Of a stretch of DNA of 37,829 bases, positions 1-37,829 are shown piece after piece. A program made the translations under genes and the position numbers. Within the stretch, counting starts at the first letter, position 1. Every line of letters starts with the position of its first letter. Source of the DNA: Acidimicrobiaceae bacterium (GTDB lineage: Bacteria > Actinomycetota > Acidimicrobiia > Acidimicrobiales > Bog-793); NCBI GenBank assembly GCA_003140595.1, contig PLKG01000098.1:1-37829 (forward strand), given 5' to 3'. The notes under the pieces are model-generated. The model had not been told where the DNA came from and searched no databases. It saw only the letters and a list, made by a program, of their open reading frames with translations.

Positions 1-1
1 G

Positions 2-112
2 GTCGTGAACCACATGCGGGCTTCTCAGCAACAGCTTCTGGCCTCGGGTGAGCAAATGGCAGCCGTCAGAGGCAGGACGCTCTTGGCCCAGTCGCTGTCC
101 ACCCGTGGGTGA
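2..112 (+). CDS. Possible 3' end of an unknown gene cut by the window edge
   Basis: From base 2 an open frame runs 36 codons to a TGA at 110-112. It reads as an Ala/Gln/Leu-rich helical tail (VVNHMRASQQQLLASGEQ and onward). The composition looks like the C-terminal helix of a protein rather than random high-GC frame, but there is too little to identify a family. It could equally be a chance open frame. The upstream part lies outside the window. Confidence 0.25.
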   Translation, partial: VVNHMRASQQQLLASGEQMAAVRGRTLLAQSLSTRG

Positions 113-454
113 GAGCGATGCGCACGCCATCGGAGGTCCGGGACAAGTTGACAGGGGTCTCATATGCACGCCCCGTCCGCCGGCCCTGGTGGAGGACCAC
201 TCCCGCTCCTCTCGTCGAAGCTCACTCGATTGAGCCCCACTCGGTTCAAACGTGCAACTATCCTCGGAGTTGGCATCCGTGTCTACCATCGACGGTCCGA
301 CGACTCTCAGCGGCGCTACTTCACCAGTCCATGTCGCTCCTCAGTGTGTGATCCGTGGCTCGCCGTTTCGGAGCACGCTTGTTCACGTCTTCCGGCTCAA
401 GACGATCGGCTATCACGGGCGAGTTTTTCGGCTCCCCGGAGCTACGATCGTCGG
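113..454. other. 342-base stretch with no supported gene
   Basis: Several overlapping open frames cross this stretch on the plus strand, but their translations are Arg/Ser/Pro-rich and out of step with one another, as expected of non-coding high-GC DNA. I see no tRNA arm, clear promoter or repeat. It probably holds the upstream region of the small gene that begins at 455. Confidence 0.4.
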
Positions 455-736
455 GTGATCAAAGTCACTATTGAGGCTCCGGCCGAACGCGCGGGAGTAT
501 TCGCCCAGATCCTCGAGAGCGAAGGGCTCGAGGTTACCTACGACCCGCCGACGGAAGGGCGGTCGCCCCAGGAGGTCAGAGCGGTCGTTAAGCTCGTCTA
601 CTGGGTCGCCGAGAAGGGCGCAGAAGACCTCGTCGGAGGTGCATCGTTTGCGCTCGCGAGCGCTGCTGTCGTGAAGATCCGCGAGCGCTTCCCCACTGTG
701 AGAGCCAAGGTCGATCGAGGACCCGCCCACAACTGA
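455..736 (+). CDS. Small protein of unknown function (93 aa)
   Basis: I place the start at GTG 455, because the frame becomes protein-like exactly there (VIKVTIEAPAERAGVFAQIL) after an implausible Arg/Ser-rich upstream stretch. The first half looks like a small alpha/beta unit: a beta strand, a helix (AERAGVFAQILESEG) and a second strand. The second half has a long apolar helix around residues 42-70 (VKLVYWVAEKGAEDLVGGAS) that could pack in a core or lie on a membrane. I recognise no family. The general shape, a beta-alpha-beta start followed by an apolar helix, recalls small effector-associated components of actinobacterial conflict systems, but no motif supports that. It stands alone, with a decayed SDR gene on the opposite strand downstream. 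Confidence 0.5.
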   Translation: MIKVTIEAPAERAGVFAQILESEGLEVTYDPPTEGRSPQEVRAVVKLVYWVAEKGAEDLVGGASFALASAAVVKIRERFPTVRAKVDRGPAHN

Positions 737-797
737 CCGTCCGTGCCGTAGGCGAGCCTCTGGTCGACGGCTCCCGACTAGAGACAGCTCATGTCAA

Positions 798-1100
798 TCA
801 GCCGACCTGCGCCTTAGGCAGGACGATGATGTCGTTCGCCTTCAGGCGCCGAGGCCCGGTGACGTCGAAAACAGTGATGTCGGCTAGGTGCTGGGCAGTG
901 ATGGCCGTCGCATCGCACAGGCGCTCGGCGGCCTGCGTGGCGCCCGCTTTGGTAATGTGCCCGATCAGCTCGGTCGCGACTGCACCGTGTTCGATGACCA
1001 TCACGCGGATGTCGGGGTGCAGGTCTCATCGACAGCGATAGCGATCGCATTGTCGCCGAGTGCCGCGGCGAGCGCTTCGAGGCGGTCGGCGCCCCTTTGG
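798..1100 (-). pseudogene. Short-chain dehydrogenase/reductase (SDR) pseudogene, internally deleted and frameshifted
   Basis: Two fragments of a classical SDR lie back to back in different minus-strand frames. The upstream fragment, near 1090 down to about 1010, reads GADRLEALAAALGDNAIAIAVD, matching the stretch after the cofactor-binding Arg up to the end of beta-3, and then meets a stop. The second fragment, from about 1020 down to 798, reads HPDIRVMVIEHGAVATEL and ends ANDIIVLPKAQVG, matching beta-6 to the C-terminus of NADP-dependent serine/3-hydroxy-acid-type SDRs. Roughly 100 or more residues between them are gone, including the Ser-Tyr-xxx-Lys catalytic centre. The Gly-rich nucleotide-binding motif is also not seen upstream. 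The product cannot be an active SDR. Family assignment is from recalled SDR patterns. Confidence 0.7.
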
Positions 1101-1217
1101 TGACACCAAGAGACTGTTGTATTGCGAGCTCGCGCCTGGCCATCCGAAGACCGACAAACGGCCGCCTTGCGGTTGCGGACAAGAAACCGGCGCAGAGCCC
1201 CGCCGCGGTGGCTGCGA

Positions 1218-2861
1218 CTAGATCGCGGACGGCTTGTTCATGTGTGGGTACTCATAGCTCGTAGGCGGAATGAACGTCTCCTTGATCGATCGTGGGCTCG
1301 TCCAACGGAGGAGGTTCAGGTCAGACCCGGCCTTGTCGTTGGTGCCCGACCCACGGGAGCCGCCGAAGGGTTGACGGCCGACTACGGCTCCGGTCGGCTT
1401 GTCGTTTACATAGAAGTTGCCCGCGGCGAACCGGAGCGCACGGTGCGCTTGGTCAATCGCCGCTCTGTCGGTGGCGAAGACTGAACCAGTAAGCGCGTAG
1501 GCGCTCGTTGAGTCGACGAGCTCGAGGACCCTCGAGTACTCGTCATCTGGGTAGACCAATATGGACAGAATGGGGCCGAAGAATTCGGTCGTAAAGATCT
1601 CATGGTGTGGATCGGACCCGAGCAGAATAGTCGGTTGGACGAAGAACCCATCCCGGTCATCTGCGACTCCACCCACGAGGATCTCCACTAGCTTCTCATG
1701 GCGCAGTCGCTCGAACAGGTCTTTGTGTTCGGCAAAGGCCTTGGCGTCGATTACGGCACCGCCGAAATAGCTGAAGTCGGTTACGTCTCCATAGGAAATA
1801 GTCTTGGTGGTGTCCACCAATGCTTCACGGAGCGTTTCGTCCCAAAGTGAGCGTGGCAGGTAGGCGCGAGAAGCAGCGGAGCACTTCTGCCCCTGGTATT
1901 CGAACGCCCCGCGCACCAGCGCCGTGACGAGGGAGGCCGCGTCAGCCGAGGCGTGGGCGACCACAAAGTCTTTGCCACCGGTCTCACCGACAATGCGCGG
2001 ATAGGCGCGGTAACCGTCCAGGTTCTCAGCGATGACTCGCCAAAGTGACTTGAACGTCGAGGTAGATCCGGTGAAGTGCAAGCCGGCGAAGTCCGGGTCG
2101 GTCAGCGCGACCGAACTCATCGCGACCGCCCCGCCGGTGATGAGGTTGATGACACCGGGGGGCATGCCGGCCGCCTCCAAGAGCAACATGATGTAGTGCG
2201 CGGCCAGCAACTGGGTGGAAGCGGGCTTCCACACCACGGTATTGCCCATCAGTGCTGGAGCAGTCGGCAGGTTGCCGGCGATCGCGGTGAAGTTGAACGG
2301 CGTAATGGCGGTCACGAAGCCGTCCAGCGGTCGGTGGTCGGTGCGGTTCCACTCGCCGGGCGCCGAGTTGGGCTGCTCGGCGAGGATCCTTCGGGCATAT
2401 TGCACGTTGAACCGCCAGAAGTCGATCAGTTCGCACGCCGAGTCGATCTCAGCCTGCTGTACCGACTTTGACTGGCCGAGCATGGTCGCGGCGTTCAGCG
2501 TGTCTCGCCACGACCCCGCCAGCAGGTCAGCAGCACGCAGGAAGATCACGGCACGCTCGTCGAATGGGAGATCGCGCCAACAAGGCGCTGCCTGCTTGGC
2601 GGCGCGCACCGCAGAGGCCACGTCCTCGGGGGTCGCTTGTGCCGACTCGCCCAGCTTGTGACGGCGGTTGTGCGGTTGAATCACATCGAACCGGTCGCCG
2701 CCAGCCATTCGCCGCTCGCCGCCGATGGTCAGGGTCAGCTCGTGCTGCTCCTTCTCGAGTTCGGCAATCCGGCGGTGTAACGACTCGCACTCGGCGCTGC
2801 CAGGCGGGTACGCGCGCACCGGCTCGTTGTAGGGAACTGGTACTGACGTGATGGCGTCCAT
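1218..2861 (-). CDS. pruA: L-glutamate gamma-semialdehyde (1-pyrroline-5-carboxylate) dehydrogenase
   Basis: This enzyme oxidises glutamate-gamma-semialdehyde (open-chain P5C) to glutamate with NAD+, the second step of proline breakdown in the cytosol. The product is 547 aa, the usual length of the monofunctional actinobacterial/eukaryotic-type enzyme. Aldehyde-dehydrogenase landmarks are intact: the ITPFNFTAIAGNLPTAPALMGN cofactor region near residues 186-207, FTGST at 263-267, the catalytic-base Glu293 in VGETGGKD, and the nucleophile Cys327 in GQKCSAASR. The C-terminus carries the expected FGGSRGSGTNDKAGS motif. ATG 2861 is chosen because a GGAGG lies just upstream; the earlier in-frame GTG at 2882 overlaps that Shine-Dalgarno sequence. 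No proline dehydrogenase (putA/prodH) is adjacent, so the first step must be encoded elsewhere. Confidence 0.95.
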   Translation of the reverse strand: MDAITSVPVPYNEPVRAYPPGSAECESLHRRIAELEKEQHELTLTIGGERRMAGGDRFDVIQPHNRRHKLGESAQATPEDVASAVRAAKQAAPCWRDLPFDERAVIFLRAADLLAGSWRDTLNAATMLGQSKSVQQAEIDSACELIDFWRFNVQYARRILAEQPNSAPGEWNRTDHRPLDGFVTAITPFNFTAIAGNLPTAPALMGNTVVWKPASTQLLAAHYIMLLLEAAGMPPGVINLITGGAVAMSSVALTDPDFAGLHFTGSTSTFKSLWRVIAENLDGYRAYPRIVGETGGKDFVVAHASADAASLVTALVRGAFEYQGQKCSAASRAYLPRSLWDETLREALVDTTKTISYGDVTDFSYFGGAVIDAKAFAEHKDLFERLRHEKLVEILVGGVADDRDGFFVQPTILLGSDPHHEIFTTEFFGPILSILVYPDDEYSRVLELVDSTSAYALTGSVFATDRAAIDQAHRALRFAAGNFYVNDKPTGAVVGRQPFGGSRGSGTNDKAGSDLNLLRWTSPRSIKETFIPPTSYEYPHMNKPSAI

Positions 2862-3072
2862 CAGATGACTTGCCTCCTGCACACATGAGCCTTTTGGTCC
2901 CCTGCGGTGGGCATCAACGACGGTGCCAATGGCCAGAACCGCTTGCGCCGTTATGAAGGTCCCGAGGAACCCACTCGTGGCTCACGCTACTGGACACGCT
3001 CGCGAACTGCCGTGCTGAAGGCGCTGATTGGGACCTCGCCGCGGAGGTAAGGCCCCGACAAAGGTCGAACGC

Positions 3073-3108
3073 GCAACAGCAAGACGGGTCGGACCCTCCG
3101 GCTGTTGC
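3073..3108. repeat. Nested inverted repeat (8-bp outer arms, 5-bp inner arms)
   Basis: The outer arms GCAACAGC (3073-3080) and GCTGTTGC (3101-3108) are perfectly complementary. Between them lie GGGTC (3086-3090) and GACCC (3092-3096), also perfect. As plus-strand RNA this would form a two-level hairpin followed by UUUCCC, so a weak terminator or an attenuator is possible. As DNA it could be a binding site. It sits about 210 bp upstream of pruA and 320 bp upstream of the next plus-strand gene, and nothing links it to either. Confidence 0.45.
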
Positions 3109-3418
3109 TTTCCCGCCACTCGGTGGTGTTCCCGTGAGGATCACGTGCCGCGACCGGTCGTGTTCCCGAGAGTGGCTGATCAAGCCGTCCGTCCGTGCCT
3201 CCGTGTGACCGCAGAGTCGACCCCGGGTGTTCGCGACTCATGCGCCGGGCTTGGCTTGCACAGGTTTCGAACGATGAGGGCCCGAGTCGACATTCGAGTC
3301 TGGCGCCGCAGGCGGCGCCGGGAGTCTCCAAGAACCGGGCTCCCGCTGCGCACCCGAGAGAGCGGGCAGGACTTCACCTGGCCCGCTGACCGGGACATAT
3401 GGCAGAACCGTCCTCAGG

Positions 3419-3424
3419 TATCCT
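3419..3424 (+). promoter_or_regulatory. Possible -10 box for a leaderless transcript
   Basis: TATCCT ends 6 bases before the ATG at 3431, and no Shine-Dalgarno sequence precedes that ATG. This is the arrangement expected when transcription starts at or next to the start codon, as is common in actinobacteria. No convincing -35 box is visible. Confidence 0.25.
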
Positions 3425-3430
3425 GGCGAT

Positions 3431-3757
3431 ATGACAGAGAGCTTCGCGCGACAGGCCGAGGAGATCGCCAAACAGCAGGCCGAGGTGATCGCGAATGAGG
3501 CGGAGATCACGAAACGGTGGGCCGAGGAACTTCAAAAGCAGACGACCGATCCACTTGCCAAGCCAGTCGTGCACGTTCGCGGGCGTTACAAGTACACGGT
3601 CCAGCTTCTCAATCACCCGTTCAACCATGGGGGTCAATTCGGCAGGCTGGCCGTGGAGAGCCTCCTCAACGAGATGGCGCACAGAGGTTGCGAATTCGTG
3701 GAGTCGATGCCCCACGAGAATGGGCGCCTGTTCGTGTTCCGTAGCCTCGGGGAATAG
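3431..3757 (+). CDS. Small protein with N-terminal coiled coil, unknown function (108 aa)
   Basis: The first 40 residues are an Ala/Glu/Lys/Gln-rich heptad-like helix (RQAEEIAKQQAEVIANEAEI) that predicts a coiled coil. Residues 45-108 look like a small alpha+beta domain: a beta strand (VRGRYKYTVQLL), a helix (GRLAVESLLNEMAHRG) and a closing strand (GRLFVFRSL). That order resembles small DUF4177-like folds, but I cannot claim membership. The start is the first ATG, with no Shine-Dalgarno and a possible -10 box just upstream. The gene ends 85 bases before the minimal metalloprotease gene, which also lacks a Shine-Dalgarno, so each may have its own promoter. Confidence 0.6.
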   Translation: MTESFARQAEEIAKQQAEVIANEAEITKRWAEELQKQTTDPLAKPVVHVRGRYKYTVQLLNHPFNHGGQFGRLAVESLLNEMAHRGCEFVESMPHENGRLFVFRSLGE

Positions 3758-3842
3758 TCCACCTCGGGAGAGGTCCCGGAGGCGCGGCGTGGTCGGCACC
3801 AGGTCGACCACGGTTCGGCCGATGTGTTGGCATGATCTTCGC

Positions 3843-4184
3843 ATGGTCACCATGTCGGTCGAGCAGTTCGAGGAGCTAGTGGCCAATGCGCTAGACGGAA
3901 TACCCGCCGAGCTCGGCGAGGCCATGGAGAACGTAGCTGTAGTGGTGGACGATCACAGCCCACCCGGACGACTTCTCGGCCTCTACGAGGGAGTGCCGTT
4001 GACGAGCCGGGGGGCCCACTACTCCGCGGCCACGCCTGATCGCATCACGGTCTTCATGGCGACGATCTGCCAGTCATGCCAGACATCACGAGAGGTCGTC
4101 GAGGTCGTTCGCCGCGTCGTGATCCACGAGGTCGGGCATCACTTCGGCATCAGTGACAAGCGACTCGAAGAATTGGGGTGGTGA
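3843..4184 (+). CDS. Minimal zincin-like metallopeptidase (113 aa)
   Basis: This is a member of the small metallopeptidase family formerly called DUF1025 (PF06262-type 'zincin-like'). The zinc site is complete: HEVGH at residues 95-99 with the third ligand Asp105 in the HExxHxxGxxD pattern (HEVGHHFGISD). The length and the typical opening (MSVEQFEELVANALDGIP) match the family, so the start is ATG 3843 or the in-frame ATG 3852; I keep 3843. No signal peptide is present, so it is cytosolic. The family's physiological substrates are unknown. Two cysteines (Cys76 and Cys79 in CQSC) just before the active-site helix are less usual and could form a disulphide or extra metal site; that is inference. 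Confidence 0.87.
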   Translation: MVTMSVEQFEELVANALDGIPAELGEAMENVAVVVDDHSPPGRLLGLYEGVPLTSRGAHYSAATPDRITVFMATICQSCQTSREVVEVVRRVVIHEVGHHFGISDKRLEELGW

Positions 4185-4226
4185 TCCGGTGCGGATAGCT
4201 CCCTGGCGCCCAATCGGGCGGTCGAC

Positions 4227-4796
4227 TCAAGAGAACGTGTAGTTGGGGATCCCTACTCCAGAGCGAATTGGGAGAACGTTCATCGACGACTGATCGGGGC
4301 AGACGCGTACGGGGAAGTTCTCGACCTCGTCGGCTTCGCTTGCCTTGGGAACGCTTTGGCCGGGAGGTACGACCTCGAGTCCTGCCGCCGCAACGCCCGG
4401 ACCCGAGCACAAGGCACCTGTGTCCACAACCCCCAGGATTGCATGTGCAGTCGAGCCGGGGTGGAGGGTGACGGTGCTCGGGGAACCCCTGCGCGACGCG
4501 GACCTGCCTATCTCGTGACCGGACAGGCTTACGGCCCACACACTCGGGTAGCCACGCAGGGTGCAGGTCCGGCTCCCCACGTTGCTGAATTCCAACTCAT
4601 AGAAGACCGTGCCCGCGGTGCCGTCACCCTCCACAGCAGCCCAGACATCGGTGCTGGAGGCGCGGCAATTCGCCACTGTGGCCGGCGAGCCCGAGGCTGC
4701 CGACGCGACCACTGTGGCTGCGGGAACCGCAACCACCCCACAGGCCAGAGCCAAACCGACGGCGAGGCGCCGACAACCTGGCAGCTTCAGACTCAT
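4227..4796 (-). CDS. Secreted DUF4232-type protein (189 aa)
   Basis: A Sec-type signal peptide is clear: a basic start (MSLKLPGCRRLAVG), an apolar core to about residue 30 and an Ala-rich cleavage zone (ASAAS) near 31-35. The mature part is a single domain with features of actinobacterial DUF4232 proteins: an opening C-R-x-S, then FYELEFSNVGSRTCTLRGYP, followed by later Cys-containing strands (GALCSG, VRVCP). Four cysteines in the mature part suggest two disulphides in a beta-sandwich. ATG 4796 is preceded by a strong GGGAGG. No lipobox Cys follows the signal, so the product is likely exported rather than lipid-anchored. The family's function is unknown. The gene stands alone and is divergent from the solute-binding-protein gene. 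Confidence 0.82.
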   Translation of the reverse strand: MSLKLPGCRRLAVGLALACGVVAVPAATVVASAASGSPATVANCRASSTDVWAAVEGDGTAGTVFYELEFSNVGSRTCTLRGYPSVWAVSLSGHEIGRSASRRGSPSTVTLHPGSTAHAILGVVDTGALCSGPGVAAAGLEVVPPGQSVPKASEADEVENFPVRVCPDQSSMNVLPIRSGVGIPNYTFS

Positions 4797-5235
4797 GATG
4801 ATGCCTCCCTTGTCGTCCGCGACCAATTCCGGACCGCAGAGTCCCGAATGATGGACCTTGCATCGCTGAGGGCGACCCGGGACACCCCACAACGTCGTTC
4901 GACTCGACCGCCACCTGTCTTACCCAGTACAACGCTTGAGCGGTGCGTCGCGCTGCACCCTGGATTGTCCTGTCTCTTGACTGGCGACAAACGGGACTGG
5001 CGATGAGTCCGCAAAGCGCGATCCGCCTCGCACCTGAGGCGTTTGCTCCCGCACCGGATGTGGACGCGCTCAGACTCGAGTGCTGAGCGTTCTTGACGAT
5101 TTCTGGCGGTCCCGCTGCTGCGGCCCTAGGCCGAGGGCGCCGCAGACGGCACGCCGGTCTCGGTCGCCGCAGCCAGAGTGTCGCTTGCTTTACTGTTGGC
5201 GCTTTGAAGAGTCGACATCGAGGGAGTTGTTGCCG
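4797..5235. other. 439-base divergent intergenic region
   Basis: This is the upstream region shared by the secreted DUF4232 gene (minus) and the solute-binding-protein gene (plus). I find no open frame with protein-like composition, no repeat and no RNA gene. A GAGGGAG Shine-Dalgarno lies at about 5219-5226, ahead of the ATG at 5236. Promoter boxes cannot be picked out with confidence. Confidence 0.4.
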
Positions 5236-6465
5236 ATGGCCGCCATCAGATTTCTTGGGTGTGACCAGGATGCGTTCTGTGCGAGCGTGGCACGTCACGT
5301 CAGCGAGTTTGAGGAAGCTTCAGGGCACCGGGTCGACGTGCAACTAATCGCCAACGACGAGTACTTCGCGAACAAATTGGCACCCTATCTTGGCGGCGAG
5401 AGTCCGGCCGACGTCTACATGTCCGGACCTGTACTCATGTGGGAACAGCTCGGCGCAGGATATGTCGAGCCACTGGACCCGTTTCTCGAACGAGCCGGCT
5501 CCGAATACGACCCCGACGACTTCCTTGCCACACTCGTGCGGTGCAATCGCTGGAACGGGAGCTTTGGAGAGCCACTCGGTGAGGGGCCTCTTCTCGAGCT
5601 GCCAGTCAACTGTGAGTCGTACAACCTCGCGTACCTGCCGGCCGTTCTGGAGCGTGTAGGAGCCGAGGTGCCGAGCACGTGGGACGACTACTTCGCCGTC
5701 GCCCGACAGATCGCCGAACGAGCTGCGCCTTGTCGCGGGTTCGGCCAGCGTGGAGCGGACGTGTGGCACACCATCTACACGGGATTCGCAAGCCAGCTGT
5801 GGTCCTATGGAGGGGGCGATTTCGACGCGACCGGCGCGTGCGTGATCGCCTCTCCGGCCGGGATCCGCGCGACCGGAGACATCCTTGCGGCCCTGCGAGA
5901 CGCAGGCCCGGCCGACTGGTCCAATCAGCGTTGGTACGAGCTCGCCATCGATTTCGCCCACGGACACTACGGCCTGATCGTCGATTCCGATCACTATGTG
6001 GCGTACTTCGAGGATCCGAAGGTCTCCTCAGTGTCCGGCAGAGTCGGCTATGACCTTCCCCCGATGGGGCCCGGCGGCAGACGCTGCTCGAATCTGTGGA
6101 CGTGGTCGGTGGTCATGAACGCACACTCCCGGGACAAGAGCACGGCGTGGGAGTTCATAGAGTGGGCGACAGGAAAGTCGCTTCTTCTCAGGTCCGCCTT
6201 CGAGGGCAACATGAACCCCACACGCGCGAGCACTTGGGAGGATTCGAGCTTCCAGGAGCGGGCAGCGCACTGGGGGGACTTTGCCGGTGTCGCCAGGCGC
6301 CTCGTGGAGGACGTCAGTGACGTCCTCGTGACACCGGCTGTGAACTATATCGACGTTGCGCGACGCTGGACCCGCGCACTACGGGATGCCTTCGCCGGTA
6401 CCGATTCGCTCGAGAACTGCCTTAGTATCGCGGCTTCGGATATGGAACGGCTCGTCGCTCGATAG
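5236..6465 (+). CDS. Family-1-like extracellular solute-binding protein without a visible signal peptide
   Basis: The 409-aa product has the overall pattern of ABC-transporter sugar-binding proteins (SBP family 1): an N-terminal lobe with FLGCDQDAF and the DVQLIANDEYFANKLAPYLG stretch, DVYMSGPVLMWEQL, a hinge/ligand region NCESYNLAYLP, a Trp-rich DVWHTIYTGFASQLWSYGG, and C-terminal SRDKSTAWEFIEWATG with EGNMNPTR. ATG 5236 has a GAGGGAG nine bases upstream. The upstream in-frame extension back to 5080 is Arg/Pro-rich and not a signal sequence either, so no Sec/Tat signal or lipobox is visible. No permease or ATPase gene is next to it. A Nudix gene follows after 42 bases. Whether it acts inside the cell, is exported another way, or is mis-started is open. 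Confidence 0.85.
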   Translation: MAAIRFLGCDQDAFCASVARHVSEFEEASGHRVDVQLIANDEYFANKLAPYLGGESPADVYMSGPVLMWEQLGAGYVEPLDPFLERAGSEYDPDDFLATLVRCNRWNGSFGEPLGEGPLLELPVNCESYNLAYLPAVLERVGAEVPSTWDDYFAVARQIAERAAPCRGFGQRGADVWHTIYTGFASQLWSYGGGDFDATGACVIASPAGIRATGDILAALRDAGPADWSNQRWYELAIDFAHGHYGLIVDSDHYVAYFEDPKVSSVSGRVGYDLPPMGPGGRRCSNLWTWSVVMNAHSRDKSTAWEFIEWATGKSLLLRSAFEGNMNPTRASTWEDSSFQERAAHWGDFAGVARRLVEDVSDVLVTPAVNYIDVARRWTRALRDAFAGTDSLENCLSIAASDMERLVAR

Positions 6466-6507
6466 TCGAGGGACACACAAACGACGGACCTGTGCCCGAA
6501 CTGGTCG

Positions 6508-6930
6508 ATGGCTGAGCTCTTCCCCGAATTCAACGACGTCGTCTGCGGCCTGCTGATCAGGTCGGGCCGCATCCTGTTCGTGCATCGAAACGAGTCACGC
6601 GTCTGGGCGCCGGACCGCTGGGATGCCCCCGGAGGCCACATCGAACAAGGCGAGTCGGACATCGATGCCCTCGCCCGCGAGCTTCTCGAAGAACTCGGAA
6701 TCGTGGTTGGCGACGCTCGCCTCGTTGCGAGGTTGACCGGGGCCACCTTCGACGCCCGGGTATTCGTCGTCGACTCCTGGTCCGGAGAGCCCGAGAATCG
6801 GGCGCCGGAAGAGCACGACCGTCTCGCGTGGTTCGACGAGGGCCAGCTTCCCGGCCTCGTCCTGGCCGACCCGGACCTTCTCGACATCGTGGTCGAAGCA
6901 CTCCATCAGCCCCGCGGCGCAGAGATGTGA
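6508..6930 (+). CDS. Nudix hydrolase (140 aa)
   Basis: The Nudix box is perfect at residues 43-65: G-HIEQG-E-SDIDALA-RELLEELGI, fitting GX5EX7REUXEEXGU, with the Mg2+-binding glutamates at 58, 61 and 62. The family hydrolyses nucleoside diphosphates linked to another group. Substrate cannot be told from the sequence: the short RNESRVWAPDRWDAPGG lead-in resembles MutT/ADP-ribose-type housecleaning enzymes. The gene lies 42 bases after the solute-binding-protein gene, on the same strand, and could be co-transcribed with it. ATG 6508 is the first start; no strong Shine-Dalgarno precedes it. Confidence 0.9.
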   Translation: MAELFPEFNDVVCGLLIRSGRILFVHRNESRVWAPDRWDAPGGHIEQGESDIDALARELLEELGIVVGDARLVARLTGATFDARVFVVDSWSGEPENRAPEEHDRLAWFDEGQLPGLVLADPDLLDIVVEALHQPRGAEM

Positions 6931-6966
6931 CAACCACCTTCCTCTTTGAGCCGCCTGGAGCGAACG

Positions 6967-7092
6967 ATGGCTGACCGCCTGGGCACCAACGATGTCTGGC
7001 GGCGGATCATCACCTCAGCCCGAGACGGGAGTTTCGCGACAATCCGAGGATCGGCGCGCGTGCCAGCGTGTCCGATACGGTCGGCAAGGTGA
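6967..7092 (+). CDS. Possible 41-residue ORF, or remnant, ahead of the GNAT gene
   Basis: ATG 6967 has a well-placed GGAG (TGGAGCGAACGATG), and the first 30 codons read like protein (MADRLGTNDVWRRIITSARD). The frame then runs into the next gene and stops at 7090-7092, overlapping it by 25 bases. It may be a short leader peptide coupled to the acetyltransferase, or the decayed start of a lost gene. I cannot distinguish these. Confidence 0.22.
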   Translation: MADRLGTNDVWRRIITSARDGSFATIRGSARVPACPIRSAR

Positions 7093-7556
7093 TACGACCT
7101 GCCACGCGAGCCGACGTCCCCGTCCTGTTGGAGCTGATCGGTGAGCTCGCGGAGTACGAACGGGCACTCGACGAGGTCGAGATCGACGACGCGATGCTGG
7201 AACGCGCTCTTTTCGGGTCGGAGCCGAGCGCCTATGCACGGGTCGCGACCGTCGACGACCTCGTCGTCGGAATGGCCCTCTACTACAGGAGCTTCTCAAC
7301 CTGGACGGGACGACCCGGCATCTATCTAGAGGACCTCTACGTCCGGCCTGCGCACCGCGGGCTCGGAATGGGAACAGCTCTGCTCGCCTCCTTAGCTCGT
7401 CTCGCGCTCGACGAGGGCTGGCGCCGACTCGAGTGGTCGGTCCTCGACTGGAATGAGCCTGCCATCTCGTTCTACATGTCGATCGGTGCCGTCGCTACCG
7501 ACGAGTGGACCCGGTACCGCCTTGACGGGTCCGCTCTTGAGGACTTCGTGCGCTGA
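7068..7556 (+). CDS. GNAT-family N-acetyltransferase, diamine-acetyltransferase-like (162 aa)
   Basis: This enzyme transfers an acetyl group from acetyl-CoA to an amine. Motif A is intact at residues 86-102 (YLEDLYVRPAHRGLGMG), carrying the R-x-x-G-x-G pyrophosphate loop. Motif B follows as DWNEPAISFYMSIGA at residues 127-141, whose D-W-N-x-x-A-I-x-F-Y pattern is typical of the spermidine/diamine (SSAT-like) subgroup. The N-terminus (IRPATRADVPVLLELI) is the standard GNAT opening. The length fits. GTG 7068 is chosen because it just precedes that opening. Spermidine, diamines or thialysine are plausible substrates by family, but no neighbour helps decide. Confidence 0.88.
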   Translation: MSDTVGKVIRPATRADVPVLLELIGELAEYERALDEVEIDDAMLERALFGSEPSAYARVATVDDLVVGMALYYRSFSTWTGRPGIYLEDLYVRPAHRGLGMGTALLASLARLALDEGWRRLEWSVLDWNEPAISFYMSIGAVATDEWTRYRLDGSALEDFVR

Positions 7557-7627
7557 GCCGAGCGCCCTGGCTCCGCTTCGATACCGCTACGAGTTGGTCG
7601 GAGGTCCCGCTGGCTAAGGTCTGCGAC

Positions 7628-8554
7628 ATGACGATCGAAACTCGGACCCTCGGGCGTACCGGAGCAGACGTGAGCATCCTCGGCTATGGCGCCATGGAGC
7701 TGAGGGGCCAGCCCTTCGGACCGGCGATCGCCGATGAGGATGCCGGACGGCTACTCAACGCGGTGCTTGACGAGGGCATCAACTTGATCGACACATCGAT
7801 CGACTATGGGCACAGCGAGGAACTGATCGGGCGGCACCTGGTCAATCGACGAGATGAGTTCTTTCTCGCGTCGAAGTGCGGATGCCAGATCGGTGACCCG
7901 CCGGTTGGTGCAACGCCGCCGTTCCCGCACGACTACAGCGCGAGCAACATCCGGGATGGTCTCGAGCAGAGTCTCCGCAGGCTGAAGACCGATCGTCTCG
8001 ATCTCTTGCAGGTCCATATGTCGCCGAGCCGCTCTCAGATGACCTCTGACGAGACCATCGAGACGATCACGGCTCTGCAAGACGAAGGAAAGGTCCGTTT
8101 CTTGGGCATGTCCGGAACGCTCCCGAATCTGTCAGATCACATATCCATGGGCGTGTTCGACGTCTTCCAGATCCCCTACTCGGCGGTACAGCGCGAGCTC
8201 GAGGACCTGATCACCCAAGCGGCGGCGACCGGAGCTGGCACGCTCATCCGTGGCGGCGTGGCCCGCGGTGCCCTAGCCGAGCACAAGGGCTGGCACAAAG
8301 GGCCGCTCGGGCTGGCTGACGGAGAAGGCCAACGCCGCTGGGAGCTCTCCGGAGTGGACGACCTACTGGGCGACATGAGCCGCTTCGAGTTCGTCCTGCG
8401 CTTCACACTCAGCCACCCGGCTCTCTCGAGCACGATCGTCGGCACCTCGGAGATCGACCACCTCCACTCCAACGCGTCGATCGCAGCAAAGGGTCCGCTG
8501 CCCGCCGAGCTCTACGCGGAGGCCAAGCGTCGCCTGAACATACCTAGTCCCTAG
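7628..8554 (+). CDS. Aldo/keto reductase (308 aa)
   Basis: This is a soluble NADPH-dependent carbonyl reductase with a TIM-barrel fold. The family's catalytic tetrad is visible: Asp55 and Tyr60 in LIDTSIDYGHSEELIG, Lys83 in FFLASKCG, and His130 in LLQVHMS. The opening TLGRTGADVSILGYGAM is the standard first barrel strand of the 'YghZ/Tas'-like bacterial branch. The C-terminal part keeps the cofactor-binding SSTIVGTSEIDHLHSN pattern. The substrate is unknown. The gene is convergent with the uncharacterised 404-residue gene, 49 bases away. It is intact, unlike the second aldo/keto reductase at 16932, which is decayed. Confidence 0.93.
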   Translation: MTIETRTLGRTGADVSILGYGAMELRGQPFGPAIADEDAGRLLNAVLDEGINLIDTSIDYGHSEELIGRHLVNRRDEFFLASKCGCQIGDPPVGATPPFPHDYSASNIRDGLEQSLRRLKTDRLDLLQVHMSPSRSQMTSDETIETITALQDEGKVRFLGMSGTLPNLSDHISMGVFDVFQIPYSAVQRELEDLITQAAATGAGTLIRGGVARGALAEHKGWHKGPLGLADGEGQRRWELSGVDDLLGDMSRFEFVLRFTLSHPALSSTIVGTSEIDHLHSNASIAAKGPLPAELYAEAKRRLNIPSP

Positions 8555-8603
8555 CTTCCGAGGCCGGCGGTCACCGAGTTCGGCCGTCCGCGCAAAAGGC
8601 TGC

Positions 8604-9818
8604 TCACCGCCGCGTTGACGTCAACCGAGAGAAGAGCGGAAGGCGTTCAGGGTTCGCGAGGCCGAAGTGGTACAGGTGGAGCTCATCGGCCCCAGCCTTC
8701 AGCAGTCGCGAAGCATGCTCGTCGAAGTCGTCCGGCGCTATCGGGGCCAGAAGGTTGACGTAGGCGGCCACGCTGACCTCCGGCGGCACCAAGTGCCGGG
8801 CCGCTGCGACATCTCCTGCGATGTTCGTAGACGTTGCCTGAATGGGAACGAGCACAGCGTTTGGCCGCTGTGCCGATGACGGCGTGAGCCCTGGCGAGGC
8901 TCCGGTTGCCCACGGGCTCGCCTGGGCATGCAAGGTGATCCGCAGGGAATCGTCGGCGCTCAACAGCGAGCCGAGCACCTCTTCGAGGAGGGCGTCGCAA
9001 TGATGCTGGCGACAAGTGAGAAGCGACGCGGCCGTCGCTGCTCCGAGGACTTCCTCAGGCGCGCCAACGGCGCCGTCGTGTTGGCGCTCGGCAGTTTCGA
9101 ATGCCTCCTTCAATGCCTGCACCGTGGCTCGGGCGTCCATTCCCTCCGCTTCCCAACTCCGCTGGCAAGCTCCACAACAGCAGATTGAGAGGATCTCTTC
9201 GCCGAGAGGTGAATAGGCCCAGGCCGTCTTTTCGTGGTGACTGCCGTGTTCCACACCCAGCTGCCCGCAGGCCTCGAGCGACACCCCCTCCAGGGCAAGG
9301 TCGCGCACCGCTTCGGTCGCGAGCAGGGCGGCGTACTCGCGTACCTCCGCATTGGCAGGACAAAGCGCCCAGTCGTAGCTGTCTCCGAAGCAGTTGCTCA
9401 CGGCAAGATCCCGGTGCTCGCGCCCGAGCGTTGTGTTATGGGTCAGTACCACCCATGCGCTGACCCGCAGCCCGCCGGCATCAAGAGCCTCGACCGCATG
9501 CTTGAACGAGTCCTCACGGCCCGTCCACGGCGCGCTGAACGGTCTGAGGCTACGCCGGGCCCATACGGCAGATCGGACGGGACGGTACAGCGCGGCCCTT
9601 TCCGCGACGACGAAGCGATGCAGGGGATGTTGGGGCGTCGACGCTCGCACACTGTGGTAGGCGGCCGCCACGCTCACGTGCTCGAATCCAGCGGAGACGA
9701 GACGCGCGACCATGAGAGGATCACCGACGAGGTCCCATGGGTACAAATAGGCGACGGCTTGCGGTCCAACGACAGTCGCGCCTTCGCCCGAGCCCTCCAA
9801 GCCGCCTCCACTCCCCAT
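8604..9818 (-). CDS. Uncharacterised 404-aa protein, TIM-barrel-like, divergent from the sugar-acid operon
   Basis: I do not recognise a characterised family. From memory, similar 'alanine-rich' proteins occur in actinomycetes with the same opening (VAYLYPWDLVGDP) and closing (GADELHLYHFGLANPERLPL) signatures, but no function is known to me. The alternation of strands and helices, with acidic residues at strand ends (GVSLEACGQLG near 178-188), suggests a TIM barrel of the glycoside-hydrolase kind. A Cys cluster, CCCGACQ at about 213-219, could bind metal. There is no signal peptide. ATG 9818 is fixed by a GGGAGG with good spacing; the frame extends further upstream but only antisense to the GntR gene. 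Shared control with that operon suggests a role in the same pathway, for example hydrolysing a glycoside or lactone; that is inference. Confidence 0.8.
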   Translation of the reverse strand: MGSGGGLEGSGEGATVVGPQAVAYLYPWDLVGDPLMVARLVSAGFEHVSVAAAYHSVRASTPQHPLHRFVVAERAALYRPVRSAVWARRSLRPFSAPWTGREDSFKHAVEALDAGGLRVSAWVVLTHNTTLGREHRDLAVSNCFGDSYDWALCPANAEVREYAALLATEAVRDLALEGVSLEACGQLGVEHGSHHEKTAWAYSPLGEEILSICCCGACQRSWEAEGMDARATVQALKEAFETAERQHDGAVGAPEEVLGAATAASLLTCRQHHCDALLEEVLGSLLSADDSLRITLHAQASPWATGASPGLTPSSAQRPNAVLVPIQATSTNIAGDVAAARHLVPPEVSVAAYVNLLAPIAPDDFDEHASRLLKAGADELHLYHFGLANPERLPLFSRLTSTRR

Positions 9819-9845
9819 GCGTACCCCTCCCTTGAGGCTGAAAGT

Positions 9846-9866
9846 ACAGAGTATATTATGTGCTGT
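9846..9866. promoter_or_regulatory. Candidate GntR operator in the divergent promoter
   Basis: A 21-bp imperfect palindrome, with arms ACAG and CTGT and a central ATA-T-TAT, lies between the 404-aa gene (minus) and the GntR gene (plus). It fits the pattern ACAG-N3-ATA-N-TAT-N3-CTGT, with 14 of the 20 non-central positions symmetric. The AT-rich core also supplies likely -10 sequences in both directions (TATACT on minus, TATTAT on plus). Placement next to its own regulator gene is typical of FadR-subfamily operators. Confidence 0.45.
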
Positions 9867-9876
9867 GTATGACGCG

Positions 9877-10548
9877 ATGCTGCAGGACCGGCTCGACACA
9901 AGCGTGGTGCCCCGCCTCGGGTCTCGTGGCGATCTGATCGCCAACGAAATAAAGAGAGCGATCCTCTCAGGTCGGTACGAGGCCGGGAGTCCACTCACTG
10001 AAAAGGCGATCGCGGATGAGCTGGGCACCTCGAAGACCCCGGTCCGCGATGCTCTCAAGGCTCTGAGCGGGACGGGGCTCGTGACCTCGAGCAGCCACCG
10101 CGGTACCTCGGTCAGGACCGTCGACTCTCCGATGGCGCTGGCCGTCTGTGATCTCCGACTGCTTCTGGAGCCCGAAGCAGTGCGGCGGACGGTACTGCAC
10201 GGCCTCGATGCCGCATCTTTCAAGGCGGGGGTCGATCGAATGGTCGCCGCCGAGGACGGCGAGGATCTGTACGAGCGAAGTCTGGCGAACAGGGCGTTTC
10301 ACCGCCATCTCTACGCCGGCTGCGGTAACCCCGCCCTCGTCAAGGTGCTCGACGACCTGACCGACGTCAATGCCTTGATCAGCGTCACGGTGTGGGAGCA
10401 CGTCGGAAGTTGGGCCGGTGAGGCAGTTGAGCATCGCAAGATGGCAAAGGACGCACTGGCCGGACGCGCCGATTCGGCCGCCGACCGTCTTCGCCAGCAC
10501 GTTGAGGTTTTCCAGCAACGCGTCGTCGACGCCCTGGGCACGCGCTGA
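9877..10548 (+). CDS. GntR-family (FadR subfamily) transcriptional regulator (223 aa)
   Basis: The N-terminal winged helix-turn-helix is clear at about residues 14-82: DLIANEIKRAILSGRYEAG, then LTEKAIADELGTSKTPVRDALKAL as the recognition region, then the wing (LVTSSSHRGTSVR). Residues 88-215 form the all-helical FCD ligand-binding domain, with metal-ligand candidates Asp/Glu and His (RAFHRHLYAGCGN, QHVEVFQQR). Such proteins repress catabolic operons and release DNA on binding a sugar acid or related ligand. The start is uncertain: ATG 9877 fits the family, while GTG 9865 lies inside the candidate operator. The gene is first in a row with the four pathway enzymes, 54 bases ahead of the DapA-family gene. 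Confidence 0.88.
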   Translation: MLQDRLDTSVVPRLGSRGDLIANEIKRAILSGRYEAGSPLTEKAIADELGTSKTPVRDALKALSGTGLVTSSSHRGTSVRTVDSPMALAVCDLRLLLEPEAVRRTVLHGLDAASFKAGVDRMVAAEDGEDLYERSLANRAFHRHLYAGCGNPALVKVLDDLTDVNALISVTVWEHVGSWAGEAVEHRKMAKDALAGRADSAADRLRQHVEVFQQRVVDALGTR

Positions 10549-10602
10549 AGTGACTGCGTCGCACGCGGTCGACGGCGCCGAAGCAGAGAAATGGGAGCGA
10601 AA

Positions 10603-11511
10603 ATGAATTTCGAACAACTTCAAGAGTCCCTGAGCGGCGTAGTGGCGGTGCCGACGACCCCCTTCGGTGCAGACGGGGGCATCGACGAAGCGGCCTATCA
10701 AAGGGTCGTCCGCCGGCTTGTCGAAGGTGGCATCCGTACTGTCACGCCGAATGGCAACACCGGGGAGTTCTACGCTTTGGCCCCCGCCGAGGCGAATGTC
10801 GTCACCCGTCTTGGCCTGGAAGCAGCTGACCGGGACACCGCGGTCATGGTCGGAGTCGGGCACGATGTCGCCTCCGCTCGAGACGCCGCCAGGTACGCAC
10901 AGGCGGCGGGCGCGTCGATGATCATGGTCCACCAGCCCGTCCACCCCTATGTTTCGGTCGATGGCTGGATCGAGTACCACCGTGCGATTGCGAACCATGT
11001 ACCCGAACTGGGCGTGGTCCTGTACGTGCGCAACGAGACGATCCCGGGTTCCGCCTTCGCTCGGCTGGGCGAGTCCTGCCCGAACGTGATCGGAGTGAAG
11101 TACGCCGTGCCGAACCCCGCCCGTTTCGCGGCCGTCGCTGCAGATGCCGGTTCTGGACGGTTCACCTGGGTGGCCGGCCTCGCGGAGCTCCACGCTCCGG
11201 GGTATTTCGCCGTCGGGGCCACGGGGTTCACCTCGGGTCTGGCGAACGTGGATCCATGGACGTCGCTTCGCCTCTGGCGTGCCCTGGCCGATGGCGACCA
11301 GGAAGTCGCGAGCGAGATCTGGCACCGGGTGCGTCCCTTCGAGGAACTGCGCGCCGCCAACTCAAGCGCTAACAATGTCTCGGTGGTGAAAGAGGCGCTC
11401 TGCCAGCTCGGGGTTTGTGCCCGGGACATAAGACCTCCGAGCTCGTTGCTCCCCATCGAATTGAGAGCGACAGTCACCGAGATCCTCGAGCGCTGGGAGT
11501 TGCCCGCATGA
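10603..11511 (+). CDS. DapA-family keto-deoxy sugar-acid dehydratase (aldolase-type TIM barrel, 302 aa)
   Basis: The product belongs to the dihydrodipicolinate synthase/N-acetylneuraminate lyase superfamily. The Schiff-base Lys166 is in IGVKYAVPN and the helper Tyr141 is in VVLYVRNE. The substrate-carboxylate motif reads NGNTGEF (residues 50-56) rather than the GTTGE of true DapA, as in sugar-acid branches. Next to an IlvD/Edd dehydratase and a ketoglutarate-semialdehyde dehydrogenase, the likely job is to turn a 2-keto-3-deoxy pentonate (EC 4.2.1.43 type) or 5-keto-4-deoxyglucarate (EC 4.2.1.41 type, with decarboxylation) into alpha-ketoglutarate semialdehyde. ATG 10603 has GGGAG five bases upstream. 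Its TGA overlaps the next ATG (ATGA), so the two are translationally coupled. Confidence 0.9.
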   Translation: MNFEQLQESLSGVVAVPTTPFGADGGIDEAAYQRVVRRLVEGGIRTVTPNGNTGEFYALAPAEANVVTRLGLEAADRDTAVMVGVGHDVASARDAARYAQAAGASMIMVHQPVHPYVSVDGWIEYHRAIANHVPELGVVLYVRNETIPGSAFARLGESCPNVIGVKYAVPNPARFAAVAADAGSGRFTWVAGLAELHAPGYFAVGATGFTSGLANVDPWTSLRLWRALADGDQEVASEIWHRVRPFEELRAANSSANNVSVVKEALCQLGVCARDIRPPSSLLPIELRATVTEILERWELPA

Positions 11512-13229
11512 CTGGCGAACCCGGAGCGCTTCGCAGCAGCTGCTGGTTCGAGGGCGAGGGCCTGCGGGCTTTCAGCCACCGTTCACGTGCCCGCCAACTC
11601 GGCATTGGTGCCGAGGAGCTGGCCAACAAGCCCATCATCGGGATTCTCAATACCTGGAGCGACATCAACCCCTGCCACATGCACCTGCGCGAGCGCGCCC
11701 AGGCAGTAAAGCGCGGCGTCTGGGAGGCCGGTGGGTATCCGGTCGAGATGCCGGTGGCCACCCTCTCTGAGACATTCCAGAAGCCGACGCCCATGCTGTA
11801 CCGAAACCTGCTCGCGATGGACACCGAGGAGATACTCCGCTCGTACCCATTCGACGGTGCCGTGCTCATGGGCGGCTGCGACAAGTCCACACCTGCGCTC
11901 TTGATGGGCGCCGCAAGCGCGGACAGGCCCATCGTCTACGTGCCGGCCGGCCCGATGCTCACAGGTCACTGGCACGGCGAGACACTGGGCAGCGGAACGG
12001 ACATGTGGCGCTTCTGGGACGAAAAGCGCGCCGGGATCATCAGCGAGGCCGAGTGGGACACGCTCGAAGCCGCGATGGCACGCTCGCCGGGTCAGTGCAT
12101 GACGATGGGTACCGCCTCGACGATGACCGCTGTCGCCGAGGCCCTCGGACTCACGCTCCCTGGCGCATCCTCGATCCCGGCAGTGGACTCGGCTCACCAC
12201 CGGATGGCGGCCGCGAGCGGCTCGCGTGTCGTGGAGATGGTTCGCGAGGACCTGAAGATGTCCAAGATCTCCGACAGACGCGCCTTCCTCGATGCGGTAA
12301 CGGTGGTCCTTGCTCTCGGTGGTTCCACCAACGCGGTCATCCACCTCGTCGCGATGGCGGGGCGTTGCGGTGTGGAGCTCAGCTTGGACGACTTCGACCG
12401 CCTGTCGAGGTCCACTCCTGTGCTCGCCAACATCCGTCCAAGCGGCGAGTACCTGATGGAGGACTTCTATTACGCCGGCGGCCTTCCCGCACTCATGGCT
12501 CAGATCAAAGAGCTCCTTCACCTCGAACGGACGACGGTCAACGGACGGACCCTGGGAGAGAACATCGCCGACGCCGCCGTCCACGACGAGCGGGTCATCC
12601 GGCCGGCCGAGAACCCGCTTTCGGAACATGGCGGGCTGGCCATCCTGCGGGGAAACCTGGCGCCGGACGGTGCTGTGATCAAGCATCTCGCGGCCTCGCC
12701 GCGACTCTTGAAGCACACGGGGCCTGCGGTTGTCTTCGATGACTACAGAGATATGCAAGGTCGCGTCAACGAACCAGATCTCGATGTCAGCGCAGACTCT
12801 GTGCTGGTGCTGCGCCACTCGGGCCCCCAGGGCGGCCCCGGCATGCCTGAATACGGGATGCTCCCGATTCCGGACAAGCTCCTGCGCGAAGGCGTCCGGG
12901 ACATGGTCCGCATCTCCGACGCCAGGATGAGCGGGACGAGCTACGGCACCTGCGTCCTGCACGTCGCGCCCGAGTCCTTCGTCGGAGGGCCTCTGGCGCT
13001 GGTGCAAGACGGCGACCTGATCACCCTCGACGTTGCCGAGCGGCGGTTGCATCTCGAGCTGAGCCGAGACGAGATCCGCCGGCGCAGGCAGGCTTGGACA
13101 CCACCGGAGAAGATCTTCGAACGTGGCTACGGCGCCATGTACAGCGAGCACATCGGTCAAGCCGACAAAGGATGCGATTTCGACTTCCTCGCCCGCAGCG
13201 GCGCCACAGCAGAGCCGGACGCCGGGTGA
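11508..13229 (+). CDS. IlvD/Edd-family sugar-acid dehydratase (L-arabinonate/xylonate dehydratase type, 573 aa)
   Basis: This is an iron-sulphur, Mg2+-dependent dehydratase that removes water from an aldonic (or possibly aldaric) acid to give a 2-keto-3-deoxy acid. The [2Fe-2S] ligands of the pentonate-dehydratase subgroup are all present: Cys56 (SDINPCHMH), Cys124 (GGCDKS) and Cys197 (GQCMTMG). Lys126, the expected carbamylated metal ligand, is two residues after Cys124. The catalytic-Ser loop MSGTSYGT is intact near residue 470. Length and motifs (PAVDSAHH, GGSTNAVIHL, LMEDFYYAGG) match sugar-acid members, not the branched-chain enzyme IlvD. The start ATG overlaps the upstream stop (ATGA), and its own stop overlaps the next GTG. 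The exact substrate cannot be read from sequence. Confidence 0.93.
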   Translation: MTGEPGALRSSCWFEGEGLRAFSHRSRARQLGIGAEELANKPIIGILNTWSDINPCHMHLRERAQAVKRGVWEAGGYPVEMPVATLSETFQKPTPMLYRNLLAMDTEEILRSYPFDGAVLMGGCDKSTPALLMGAASADRPIVYVPAGPMLTGHWHGETLGSGTDMWRFWDEKRAGIISEAEWDTLEAAMARSPGQCMTMGTASTMTAVAEALGLTLPGASSIPAVDSAHHRMAAASGSRVVEMVREDLKMSKISDRRAFLDAVTVVLALGGSTNAVIHLVAMAGRCGVELSLDDFDRLSRSTPVLANIRPSGEYLMEDFYYAGGLPALMAQIKELLHLERTTVNGRTLGENIADAAVHDERVIRPAENPLSEHGGLAILRGNLAPDGAVIKHLAASPRLLKHTGPAVVFDDYRDMQGRVNEPDLDVSADSVLVLRHSGPQGGPGMPEYGMLPIPDKLLREGVRDMVRISDARMSGTSYGTCVLHVAPESFVGGPLALVQDGDLITLDVAERRLHLELSRDEIRRRRQAWTPPEKIFERGYGAMYSEHIGQADKGCDFDFLARSGATAEPDAG

Positions 13230-13996
13230 CGCCCTCGCGGACCCTCGTCATCACCGGCGCCGCCGGACGACTCGGGACCTATCTGCGTTCGTCACTCGAC
13301 GACGTCGCCTCAAAGGCACGCCTTGTCGACGTCGTCGCGCCGCCCGCGGCCCTACCCGGTGAACCGGTCGAGATCCACCTGGGGTCGGTGACCGATCCCG
13401 ACCTGCTCGACGTGGTGTGCCGTGGCGCGAACGCGATTGTCCACCTCGGAGGCTTCGCGGGCGACGCGCCGTGGCCGGACCTCTCCGAGGTCAATGTCGA
13501 AGGGACTCGCCAGGTCCTAGAGGCGGCTCGACGGCACGGGGTTTCGCGCGTCGTGGTGGCGAGCAGCAATCACGCGGTCGGCTTTCATGTCCGAGGACCC
13601 CGGCCGCTGCCGGACGATGTGGCACCGCTGCCCGACAGCCTCTACGGCGTCAGCAAGGCGGCAGTCGAGGCGATGTGCCGCTTCTACAGCGTCAAGTTCT
13701 CGATGGACATCGTCTGTCTGCGCATCGGGTCCTGCTTCGATACGCCCGAGAACCACCGCATGCTCTCCACATGGCTCTCGCCAGCCGATTTCGTGCGGCT
13801 TGCAAGCGCGTCGCTGGCAAGTGAGCACGGAGGCTTCCGGTTCGTGTGGGGCGTCTCGGCAAACACGCGCCGCTGGTGGTCCACTGTGGGCGGCGACGCC
13901 ATAGGCTTCCATCCGGAGGACGACGCAGAGCGCTTCGCCGAGCTGTATCCCGGAAGCCCCCCTGAGCCGGAATACGTCGGGGGAGTCACTATCTAG
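13226..13996 (+). CDS. Uronate-dehydrogenase-like NAD(P)-dependent SDR (256 aa)
   Basis: This is a short extended-SDR enzyme with the nucleotide-binding motif GAAGRLG near residue 11 and the catalytic Tyr-xxx-Lys in YGVSKAAVEAM. The stretches VVVASSNHAVGFH and RMLSTWLSPADFVRL are signatures I associate with uronate dehydrogenase (EC 1.1.1.203). That enzyme oxidises D-glucuronate or D-galacturonate at C1 to the aldarolactone. Related extended SDRs in haloarchaea oxidise L-arabinose instead, so an aldose dehydrogenase role is possible. GTG 13226 overlaps the dehydratase stop (GTGA), giving tight coupling. The first chemical step of the pathway is therefore third in gene order. No lactonase gene is obvious beside it. 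Confidence 0.88.
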   Translation: MTPSRTLVITGAAGRLGTYLRSSLDDVASKARLVDVVAPPAALPGEPVEIHLGSVTDPDLLDVVCRGANAIVHLGGFAGDAPWPDLSEVNVEGTRQVLEAARRHGVSRVVVASSNHAVGFHVRGPRPLPDDVAPLPDSLYGVSKAAVEAMCRFYSVKFSMDIVCLRIGSCFDTPENHRMLSTWLSPADFVRLASASLASEHGGFRFVWGVSANTRRWWSTVGGDAIGFHPEDDAERFAELYPGSPPEPEYVGGVTI

Positions 13997-14066
13997 CCAC
14001 AGGGTGCCAGCGCTTTCCCGGCATCGAATGGCCGCACATCCAACAAAGCCCTCCCAAGGAGTCGTC

Positions 14067-15557
14067 GTGACTGACATCGACACCAACTTTCCCGAGACAT
14101 CGTTTCTCGAAGTGTCCGATGTAGTCGAGCGAGCCGTTGACGCCTCTCCACGGTGGCGGGCGCTCGACCCGTCGAACAGAGCCGAAGTGCTGCGTGCAGT
14201 CGCCGACCGTCTGGACTTAGCGGGTGCTGAGCTCGTCCCCCTGGCGATCAGCGAGTCCCACTTGACCGAGACGCGCTTGCGCGGAGAACTGTTCCGCACG
14301 ACCTTCCAGCTGCGATTCCTCGCCGGGGTTATCGACGAGGGCGACTACCTCCAGGCGTGCATCGACACAGCAGACGAGAGCTGGCCGCTGGGACCGAGAC
14401 CGGACCTGCGCCGTCTTCTCCGGCCGCTCGGCCCAGTGGCGGTCTTTGCTGCCAGCAACTTCCCGTTCGCCTTCAGTGTCGCCGGCGGCGACTCAGCTTC
14501 TGCTCTGGCTGCCGGATGCCCGGTGGTCCTCAAGGCACACCCCGGTCACAGGCAGCTCTCGGCCCGCTGCGGCGCGATCGTCTGTGCGGCACTGCGCGAC
14601 GCCGGAGCGCCTGATGGCACCTTCGCCGTTGTCGAAGGCGACAAGGCCGGCCGCGAGCTTGTCACCCACCCTGACATCAGCGCGGTCGCCTTCACCGGAT
14701 CGGCGAAGGTGGGCCGAATGCTGTTCGACATCGCCGCCGGACGCCTTAGGCCGATCCCCTTCTACGGAGAGCTCGGGAGCGTGAACCCCGTGTTCGTGAC
14801 GATGCGGGCCGCGGCCGCCCGACTGGACGAGGTGCTTTCCGGCTTCGTCGCCTCGTTCAGCTTGGGGGTCGGGCAGTTCTGCACACAGCCCGGCATCCTG
14901 CTGCTACCGGTAGGGGTCCTCGACTATGACCGCATCCGCACGATGGTCGTCGCACAGCCGTCCGCCCGGCTTCTCAACGACCGGGTGGATGCGGCCTTCC
15001 AGGAAGGGCTCGAGGCACTGTTGCACCGGCCGAGCGTCGAGGTTCTGGCGGAAGGGAGCAGGCAACCGGACGGCGCGCGAACACCCACACTGCTTCGCTC
15101 GAGCGTCGGGGGACTCCTATCGGACGCCGAGCACCTCTTGGCGGAGTGTTTCGGCCCCGTCTCGCTCGTGGTCGAGTATGAGGAGGAGAGCCACCTGATC
15201 GAGGTCGCGAAGATGCTGGAAGGTCAGCTCACAGCCACCGTTCACGGCGAGCTAGACGACGAGGTCGTTCCCGAGCTGCTCGACCTGCTCGCGGACAAGG
15301 CGGGGCGGATCATCTGGAACGGGTGGCCGACCAGTCTGGCTGTGACCTGGGCCATGCAGCACGGCGGCCCGTATCCGGCCACGACCTCGCCGTTGCACAC
15401 CTCGGTGGGGGCCGCTGCCATCGGTCGGTTCCTCCGGCCCGTCACCTACCAGGGCATGCCGGACCACCTGCTGCCAGCCGCCGTGCGGGAGCAGAACCCC
15501 CTTCATCTCCCGCGCCGCGTGGACGGCGAGTACCGAATTGCGTCGGGTCAGGACTGA
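14067..15557 (+). CDS. Alpha-ketoglutarate-semialdehyde dehydrogenase (2,5-dioxovalerate dehydrogenase, 496 aa)
   Basis: This aldehyde dehydrogenase oxidises 2,5-dioxopentanoate to alpha-ketoglutarate (EC 1.2.1.26), the last step of Weimberg-type and oxidative uronate routes. The catalytic Glu235 lies in YGELGSVNPVF and the nucleophile Cys272 in GVGQFCTQPG; ELGSxNP and GQFCTxPG distinguish this subgroup from ordinary aldehyde dehydrogenases. The C-terminal HGGPYPATTSPLHTSVG and FLRPVTYQGMP are also typical. The product is NADP-preferring by family. GTG 14067 is preceded by AAGGAG at good spacing. It lies 70 bases after the SDR gene and is the last gene of the operon. It converges on the MFS gene with a 10-base gap. 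Confidence 0.93.
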   Translation: MTDIDTNFPETSFLEVSDVVERAVDASPRWRALDPSNRAEVLRAVADRLDLAGAELVPLAISESHLTETRLRGELFRTTFQLRFLAGVIDEGDYLQACIDTADESWPLGPRPDLRRLLRPLGPVAVFAASNFPFAFSVAGGDSASALAAGCPVVLKAHPGHRQLSARCGAIVCAALRDAGAPDGTFAVVEGDKAGRELVTHPDISAVAFTGSAKVGRMLFDIAAGRLRPIPFYGELGSVNPVFVTMRAAAARLDEVLSGFVASFSLGVGQFCTQPGILLLPVGVLDYDRIRTMVVAQPSARLLNDRVDAAFQEGLEALLHRPSVEVLAEGSRQPDGARTPTLLRSSVGGLLSDAEHLLAECFGPVSLVVEYEEESHLIEVAKMLEGQLTATVHGELDDEVVPELLDLLADKAGRIIWNGWPTSLAVTWAMQHGGPYPATTSPLHTSVGAAAIGRFLRPVTYQGMPDHLLPAAVREQNPLHLPRRVDGEYRIASGQD

Positions 15558-15558
15558 C

Positions 15559-15574
15559 GGGCTCGATTCAGCCC
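15559..15574. terminator. Weak hairpin between two convergent genes
   Basis: GGGCT (15559-15563) and AGCCC (15570-15574) can pair around a six-base loop between the dehydrogenase stop and the MFS stop, and overlap the end of the latter. There is no T-run on either side, so it would be at most a poor bidirectional terminator. Confidence 0.2.
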
Positions 15575-16773
15575 ACACGAGCAGCCACGGTGATGGGCCT
15601 ATCCCTGGCTGCGAGATAACCGGCGAATGCCTGCAAGCCGACTAGAGCGAGGAGCACCGCCAGAGGCAGGCTCCAGTTGTGCGCAACGTCGTATAGCGCG
15701 CCGACCAGGGTGGGACCGATCGCCGCGATGAGGTAGCCGACACCTTGAGCCATGCCCGAGAGTGCCATGGCCTGGTGCTGGTTGCGAGACCTCAGCACCA
15801 TCACCATCAGCGCCAGGCTTATCGTCGCTCCCTGACCGCCGCCGAGCAGCACGGCCCAGAGCACTTCGATGTGTCGCGGGTCGAGAAGAAGACCCGCAAG
15901 CCCACTCGCGGCGAGCGCTGCGGCCCCAAGCACTGCGGGACGGACATCGCCCAGCCGGTGGGCGATCCCGGGTGTGACCAGCGCGGAGGCGATGGCGACG
16001 GTATTGGTTACCGCCAGCAGCAGGCCCGCGCTCACGACCGAGACGCCCCGGTCGTGGAACACGGTCGGAAGCCAGGCGAGCGTCGAGTAGAACTCGAGCG
16101 ACTGCACGCCCATGAACAGCGTCACCGCCCACGCGACAGGGCTCCTCCACAGCGCGCTTGTCGATTCGCCGACAGTCGCCATCTCTGTTGCGGGCCGGGC
16201 GTGTGACCTCAGTGGCACTATCACCGCGAGCGCCACCACGACCGGCAACGCCCAGGCCCCGATCGCAAGGCGCCAGTCACCGCCGAGCGCCCGGGCTAAA
16301 GGTGCGGTGGTCCCTGCCGCGAGAGCAGCTCCGGCGCTGAGCATCGCTGTGTAGAGGCCGGTCATGAGGCCTACGTGTCCGGGGAAGTCGCGCTTGACGA
16401 TGCCCGGCATGAGGACGTTCGCGATCGCGACCCCCATGCCTATGAGCAGCGTGCCGATGAACAGACCGGCATAGTTCGTCGAGCGCACGACGATGCCGGT
16501 GAGCATCACTGTGAGACATCCGAGCAGGACCCTGCCGGTACCTCTCCGACGTACAAGACGAGGCGCGACCGGAGCCAGGAGGCCGAAGCAGATCAGTGGG
16601 AGAGTCGTCAACAACCCGGCCCCCGCGGCAGACAGCCCTGTGGAGCGCCGGATCGCCCCGAGAACCGGTGACAGCGCGCTCATCGAGGGCCGGAGGTTCA
16701 ACGAAACGAGCAGCAGGCCGGCAGCCAGCAAGAAACGGCGGCTCGGCGTGTCGGTCGCGGAGTGCTCAGACAA
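15568..16773 (-). CDS. MFS transporter, CynX/NimT-like (401 aa)
   Basis: This is an integral membrane transporter with about 12 apolar segments, spread evenly from residue 14 (FLLAAGLLLVSLNLRPSMS) to the C-terminus. The opening LNLRPSMSALSPVLGAIRRS and the loop APRLVRRRGTGRVL resemble the cyanate/nitroimidazole (CynX/NimT) branch of the major facilitator superfamily. TTG 16773 is the likely start: GAGAGG lies seven bases upstream, and the open frame beyond it is Arg/Ser-rich and not membrane-like. It converges on the sugar-acid operon. Import of the pathway's acid substrate is possible from position alone, but members of this branch are poorly characterised, and efflux of a small anion or drug is as likely. 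Confidence 0.86.
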   Translation of the reverse strand: MSEHSATDTPSRRFLLAAGLLLVSLNLRPSMSALSPVLGAIRRSTGLSAAGAGLLTTLPLICFGLLAPVAPRLVRRRGTGRVLLGCLTVMLTGIVVRSTNYAGLFIGTLLIGMGVAIANVLMPGIVKRDFPGHVGLMTGLYTAMLSAGAALAAGTTAPLARALGGDWRLAIGAWALPVVVALAVIVPLRSHARPATEMATVGESTSALWRSPVAWAVTLFMGVQSLEFYSTLAWLPTVFHDRGVSVVSAGLLLAVTNTVAIASALVTPGIAHRLGDVRPAVLGAAALAASGLAGLLLDPRHIEVLWAVLLGGGQGATISLALMVMVLRSRNQHQAMALSGMAQGVGYLIAAIGPTLVGALYDVAHNWSLPLAVLLALVGLQAFAGYLAARDRPITVAARVG

Positions 16774-16931
16774 GCGAGCGCCTCTCGAGCGAGGGTGCCG
16801 CTGTCCCAGATCTTGGGCGGATCGCCATAGCCGGCTCACGCTAGCCAATGAGGTCGAATCACGGTGGACCGAGACGTCGCGATCTGTTACATGGCAGCTC
16901 GCATAGCACGTGGCATCCAGCGGGAGGCGAC

Positions 16932-17300
16932 ATGAAAGAGCGCCGGAACGGTTCCAGATCGGTAGGCGAGATCGGCTTGGGGGCCGGTCCACTTTCCGAC
17001 GAGGGCCGCCCGGACGAAGACCGGGCGATTGCCACAATCCACGCGGCATCCAAGGCCGGTGTCAGCTTGATCGGCGCTGCCGACTCCTATGCCATCTCTG
17101 ACGAGGACTTCGGCCACAGCGAACTGATCGTCCGGCGCGCGCCCGAGAGCCACGGCTCCGGGGCTAGAGAAGTCCTGGTCGCAACCAAGGCGGGCACACG
17201 CGCCAAGGCACGGCCTGGGAAATCAACGGCGACCCGGAGCACCTGAAACGAGCATGCCGTGACTCGCTGCCTCGACTCGGCGCGAGCCGCAATAAGCTGG
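16932..17300 (+). pseudogene. Aldo/keto reductase pseudogene (frameshifted, truncated, catalytic Asp lost)
   Basis: ATG 16932, with GGGAGG just upstream, starts a clear aldo/keto reductase: VGEIGLGAGPLSDEGRPDE, then AIATIHAASKAGVSLIGAADSY, GHSELIVRR and EVLVATKAG. Near 17191 the frame breaks. One base later the reading continues as GGHTRQGTAWEINGDPEHLK and ACRDSLPRLGA, exactly what the family has after the active-site Lys. The original frame stops at 17246. The homology ends at about 17280-17300, where the end of the Asp-box gene begins, so the last two thirds are missing. The catalytic Asp is also changed: SLIGAADSY where active members have LIDTADSY. The gene is dead on three counts. Confidence 0.78.
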
Positions 17301-18629
17301 TCAGCTCCCTATCGGGACCCGGTGCCATGTCGTGCCTGCGTCGTTCGACTCGTACAGGCGCGTTGAGGTCGTGGCCGATCCGTCCCGCGCGATCAGCGCG
17401 TAGGCTCGAGTCGCGTCGCTGAACCCGGCCCAAAGAACCGTCGAGGTGCGAGATACCGACAGCGCAGCAGAGTAGGTCTTGCCCCCGTCCCTCGTTCGGT
17501 CCAATGTGGCCGGTGGCACTTTGGAGGTCTCCTCACCGGGCCAGGCGAGAGCGACCGATGAAGACGCAACGGCGAGCCCCACGCTGTTGGGGAACTCCCC
17601 ACTGGGCGTGGCGACCTGCCAGGTCCTTCCACCATTGGTCGACAGCGTCACTCCTGCCATGGTTCCCGTCGGGCATGCGGCCCAGAGCGTCGGGCTCCCG
17701 TCAGCGGCGGCCATCACTCTTCCCCCGAGAGTCGGCGTACAGGGATCGACCCTCTTGTGGAAGGTTGAGGCCCTGTCGGCGGAGTACAAGAGGACGAGAG
17801 GCGGGTCGTTCCCGCTCAGGAGGTACAAGTTGGGACCGCTCACAGCGAACTGGGCCCCGTAGCCGAGCCTCACGGGCGTGGTCACGTGCTGCCATTCTCT
17901 CAGCCCGACAGGTGAACGGAGGAGATCCATCGACGTACAGCTGGCGAAGCCCGCGGGGCATGTGAGCGCATATACCTCGCCTTGAGCCGCCTCGAGCTCG
18001 GCTACCGGTCCCGGGGTGGTGACCTTCGCCCAGCTTCCTCCCCCGTTTGTCGTCACCCACAGCTCCGGGTCGAAGGCGTACCCGTCGAGGGCATTGGCGA
18101 AGCGCAACTGCGTCACATGACTCGCGTTGACCGGCGGGCTCGGGATTCCGGCGAACTTGGAACCGCCGTCGGTCGTGCGAACGATTGCGTCACAGGTACC
18201 AGAACCGGTCAGACACCTCGCGGTCCCGAGCATCCACCACTCCTCGAGGCTGACCGCGGTGAACGAGGCAGGCTGGAAGTCTGCCGGCATCACGCCACCG
18301 GGCGGGCCGATTCCAGTCACTGGAGCGGTTGTGGAAGTTGGGCTCGAGGCCGACGAGATCGGACTCGAGGTGCTCGAGTGGTGTTGACCGTTGCCGCTGT
18401 GCGCGGGACTGGAGCCGAACAGGTGCAGCTGCGGCAGCGGCACGAGAAAAACGACGACGGCGACGAGGACGACCGTCCCCGAGAGGGCGGTCTTTCGGCG
18501 TCGGGCGAAGGTGCGTCGTCTGGTGCCCCGTTCGATCGCCTTGTTGGCATCGAGCATTTCGGCGAGCCCAGCGGCATTCTGTGCCGCATCCTTGAACAGT
18601 TGATCGAGGTGGTCCGAGTCCTCGTCCAT
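17301..18629 (-). CDS. Membrane-anchored Asp-box (BNR-like) beta-propeller protein, probable partner of the ECF sigma factor
   Basis: Residues 1-46 are cytosolic, charged and helical (LDQLFKDAAQNAAGLAEMLD). One transmembrane helix follows at about 49-67 after RRRK. A Ser/Thr/Pro/Gly linker spans about 72-115, and an outward-facing domain runs to 442. That domain holds five Asp-box-like turns: RTTDGGSKF, VTTNGGGSW, LSTNGGRTW, RTRDGGKTY and ESNDAGTTW, as in sialidase/YCF48-like beta-propellers. ATG 18629 has GGAGGT seven bases upstream, and only five bases separate it from the sigma-factor stop. This layout suggests an anti-sigma-like membrane sensor whose cytosolic N-terminus holds the sigma factor, but no classical anti-sigma zinc motif is present. 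The role is inferred. Confidence 0.8.
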   Translation of the reverse strand: MDEDSDHLDQLFKDAAQNAAGLAEMLDANKAIERGTRRRTFARRRKTALSGTVVLVAVVVFLVPLPQLHLFGSSPAHSGNGQHHSSTSSPISSASSPTSTTAPVTGIGPPGGVMPADFQPASFTAVSLEEWWMLGTARCLTGSGTCDAIVRTTDGGSKFAGIPSPPVNASHVTQLRFANALDGYAFDPELWVTTNGGGSWAKVTTPGPVAELEAAQGEVYALTCPAGFASCTSMDLLRSPVGLREWQHVTTPVRLGYGAQFAVSGPNLYLLSGNDPPLVLLYSADRASTFHKRVDPCTPTLGGRVMAAADGSPTLWAACPTGTMAGVTLSTNGGRTWQVATPSGEFPNSVGLAVASSSVALAWPGEETSKVPPATLDRTRDGGKTYSAALSVSRTSTVLWAGFSDATRAYALIARDGSATTSTRLYESNDAGTTWHRVPIGS

Positions 18630-18634
18630 CCTTG

Positions 18635-19138
18635 TCACCTCCGGGTCGTCAGACGTGTGTCGGATTCGATCTGGGATGCGAGCGCGGTCCTGGCGCGGTA
18701 GATCCACGAGCGCACAGTGCCGGCGGGCGACTTCATCTCGTGGGCGACGTCATCGACGGAGAGATCGAACACGACGTGCAGAACGAAAGCCCGTCGCTGA
18801 TTGGCGGGCAGCCTCGCGACGAGACGGGCAAGATCGAGATCGTAGGTATCCACCGGCTCGTACGCCTCGACCCTGGACGGCGCGCGCGAACTCTCGAGGT
18901 TGAGGCGCCGCCAGCGGCTGACCGCCAGGTTGTGGAGCACGTGCCGGATCCAGGCGTCACGGTTCGGATGCCCGTAGACAACATTCCAGTGCTGCCAGGC
19001 GCGGGCGTAGGTCTCCTGGGTCAGGTCGAGAGCTTCGTCCACATTTCCGACGTAGAGGAATGCCGCTCCGGTGAGGGCGTTCCTAGTCGCTAGGTACCAG
19101 CGCTCGAACTCCTCTTGGTCAGCACCCTCGAGCGCCAT
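18635..19138 (-). CDS. ECF RNA polymerase sigma factor, SigE-type (167 aa)
   Basis: This is a group 4 sigma-70 factor. Region 2 covers about residues 10-75 (FERWYLATRNALTGAAFLYVG, then ALDLTQETYARAWQHW and PNRDAWIRHVLHNLAVSRWRR). Region 4 covers about 105-155 (ARLVARLPANQRRAFVLHVV, then LSVDDVAHEMKSPAGTVRSWIYRARTAL), with its helix-turn-helix intact. The pattern is that of the actinobacterial 'sigma-E family, SigE subtype'. ATG 19138 is preceded by GGGAGG. The gene is first in a two-gene unit with the membrane-anchored Asp-box protein. I cannot identify an autoregulated promoter with confidence. Confidence 0.93.
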   Translation of the reverse strand: MALEGADQEEFERWYLATRNALTGAAFLYVGNVDEALDLTQETYARAWQHWNVVYGHPNRDAWIRHVLHNLAVSRWRRLNLESSRAPSRVEAYEPVDTYDLDLARLVARLPANQRRAFVLHVVFDLSVDDVAHEMKSPAGTVRSWIYRARTALASQIESDTRLTTRR

Positions 19139-19397
19139 GAAACCTCCCTGTCAATTACAACGCTCCAGGCGCCCGCCGCGCTGCACACCCGACCGCCTTG
19201 CCTAGGCCCTCGGCCGGCCGGAAGGAACCGGGGCCAGGGCAGGCCTTCATTACCGACCCTCAAGGGCTCGATTGGCGGATTCACCGCCGGACCGGATGTC
19301 ACTCGGCGCGGCCACGCGCACCGGTACCACCGATCGGGGGCTCGCCCGTCGCCCGCGCGCCACCAGTTGCTGTCGAGGCGCTCGTCGGCGCTCAGTC

Positions 19398-20162
19398 TCA
19401 GAACACCTTCGAGAGAAAGGCCTTGGTTCGTTCGTGCTGCGGGTTGGCTATGACCTCTCGCGGGGCGCCAACTTCGACGACCACGCCCTCGTCTATGAAC
19501 ACCAGTGTGTCGCCGACCTCACGCGCGAAGCCGATCTCGTGAGTGACCACGACCATCGTCATCCCCTCCTCGGCCAATCCACGCATCACGTCGAGGACTT
19601 CGCCGACGAGCTCAGGATCGAGGGCGCTGGTGGGCTCGTCGAAGAGCATGAGCTTCGGCTCCATCGCGAGCGCCCGGGCGATGGCGACCCTCTGCTGCTG
19701 ACCGCCGGAGAGCTGGTTGGGATAAGAGTCGACCTTGCTGGACAGTCCGACCCGGTCGAGCAGGCTTCGGGCACGCGTAGTGGCCACCGCTCGGGAGTCC
19801 TTCTTCACGAGCACCGGTGCCACGACGACGTTCTCCAGCGCCGTCATGTGCGGGAACAGGTTGAAACGCTGGAAGACCATCCCGATCTCGGTACGCCGGC
19901 GGCAGACTTCGCGTTCGCGAAGCTCGTGGAGACGACCGCCGCGTTCTTGGTACCCGACGAGCGACCCGTCGACGTACAGCCGACCTGAATTGATCTTCTC
20001 GAGGTGGTTGATGCAGCGAAGGAAGGTCGACTTGCCCGACCCGGACGGCCCGAGGAGGCACATCACCTCGCGCGGCGCGACCTCGAGGGTGATCCCCTTG
20101 AGCACTTCGAGCAGGCCGTAGCGCTTGTGGACGGCCTCGGCACGGATCATCGGAGCAGGCAC
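19398..20162 (-). CDS. Polar amino acid ABC transporter ATP-binding protein (254 aa)
   Basis: This is the cytosolic ATPase of a GlnQ/HisP-type importer. Motifs are complete: Walker [11 protein letters not shown]-loop [17 protein letters not shown], signature [15 protein letters not shown], Walker [13 protein letters not shown] and H-loop [13 protein letters not shown]. An insertion between Walker A and the Q-loop ([20 protein letters not shown]) matches the subgroup in which the loop contacts its permease. GTG 20162 starts directly after the permease stop; an in-frame ATG at 20150 is an alternative. It is the last gene of the binding protein-permease-ATPase operon. The amino acid carried cannot be decided from sequence. 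Confidence 0.95.
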
Positions 20163-21110
20163 CTAAGACCCGCCCGCTGAAGTCGCTGAGAAAGGCACGC
20201 GACGAAGTGTCGTCAGGTTGCGCCTGAGCTTTTGGATCGGCGTGAGTGGGAGCGCGTACGAGGTGCCGCGGGCGTAATAGCGCTCCACGTAGTACTGACC
20301 AATAGTCAACACCGTGGTCATGAGCAGGTACCAGAAGCTCGCCATGATGTACAGCGGGATCGTCTCGTATGTCCTGGCCGCGATGTTCTCTGTCTGGTAG
20401 AGGAGCTCGGGATAGGTGACGACGACCGCGAGCGACGTGGTCTTGAGCATGGAGATCGTCTCGTTGCCCGTCGGCGGCACGATGACGCGCATCGCCTGAG
20501 GCAGAACGATCCGTCGCATCAGCGGAGCACGCCGCATGCCGAGCGACTGCGCCGCCTCGAACTGGCCGTGGTCGACCGAGAGGATCCCGGCTCGCACGAT
20601 CTCGGCATAGTAAGCGCCCTCGTTGAGCCCTAACCCGAGGAGGGCAGCCACAAAGGGGGTGACAATGCTGTTCGCGCTCATGTGCACGAACTCTGGCCCG
20701 AAGGGTATGCCCAGGCTGATCGTCGGCTGGAGAGCCGAGATCACGTACCAGAAGAGCAGTTGCACGTACACCGGCGTGCCCCGGAAGAACCAGATGTAGA
20801 GCCATGCGGCACCCGAGAGAATCGGGTTCGGCGAGAGCCGCATCACAGCGAAGAGCACACCGAGAATCACGCCGATCGCCATTGCGACGAATGTGAGCTC
20901 AAGTGTCTTCTCCACGCCTTGCACGACCGGCGTGGAGAAGAAGTAGGTTCCGACGATTCCCCAGCCGAAGCGGGGATTGGTGGTGATGTCGTGGACCAGC
21001 ATCGCCCCGAGTACGAGCAGGACCGCCGTTCCGACCCACCGCCCTGGATGGCGCAGGGGCACCGCCCGGATCTCCTCCGGGGGGTGCCCCATCTCGCCGT
21101 CAGCTATCAC
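20163..21110 (-). CDS. Polar amino acid ABC transporter permease (315 aa)
   Basis: This is a single permease of the His/Glu/Gln/Arg/opine family. It has an N-terminal helix at about residues 27-45 and then the conserved core: VVQGVEKTLELTFVAMAIG, WFFRGTPVYVQLLFW, AYYAEIVRAGILSVDHGQ, and the EAA loop EAAQSLGMRRAPLMRRIVLPQA that docks on the ATPase. The last helix pair surrounds PLYIMASFWYLLMT. GTG 21110 has GGAGGT upstream. It follows the binding-protein gene by 33 bases and abuts the ATPase gene. Only one permease gene is present, so the channel is probably a homodimer. Confidence 0.95.
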   Translation of the reverse strand: MIADGEMGHPPEEIRAVPLRHPGRWVGTAVLLVLGAMLVHDITTNPRFGWGIVGTYFFSTPVVQGVEKTLELTFVAMAIGVILGVLFAVMRLSPNPILSGAAWLYIWFFRGTPVYVQLLFWYVISALQPTISLGIPFGPEFVHMSANSIVTPFVAALLGLGLNEGAYYAEIVRAGILSVDHGQFEAAQSLGMRRAPLMRRIVLPQAMRVIVPPTGNETISMLKTTSLAVVVTYPELLYQTENIAARTYETIPLYIMASFWYLLMTTVLTIGQYYVERYYARGTSYALPLTPIQKLRRNLTTLRRVPFSATSAGGS

Positions 21111-21143
21111 CGGCTCACCTCCGGTCGGGAGCCTTCACTTCGA

Positions 21144-22079
21144 TCAAAGAAGTATCACCGGCTTGGTGATCGCGCCCGCCTGTACTCCCCACTTGTCGAG
21201 GATCTTCGCGTAGATGCCGTCTTTGATGAGCACCTTGACCGCTGCAAGAGTTGCGGCATCGAGTTTCGAGGACTTCGCGAAAGCAAAGCCGTACGGTGCC
21301 ACCCCGAACGCCGGTCCATCGAGTTTGAACTGGCCTTTCGCCAACTGGACGATGTAGCCCGCGACCTGGGAGTCGGCAAAGCCGACCTGGGCACGCCCGC
21401 TCGCAATGGCAAGGTTGGCCTCGTTCTGGGAAGCGAACGCAAGCACGGTGTCGGGCTTCTGCTTGGCCTTCTTGCACAGGTTGACTGCGCTGTTGGCGTC
21501 GGTCTGCTCGGTCGTCCCGGTTTCGACCGCGACCGTGCGGCCGCACAGGCTCTTGAGCCCGTCGTTCAGCTTCAGCGTGCTCGACTTGGCCACGTAGTAG
21601 CCCTCGCCTGCCTGGAAGTAGGTGACGAAATTGACCTGCTTCTCACGTTGTGTCGTCACCGTGAACGACGAGTTGCCAACGTCGAACTTGTTCGCCTGCA
21701 GGCCGGCGATGATCGTGTCGAAGGTCGCTGCGACATCGACCCACTTGACTCCCATGACAGCTCCGAGGGCTGCGCTGAAGTCCGCGTCCATGCCGATGAT
21801 GGTCGAGCCGTTGGCCGCGACGAACTCGTCTGGGGGATAGGTGGCGTCCATCGCGGACGAGACCGAGCCCTTGGCCCTGATGCTCGCCGGCACGAGGGCA
21901 GCTACAGCCGGGTCCTTCGGCGGAGTCGGGATCGTGACCGCCGCATTATGGGCCGCCTTCGGCGTGGCGAACGCCGTCCCGATGCCCGGGACCAGCAGCG
22001 CGGCACCCGATAGCGCGACTGCGATGATGGCGGCCTGGGACCTTATGTGCCTGTGTGGTGATTTGTCACTGATCTTCAT
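21144..22079 (-). CDS. Polar amino acid ABC transporter substrate-binding protein (311 aa)
   Basis: This is a family-3 periplasmic-type binding protein. The N-terminal signal covers residues 1 to about 39: a basic start, the apolar core AAIIAVALSGAALLVPG, and cleavage near AFA-TP. No lipobox Cys is visible at the cut. The mature domain shows STIIGMDADFSAALGAVMG, SSFTVTTQREKQVNFVTYF, the ligand-binding VAVETGTTEQTD and ADSQVAGYIV, and ends with IYAKILDKWGVQAGAI. ATG 22079 suits the GGGGAG eight bases upstream better than the ATG at 22085. It is the first gene of the operon. Confidence 0.94.
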   Translation of the reverse strand: MKISDKSPHRHIRSQAAIIAVALSGAALLVPGIGTAFATPKAAHNAAVTIPTPPKDPAVAALVPASIRAKGSVSSAMDATYPPDEFVAANGSTIIGMDADFSAALGAVMGVKWVDVAATFDTIIAGLQANKFDVGNSSFTVTTQREKQVNFVTYFQAGEGYYVAKSSTLKLNDGLKSLCGRTVAVETGTTEQTDANSAVNLCKKAKQKPDTVLAFASQNEANLAIASGRAQVGFADSQVAGYIVQLAKGQFKLDGPAFGVAPYGFAFAKSSKLDAATLAAVKVLIKDGIYAKILDKWGVQAGAITKPVILL

Positions 22080-22149
22080 GTGCATTTCTCCCCGCCTCGG
22101 TTGCGTCGCCCCCCAGGCTCACCGAAAGCCCGGCGCAAGGTTGCACGAG

Positions 22150-22155
22150 GTTATA
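22150..22155 (-). promoter_or_regulatory. Possible -10 box of the amino acid ABC operon
   Basis: Read on the minus strand, TATAAC lies about 70 bases ahead of the binding-protein start, giving a leader of roughly 65 bases. The -35 region at the expected 17-base spacing (ATGGCG) is poor, so an activator or another sigma factor may be involved, or the match may be chance. Confidence 0.3.
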
Positions 22156-22237
22156 ACACCACGCTCGGACACCGCCATACGGAAAGGGCCGTAGGCCACA
22201 GCACGCCACTGGCTCCACGCTGGCACAACGGCCGGCA

Positions 22238-22740
22238 AACACTGCTGCGGCGTGGGCCGGCGAGTTCGACACCGGCCTCGATGCAGCGACGCGGGCAATC
22301 GACGGGGCGCTCGCCGGCGGGCTTCCCCTCGCCCACGAGGTCGCCTCAGCTTTCCCGATGTCATCGACGCGGCGATCGCTGTCGGCGACCTCGATGCTGC
22401 CGACCGACTGGCCGACATCTTCGCCGACCACCCGAAAGGCGCGATTCCCCAGTTCCTGAGGGCTCAGGTGGCCCATGCGAGGGCACTTGTCGCCAGTGCT
22501 CGAGGCAACTATGCCGGGATGGCGACCGGTCTCGTAGCAGCCGAGACCGCTCTTGGTGCTCTGGGCTACCGCGTCTGGGTCGCACGTGCACAGCTCGACC
22601 GCGCGAAATGGCTCGCCCGCCAAGGCAGGCTCGGCGAGTCAGCACAGATCGCCGAGAGAGCGGCTGCCGGTTTCGCGTACGTGGGCGCAGCGCCCATGCT
22701 TGGCCGGGCACGGCAACTGTCCGAGACCGCATTTCGGTGA
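22238..22740 (+). pseudogene. C-terminal remnant of a cyclase/ATPase/TPR regulator (frameshifted)
   Basis: From about 22350 to 22740 the plus strand encodes the tail of the large actinobacterial regulators that combine an adenylate-cyclase domain, AAA ATPase and TPR-like repeats. The conserved closing pattern is there: VAHARALVASARGNYAGMAT, then LVAAETALGALGYRVWVARA and QLDRAKWLARQGRLGESAQI. Just upstream, about 22253-22345, the previous helix pair continues in another frame (AGEFDTGLDAATRAIDGALA, then GGLPLAHEVAS), so a frameshift lies near 22345-22355. The cyclase and ATPase domains, normally 800 residues or more, are absent. The gene is therefore a remnant with no start of its own. The upstream boundary is uncertain. 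Confidence 0.62.
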
Positions 22741-22882
22741 TTCGGTCAGCCAGCGGCAGCAGCGGACAAGCAGCTGAGTCGCAGAGGACCGCCCGGGTCC
22801 TTGCCGCCGCTGTACCCAACAGCTGAGCGTCAGGACCGATCTCGACGTGATCTGACCAACTTTTCGAGTCAACCAAGTCGGC

Positions 22883-24733
22883 GTGCGAGCCGATACCAAT
22901 AACGTGGACCTGCAACAGCGGACCGCACAGGGTGACGCCCTCGCGGAAGCGTCTTCAGTCGAGGGCCCGTCGGGAACCGCACGGGTCAGCTCCCGCGGCG
23001 CTGGAGCCCCCGAACACCGGGGGCCGAGTGAGGCTCTGCGGGAAAGTGAAGCCCGCCTGCAAGCGCTCCTCTCCTCGCTCGACGACCTCGTCTTCGAGCT
23101 CGACGAGAACGGCACCTATCTCAAGATCTGGACGGCCAATGACGCGCTGCTCGTCGTGCCCCGCGACGAGTTGCTCGGCAAGACACACCGGGAGGCTCTC
23201 GGCGAGGAGATCGGAAACAGCCTTGCCAAAGTGATAGGCCGGGTCCTGGAGACCGATCGCCCGCAACTATGGCAGTACTGCCTGGACGTGCCTGCGGGCT
23301 CCCGGTGGTTCCAGGGCAGGGTCGCACCGATCGCCGGATCCAGGGGCGCCTCGAGAAGATTCTGCCTGCTGGTAAGGGACATCACCGAGCAGAAGGCTGC
23401 CGAGAAGGCCCGCGACCAAGCCGAGGAGCAACTCCGCCATCAAGCCCTGTACGACGGGCTCACCGGTCTGCCGAACCGCATGCTCTTTCACGATCGGGTC
23501 AAGCACGCCCTCAACGTGGCCGCTCGGGACAACGAAGAGCTGACAATCCTCATGCTCGACCTCGACCGGTTCAAGGACATCAACGACACTCTCGGCCACG
23601 CAGCCGGAGACGACGTGCTGCGGGAGGTGGCCTGGCGGTTGTCGAAGGTGACGAGAAAGGGCGATTCGATCGCGAGGCTGGGAGGCGACGAGTTCTCCAT
23701 CTTGCTGCCGCGAGCATCGGAGAAGGACGCCGCCATGGTCGTCTCGCGGGTGTCGAGCTGTCTCGAGGAACCGATCATCGTCCAGGACCTGCCCCTCAGG
23801 GTCGACGCCAGCATCGGCCTTGCGGCTTTTCCGAGAGACGGCGCTGACGCGGAACTCCTGCTGCAGCACGCCGACGTCGCCATGTACGCCGCGAAGGCTG
23901 CCAACGGCGGGTTCGCCATCTACGAGCGCCTTGCCGATTCGCACACTCCGGACCGGCTCGCGCTCATCGGAGAGCTGCGTGGCGCGCTCGAGCGAGAGGA
24001 ACTCGTCCTCTACTACCAACCGCAACTGACCCTGTCGACGGGGAGCATCATGGCCGTTGAGGCCCTTGTTCGCTGGCGTCATCCTCAACGGGGACTCATC
24101 ACGCCAGACGAGTTCATCCCCCTTGTTCAAGAGACGGGTCTGATCAAGCCGCTCACGCACTACGTGCTCGACCGGGCGCTGCGCCAGTGCCGATGCTGGA
24201 TGGACAGCGGTCGTCCGATGAAGGTGGCAGTCAATCTGGCGATGCGCAATCTCATCGATGCCGACCTGCCCGGTGACATCGCCGACCTGCTGAAACTCAA
24301 CGGCGTCTCCGAGGATCTCCTCGTGCTCGAGATCACCGAAAGCGCTGTCATCTCCGATCCGCTCCGGACCGAGGCCGTGCTCGCCCGTCTCGCCAGGATG
24401 GGTGTCAGGATCTCGGTCGACGACTTCGGAACCGGTTACTCGTCGCTGACCTACCTGACGCGTCTGCCGATAGACGAGATCAAGATCGACCGTTCCTTTG
24501 TGACCAACATGAACACTTCCGCCGACAAGGAGGTCGTCGTGCGGTCGACCATCGACCTGGCACGCAACCTTGGAAAGCAGGTGGTTGCCGAAGGCGTCGA
24601 GACAGCCGGAGTCCTGCAGCGTCTTGAGGAGCTCGGCTGCCACCTGGTCCAGGGCTACTTCGTGAGCAAGCCCTTGCCCGCCGCAGAACTCGATGCTTGG
24701 CTTGCCGAGTCGGCGGGCCTCTCTACGATCTGA
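22883..24733 (+). CDS. PAS-GGDEF-EAL cyclic-di-GMP signalling protein (616 aa)
   Basis: Domains in order: a disordered N-terminus (1-50); a PAS sensor at about 52-170 (ALLSSLDDLVFELDENGTYL to LLVRDITEQK); a short coiled-coil linker; GGDEF at about 186-350; EAL at about 360-612. The synthase active site is intact (LGGDEFSIL, GGDEF at 267-271), with a product-inhibition RxxD site (RKGD, 258-261) five residues upstream. The phosphodiesterase site is also intact: EALVRW (EAL at 393-395), DDFGTGYSS at 513-521 and KIDRSFV. Both making and breaking c-di-GMP are thus possible. No transmembrane segment is present, so it is a soluble sensor. GTG 22883 is the first start and no strong Shine-Dalgarno is visible; initiation somewhat downstream is possible. 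Confidence 0.93.
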   Translation: MRADTNNVDLQQRTAQGDALAEASSVEGPSGTARVSSRGAGAPEHRGPSEALRESEARLQALLSSLDDLVFELDENGTYLKIWTANDALLVVPRDELLGKTHREALGEEIGNSLAKVIGRVLETDRPQLWQYCLDVPAGSRWFQGRVAPIAGSRGASRRFCLLVRDITEQKAAEKARDQAEEQLRHQALYDGLTGLPNRMLFHDRVKHALNVAARDNEELTILMLDLDRFKDINDTLGHAAGDDVLREVAWRLSKVTRKGDSIARLGGDEFSILLPRASEKDAAMVVSRVSSCLEEPIIVQDLPLRVDASIGLAAFPRDGADAELLLQHADVAMYAAKAANGGFAIYERLADSHTPDRLALIGELRGALEREELVLYYQPQLTLSTGSIMAVEALVRWRHPQRGLITPDEFIPLVQETGLIKPLTHYVLDRALRQCRCWMDSGRPMKVAVNLAMRNLIDADLPGDIADLLKLNGVSEDLLVLEITESAVISDPLRTEAVLARLARMGVRISVDDFGTGYSSLTYLTRLPIDEIKIDRSFVTNMNTSADKEVVVRSTIDLARNLGKQVVAEGVETAGVLQRLEELGCHLVQGYFVSKPLPAAELDAWLAESAGLSTI

Positions 24734-24878
24734 CCGGCACGACGCCGGCGCCGTCGCCTCGGCTCGGGAGAAGATCGGTCCCCGGAGACTCGAGCCTCAC
24801 ACGACTGTCATCTGTCCTCATCGGAATCGTCGTCGTTCGCCGACCGGCGGGACGCTGCGGGCTGCCACAATCGGTGGC

Positions 24879-25226
24879 ATGCCCCGACGGCCATTGGACC
24901 GGAAGTCATCTCGGGAGAGCGCGCAGGGACGTTCGGGTGCCCGCAAGCACGGCCGCAGTGGCGGCGCGAACGGTCGGGACGCGACATGGACGACCCTCGG
25001 TGAGGACTCGTTCGTCGATGACCCGATGGGCAGTGGCGCCGCGCAGATCCACCGGATCCAGCCGTACCAGGCGGACAAGACCTACATATGCCCTGGCTGC
25101 AACCAGGAGATCCGACCTGGGACCGGCCACCTCGTCATAGTGCCGGTGTCAGACCCGTCCAGCCGGCGCCATTGGCACTCGCCTTGCTGGGAGCACCGAG
25201 CGCAGAGACACCCGACCGGGCGTTGA
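24879..25226 (+). CDS. Small zinc-ribbon-like protein of unknown function (115 aa)
   Basis: Residues 1-45 are basic and low-complexity (RKSSRESAQGRSGARKHGRS), probably disordered. The second half has a plausible metal site: Cys71 and Cys74 (YICPGCNQEI), His84, then HWHSPCW with His98, His100 and Cys103. I recall similar short proteins, sometimes labelled 'ATP/GTP-binding protein', in many actinomycetes, with the same C-x-x-C-N-Q-x-I and R-R-H-W-H-x-x-C-W ends, but their role is unknown. ATG 24879 is the first start and no strong Shine-Dalgarno precedes it. It lies beyond the end of the housekeeping block, on the opposite strand. Confidence 0.68.
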   Translation: MPRRPLDRKSSRESAQGRSGARKHGRSGGANGRDATWTTLGEDSFVDDPMGSGAAQIHRIQPYQADKTYICPGCNQEIRPGTGHLVIVPVSDPSSRRHWHSPCWEHRAQRHPTGR

Positions 25227-25367
25227 CGGCCCGCCCGTTCCGGCGGTGTGGCCCTCCAACCCGCTCGACAGCTCGAACGCCCCCAGGCCACCGTGCTGGA
25301 GCTAGACGGTACCGACCGCCGTCCCACCTATTCGTCGCGGCGCAGGCGCCGACATGTGGCGCCAGCC

Positions 25368-25664
25368 TCAGACCTCGTCTTTGGGCAGGGCCTCCACGTT
25401 CACGTCTTTGTAGGTGACGACGTGCACCGATGACACGAACCGCGCTTGGCGGTACATGTCCCAGACCCACGCGTCGCCGAGCTCGACCTCGAAGTAGGTG
25501 GCTCCTTGCCCCGACTGGGGGGTGACCTTGACGTTGTTCGCCAGATAGAAGCGGCGTTCGGTCTCGACTACGTAGCGGAACATCGAGAACACGGCCCGGT
25601 ACTCGCGGTAGAGCTCGAGCTCCACCTCGGCTTCGAACTGGTCGAGGTCCTCCTCGGCACTCAT
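25368..25664 (-). CDS. DUF2469 family protein (98 aa)
   Basis: This is a small, acidic, actinobacteria-specific protein of unknown function. The family's pattern is plain: an acidic N-terminal helix (EEDLDQFEAEVELELYREYR), then FRYVVETERRFYLANNV and YFEVELGDAWVWDMYR, then VTYKDVNVEALP. In Mycobacterium and Streptomyces it usually follows rnhB near lepB and rplS; here it comes directly after rplS, 93 bases downstream, with no lepB or rnhB between. It is the last gene of the housekeeping block. The start is the only good ATG; no strong Shine-Dalgarno is present. Confidence 0.88.
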   Translation of the reverse strand: MSAEEDLDQFEAEVELELYREYRAVFSMFRYVVETERRFYLANNVKVTPQSGQGATYFEVELGDAWVWDMYRQARFVSSVHVVTYKDVNVEALPKDEV

Positions 25665-25683
25665 GGTCGTCTGCCTAGCACGT

Positions 25684-25713
25684 CCCCGGCGTGGCCAGCG
25701 TGCACGGCCGGGG
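25684..25713 (-). terminator. GC-rich hairpin between rplS and DUF2469
   Basis: The arms CCCCGGC (25684-25690) and GCCGGGG (25707-25713) pair perfectly over 7 bp around a 16-base loop, just after the rplS stop. On the minus strand no U-run follows, so this would be a U-less terminator, an RNA-stabilising end or an attenuator. On the plus strand it is followed by TTTCT, but no plus-strand gene precedes it. Confidence 0.3.
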
Positions 25714-25757
25714 TTTCTCGGATCTCAGGAGCCGGAACGACAAGCTTGCACAGCGTC

Positions 25758-26108
25758 TCAACGGACGTCGCGCTTCTCCTTGATCTTCGCCGCCTTTCCG
25801 GCGCGATCACGCAGGTAGTACAGCTTGGCGCGGCGGACATCGCCCTCGGTGATCCGCTCGATCTTGGCGATTATCGGTGAGTGGACAGGGAAGGTGCGCT
25901 CGACGCCGACGCCGAAACTCACTTTGCGTACCGTGAACGTCTCACGGATGCCGGAGCCTTGACGCCTGATGGCGGCGCCTTGAAAGACCTGGACACGCTC
26001 CCGGCTGCCCTCGACGACCCGGACGTGCACCTTCAAGGTGTCCCCTGGGCGGAAGTCGGGAATGTCGTCGCGAAGGCTCTCGCGGTCGATCAGGTCGGTG
26101 GGGTTCAT
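25758..26108 (-). CDS. rplS: 50S ribosomal protein L19
   Basis: This ribosomal protein sits at the 30S-50S interface. The 116-aa product matches the family in length and motifs: [20 protein letters not shown], then [20 protein letters not shown], then [20 protein letters not shown] and [20 protein letters not shown]. The start ATG overlaps the trmD stop (ATGA), with a GAGGAG inside the end of trmD. It follows the usual order rpsP-(KH)-rimM-trmD-rplS. Confidence 0.98.
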
Positions 26109-27022
26109 GACAGGTCACGCTCCTCGAGGCGATCGGACGGGTCGCCGGCACTTTGCCGCTTTCCGGACTCGGAGTCCGACCATTCGGCTCGTCCCGTTCC
26201 GTAGGCCCCTACAGGATAGCCGTGCTCGACCAGGAGGCGCACCTCGTCATGTGAGAGCCCGCCCCGGGCGTCAACCAGGTCTGGCCGGCGCTCGATTGTT
26301 CGCCAGAGTGCGGCGGCTCGGCGCCAACGTGCGACGCGGCCGTGATCGCCCCCACGCAGGACCTCAGGCACCGGCCAGCCGCGGAATACGGCGGGGCGTG
26401 TGTACTGGGGGTACTCGAGCAGCCCGGTCGTGAAGCTCTCGTCGCCGGTGGAGGCTGCATTGCCCAGTACCCCCGGAACCAGGCGAGCCGTAGCTTCGAC
26501 GACGACCAGTGCCGCCAGCTCGCCGCCGGCGAGCACGAAGTCGCCGACAGAAAGCTCACCGTCGGCAAGATGGTCTGCAATCCGCTGGTCCACGCCCTCG
26601 TAGCGCCCGCAGAGAAGCGAGAAGGCGGGCGGTCCGGACCCCGGTGCATCGCGCCCGATCCCTGCCAGCTCGGTGGCGACCGACTGGTCGAAACGTCGGC
26701 CCCCCGGTGCCAGTAAATAGAGCGGTCGCGGCGGGTTCGCTAGCTCGACGGATCCAAAGACCGGTTCCGGAGCCAGCACCATGCCGGCGCCCCCACCGAA
26801 GGGCGCATCGTCCACGGTGCGGTGCGGGTCGGTGGCAGCAGAGCGCAGGTCGTGGATTCGGATGTCGACAAGGCCCTCCCGTCTCGCGCGCCCGACGACG
26901 CTCGTCCCGCAGTACGCGTCAACCACCTCGGGAAAGATCGTGAACACGTCGATGCGCAGCGCAGCTCCAGAATGCGCAGCCGCCGGATCTCCTGTCGATT
27001 CGGGGCTCCCGAGCTCGCTCAC
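26105..27022 (-). CDS. trmD: tRNA (guanine-N1-)-methyltransferase
   Basis: TrmD methylates G37 beside the anticodon of several tRNAs with S-adenosylmethionine, preventing frameshifts. The SPOUT trefoil-knot domain is intact: [40 protein letters not shown] and [14 protein letters not shown]. The C-terminal tRNA-binding helical domain follows ([29 protein letters not shown]). The 305-aa product has about 22 extra residues at the N-terminus and a polar 30-residue C-terminal tail compared with typical 230-250-aa enzymes. GTG 27022 overlaps the rimM stop (GTGA) and the end overlaps rplS (ATGA), so all three are coupled. Confidence 0.97.
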
Positions 27023-27573
27023 TCGAACAATCCAGCCGGCACATCGACCACGATGCAGCCTGCCTCCCGCCTGACCACGAATCTCAACGGCACGAGATTC
27101 CCGTCCTCCATCACGAGCAGATCACTCGCCGGGTTGGCCTGGACCGCGACAACTCTCCCGTGCCGGGTCCCGTCGACTTCGACGACCTCGCGACCGACCA
27201 GATCGTGGACGAAAAGTGCTTCCGAGTCTTCGAGCGCAACAGCCACAAGCAGGGCGCCACGAAGCTCGTCGGCCGCCTCACGGGAGTGAACACCCTCGAA
27301 TTCGACCAGGTACCGCCCTTGAAAGGGCCGGGAACTGCGCACCTCGAGCTTGCGGACGCCCGGGCGCGACTGCGGGCGTGTTACATCGGGCTCGTCGGGA
27401 GTCGGTTCGGCAATAACCGGGTAGCAGGTGAGCTCGGCTCCTGGAGCGAGCCGCTCGGTGCGGTTGGTGACGAGAGCGACCACCACTTGTCCAGCCAGCC
27501 CATGGGGCCGCGCGACACGGCCCACCTCGAGGAGTGGCCGCTCGTTCCCGTCGCCACCCGACTCCGACACCAT
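27019..27573 (-). CDS. rimM: Ribosome maturation factor RimM
   Basis: RimM is a 16S rRNA processing factor that binds S19 and helps fold the 30S head. The N-terminal RimM barrel opens with the signature LEVGRVARPHGLAGQVVV. The middle includes RYLVEFEGVHSREAADELRG, and the C-terminal PRC barrel covers FVHDLVGREVVEVDGTRHG to LVPLRFVV. The 184-aa length is normal. ATG 27573 lies seven bases after the KH-gene stop. Its TGA overlaps the trmD GTG start. Confidence 0.95.
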   Translation of the reverse strand: MVSESGGDGNERPLLEVGRVARPHGLAGQVVVALVTNRTERLAPGAELTCYPVIAEPTPDEPDVTRPQSRPGVRKLEVRSSRPFQGRYLVEFEGVHSREAADELRGALLVAVALEDSEALFVHDLVGREVVEVDGTRHGRVVAVQANPASDLLVMEDGNLVPLRFVVRREAGCIVVDVPAGLFE

Positions 27574-27580
27574 CTTGTGC

Positions 27581-28072
27581 TCAGTCGACGATGTCGACCG
27601 ACGCCTCCTGGTGGTCGCGAGCCGCTGCTGCCCGCACCAGAGTGCGCAGCGCCTGAGCTGTGCGTCCGCGTCGGCCGATGATCCGTCCCATGTCACCTTG
27701 GGCCACACGAAGGGAAAGGCGGATGCCACCGCGGGTCTCACCCACGTCGACCGCCACGCCCTCGGGATCGTCCACGATGGACCGCGCGACGTGCTCGAGC
27801 ACCGAGCGCGCGGTGCCACCTTCGACGCGGTTGCCCGCGTCGTCGGAGTCGGCGCCTTGTTCGCTCGCCGCCGCCTTCACGGGAACTTCGTCGAAGTCCT
27901 CGAACTCCTCGCCTTCCTCGAGCTCGTCCTCGCCTTCGTCATCATCATCGTCCTCAAGCTCGTCCTCGACGTCCTCGTCGCGGTAGGCCTCGTCTTGTCC
28001 CTCCTCCGCGCCCGAAATTTGGAAGGCGCTGAAGTCCGGCTCGGCAAAAGGGTTGCTTCCTGTGTCGGTCAT
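27581..28072 (-). CDS. KH-domain RNA-binding protein (KhpA-like) with a long acidic N-terminal extension
   Basis: Residues 86-163 form a normal KhpA-type KH domain: ARSVLEHVARSIVDDPEGVA, then LSLRVAQGDMGRIIGRRGRT with the GxxG loop G133-R-R-G136, then ALRTLVRAAAARDHQEASVD. KhpA-like proteins are usually 75-80 aa and work with KhpB/Jag in RNA binding. Here about 85 residues precede the domain. Residues 24-62 are almost entirely Glu/Asp, including a run of five Asp, so the region is surely disordered and strongly negative. It might act as a nucleic-acid mimic or bind a basic partner; that is inference. The gene stands between rpsP and rimM, the usual place for the KH protein, 8 bases after rpsP. 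Confidence 0.9.
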   Translation of the reverse strand: MTDTGSNPFAEPDFSAFQISGAEEGQDEAYRDEDVEDELEDDDDDEGEDELEEGEEFEDFDEVPVKAAASEQGADSDDAGNRVEGGTARSVLEHVARSIVDDPEGVAVDVGETRGGIRLSLRVAQGDMGRIIGRRGRTAQALRTLVRAAAARDHQEASVDIVD

Positions 28073-28080
28073 CGCATAAC

Positions 28081-28473
28081 TCAGCTTTCGGCTTCAGCTT
28101 GTGAGTCACCGGCAGCCACCTTCTTGGCGGGAGCCTTCTTGGCGGGTGCCTTCTTGGCGGGTGCTGTGGAACGGCCCGGGCGCGCATGACGATCGGAAAC
28201 CTGCTTGGGGGGACGGCCCGACTCGAACTGCTCCCAGGCGCCCGAGATCACGAGCAACTTGCGAACAGTCTCTGTGGGCTGTGCTCCCTTGGCGAGCCAC
28301 CCGAGCACTCGAGCGTTGTCGATCTCGATGGTGGACGGTTCCATACGGGGCGCGTAAGTGCCGACTGCCTCTATGAACCGCCCGTCTCTGGGCGAACGGC
28401 TGTCGGCCACGACGACGCGGTAAGTGGGCTGCTTCTTCTTGCCCATGCGCATGAGGCGGAGCTTGACGGTCAC
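28081..28473 (-). CDS. rpsP: 30S ribosomal protein S16 with a basic C-terminal tail
   Basis: The core of about 80 residues is typical: [39 protein letters not shown], then [20 protein letters not shown]. The protein is 130 aa because of a 45-residue tail with three copies of a KKAPA-like unit ([15 protein letters not shown]), encoded by three tandem 15-bp repeats. Lys/Ala/Pro tails on S16 occur in several actinobacteria and probably lie on the ribosome surface. GTG 28473 is preceded by GAAGGAAG. It is the first small-subunit gene of the rpsP-KH-rimM-trmD-rplS run. Confidence 0.97.
28121..28165 (-). repeat. Three tandem 15-bp repeats inside rpsP
   Basis: On the plus strand three consecutive copies of TTCTTGGCGGGWGCY (28121-28135, 28136-28150, 28151-28165) differ at only two positions. 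They encode the Ala-Pro-Ala-Lys-Lys units of the S16 tail. In-frame unit length means copy number could change without breaking the gene. Confidence 0.9.
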
Positions 28474-28504
28474 GGGTTTCTTCCTTCTTTCGTGGTGGAG
28501 ACGA

Positions 28505-29902
28505 TTATCGGGTCGGGCCGAGGCCCCTCGAGGATGGGGTGACGCGACCGCCCTTGACTTTCTTGCGGTTGCCCTTGCTCGACTTGGACGGGTTGCCGGG
28601 CCGGCCACCCATGAGCTTGGCCATCGGTCCGATGCCGCGCATCATCTTCTGCATCTCCTTGAACTGCCGCAGGAGATTATTGACCTCGGTGGTCGAAGTG
28701 CCACTTCCGTGCGCGATCCTGAGCCGGCGCGAACCGTCCAGCACCGTCGGGTCGGTGCGCTCGAGGGGTGTCATCGAGCAGATGATCGCCTCGATCTTGC
28801 CCACGTCGCGGTCGTCGACCTTGGCGTCACGCACCTCTTTCGGGACGCCCGGCATGAGCGACAACAGTCCCGTGAGCGGCCCCATCTTCTTGAGCTGGCG
28901 CAGCTGATCAAGGAAATCGTCGAGCGTGAACGTCCCCGCCTGGAGTCGCTCGATGGTCTGGCCCGTGACTTCCTCGTCGTACTCGCGCTCGGCCTTCTCG
29001 ATGAGGCTGAGCACGTCGCCCATCCCGAGAATCCGGCTCGCGAGACGGTCGGGATGGAAGATCTCGAAGTCTGCCACCCGTTCCCCGGTGGACAGGAAAG
29101 CGATCGGCCGTCCCACGACCTGCTTGACCGAGAGGGCGGCACCGCCACGCGCGTCTCCGTCAACCTTGGTCAAGATGATGCCGTCGAGCTGCAACGCCTG
29201 GTGGAAGGCCTCAGCGGTCTGAACCGCATCCTGGCCGGTCATCGCGTCGACGACGAAGAACGTGTAGTCCGGGTGCAGAGCCTCGGACACCCGCCGCACC
29301 TCGTCCATCAGCACCCGGTCGATGGCGAGACGGCCGGCGGTGTCGACGATTACGACATCGCGCCCGAGGCGCCGAGCCTCGGCCAGTCCGCTACGGACGA
29401 CCGAGACCGGATCGGTCGGCTCGGAGAAGACGTCGACGCCGATCTCCGCCCCGAGCACGCGTAGCTGCTCGACGGCTGCGGGGCGCTGCAGGTCGGCACC
29501 GATCAGATATGGATGGCGCCCCTGCTGGCGGAACCAGCGCGCCAGCTTGGCCGAGGCCGTCGTCTTTCCGGAGCCTTGGAGGCCGGCGAGCAGCACGACA
29601 GTGGGGGGCTTGGACGCGTAGCTGATCTTGAGCGCCTCACCGCCCAAGGTGACCGTGAGCTCCTCATTGACGACCTTGATGACCTGTTGGGCGGGAGTGA
29701 GGTGCTTGGCCAGCTCGGCTCCGGTGCAACGAGCACGGATCGCTTCGAGCAGGTCCCGGACGACGACGAGGTTGACGTCAGCTTCCAGCAGAGCGACTCG
29801 GATCTCACGCAGGACCTCCGCAACCTCGGCGTCGCCTAGTCGCCCGCGGCCCCGAAGGCGCGTGAAGATTGCGTCGAAACGATCGGTCAAGGTGTCAAAC
29901 AT
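28505..29902 (-). CDS. ffh: Signal recognition particle protein Ffh
   Basis: Ffh is the SRP GTPase that binds signal peptides on ribosomes and hands them to FtsY. The 465-aa product has the N domain (1-90), the G domain with P-loop GLQGSGKT at 107-114, [15 protein letters not shown] (G3) and [15 protein letters not shown] (G4). The Met-rich M domain follows at about 320-440: [20 protein letters not shown] and [20 protein letters not shown]. The Arg/Gly-rich SRP-RNA-binding stretch ([20 protein letters not shown]) is intact. The C-terminal tail is basic. The start is ATG 29902 with no good Shine-Dalgarno. The SRP RNA gene is not in this window as far as I can see. Confidence 0.97.
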
Positions 29903-29965
29903 GAGTCAACTCAGGTTAGTCGGGCCGCAGCCCGGGCACTGTTGGCGCCTGCGAATGTGCACGCG

Positions 29966-31078
29966 TCAGCCGAACAGAACCGAGACGAACTCCGCCGGAT
30001 CGAACGGCACGAGGTCCGCCGGAGCCTCGCCGACTCCTACGAGCTTGATGGGCAGCCCGAGCTCGGATCGGATCGCGAGCACGACGCCCCCTTTGGCCGT
30101 GCCATCGAGCTTGGTGAGAACAATGCCCGTCACTCCGACCGCCTCGGTGAACTGGCGTGCCTGGACCACCCCGTTCTGGCCCGTCGTCGCGTCGAGCACG
30201 AGGAGGACCTCGGTCAGCTGGCCCGGCGGTCGCTCGGCCACGCGGCGCACCTTGCGCAGCTCGTCCATCAGATTCACCTTGGTGTGCAGCCGCCCCGCGG
30301 TGTCGGCCAGCACTAGACCGGCCCGCCGCGAGGCCGCGTGCTGAACGGCGTCGAATATGACCGAGGAGGGGTCCGCGCCGTCGGAGCCCCGGACTATCCG
30401 GGCGCCGGCGCGCTCGGCCCAGGATTCCAGCTGCTCACCGGCAGCAGCTCGAAACGTGTCCCCGGCGGCCAGCACCACGCTCCGGCCTGACTCGGTCTCG
30501 CGCAGGGCGAGCTTTCCGATCGTCGTGGTCTTGCCGACCCCGTTCACGCCGACGAACAGCCACACCGTCGGCCCGTCGCCATCGCCGTAGGCGAGCGAGC
30601 CGACATCGCCGTCGAACATCGCGACGAGGTCGTCCTGAAGTGCCTGCAGGAGAGCAGTCGGGTCAGTGGCTGAAAGGGCGCCGCTGTGCAACTTGTCCCG
30701 GAGATCCCCGAGAACTCGCGTCGTCGTCGCGACACCGACGTCGGCGAGGATGAGCGCTTCCTCGAGCTCCTCGAAGGTCGCGTCGTCGATGCCCTTGCGG
30801 CCTCGGACCTGATCGAAGTAGCCCGCCAGCAGACCCCGGGCGCGCCCGAGCCGGTCCCGCATCACCGGGCGAGCCGCCTCGGCTTCGAACCTGGGAGAAG
30901 GCTCGGGCTCGGGCTCGGCCTGCGCCGAGATCGTCGATGCCGTTGACGGCAAGGTGCCCGGCTGTGGTGCGCCGCGCCCTTCGAGCGCTGCGCCCCGGCG
31001 CGACCGCGTGCTGACGACGAGCCCCGCCGATACGAGCAGCGCGACGGCGACGACGATGAGGACGATCACGAGGGTCAT
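29966..31078 (-). CDS. ftsY: Signal recognition particle receptor FtsY
   Basis: FtsY is the membrane-side SRP receptor GTPase. Residues 2-22 form a transmembrane helix (LVIVLIVVAVALLVSAGLVV), the anchored form known in actinobacteria. A short acidic/Pro-rich linker follows (about 30-70), then the NG domain: LEEALILADVGVATTTRVL, P-loop GVNGVGKTT at about 177-185, LADTAGRLHTKVNLMDEL, and LTKLDGTAKGGVVLAI, ending FDPAEFVSVLFG. The 370-aa product is short because the acidic A domain is small. It lies 64 bases ahead of ffh, so both halves of the targeting pathway are made together. Confidence 0.97.
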   Translation of the reverse strand: MTLVIVLIVVAVALLVSAGLVVSTRSRRGAALEGRGAPQPGTLPSTASTISAQAEPEPEPSPRFEAEAARPVMRDRLGRARGLLAGYFDQVRGRKGIDDATFEELEEALILADVGVATTTRVLGDLRDKLHSGALSATDPTALLQALQDDLVAMFDGDVGSLAYGDGDGPTVWLFVGVNGVGKTTTIGKLALRETESGRSVVLAAGDTFRAAAGEQLESWAERAGARIVRGSDGADPSSVIFDAVQHAASRRAGLVLADTAGRLHTKVNLMDELRKVRRVAERPPGQLTEVLLVLDATTGQNGVVQARQFTEAVGVTGIVLTKLDGTAKGGVVLAIRSELGLPIKLVGVGEAPADLVPFDPAEFVSVLFG

Positions 31079-31157
31079 GACGTGCGCAGACTACCGGGCG
31101 GAGCTGAAAGGGCCGAGATAGCCCTCCTGGCCTGGGCCGACGGCGGTGGCCACCCAG

Positions 31158-34100
31158 TTATTCGAGGGCGACACCGCGGACCGTCGGGCTGCCCATCCGC
31201 TCGCTCACGACCTTGGACGCCCCGCCGGCTTGCATCGTCACGCCATAGAGGACGTCCGCGGCCTCCATCGTCCTCTTCTGGTGGCTTACGACTATCAACT
31301 GAGCGTCGCTCCGGAACTCCTCGACGAGGTCCAGGAAACGATGCAGGTTCACGTCGTCGAGCGCCGCCTCCACCTCGTCCATCACATAGAACGGGGACGG
31401 GCGGCTGCGGAACACTGCAAAGAGGAACGCGAGAGCGACGAGGGACCGCTCTCCTCCCGACAACAGTGACAGCCGCCGGACGTTGCGACCGGCCGGGCGG
31501 GCCTCAATCTCGATACCGGTCGAGAGCAGGTCCTCGGGCTCCACGAGACTGAGGCGACCGGTGCCTCCGGGGAACAACATCGTGAACAGGCTCTCGAAGT
31601 GCCGGGCGACATCCGCGAAGGCCTGGGTGAAGACGCCCACGATCTCCTCGTCGACGGCACGGATGACTCGTCCGAGCTCCCGCCGAGCGCCACGGACGTC
31701 CTCGAGCTGCTCGGCAAGAAACCGGTCCCTCTCTTCGAGTGCAGCAAGCTCCTCGAGCGCGAGCGGGTTCACCGGGCCCATCAGCCGGAGCTCGCGATCA
31801 AGCTCGCGTACCCTGGCCTGCGCAGGAATGCCGGGCGGCAGCTCGGGACAGTTTGCCGCGACGGCCTCGTCCGGCTCGCACTCGAGCTCCCGGCGCAGTG
31901 CCTCGACTGCGGTCTCCAGCCTGAGTCTCGCCTCGGCGCGTTCAAGCTCGACCCGCTGAAGAAGCTCCCTTGCGCCAGTGAGCTCGCGTTCTGCGACGCC
32001 GCGTTCGTCTCGTGCCCGGCGCAGGCGGTCGACCGCAGCGGTGATCGCCACCTCCTGCTCCGCGCGCTCGGCTCGCAGGCGCTCGCGTACCGCAGTCAGC
32101 TCGATCTCCAGGCGGACGAGCTCCCCGGCTATGCGCGCGAGGGCGAGCTCAGCGGCCTCGAGCGACTCGCGCCGGGTGGCAGCGTCCGAACGGGCCGCGT
32201 CGAGGCCGACGAGCCGCCGCTCCACTTCGTCGCGACGAGTGGCGAGCAGTGTCTTGCGCTCTTCAAGTCCCGCGGCACGCATTCCTAACTCAGCCCTCAA
32301 GCCGGCGACGGATCGAGCTCGGTCGTCCAGGGCCTTGCGCGCTCGGGCTGTCTGCTCTGCCGCCGCGAGGGCTTCGAGCTCGGCCCCTTCGGCCCTGGCA
32401 AGCTCGGCCTCGCGCAGTTCGACCTCCCCCTGGGTAGCCGCGAGCAGCCCCAGAGCCGCCTCGTGGGAGGACGAAGCGTCGCCGCGCTCGGAGTCCAGCT
32501 GGGCGAGTCGCCGGGTCAGCTGCGCCTGGGCAACCTGTGACTGGGTGCTCGCGGCGACTGCGTTGTCGAAGCGCCTCGCGGCCTCAGTCGTCTTTGCGCG
32601 GGCGGTGGCGAGCGTCTCACGATCGGCTTCGGCCCCGGCCGCCAACGCGCTTGCGAGAGCTGCGGCTGACTCGGCGTCGCGCCGGACGCTCTCGAGGGCG
32701 GCGCGGGTCGCTCCCGAGCGCGCCGCACCGATCCGCCATCCCCTGGCCGAGAGGCGGTCGCCCTCGATCGTCACGATCGTGTAGCTGGGCAGCTCCTCGG
32801 CAAGGCGTAGCGCCTCGATCAACCCGCCACGACAGAGCAGTACATCGGCAAGAAGCCGATCGAGCACCGCGCTGAGGCCTCGGGCCTGTGACCTGACCCG
32901 ATCACGTAGCGGCTCTGCCCTGCCGTCGAACTCTGCGGGCAGTCGCCCCGGCACGGTCGGGGCCACCTGCAGGCCGCCGGTCGGCAGCACGCCCCCGTGG
33001 AGTCCGGCGTCGTGCAGGTGCCGCAACGCGTCACGTGCGGCGGCGGTCCCGTCCACCACGACAGTACCGAGAGCGTCCTCGACGGCCGCCTCGAAACCAC
33101 GCTCACAGCCCTCGTCGATGTCCACGACATCGGCGAGGGTTCCGAGGACGCCCGGCAGACCGGCGAGCCTTTCGACACCGGCGCGCGCCCGGGTCTCGTC
33201 GAGCGCCGTCTGCAGCGCCTCGGCCCGGGCTTGGAGCGTGTGCGATCGATCCGCCGCGGCACGTGCGTGCGACTCGCTTTCGCGTTCGCGTTCCTCAGCC
33301 GCCTGTTCCAAGGCCGAGAAACTTTCGTGGTCGGCTCGAAGCAGCTCGCAGGTGACCTTGGACGCCTCCAACTCCACCGCCAGCTCCTCCAGGCGCAGCT
33401 CATGGTCGGCACGTACACGATCAGAGCTGGCGAGCCGTTCGGTCAGTCGCGCGACCGCCTCCCGAGCATTGGACAACCGGGTCAGCGCTGCGTCGTGTTG
33501 TCGACGGGCGCCGCGAGCATCCAGCGGCCGTGCAACCTCGAGCGACTGGGCGGATGGCTCCCCGACCGAAGAGCCCGCGACACGGCCAGGGCTCGCGATG
33601 ACGAGGAACCTCGCCTCGTCGCTCCGCAGCTCCTCCTCGAGGCTCTCGAGCGCCTCGCGCTCGGGTGAGAGCGAGTCGGCAGCCGACTCAGCGGCTGACA
33701 GGTCGGCCGCCAGGCGGGAAGACTCGGCCTCGAGTGACGCGACAACGTCCGCCTCGGTGACAGTCGCGAGCGACCCGGCGACAGTCCGGCGCCGCTCGGC
33801 AACCACGTTCGCCACGCCACGCTGGCGCTCGAGCAGGCGTTCAGCGCGCGCGAGCCGGTCGGCACCGTCCCAGGCTTGCAACTCGGTGAGCGTTGATTCG
33901 GTCGAGACCACGAGTTCGTCAAGACGGGCAAGCTCGACTCGCTGGGCAGCCTCCTGCTCGGTCAGCGAGGCATGGGAACCTTCGGCGCTGTCGCGCCGGC
34001 GTGTGAGCGAGTCGATCTCGCGACCAGCGAGATGCAACCGCAGCGACCGCAACTCGGCAACGAGCCCATCGTGGCGGCGGGCCGCCTCGGCCTGACGCTC

Positions 34101-34715
34101 GAGCGGCCGGAGCTGCCGGCGCACCTCTCGCTGGAGGTCCTGCAGCCGAAGCAGGTTCTGCTCGCTGGATTCGAGGCGACGTTCAGCCCTCTCGCGGCGG
34201 CGGCGGAACTTAAGGACTCCTGCAGCCTCCTCGATCACCATTCGCCGGTCCTCCGGGCGGGCCTGGAGAACCGAGTCGAGTTGACCCTGGCTGACGATCA
34301 CATGCTGTTGGCGGCCAACTCCGGCATCGGAAAGAAGCTCCTGAATGTCGAGCAGCCGGCAGGGTGCGCCGTTGAGCGCATACTCGCTCTCGCCCGTGCG
34401 AAAAAGCGTCCTTGTGATCGTGACCTCCGCCACGTCCACTGGTAGGCGTCTCGACGCGTTGTCGATGGTCAGCGAGACCTCGGCACGTCCGAGAGCGGGC
34501 CGCCTCGATGTGCCGGCGAATATAACGTCGTCCATCTTCGTCGAGCGGACGACTTTGGGCCCTTGGGCGCCGAGCACCCAGGCTACGGCGTCCACGACGT
34601 TCGACTTGCCGGAGCCGTTCGGGCCCACGACCACAGTGATGCCGGGCTCCAGTTCGATCGTCGTCGGGTCGGCGAACGACTTGAAACCCTTGAGAGTCAG
34701 CGTTTTCAGGAACAC
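31158..34715 (-). CDS. smc: Chromosome segregation protein SMC
   Basis: SMC is the core ATPase of the bacterial condensin that organises and separates chromosomes. The 1185-aa product starts FKSFADPTTIELEPGITVVV and has Walker A GPNGSGKS at residues 31-38. Long Ala/Glu/Arg-rich coiled coils (about 165-500 and 670-1010) flank a hinge at about 500-670 (LPGVLGTLADVVDIDEGCER, then DALGTVVVDG, then HGGVLPTGG). The C-terminal head has the signature LLSGGERSLVALAFLFAVF and Walker B FYVMDEVEAALDD. GTG 34715 gives the standard opening MFLKTLTLKGF. ScpA and ScpB are not in the window. Confidence 0.98.
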   Translation of the reverse strand: MFLKTLTLKGFKSFADPTTIELEPGITVVVGPNGSGKSNVVDAVAWVLGAQGPKVVRSTKMDDVIFAGTSRRPALGRAEVSLTIDNASRRLPVDVAEVTITRTLFRTGESEYALNGAPCRLLDIQELLSDAGVGRQQHVIVSQGQLDSVLQARPEDRRMVIEEAAGVLKFRRRRERAERRLESSEQNLLRLQDLQREVRRQLRPLERQAEAARRHDGLVAELRSLRLHLAGREIDSLTRRRDSAEGSHASLTEQEAAQRVELARLDELVVSTESTLTELQAWDGADRLARAERLLERQRGVANVVAERRRTVAGSLATVTEADVVASLEAESSRLAADLSAAESAADSLSPEREALESLEEELRSDEARFLVIASPGRVAGSSVGEPSAQSLEVARPLDARGARRQHDAALTRLSNAREAVARLTERLASSDRVRADHELRLEELAVELEASKVTCELLRADHESFSALEQAAEERERESESHARAAADRSHTLQARAEALQTALDETRARAGVERLAGLPGVLGTLADVVDIDEGCERGFEAAVEDALGTVVVDGTAAARDALRHLHDAGLHGGVLPTGGLQVAPTVPGRLPAEFDGRAEPLRDRVRSQARGLSAVLDRLLADVLLCRGGLIEALRLAEELPSYTIVTIEGDRLSARGWRIGAARSGATRAALESVRRDAESAAALASALAAGAEADRETLATARAKTTEAARRFDNAVAASTQSQVAQAQLTRRLAQLDSERGDASSSHEAALGLLAATQGEVELREAELARAEGAELEALAAAEQTARARKALDDRARSVAGLRAELGMRAAGLEERKTLLATRRDEVERRLVGLDAARSDAATRRESLEAAELALARIAGELVRLEIELTAVRERLRAERAEQEVAITAAVDRLRRARDERGVAERELTGARELLQRVELERAEARLRLETAVEALRRELECEPDEAVAANCPELPPGIPAQARVRELDRELRLMGPVNPLALEELAALEERDRFLAEQLEDVRGARRELGRVIRAVDEEIVGVFTQAFADVARHFESLFTMLFPGGTGRLSLVEPEDLLSTGIEIEARPAGRNVRRLSLLSGGERSLVALAFLFAVFRSRPSPFYVMDEVEAALDDVNLHRFLDLVEEFRSDAQLIVVSHQKRTMEAADVLYGVTMQAGGASKVVSERMGSPTVRGVALE

Positions 34716-34793
34716 GTTGAGATCACGTTATCCGTGCCGGAGCGAGACCCCGGGGATTGGTCGAACGGCCCCGGTTTGGCGCCGTCACCCGGT

Positions 34794-35633
34794 TCAGAGC
34801 TGGCAGCCTGGGCACAAGTAGGCGGCACGCGCCCCGATCTTGAGCCGCTCGACGTGATCTCCACAACGCCGGCACCGTTCCCCGGCCCTGTCGTAGACCG
34901 CATGACGTTCCTGAAAGGACCCGACCTCTCCATCGAGATCGCGGTAGCGCAGGTCCCGCAACGACGAGCCCCGGGACGCCACGGCGTCGCGGAGCACCGC
35001 CCGGGCGGCCTTGGCGAGAGAGGTGACCTCGCCCGCGCTCAACGAGCCTCCGGAGCGGTCAGGACGGAGCTTTGCCCTGAAACAGATCTCATCGGCATAG
35101 ATGCTCCCGATGCCGGCGATCATCCGCTGGTCTGTGAGCAGAGCCTTGAGCCCGGCGCGGCGGCCGGCGAGGCGCGCCGCGAGGTAGGCGGTCGGCAGCC
35201 CTTCGAGCAGCGGGTCCCGCCCGAGATGCGCGAGCTCGAGGGGTACGCCGCGACCGTCGATCTCGGAGGAGACGAACCACTCCCCGAAGGTCCGCGGATC
35301 GACGAAGCGAAGCTCGGTCCCGTCCCCGAGTGCAACGACGACGTGGGTGTGCGGAGCCATCGGCCAGCGTTGCGCGCCGCTCAGGTGAAGCAGCTGGCCA
35401 CTCATTCTCAGATGGACGACCAGCACCGCGTCATCGTCGAGTGACAACAGCAGGAACTTGCCACGCCGGCCGGCGGTGGCGAACTTCCGCCCCTCGAGGC
35501 GCGTCACGAGCTCCGCCGGTGACTGGCGCCGCACCGTCCGGCGCCCGAGCACCTTGACCTCGACTATCCGGCGCCCGACGACCGCGCCCTCGAGCCCCCG
35601 GCGAACCGTCTCGACTTCGGGAAGCTCGGGCAT
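34794..35633 (-). CDS. mutM: Formamidopyrimidine-DNA glycosylase
   Basis: MutM is a bifunctional base-excision enzyme that removes 8-oxoguanine and formamidopyrimidines and cuts the strand. The catalytic N-terminus PELPEVETVRRGL (Pro2, Glu3) is intact. The Lys of GRRGKFLLL, the helix-two-turn-helix (GIGSIYADEICFRAKLRP) and the C-terminal zinc finger (CRRCGDHVERLKIG with LCPGCQ) are all present, with the conserved Arg just before the last Cys pair. At 279 aa it is of normal length. Its ATG 35633 directly follows the rnc stop (TAG-ATG), so the two are coupled. Confidence 0.97.
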   Translation of the reverse strand: MPELPEVETVRRGLEGAVVGRRIVEVKVLGRRTVRRQSPAELVTRLEGRKFATAGRRGKFLLLSLDDDAVLVVHLRMSGQLLHLSGAQRWPMAPHTHVVVALGDGTELRFVDPRTFGEWFVSSEIDGRGVPLELAHLGRDPLLEGLPTAYLAARLAGRRAGLKALLTDQRMIAGIGSIYADEICFRAKLRPDRSGGSLSAGEVTSLAKAARAVLRDAVASRGSSLRDLRYRDLDGEVGSFQERHAVYDRAGERCRRCGDHVERLKIGARAAYLCPGCQL

Positions 35634-36317
35634 CTATCGGACGGGCGCGTCGCCCTGTCGGGCCTCGATGACCTCGAGCGCGGCGGCGGCCGCGACTCGT
35701 TCGGCGATCTTCTTCGAGGTACCCGTGCCACGACCGAGCACCTCTCCGCCAACGGTCACCTCGGCGAAGAAGACCTTCGCATGGTCCGGACCCTTGTCGG
35801 TGACCGCGTACGAGGGCAAATCCAGGTTGAGCTGCGCCGTCAGTTCCTGTAACCAGTTCTTCGGGTCGCCGAGCCTGCCCTCGGCAATGACCTCGATCGG
35901 GTCCTCCAACAGGCCGACGACGAAATCGGTGACGGCCGTGAGCCCGAGGGAGAGATAGACCGCGGCGATTATCGCCTCAAGGCAGTCGGCGAGGATCGAG
36001 TCTTTGGCGCGCCCACCCGAGGTCTCTTCTCCCTTGCCTAAGAGGACCGCCTCACCCACACCGAGCCGCGCCGCGACCGGCGCCAGGGCCTCGGTGCTCA
36101 CGACCGACGCGCGCAACCGCGCGAGATCCCCCTCGGCAAGGTCGGGGAAGGCCCGGTACAGGTGGTCTGCGACGACCAGTCCCAGCACGGCGTCGCCGAG
36201 CAGCTCGAGGCGCTCGTTGGACGGTTGACCGCCCCACTCGGCGCAGTAGGAACGGTGTGACAGGGCTTGGTGCAGCAAGTCACCGTCGAGGTGGTAATCG
36301 CTAAGCGCTCGGCGCAA
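35634..36317 (-). CDS. rnc: Ribonuclease III
   Basis: RNase III is the double-strand RNA endonuclease that processes rRNA precursors and structured mRNAs. The catalytic domain has ALSHRSYCAEWGGQPSNERL, ELLGDAVLGLVVADHLY (signature NERLELLGDAVL, with the Mg2+ ligands) and KDSILADCLEAIIAAVYLS with the second acidic pair. The dsRNA-binding domain follows (DPKNWLQELTAQLNLDLPSY to TSKKIAERVAAAAAL). The start is doubtful: TTG 36317 gives a normal 227-aa protein, but the purine-rich GAGAGG touches it with no spacing and is part of a hairpin. The only earlier in-frame candidate is CTG 36359, overlapping the acpP stop. Confidence 0.95.
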   Translation of the reverse strand: MRRALSDYHLDGDLLHQALSHRSYCAEWGGQPSNERLELLGDAVLGLVVADHLYRAFPDLAEGDLARLRASVVSTEALAPVAARLGVGEAVLLGKGEETSGGRAKDSILADCLEAIIAAVYLSLGLTAVTDFVVGLLEDPIEVIAEGRLGDPKNWLQELTAQLNLDLPSYAVTDKGPDHAKVFFAEVTVGGEVLGRGTGTSKKIAERVAAAAALEVIEARQGDAPVR

Positions 36318-36320
36318 CCT

Positions 36321-36337
36321 CTCGCCCGAAGGGCGAG
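36321..36337 (-). promoter_or_regulatory. Perfect 7-bp hairpin at the rnc translation start
   Basis: CTCGCCC and GGGCGAG pair perfectly around a three-base loop, ending three bases before the TTG start of rnc, in the 38-base acpP-rnc gap. In the mRNA it would bury the purine stretch GAGAGG that would act as ribosome-binding site. It may therefore limit rnc translation, act as a partial terminator, or be an RNase III-sensitive element; the sequence does not decide which. Confidence 0.42.
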
Positions 36338-36355
36338 GTTCGCCCGTCGGATTGG

Positions 36356-36643
36356 TCAGGCCGACTCGACCTTCGCGCTCACATAATCGACGGCATCGCG
36401 CACGGTACGAAGGTCCTCGAGATCCTCGTCGTCAATACGGAAGCCCGGCAGTCGGTCGCTGAGCTCCTCCTCGAGCGCCTCGACAAGCTCGATCAGCGCG
36501 AGCGAGTCCGCGTCGAGGTCGTCGGCGAACGAGGAGGACTCATTTATCTCTGACATGTCGATCTCGAGGATCTCAGCGAGCTGGGATCTGACCAGCTCGA
36601 GTACCTCGCCGCGGCTCATGATCGCACCGGTCGTCTCGGCCAC
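36356..36643 (-). CDS. acpP: Acyl carrier protein
   Basis: ACP carries growing fatty acyl chains on a phosphopantetheine arm attached to the Ser of DADSLALIELV (D-S-L motif). The protein is 95 aa and strongly acidic, with the standard four-helix pattern (LELVRSQLAEILEID, SSSFADDLDADSL, LEEELSDRLPGFRIDDEDLE, VRDAVDYVSAK). It has about 15 more residues than E. coli ACP, at the N-terminus and in the loop before helix III. GTG 36643 has AAGGAG five bases upstream; the internal ATG (MSRGEVL) would give a shorter form. It lies between plsX and rnc as in many Gram-positive bacteria. Confidence 0.95.
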   Translation of the reverse strand: MAETTGAIMSRGEVLELVRSQLAEILEIDMSEINESSSFADDLDADSLALIELVEALEEELSDRLPGFRIDDEDLEDLRTVRDAVDYVSAKVESA

Positions 36644-36759
36644 CTGGGCTCCTTCGTCTTGCCTTCACACAATGTTAAGGCCTGCCGAACAAGATCGCGC
36701 ATTGTCCTGTGCCTTCTCAAGGGCGCCATCGCTCTCAGGGATTCGGCACAGGGCGACGC

Positions 36760-37782
36760 TCAGGTCCTCGCGACTGCCTCGCGCAACGATCTGACCAGGT
36801 CGCCGGTCGCAGCGTCGTGGGCGACGCGCACTGCATTCAGTATCGCCCTAGCCGACGAGCTCCCGTGGCTGATGACGCACACGCCGTCGACACCGAGCAA
36901 CATCGCCCCACCGGTCTCCTCCGGGTCGAGCCGTTGCGCGTAGACGAGGAGCTCAGGACCGAGCACCTTTCCCGCGGCGCGCGTCTCGGGCGAGGCTTCG
37001 AACACACGGCCGAGAACACCGAACAGAGCCCCCAAGGCTCCCTCGAGCGACTTCAGTGCCACATTTCCTGTGAAGCCGTCGGTCACGATGACGTCGACAT
37101 CGCCGTCAAGGAGGTCCCGACCCTCCACATTCCCGACGAAGTCGATTCCGACACCGGCCGCCAGCAGCGCGTGCGCCTCCTTGGCGAGCTGGTTGCCTTT
37201 GGTGGGCTCCTCCCCGATCGACAAGAGCGCGACCTTCGGGACGGCGATGCCGAAGCGTCGGGTCATGAAGGCAGACCCCATCTGAGCGAACTGGACGAGC
37301 CACTCGGCATGGCAGTCGGCATTGGCACCGGCGTCGACGAGAGCTGCAGGGCGACCGCTCACCGCCGGGATAAGCGCCGCGATCGCCGGGCGCGCAACCC
37401 CAGGCAACCGACCCATGCGCAACAAGGCACTGGCCATGGTCGCCCCGGTGTTGCCGGCACTCACCATCGCTGAGGCCCGACCGTCGCGCACAGCCTCCGC
37501 TGCACGAACCAACGTCGAATCCCTCTTGGTCCGCACGCTCTGGGCGGGGTCGTCGTTCATCGCTATGACCTCTGAAGCGGGCAGCACTTCCAGCCCGCCG
37601 GTGTCACCGAGGGAGCCATCGGTAGGACCGACCAGCACTACTGGGATACCTAGCTCCTCAGCAGCGCGTCGCGCTCCCGCGACGATCTCGGACGGGGCGC
37701 GGTCGCCACCCATGGCGTCAACAGCAACTGGCAGCGAAGCGGCCTTCGGCGGCGCCTCACCGTCTTTGGTGGTCGGCGCCAC
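36760..37782 (-). CDS. plsX: Phosphate acyltransferase PlsX
   Basis: PlsX converts acyl-ACP to acyl-phosphate for phospholipid synthesis; it is peripheral on the membrane. Motifs: LPVAVDAMGGDRAPSEIV at the N-terminus, SAMVSAGNTGATMASALL, PAIAALIPAVSGRPAALVDA, ALLSIGEEPTKGNQLAKEAH, IVTDGFTGNVALKSLEG and the C-terminal GVDGVCVISHGSSSARAI. Starting at GTG 37782, five bases after the rpmF stop, gives 340 aa, the family's normal length. The open frame beyond this point is the rpmF end read in another frame. A gap of 116 bases separates it from acpP. Confidence 0.96.
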   Translation of the reverse strand: MAPTTKDGEAPPKAASLPVAVDAMGGDRAPSEIVAGARRAAEELGIPVVLVGPTDGSLGDTGGLEVLPASEVIAMNDDPAQSVRTKRDSTLVRAAEAVRDGRASAMVSAGNTGATMASALLRMGRLPGVARPAIAALIPAVSGRPAALVDAGANADCHAEWLVQFAQMGSAFMTRRFGIAVPKVALLSIGEEPTKGNQLAKEAHALLAAGVGIDFVGNVEGRDLLDGDVDVIVTDGFTGNVALKSLEGALGALFGVLGRVFEASPETRAAGKVLGPELLVYAQRLDPEETGGAMLLGVDGVCVISHGSSSARAILNAVRVAHDAATGDLVRSLREAVART

Positions 37783-37787
37783 GACGG

Positions 37788-37829
37788 TCAGTTGACCTCG
37801 ACCGCCTGGCGACCCTTGTACCACCCGCA
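37788..37829 (-). CDS. rpmF: 50S ribosomal protein L32, 3' end only
   Basis: The last 13 codons and stop of rpmF run in from the window edge and read CGWYKGRQAVEVN. This is the standard C-terminus of the zinc-binding form of L32: the Cys is the last ligand of its ribbon and G-x-Y-K-G-R is conserved. The pair rpmF-plsX is a classic neighbourhood. The start and first three quarters lie outside the window. Confidence 0.88.
   Translation of the reverse strand, partial: CGWYKGRQAVEVN

Follow-up and report, generated by a model that had tools for sequence, protein, structure and literature searches.

A TIM-barrel protein resembling sugar-cleaving enzymes that probably acts early in an actinobacterial sugar-acid pathway

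A soluble, barrel-shaped protein with a likeness to sugar-cleaving enzymes accompanies, in several actinobacteria, the genes for the breakdown of sugar acids such as glucuronate; it probably acts early in that pathway, by cutting or opening a sugar. The protein, a 404-aa TIM barrel of an unnamed glycosidase-like family, is encoded on the minus strand at 8604..9818 of the window (the whole stretch of DNA analysed, 37,829 nucleotides long, representing positions 1-37829 of a 118-kb contig). The reading we favour, to which we give nearly an even chance, is that of a cytosolic glycosidase of an undescribed family within the GH42/GHL6/GHL10 group of TIM barrels, feeding uronate oxidation. A widespread gene that is mostly annotated as 'hypothetical', also in Streptomyces-like, Nonomuraea and haloarchaeal records, is hereby placed near known glycosidase families, and a small set of residues and a pathway are put forward for it.

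The gene and its divergent operon

The reading frame is intact, with no internal stop and an ATG at 9818, and the gene is present as a single copy in its own genome bin (3.5 Mb). The dN/dS values of 0.26 against congener G003, 0.29 against congener G001 and 0.30 between these two congeners identify it as a real gene under purifying selection and not a chance open reading frame. It evolves faster than its neighbours: the protein is 70-73 % identical to its counterparts in the two congeners, compared with 82-92 % for the adjoining GntR, KdgD, IlvD, SDR and ALDH proteins. An apparently broken copy in a third congener (G002) was discounted, as the X characters in its translation correspond to unread assembly bases and look like gaps, not loss.

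The gene lies head to head with that of a GntR/FCD transcriptional regulator (9877..10548, plus strand; Pfam FCD 4e-17 and GntR 1.6e-16, scanned from 9817), confirming the back-to-back arrangement with an intact 404-aa gene that the first-pass annotation had described. The divergent intergenic region (9819..9876) measures 58 bases if the regulator starts at the ATG at 9877. This codon aligns across the four genomes of the genus that were compared, all of which also keep the AT-rich core of the region, as would be expected of a shared promoter/operator. A palindrome had also been claimed for this region; the best inverted repeat, TACAGAG-N11-CTGTGTA, pairs at only 6/7 positions, and it was rejected as an operator since mononucleotide shuffling of the region gave an equally good repeat in 1009 of 2000 cases.

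Four enzyme genes follow the regulator and are transcribed with it, opposite to the gene under study. The first encodes a DapA/KdgD-family keto-deoxy sugar acid dehydratase (10591..11511, plus strand) with a Pfam DHDPS match and 147 bits against NF002958, below the cut-off of 278; the second an IlvD/Edd sugar acid dehydratase (11505..13229, plus strand) that passes the L-arabinonate dehydratase model NF009559 at 942.5 bits (cut-off 882). They are followed by an SDR related to uronate dehydrogenase (UDH; 13226..13996, plus strand), the three best PDB sequence matches of which are uronate dehydrogenases (E 2.4e-50 to 1.1e-47), and by an aldehyde dehydrogenase (ALDH; 14070..15557, plus strand; Pfam Aldedh; PDB 1eyy at E 3.5e-107, 3v4c at E 3.3e-102), a candidate for the alpha-ketoglutarate semialdehyde dehydrogenase step.

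Predicted fold and sequence relationships

An AlphaFold model of the 404-aa protein, built together with five homologues from the Nonomuraea group, is a TIM barrel (pLDDT 69.2, pTM 0.74) with strands at residues 20-25, 47-53, 118-124, 178-182, 293-297, 321-324, 349-355 and 379-383. A second model with a Nonomuraea homologue as query gave the same kind of barrel (pLDDT 71.7, pTM 0.77); the two differ in query and share an identical set of six sequences. Residues 56-101 and 185-201 of the model fall below a pLDDT of 50, and the geometry of the active site is thus only predicted.

In VIA comparisons, the top match of the 404-aa model was the GH42 structure 1kwg (Z 22.1, 302 residues, rmsd 3.4), followed by Cwp19 (Z 22.0, 291, rmsd 3.5), PgaB (Z 21.7, 306, rmsd 3.6), a beta-amylase complex (Z 20.9) and a GH156 enzyme (Z 20.5, 292, rmsd 3.5), where Z values within 1 of each other are equivalent and similarity of fold by itself does not establish function. 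The structure 1kwg again came first for the Nonomuraea homologue. Foldseek placed Cwp19 and 1kwg at E 1.0e-8 and 2.3e-8 for the 404-aa model, and at 3.6e-9 and 3.8e-8 for the homologue. The Cwp19 and PgaB matches are presumably glycosidase domains, and we take Cwp19 to be of the GHL10 type. By title, the best 50 matches in each of the four lists are all glycosidase-type barrels; the matches listed comprise glycosidases, beta-amylases (one of them described as non-catalytic), branching enzymes and glucosyltransferases, with no lactonase among them. The expectation of a carbohydrate-enzyme barrel, raised in the first-pass annotation as a point to check, is borne out by these matches to glycoside-hydrolase-type folds.

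Sequence searches with single models were far less telling. The sole Pfam match of the 404-aa protein is GHL6 (PF14871) at 15.7 bits, below the cut-off of 35, and the NCBIfam scan gave no match; that no glycosidase model of either collection was passed speaks against the favoured reading. At E<=1, PF02449 (GH42) fails to match the protein and is absent from the 11 families recorded across the 30 aligned members described below, and the same model does detect a GH42 in the same genome. GHL10 (PF02638) reaches E<=1 in 8/30 aligned members (best E 7.9e-5), with no such match for the 404-aa protein and none in its genome, while GHL6 is matched by 3/30 members and DUF4015 by 2/30. SMP-30 proteins, UxuL among them, fold as beta-propellers; neither PF08450 (SMP-30/gluconolactonase-type) nor PF01261 (sugar isomerase/epimerase barrel) matches the protein at E<=1. 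Against the PDB, phmmer returned a single match at E 0.14, and the family profile found Cwp19 at E 0.0069 with eight others at E 0.31 or worse.

Profile-profile comparison was more informative. With hhalign, where E-values are for one comparison, the family profile aligned with 11 GH42 domains from related genomes over 259 columns (P 92.6 %, E 4.6e-7), and with 10 GHL6 proteins over 134 columns (P 96.3 %, E 1.9e-9), placing Glu182 on the strand-4 Asp of GHL6. The 17 controls from the same neighbourhoods, which include the TIM barrels DapA (counted twice, as family and as KdgD of the studied locus), MR/MLE and AKR, stayed at P <=5.6 %. By profile comparison, then, the family is linked to GH42 and GHL6 and not to the controls. 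This narrows the choice of glycosidase, lactonase or epimerase offered by the first-pass annotation towards the first of these, with a lactonase kept as a rival and the epimerase set aside solely on the lack of a PF01261 match.

The likeness to GHL6 and GHL10 consists of the weak sequence matches and of Cwp19 as best Foldseek match. It has limits: apart from the sub-threshold Pfam score, the 134-column alignment covers little of the C-terminal half, and the CxCxxC motif discussed below occurs in only 1/10 usable GHL6 proteins (L105). The GH156 exosialidase, a family marked by an Asp/His pair and an Arg/Arg/Asn carboxylate triad, shares the barrel type and stands beside the studied protein by fold alone. 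For GH156, an inverting Asp14/His134 pair acting on a carboxylated sugar is proposed in the available text of PMC6811678, and this proposed pair is a precedent for an acid-plus-His mechanism.

Invariant residues and a possible mechanism

To describe the family we used a hand-picked alignment of 30 rows, the studied protein included, in which the row of L032 begins at an internal codon; left out were L019, L020, L025, L027/L016 (assembly gaps), L028, L031 and L062, as well as five Streptomyces-like loci out of ten and almost every one of the 150 matching plasmid records. Twelve residues are invariant (30/30): Y54, H55, P93, W122, H127, C153, E182, H195, C213, C215, C218 and Y383. The Glu in GVSLEACGQLG and the cysteine cluster in ICCCGACQ, both picked out by the earlier annotation, are indeed present and correspond to Glu182 and to Cys 213, 215 and 218; likewise, the first and last strands that had looked conserved carry D29 (27/30) and the invariant Y383.

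In the model, Glu182 (codon 9273..9275; this and the following codons are on the minus strand) ends barrel strand 4, a position suggesting a role as catalytic acid/base. Cys153 (9360..9362) would be the first ligand of a putative Cys4 metal site, completed by Cys213-X-Cys215-X2-Cys218 (9165..9182), with the order and CxCxxC spacing of the Gal42 zinc site. The remaining invariant positions of interest are His55 (9654..9656), which with Tyr54 follows strand 2 just before the low-confidence stretch 56-101; His127 (9438..9440), just after strand 3; His195 (9234..9236), in the loop between Glu182 and the cysteine cluster and within the low-confidence stretch 185-201; and Tyr383 (8670..8672), at the end of strand 8.

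The comparison with GH42 (PF02449; beta-galactosidases and alpha-L-arabinopyranosidases, e.g., the Thermus A4 beta-galactosidase 1kwg) is the most instructive. In Gal42, the acid/base is Glu148 and the nucleophile Glu305, and the zinc ligands, taken from a homology model, are Cys113 (printed once as Cys11), Cys153, Cys155 and Cys158, a cluster absent from some GH42 enzymes, according to the accessible portion of PMC8573354. Common to both families are the TIM barrel, a Glu ending strand 4 and the Cys...Glu...Cys-X-Cys-X2-Cys order of the zinc site. In the hhalign alignment the Cys153 region and the cysteine cluster fall near the cysteines of GH42, whereas Glu182 falls off the GH42 acid/base, with which it is equated by strand and order only. 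The differences are substantial: Glu182 is preceded by Leu in 27/30 members (Cys, Ala and Ser once each) and never by the Asn of the GH42 Asn-Glu pair (0/30); about 23-26 extra residues separate the Glu from the cysteine cluster; the studied protein has only 404 aa; and the strand-7 acid of the GH42 nucleophile position is not conserved, strand 7 (349-355) holding no Asp/Glu in the studied protein and no acid-dominated column across the 30 rows. Without this acid the standard GH-A retaining mechanism appears unlikely, which counts against the favoured reading, and an inverting route is likelier than the retaining route of GH42.

On the favoured reading, the protein most likely splits an imported glycoside containing a uronic acid in the cytosol, and the freed uronate would be oxidised by the neighbouring uronate-dehydrogenase-like SDR, the product passing through the dehydratases and the aldehyde dehydrogenase to 2-oxoglutarate. 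Glu182 would act as acid/base, with a water activated by His297 on strand 5, by His127 or by Asp29 attacking the anomeric carbon, and Cys153, 213, 215 and 218 may coordinate a structural zinc close to the loop of the active site, as the GH42 pattern suggests. The cytosol is the likeliest location, since several homologues begin directly at strand 1, leaving no room for a signal peptide. The import step is a weak point: in its own genus the studied gene has no recognised sugar ABC permease gene nearby, the ABC set that was noted (19398-22085, 10 kb away) being of the amino-acid type by eye only. As a glycosidase, the protein would be the founding member of a family that lacks the usual nucleophile on strand 7. 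Separately, the window encodes a CUT1-type solute-binding protein (5080-6465) with no recognised permease genes adjoining, which has only a partial match at the syntenic place in G003 (L022).

His297 (8928..8930, end of strand 5) is where the studied protein departs from much of its family, and it bears on the main rival. The members linked to a UDH homologue form one branch with FastTree support of 1.0 (13/30 tips). All 13 have His at the strand-5 end, while the position is filled by Asp in 10 of the 17 others, by Glu in 3 and by Ser in 1, with a gap in 3 and His in none; the alignment of this column is unsure for the haloarchaeal rows. On the rival account, which we regard as unlikely, the protein is a glycosidase-fold aldarolactonase or lactone isomerase that opens the aldaro-1,5-lactone formed by the UDH homologue; the base otherwise aimed at the anomeric carbon would attack the lactone carbonyl, and His297 would replace the usual acid. 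The restriction of His297 to the UDH clade (13/13 vs 0/17) and the association of this clade with a UDH homologue favour such chemistry, as does the fact that no SMP-30-type lactonase was recognised among the part of the neighbours that was scanned. In other bacteria, lactone handling after Udh is done by Gli, Gci, UxuL or UxuF, as far as the available text of PMC6353982 describes it. Against this, aldarolactones may open spontaneously or through an SMP-30 protein encoded elsewhere in the genome, a metallo-beta-lactamase-fold gene lying 2-3 kb away in 3/10 Streptomyces-like loci could open the lactone there, and, as noted, the listed fold matches contain no lactonase. An SMP-30/gluconolactonase-like gene above the Pfam cut-off is in fact found at C145:98621-99340, on the contig of the studied gene, so that the missing lactonase to which the first-pass annotation had drawn attention may be a lesser gap than it looked. 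An evolutionary form of this rival, in which a glycosidase barrel turned aldarolactonase by keeping the strand-4 Glu and the Cys4 site, losing the strand-7 nucleophile and having His where most cousins carry an acid on strand 5, with rhizobial and haloarchaeal cousins acting on other sugar conjugates, seems to us rather improbable. If it were a lactonase, the protein would put a glycosidase barrel to an unusual use and fill a step of uronate oxidation.

Association with uronate genes

The link to sugar-acid genes is most evident from the 22 loci read for this clade, each of which carries at least one of SDR(UDH), DapA/KdgD, IlvD and ALDH in the stretch. A UDH homologue lies within 3.5 kb of the studied gene at 17/22 loci, IlvD is present at 15/22 and ALDH at 13/22, counts that are phylogenetically non-independent and have four lineages behind them. 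Gene calls in these neighbourhoods come from a simple GC-bias script that may misplace starts or strands and that missed 2/10 Streptomyces-like copies of the studied gene, which were placed from the search match.

In the Streptomyces-like genomes (an inferred genus assignment), 9/10 have a KdgD match no more than 12 bases from the gene, in 7 gene calls the two overlap by 4 bases, and the one adjoining KdgD that was scanned (L051) passes NF002958 at 441 bits against the cut-off of 278. Such tight coupling could also suit a barrel without catalytic activity, which would bind a sugar acid and serve as a sensor or as a partner of KdgD or of the regulator, and the faster evolution of the gene relative to its neighbours points the same way; however, the invariance of Glu182 and several His residues across bacteria and haloarchaea argues for catalysis, and we hold an inactive barrel to be very improbable. 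Most of the Streptomyces-like loci (L049-L058) have two DapA-type dehydratases: the KdgD adjoining the studied gene and, in the arrangement known from the window, a second, divergent one next to IlvD and GntR. In L051, about 8 kb separate the studied gene from a classical GH43; at that locus the sugar could come from another enzyme, which weighs against the glycosidase reading.

At the Nonomuraea-group loci, the studied gene is preceded by ALDH and by a member of the enolase family resembling glucarate dehydratase (241.9 bits, below the cut-off of 828.7). KdgD lies within 6 kb at 4/5 loci, the one scanned passing NF002958 at 405 bits, and a UDH homologue is found about 10-11 kb away at 4/5 loci by coordinates, having been read directly only in G457.

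Viewed from the other side, a UDH homologue (E<=1e-30) occurs in 22/396 genomes of the phylum, among them all 11 with a close copy of the studied gene (its own genome included), one with a distant copy on another contig and 10 with none. KdgD and IlvD were found in 0/8 of the UDH loci lacking the studied gene that were read (16 kb around UDH), and ALDH in one; as KdgD and IlvD are missing together with the gene, it goes with the pathway rather than with UDH alone. Among ten neighbours scanned from four such UDH-only loci there was one GH43, next to UDH (G164), and otherwise no pathway genes, and no clear replacement for the studied gene was found at these loci. In G227 and G429, as in several genomes that do have the studied gene, the UDH homologue has a TerD gene nearby, indicating that UDH can persist without KdgD and the studied gene.

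The clusters resemble the oxidative uronate pathway of Agrobacterium in their UDH-like SDR, KdgD-type and aldehyde dehydrogenase genes. That pathway comprises Udh, Gli, Gci, KdgD and KGSA dehydrogenase (PMC6353982), and in the part of this source available to us the enzymes described include no counterpart of the studied gene; the clusters here differ further in carrying IlvD/Edd or enolase-type dehydratases.

Distribution and contexts of distant relatives

Relatives were found in 9/60 near genomes and in 16/396 genomes of the phylum, the own genome included in both counts; the latter comprise 10 from one Streptomyces-like genus and 5 distant ones. Six further loci come from named genomes, of which Nonomuraea and [Actinomadura] parvosata account for five. 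On plasmids, 150 of 72,556 records matched, 120 over >=80 % of the query, with 112 from Rhizobium and at least 27 from haloarchaea. Identity across the wider family is about 20-25 %. A pattern search of viral contigs picked out 21 stretches, none of them encoding a relative, and nothing on the family was noticed in the open-access literature searched.

The wider family is also found in amino-sugar, D-amino-acid and peptidoglycan-type contexts without recognised uronate genes, and the uronate tie is therefore a property of this clade and not of the whole family. The co-occurrence with sugar-acid genes that the first-pass annotation had proposed to examine thus holds for the clade at all 22 loci and does not extend to its distant relatives. 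Some of these relatives have GH3, GH20, GH18 and NagZ genes around them or a sugar ABC importer next to them, which supports the glycosidase reading. In Natrinema the homologue stands among GH3, GH20 and PIG-L deacetylase genes, and in Halorussus with NagZ, DUF1343, anhydro-MurNAc kinase and a peptidoglycan-recognition protein. The lactonase reading loses from such amino-sugar and peptidoglycan-type clusters, where a lactone is unexpected, and from Alicyclobacillus, in which the homologue accompanies creatininase, KDGP aldolase and kinase genes and adjoins a phosphotriesterase-related gene that we take to encode another candidate lactonase.

Other contexts speak against a pure uronate role. 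Haloarchaeal plasmids (L064, L068, L069) combine the homologue with a sugar ABC importer, a creatininase-family gene, an MR/MLE dehydratase, an SDR and RidA; plasmids of Rhizobium etli (p42c, L065), Aureimonas (L067) and Aminobacter (L072) have a D-amino-acid-type deaminase/alanine racemase and a sugar importer beside it; and Rhizobium tumorigenes 932 shows yet another context. That Rhizobium and its relatives place the family by D-amino-acid-type and not glycan genes counts against the glycosidase reading. It would fit a shared scaffold on which each clade has been selected for a carbohydrate reaction of another kind, such as that of a lyase or of a hydrolase of N-, C- or ether-linked sugar conjugates. 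The diverse company in other clades (creatininase, RidA, M81, D-amino-acid enzymes) is consistent with this, and the six invariant His/Tyr/Trp residues (Y54, H55, W122, H127, H195, Y383), with no second invariant acid, suggest unusual chemistry; yet the studied clade keeps to sugar-acid genes at every locus read, and we judge this alternative quite unlikely.

Two of these distant clusters recur between plasmids. Besides the homologue, the plasmids L065, L067 and L072 share a ribose-type ABC importer, an amidohydrolase, the deaminase/alanine racemase and an aspartoacylase-like gene; 2/3 also have RidA. Gene order in the haloarchaeal cluster is the same in L068 and L069 and rearranged in L064. 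On the Halorussus limi plasmid, the distant homologue (L073:8983-10158) lies in an apparent muropeptide-degradation cluster that also includes a serine hydrolase and a GH18.
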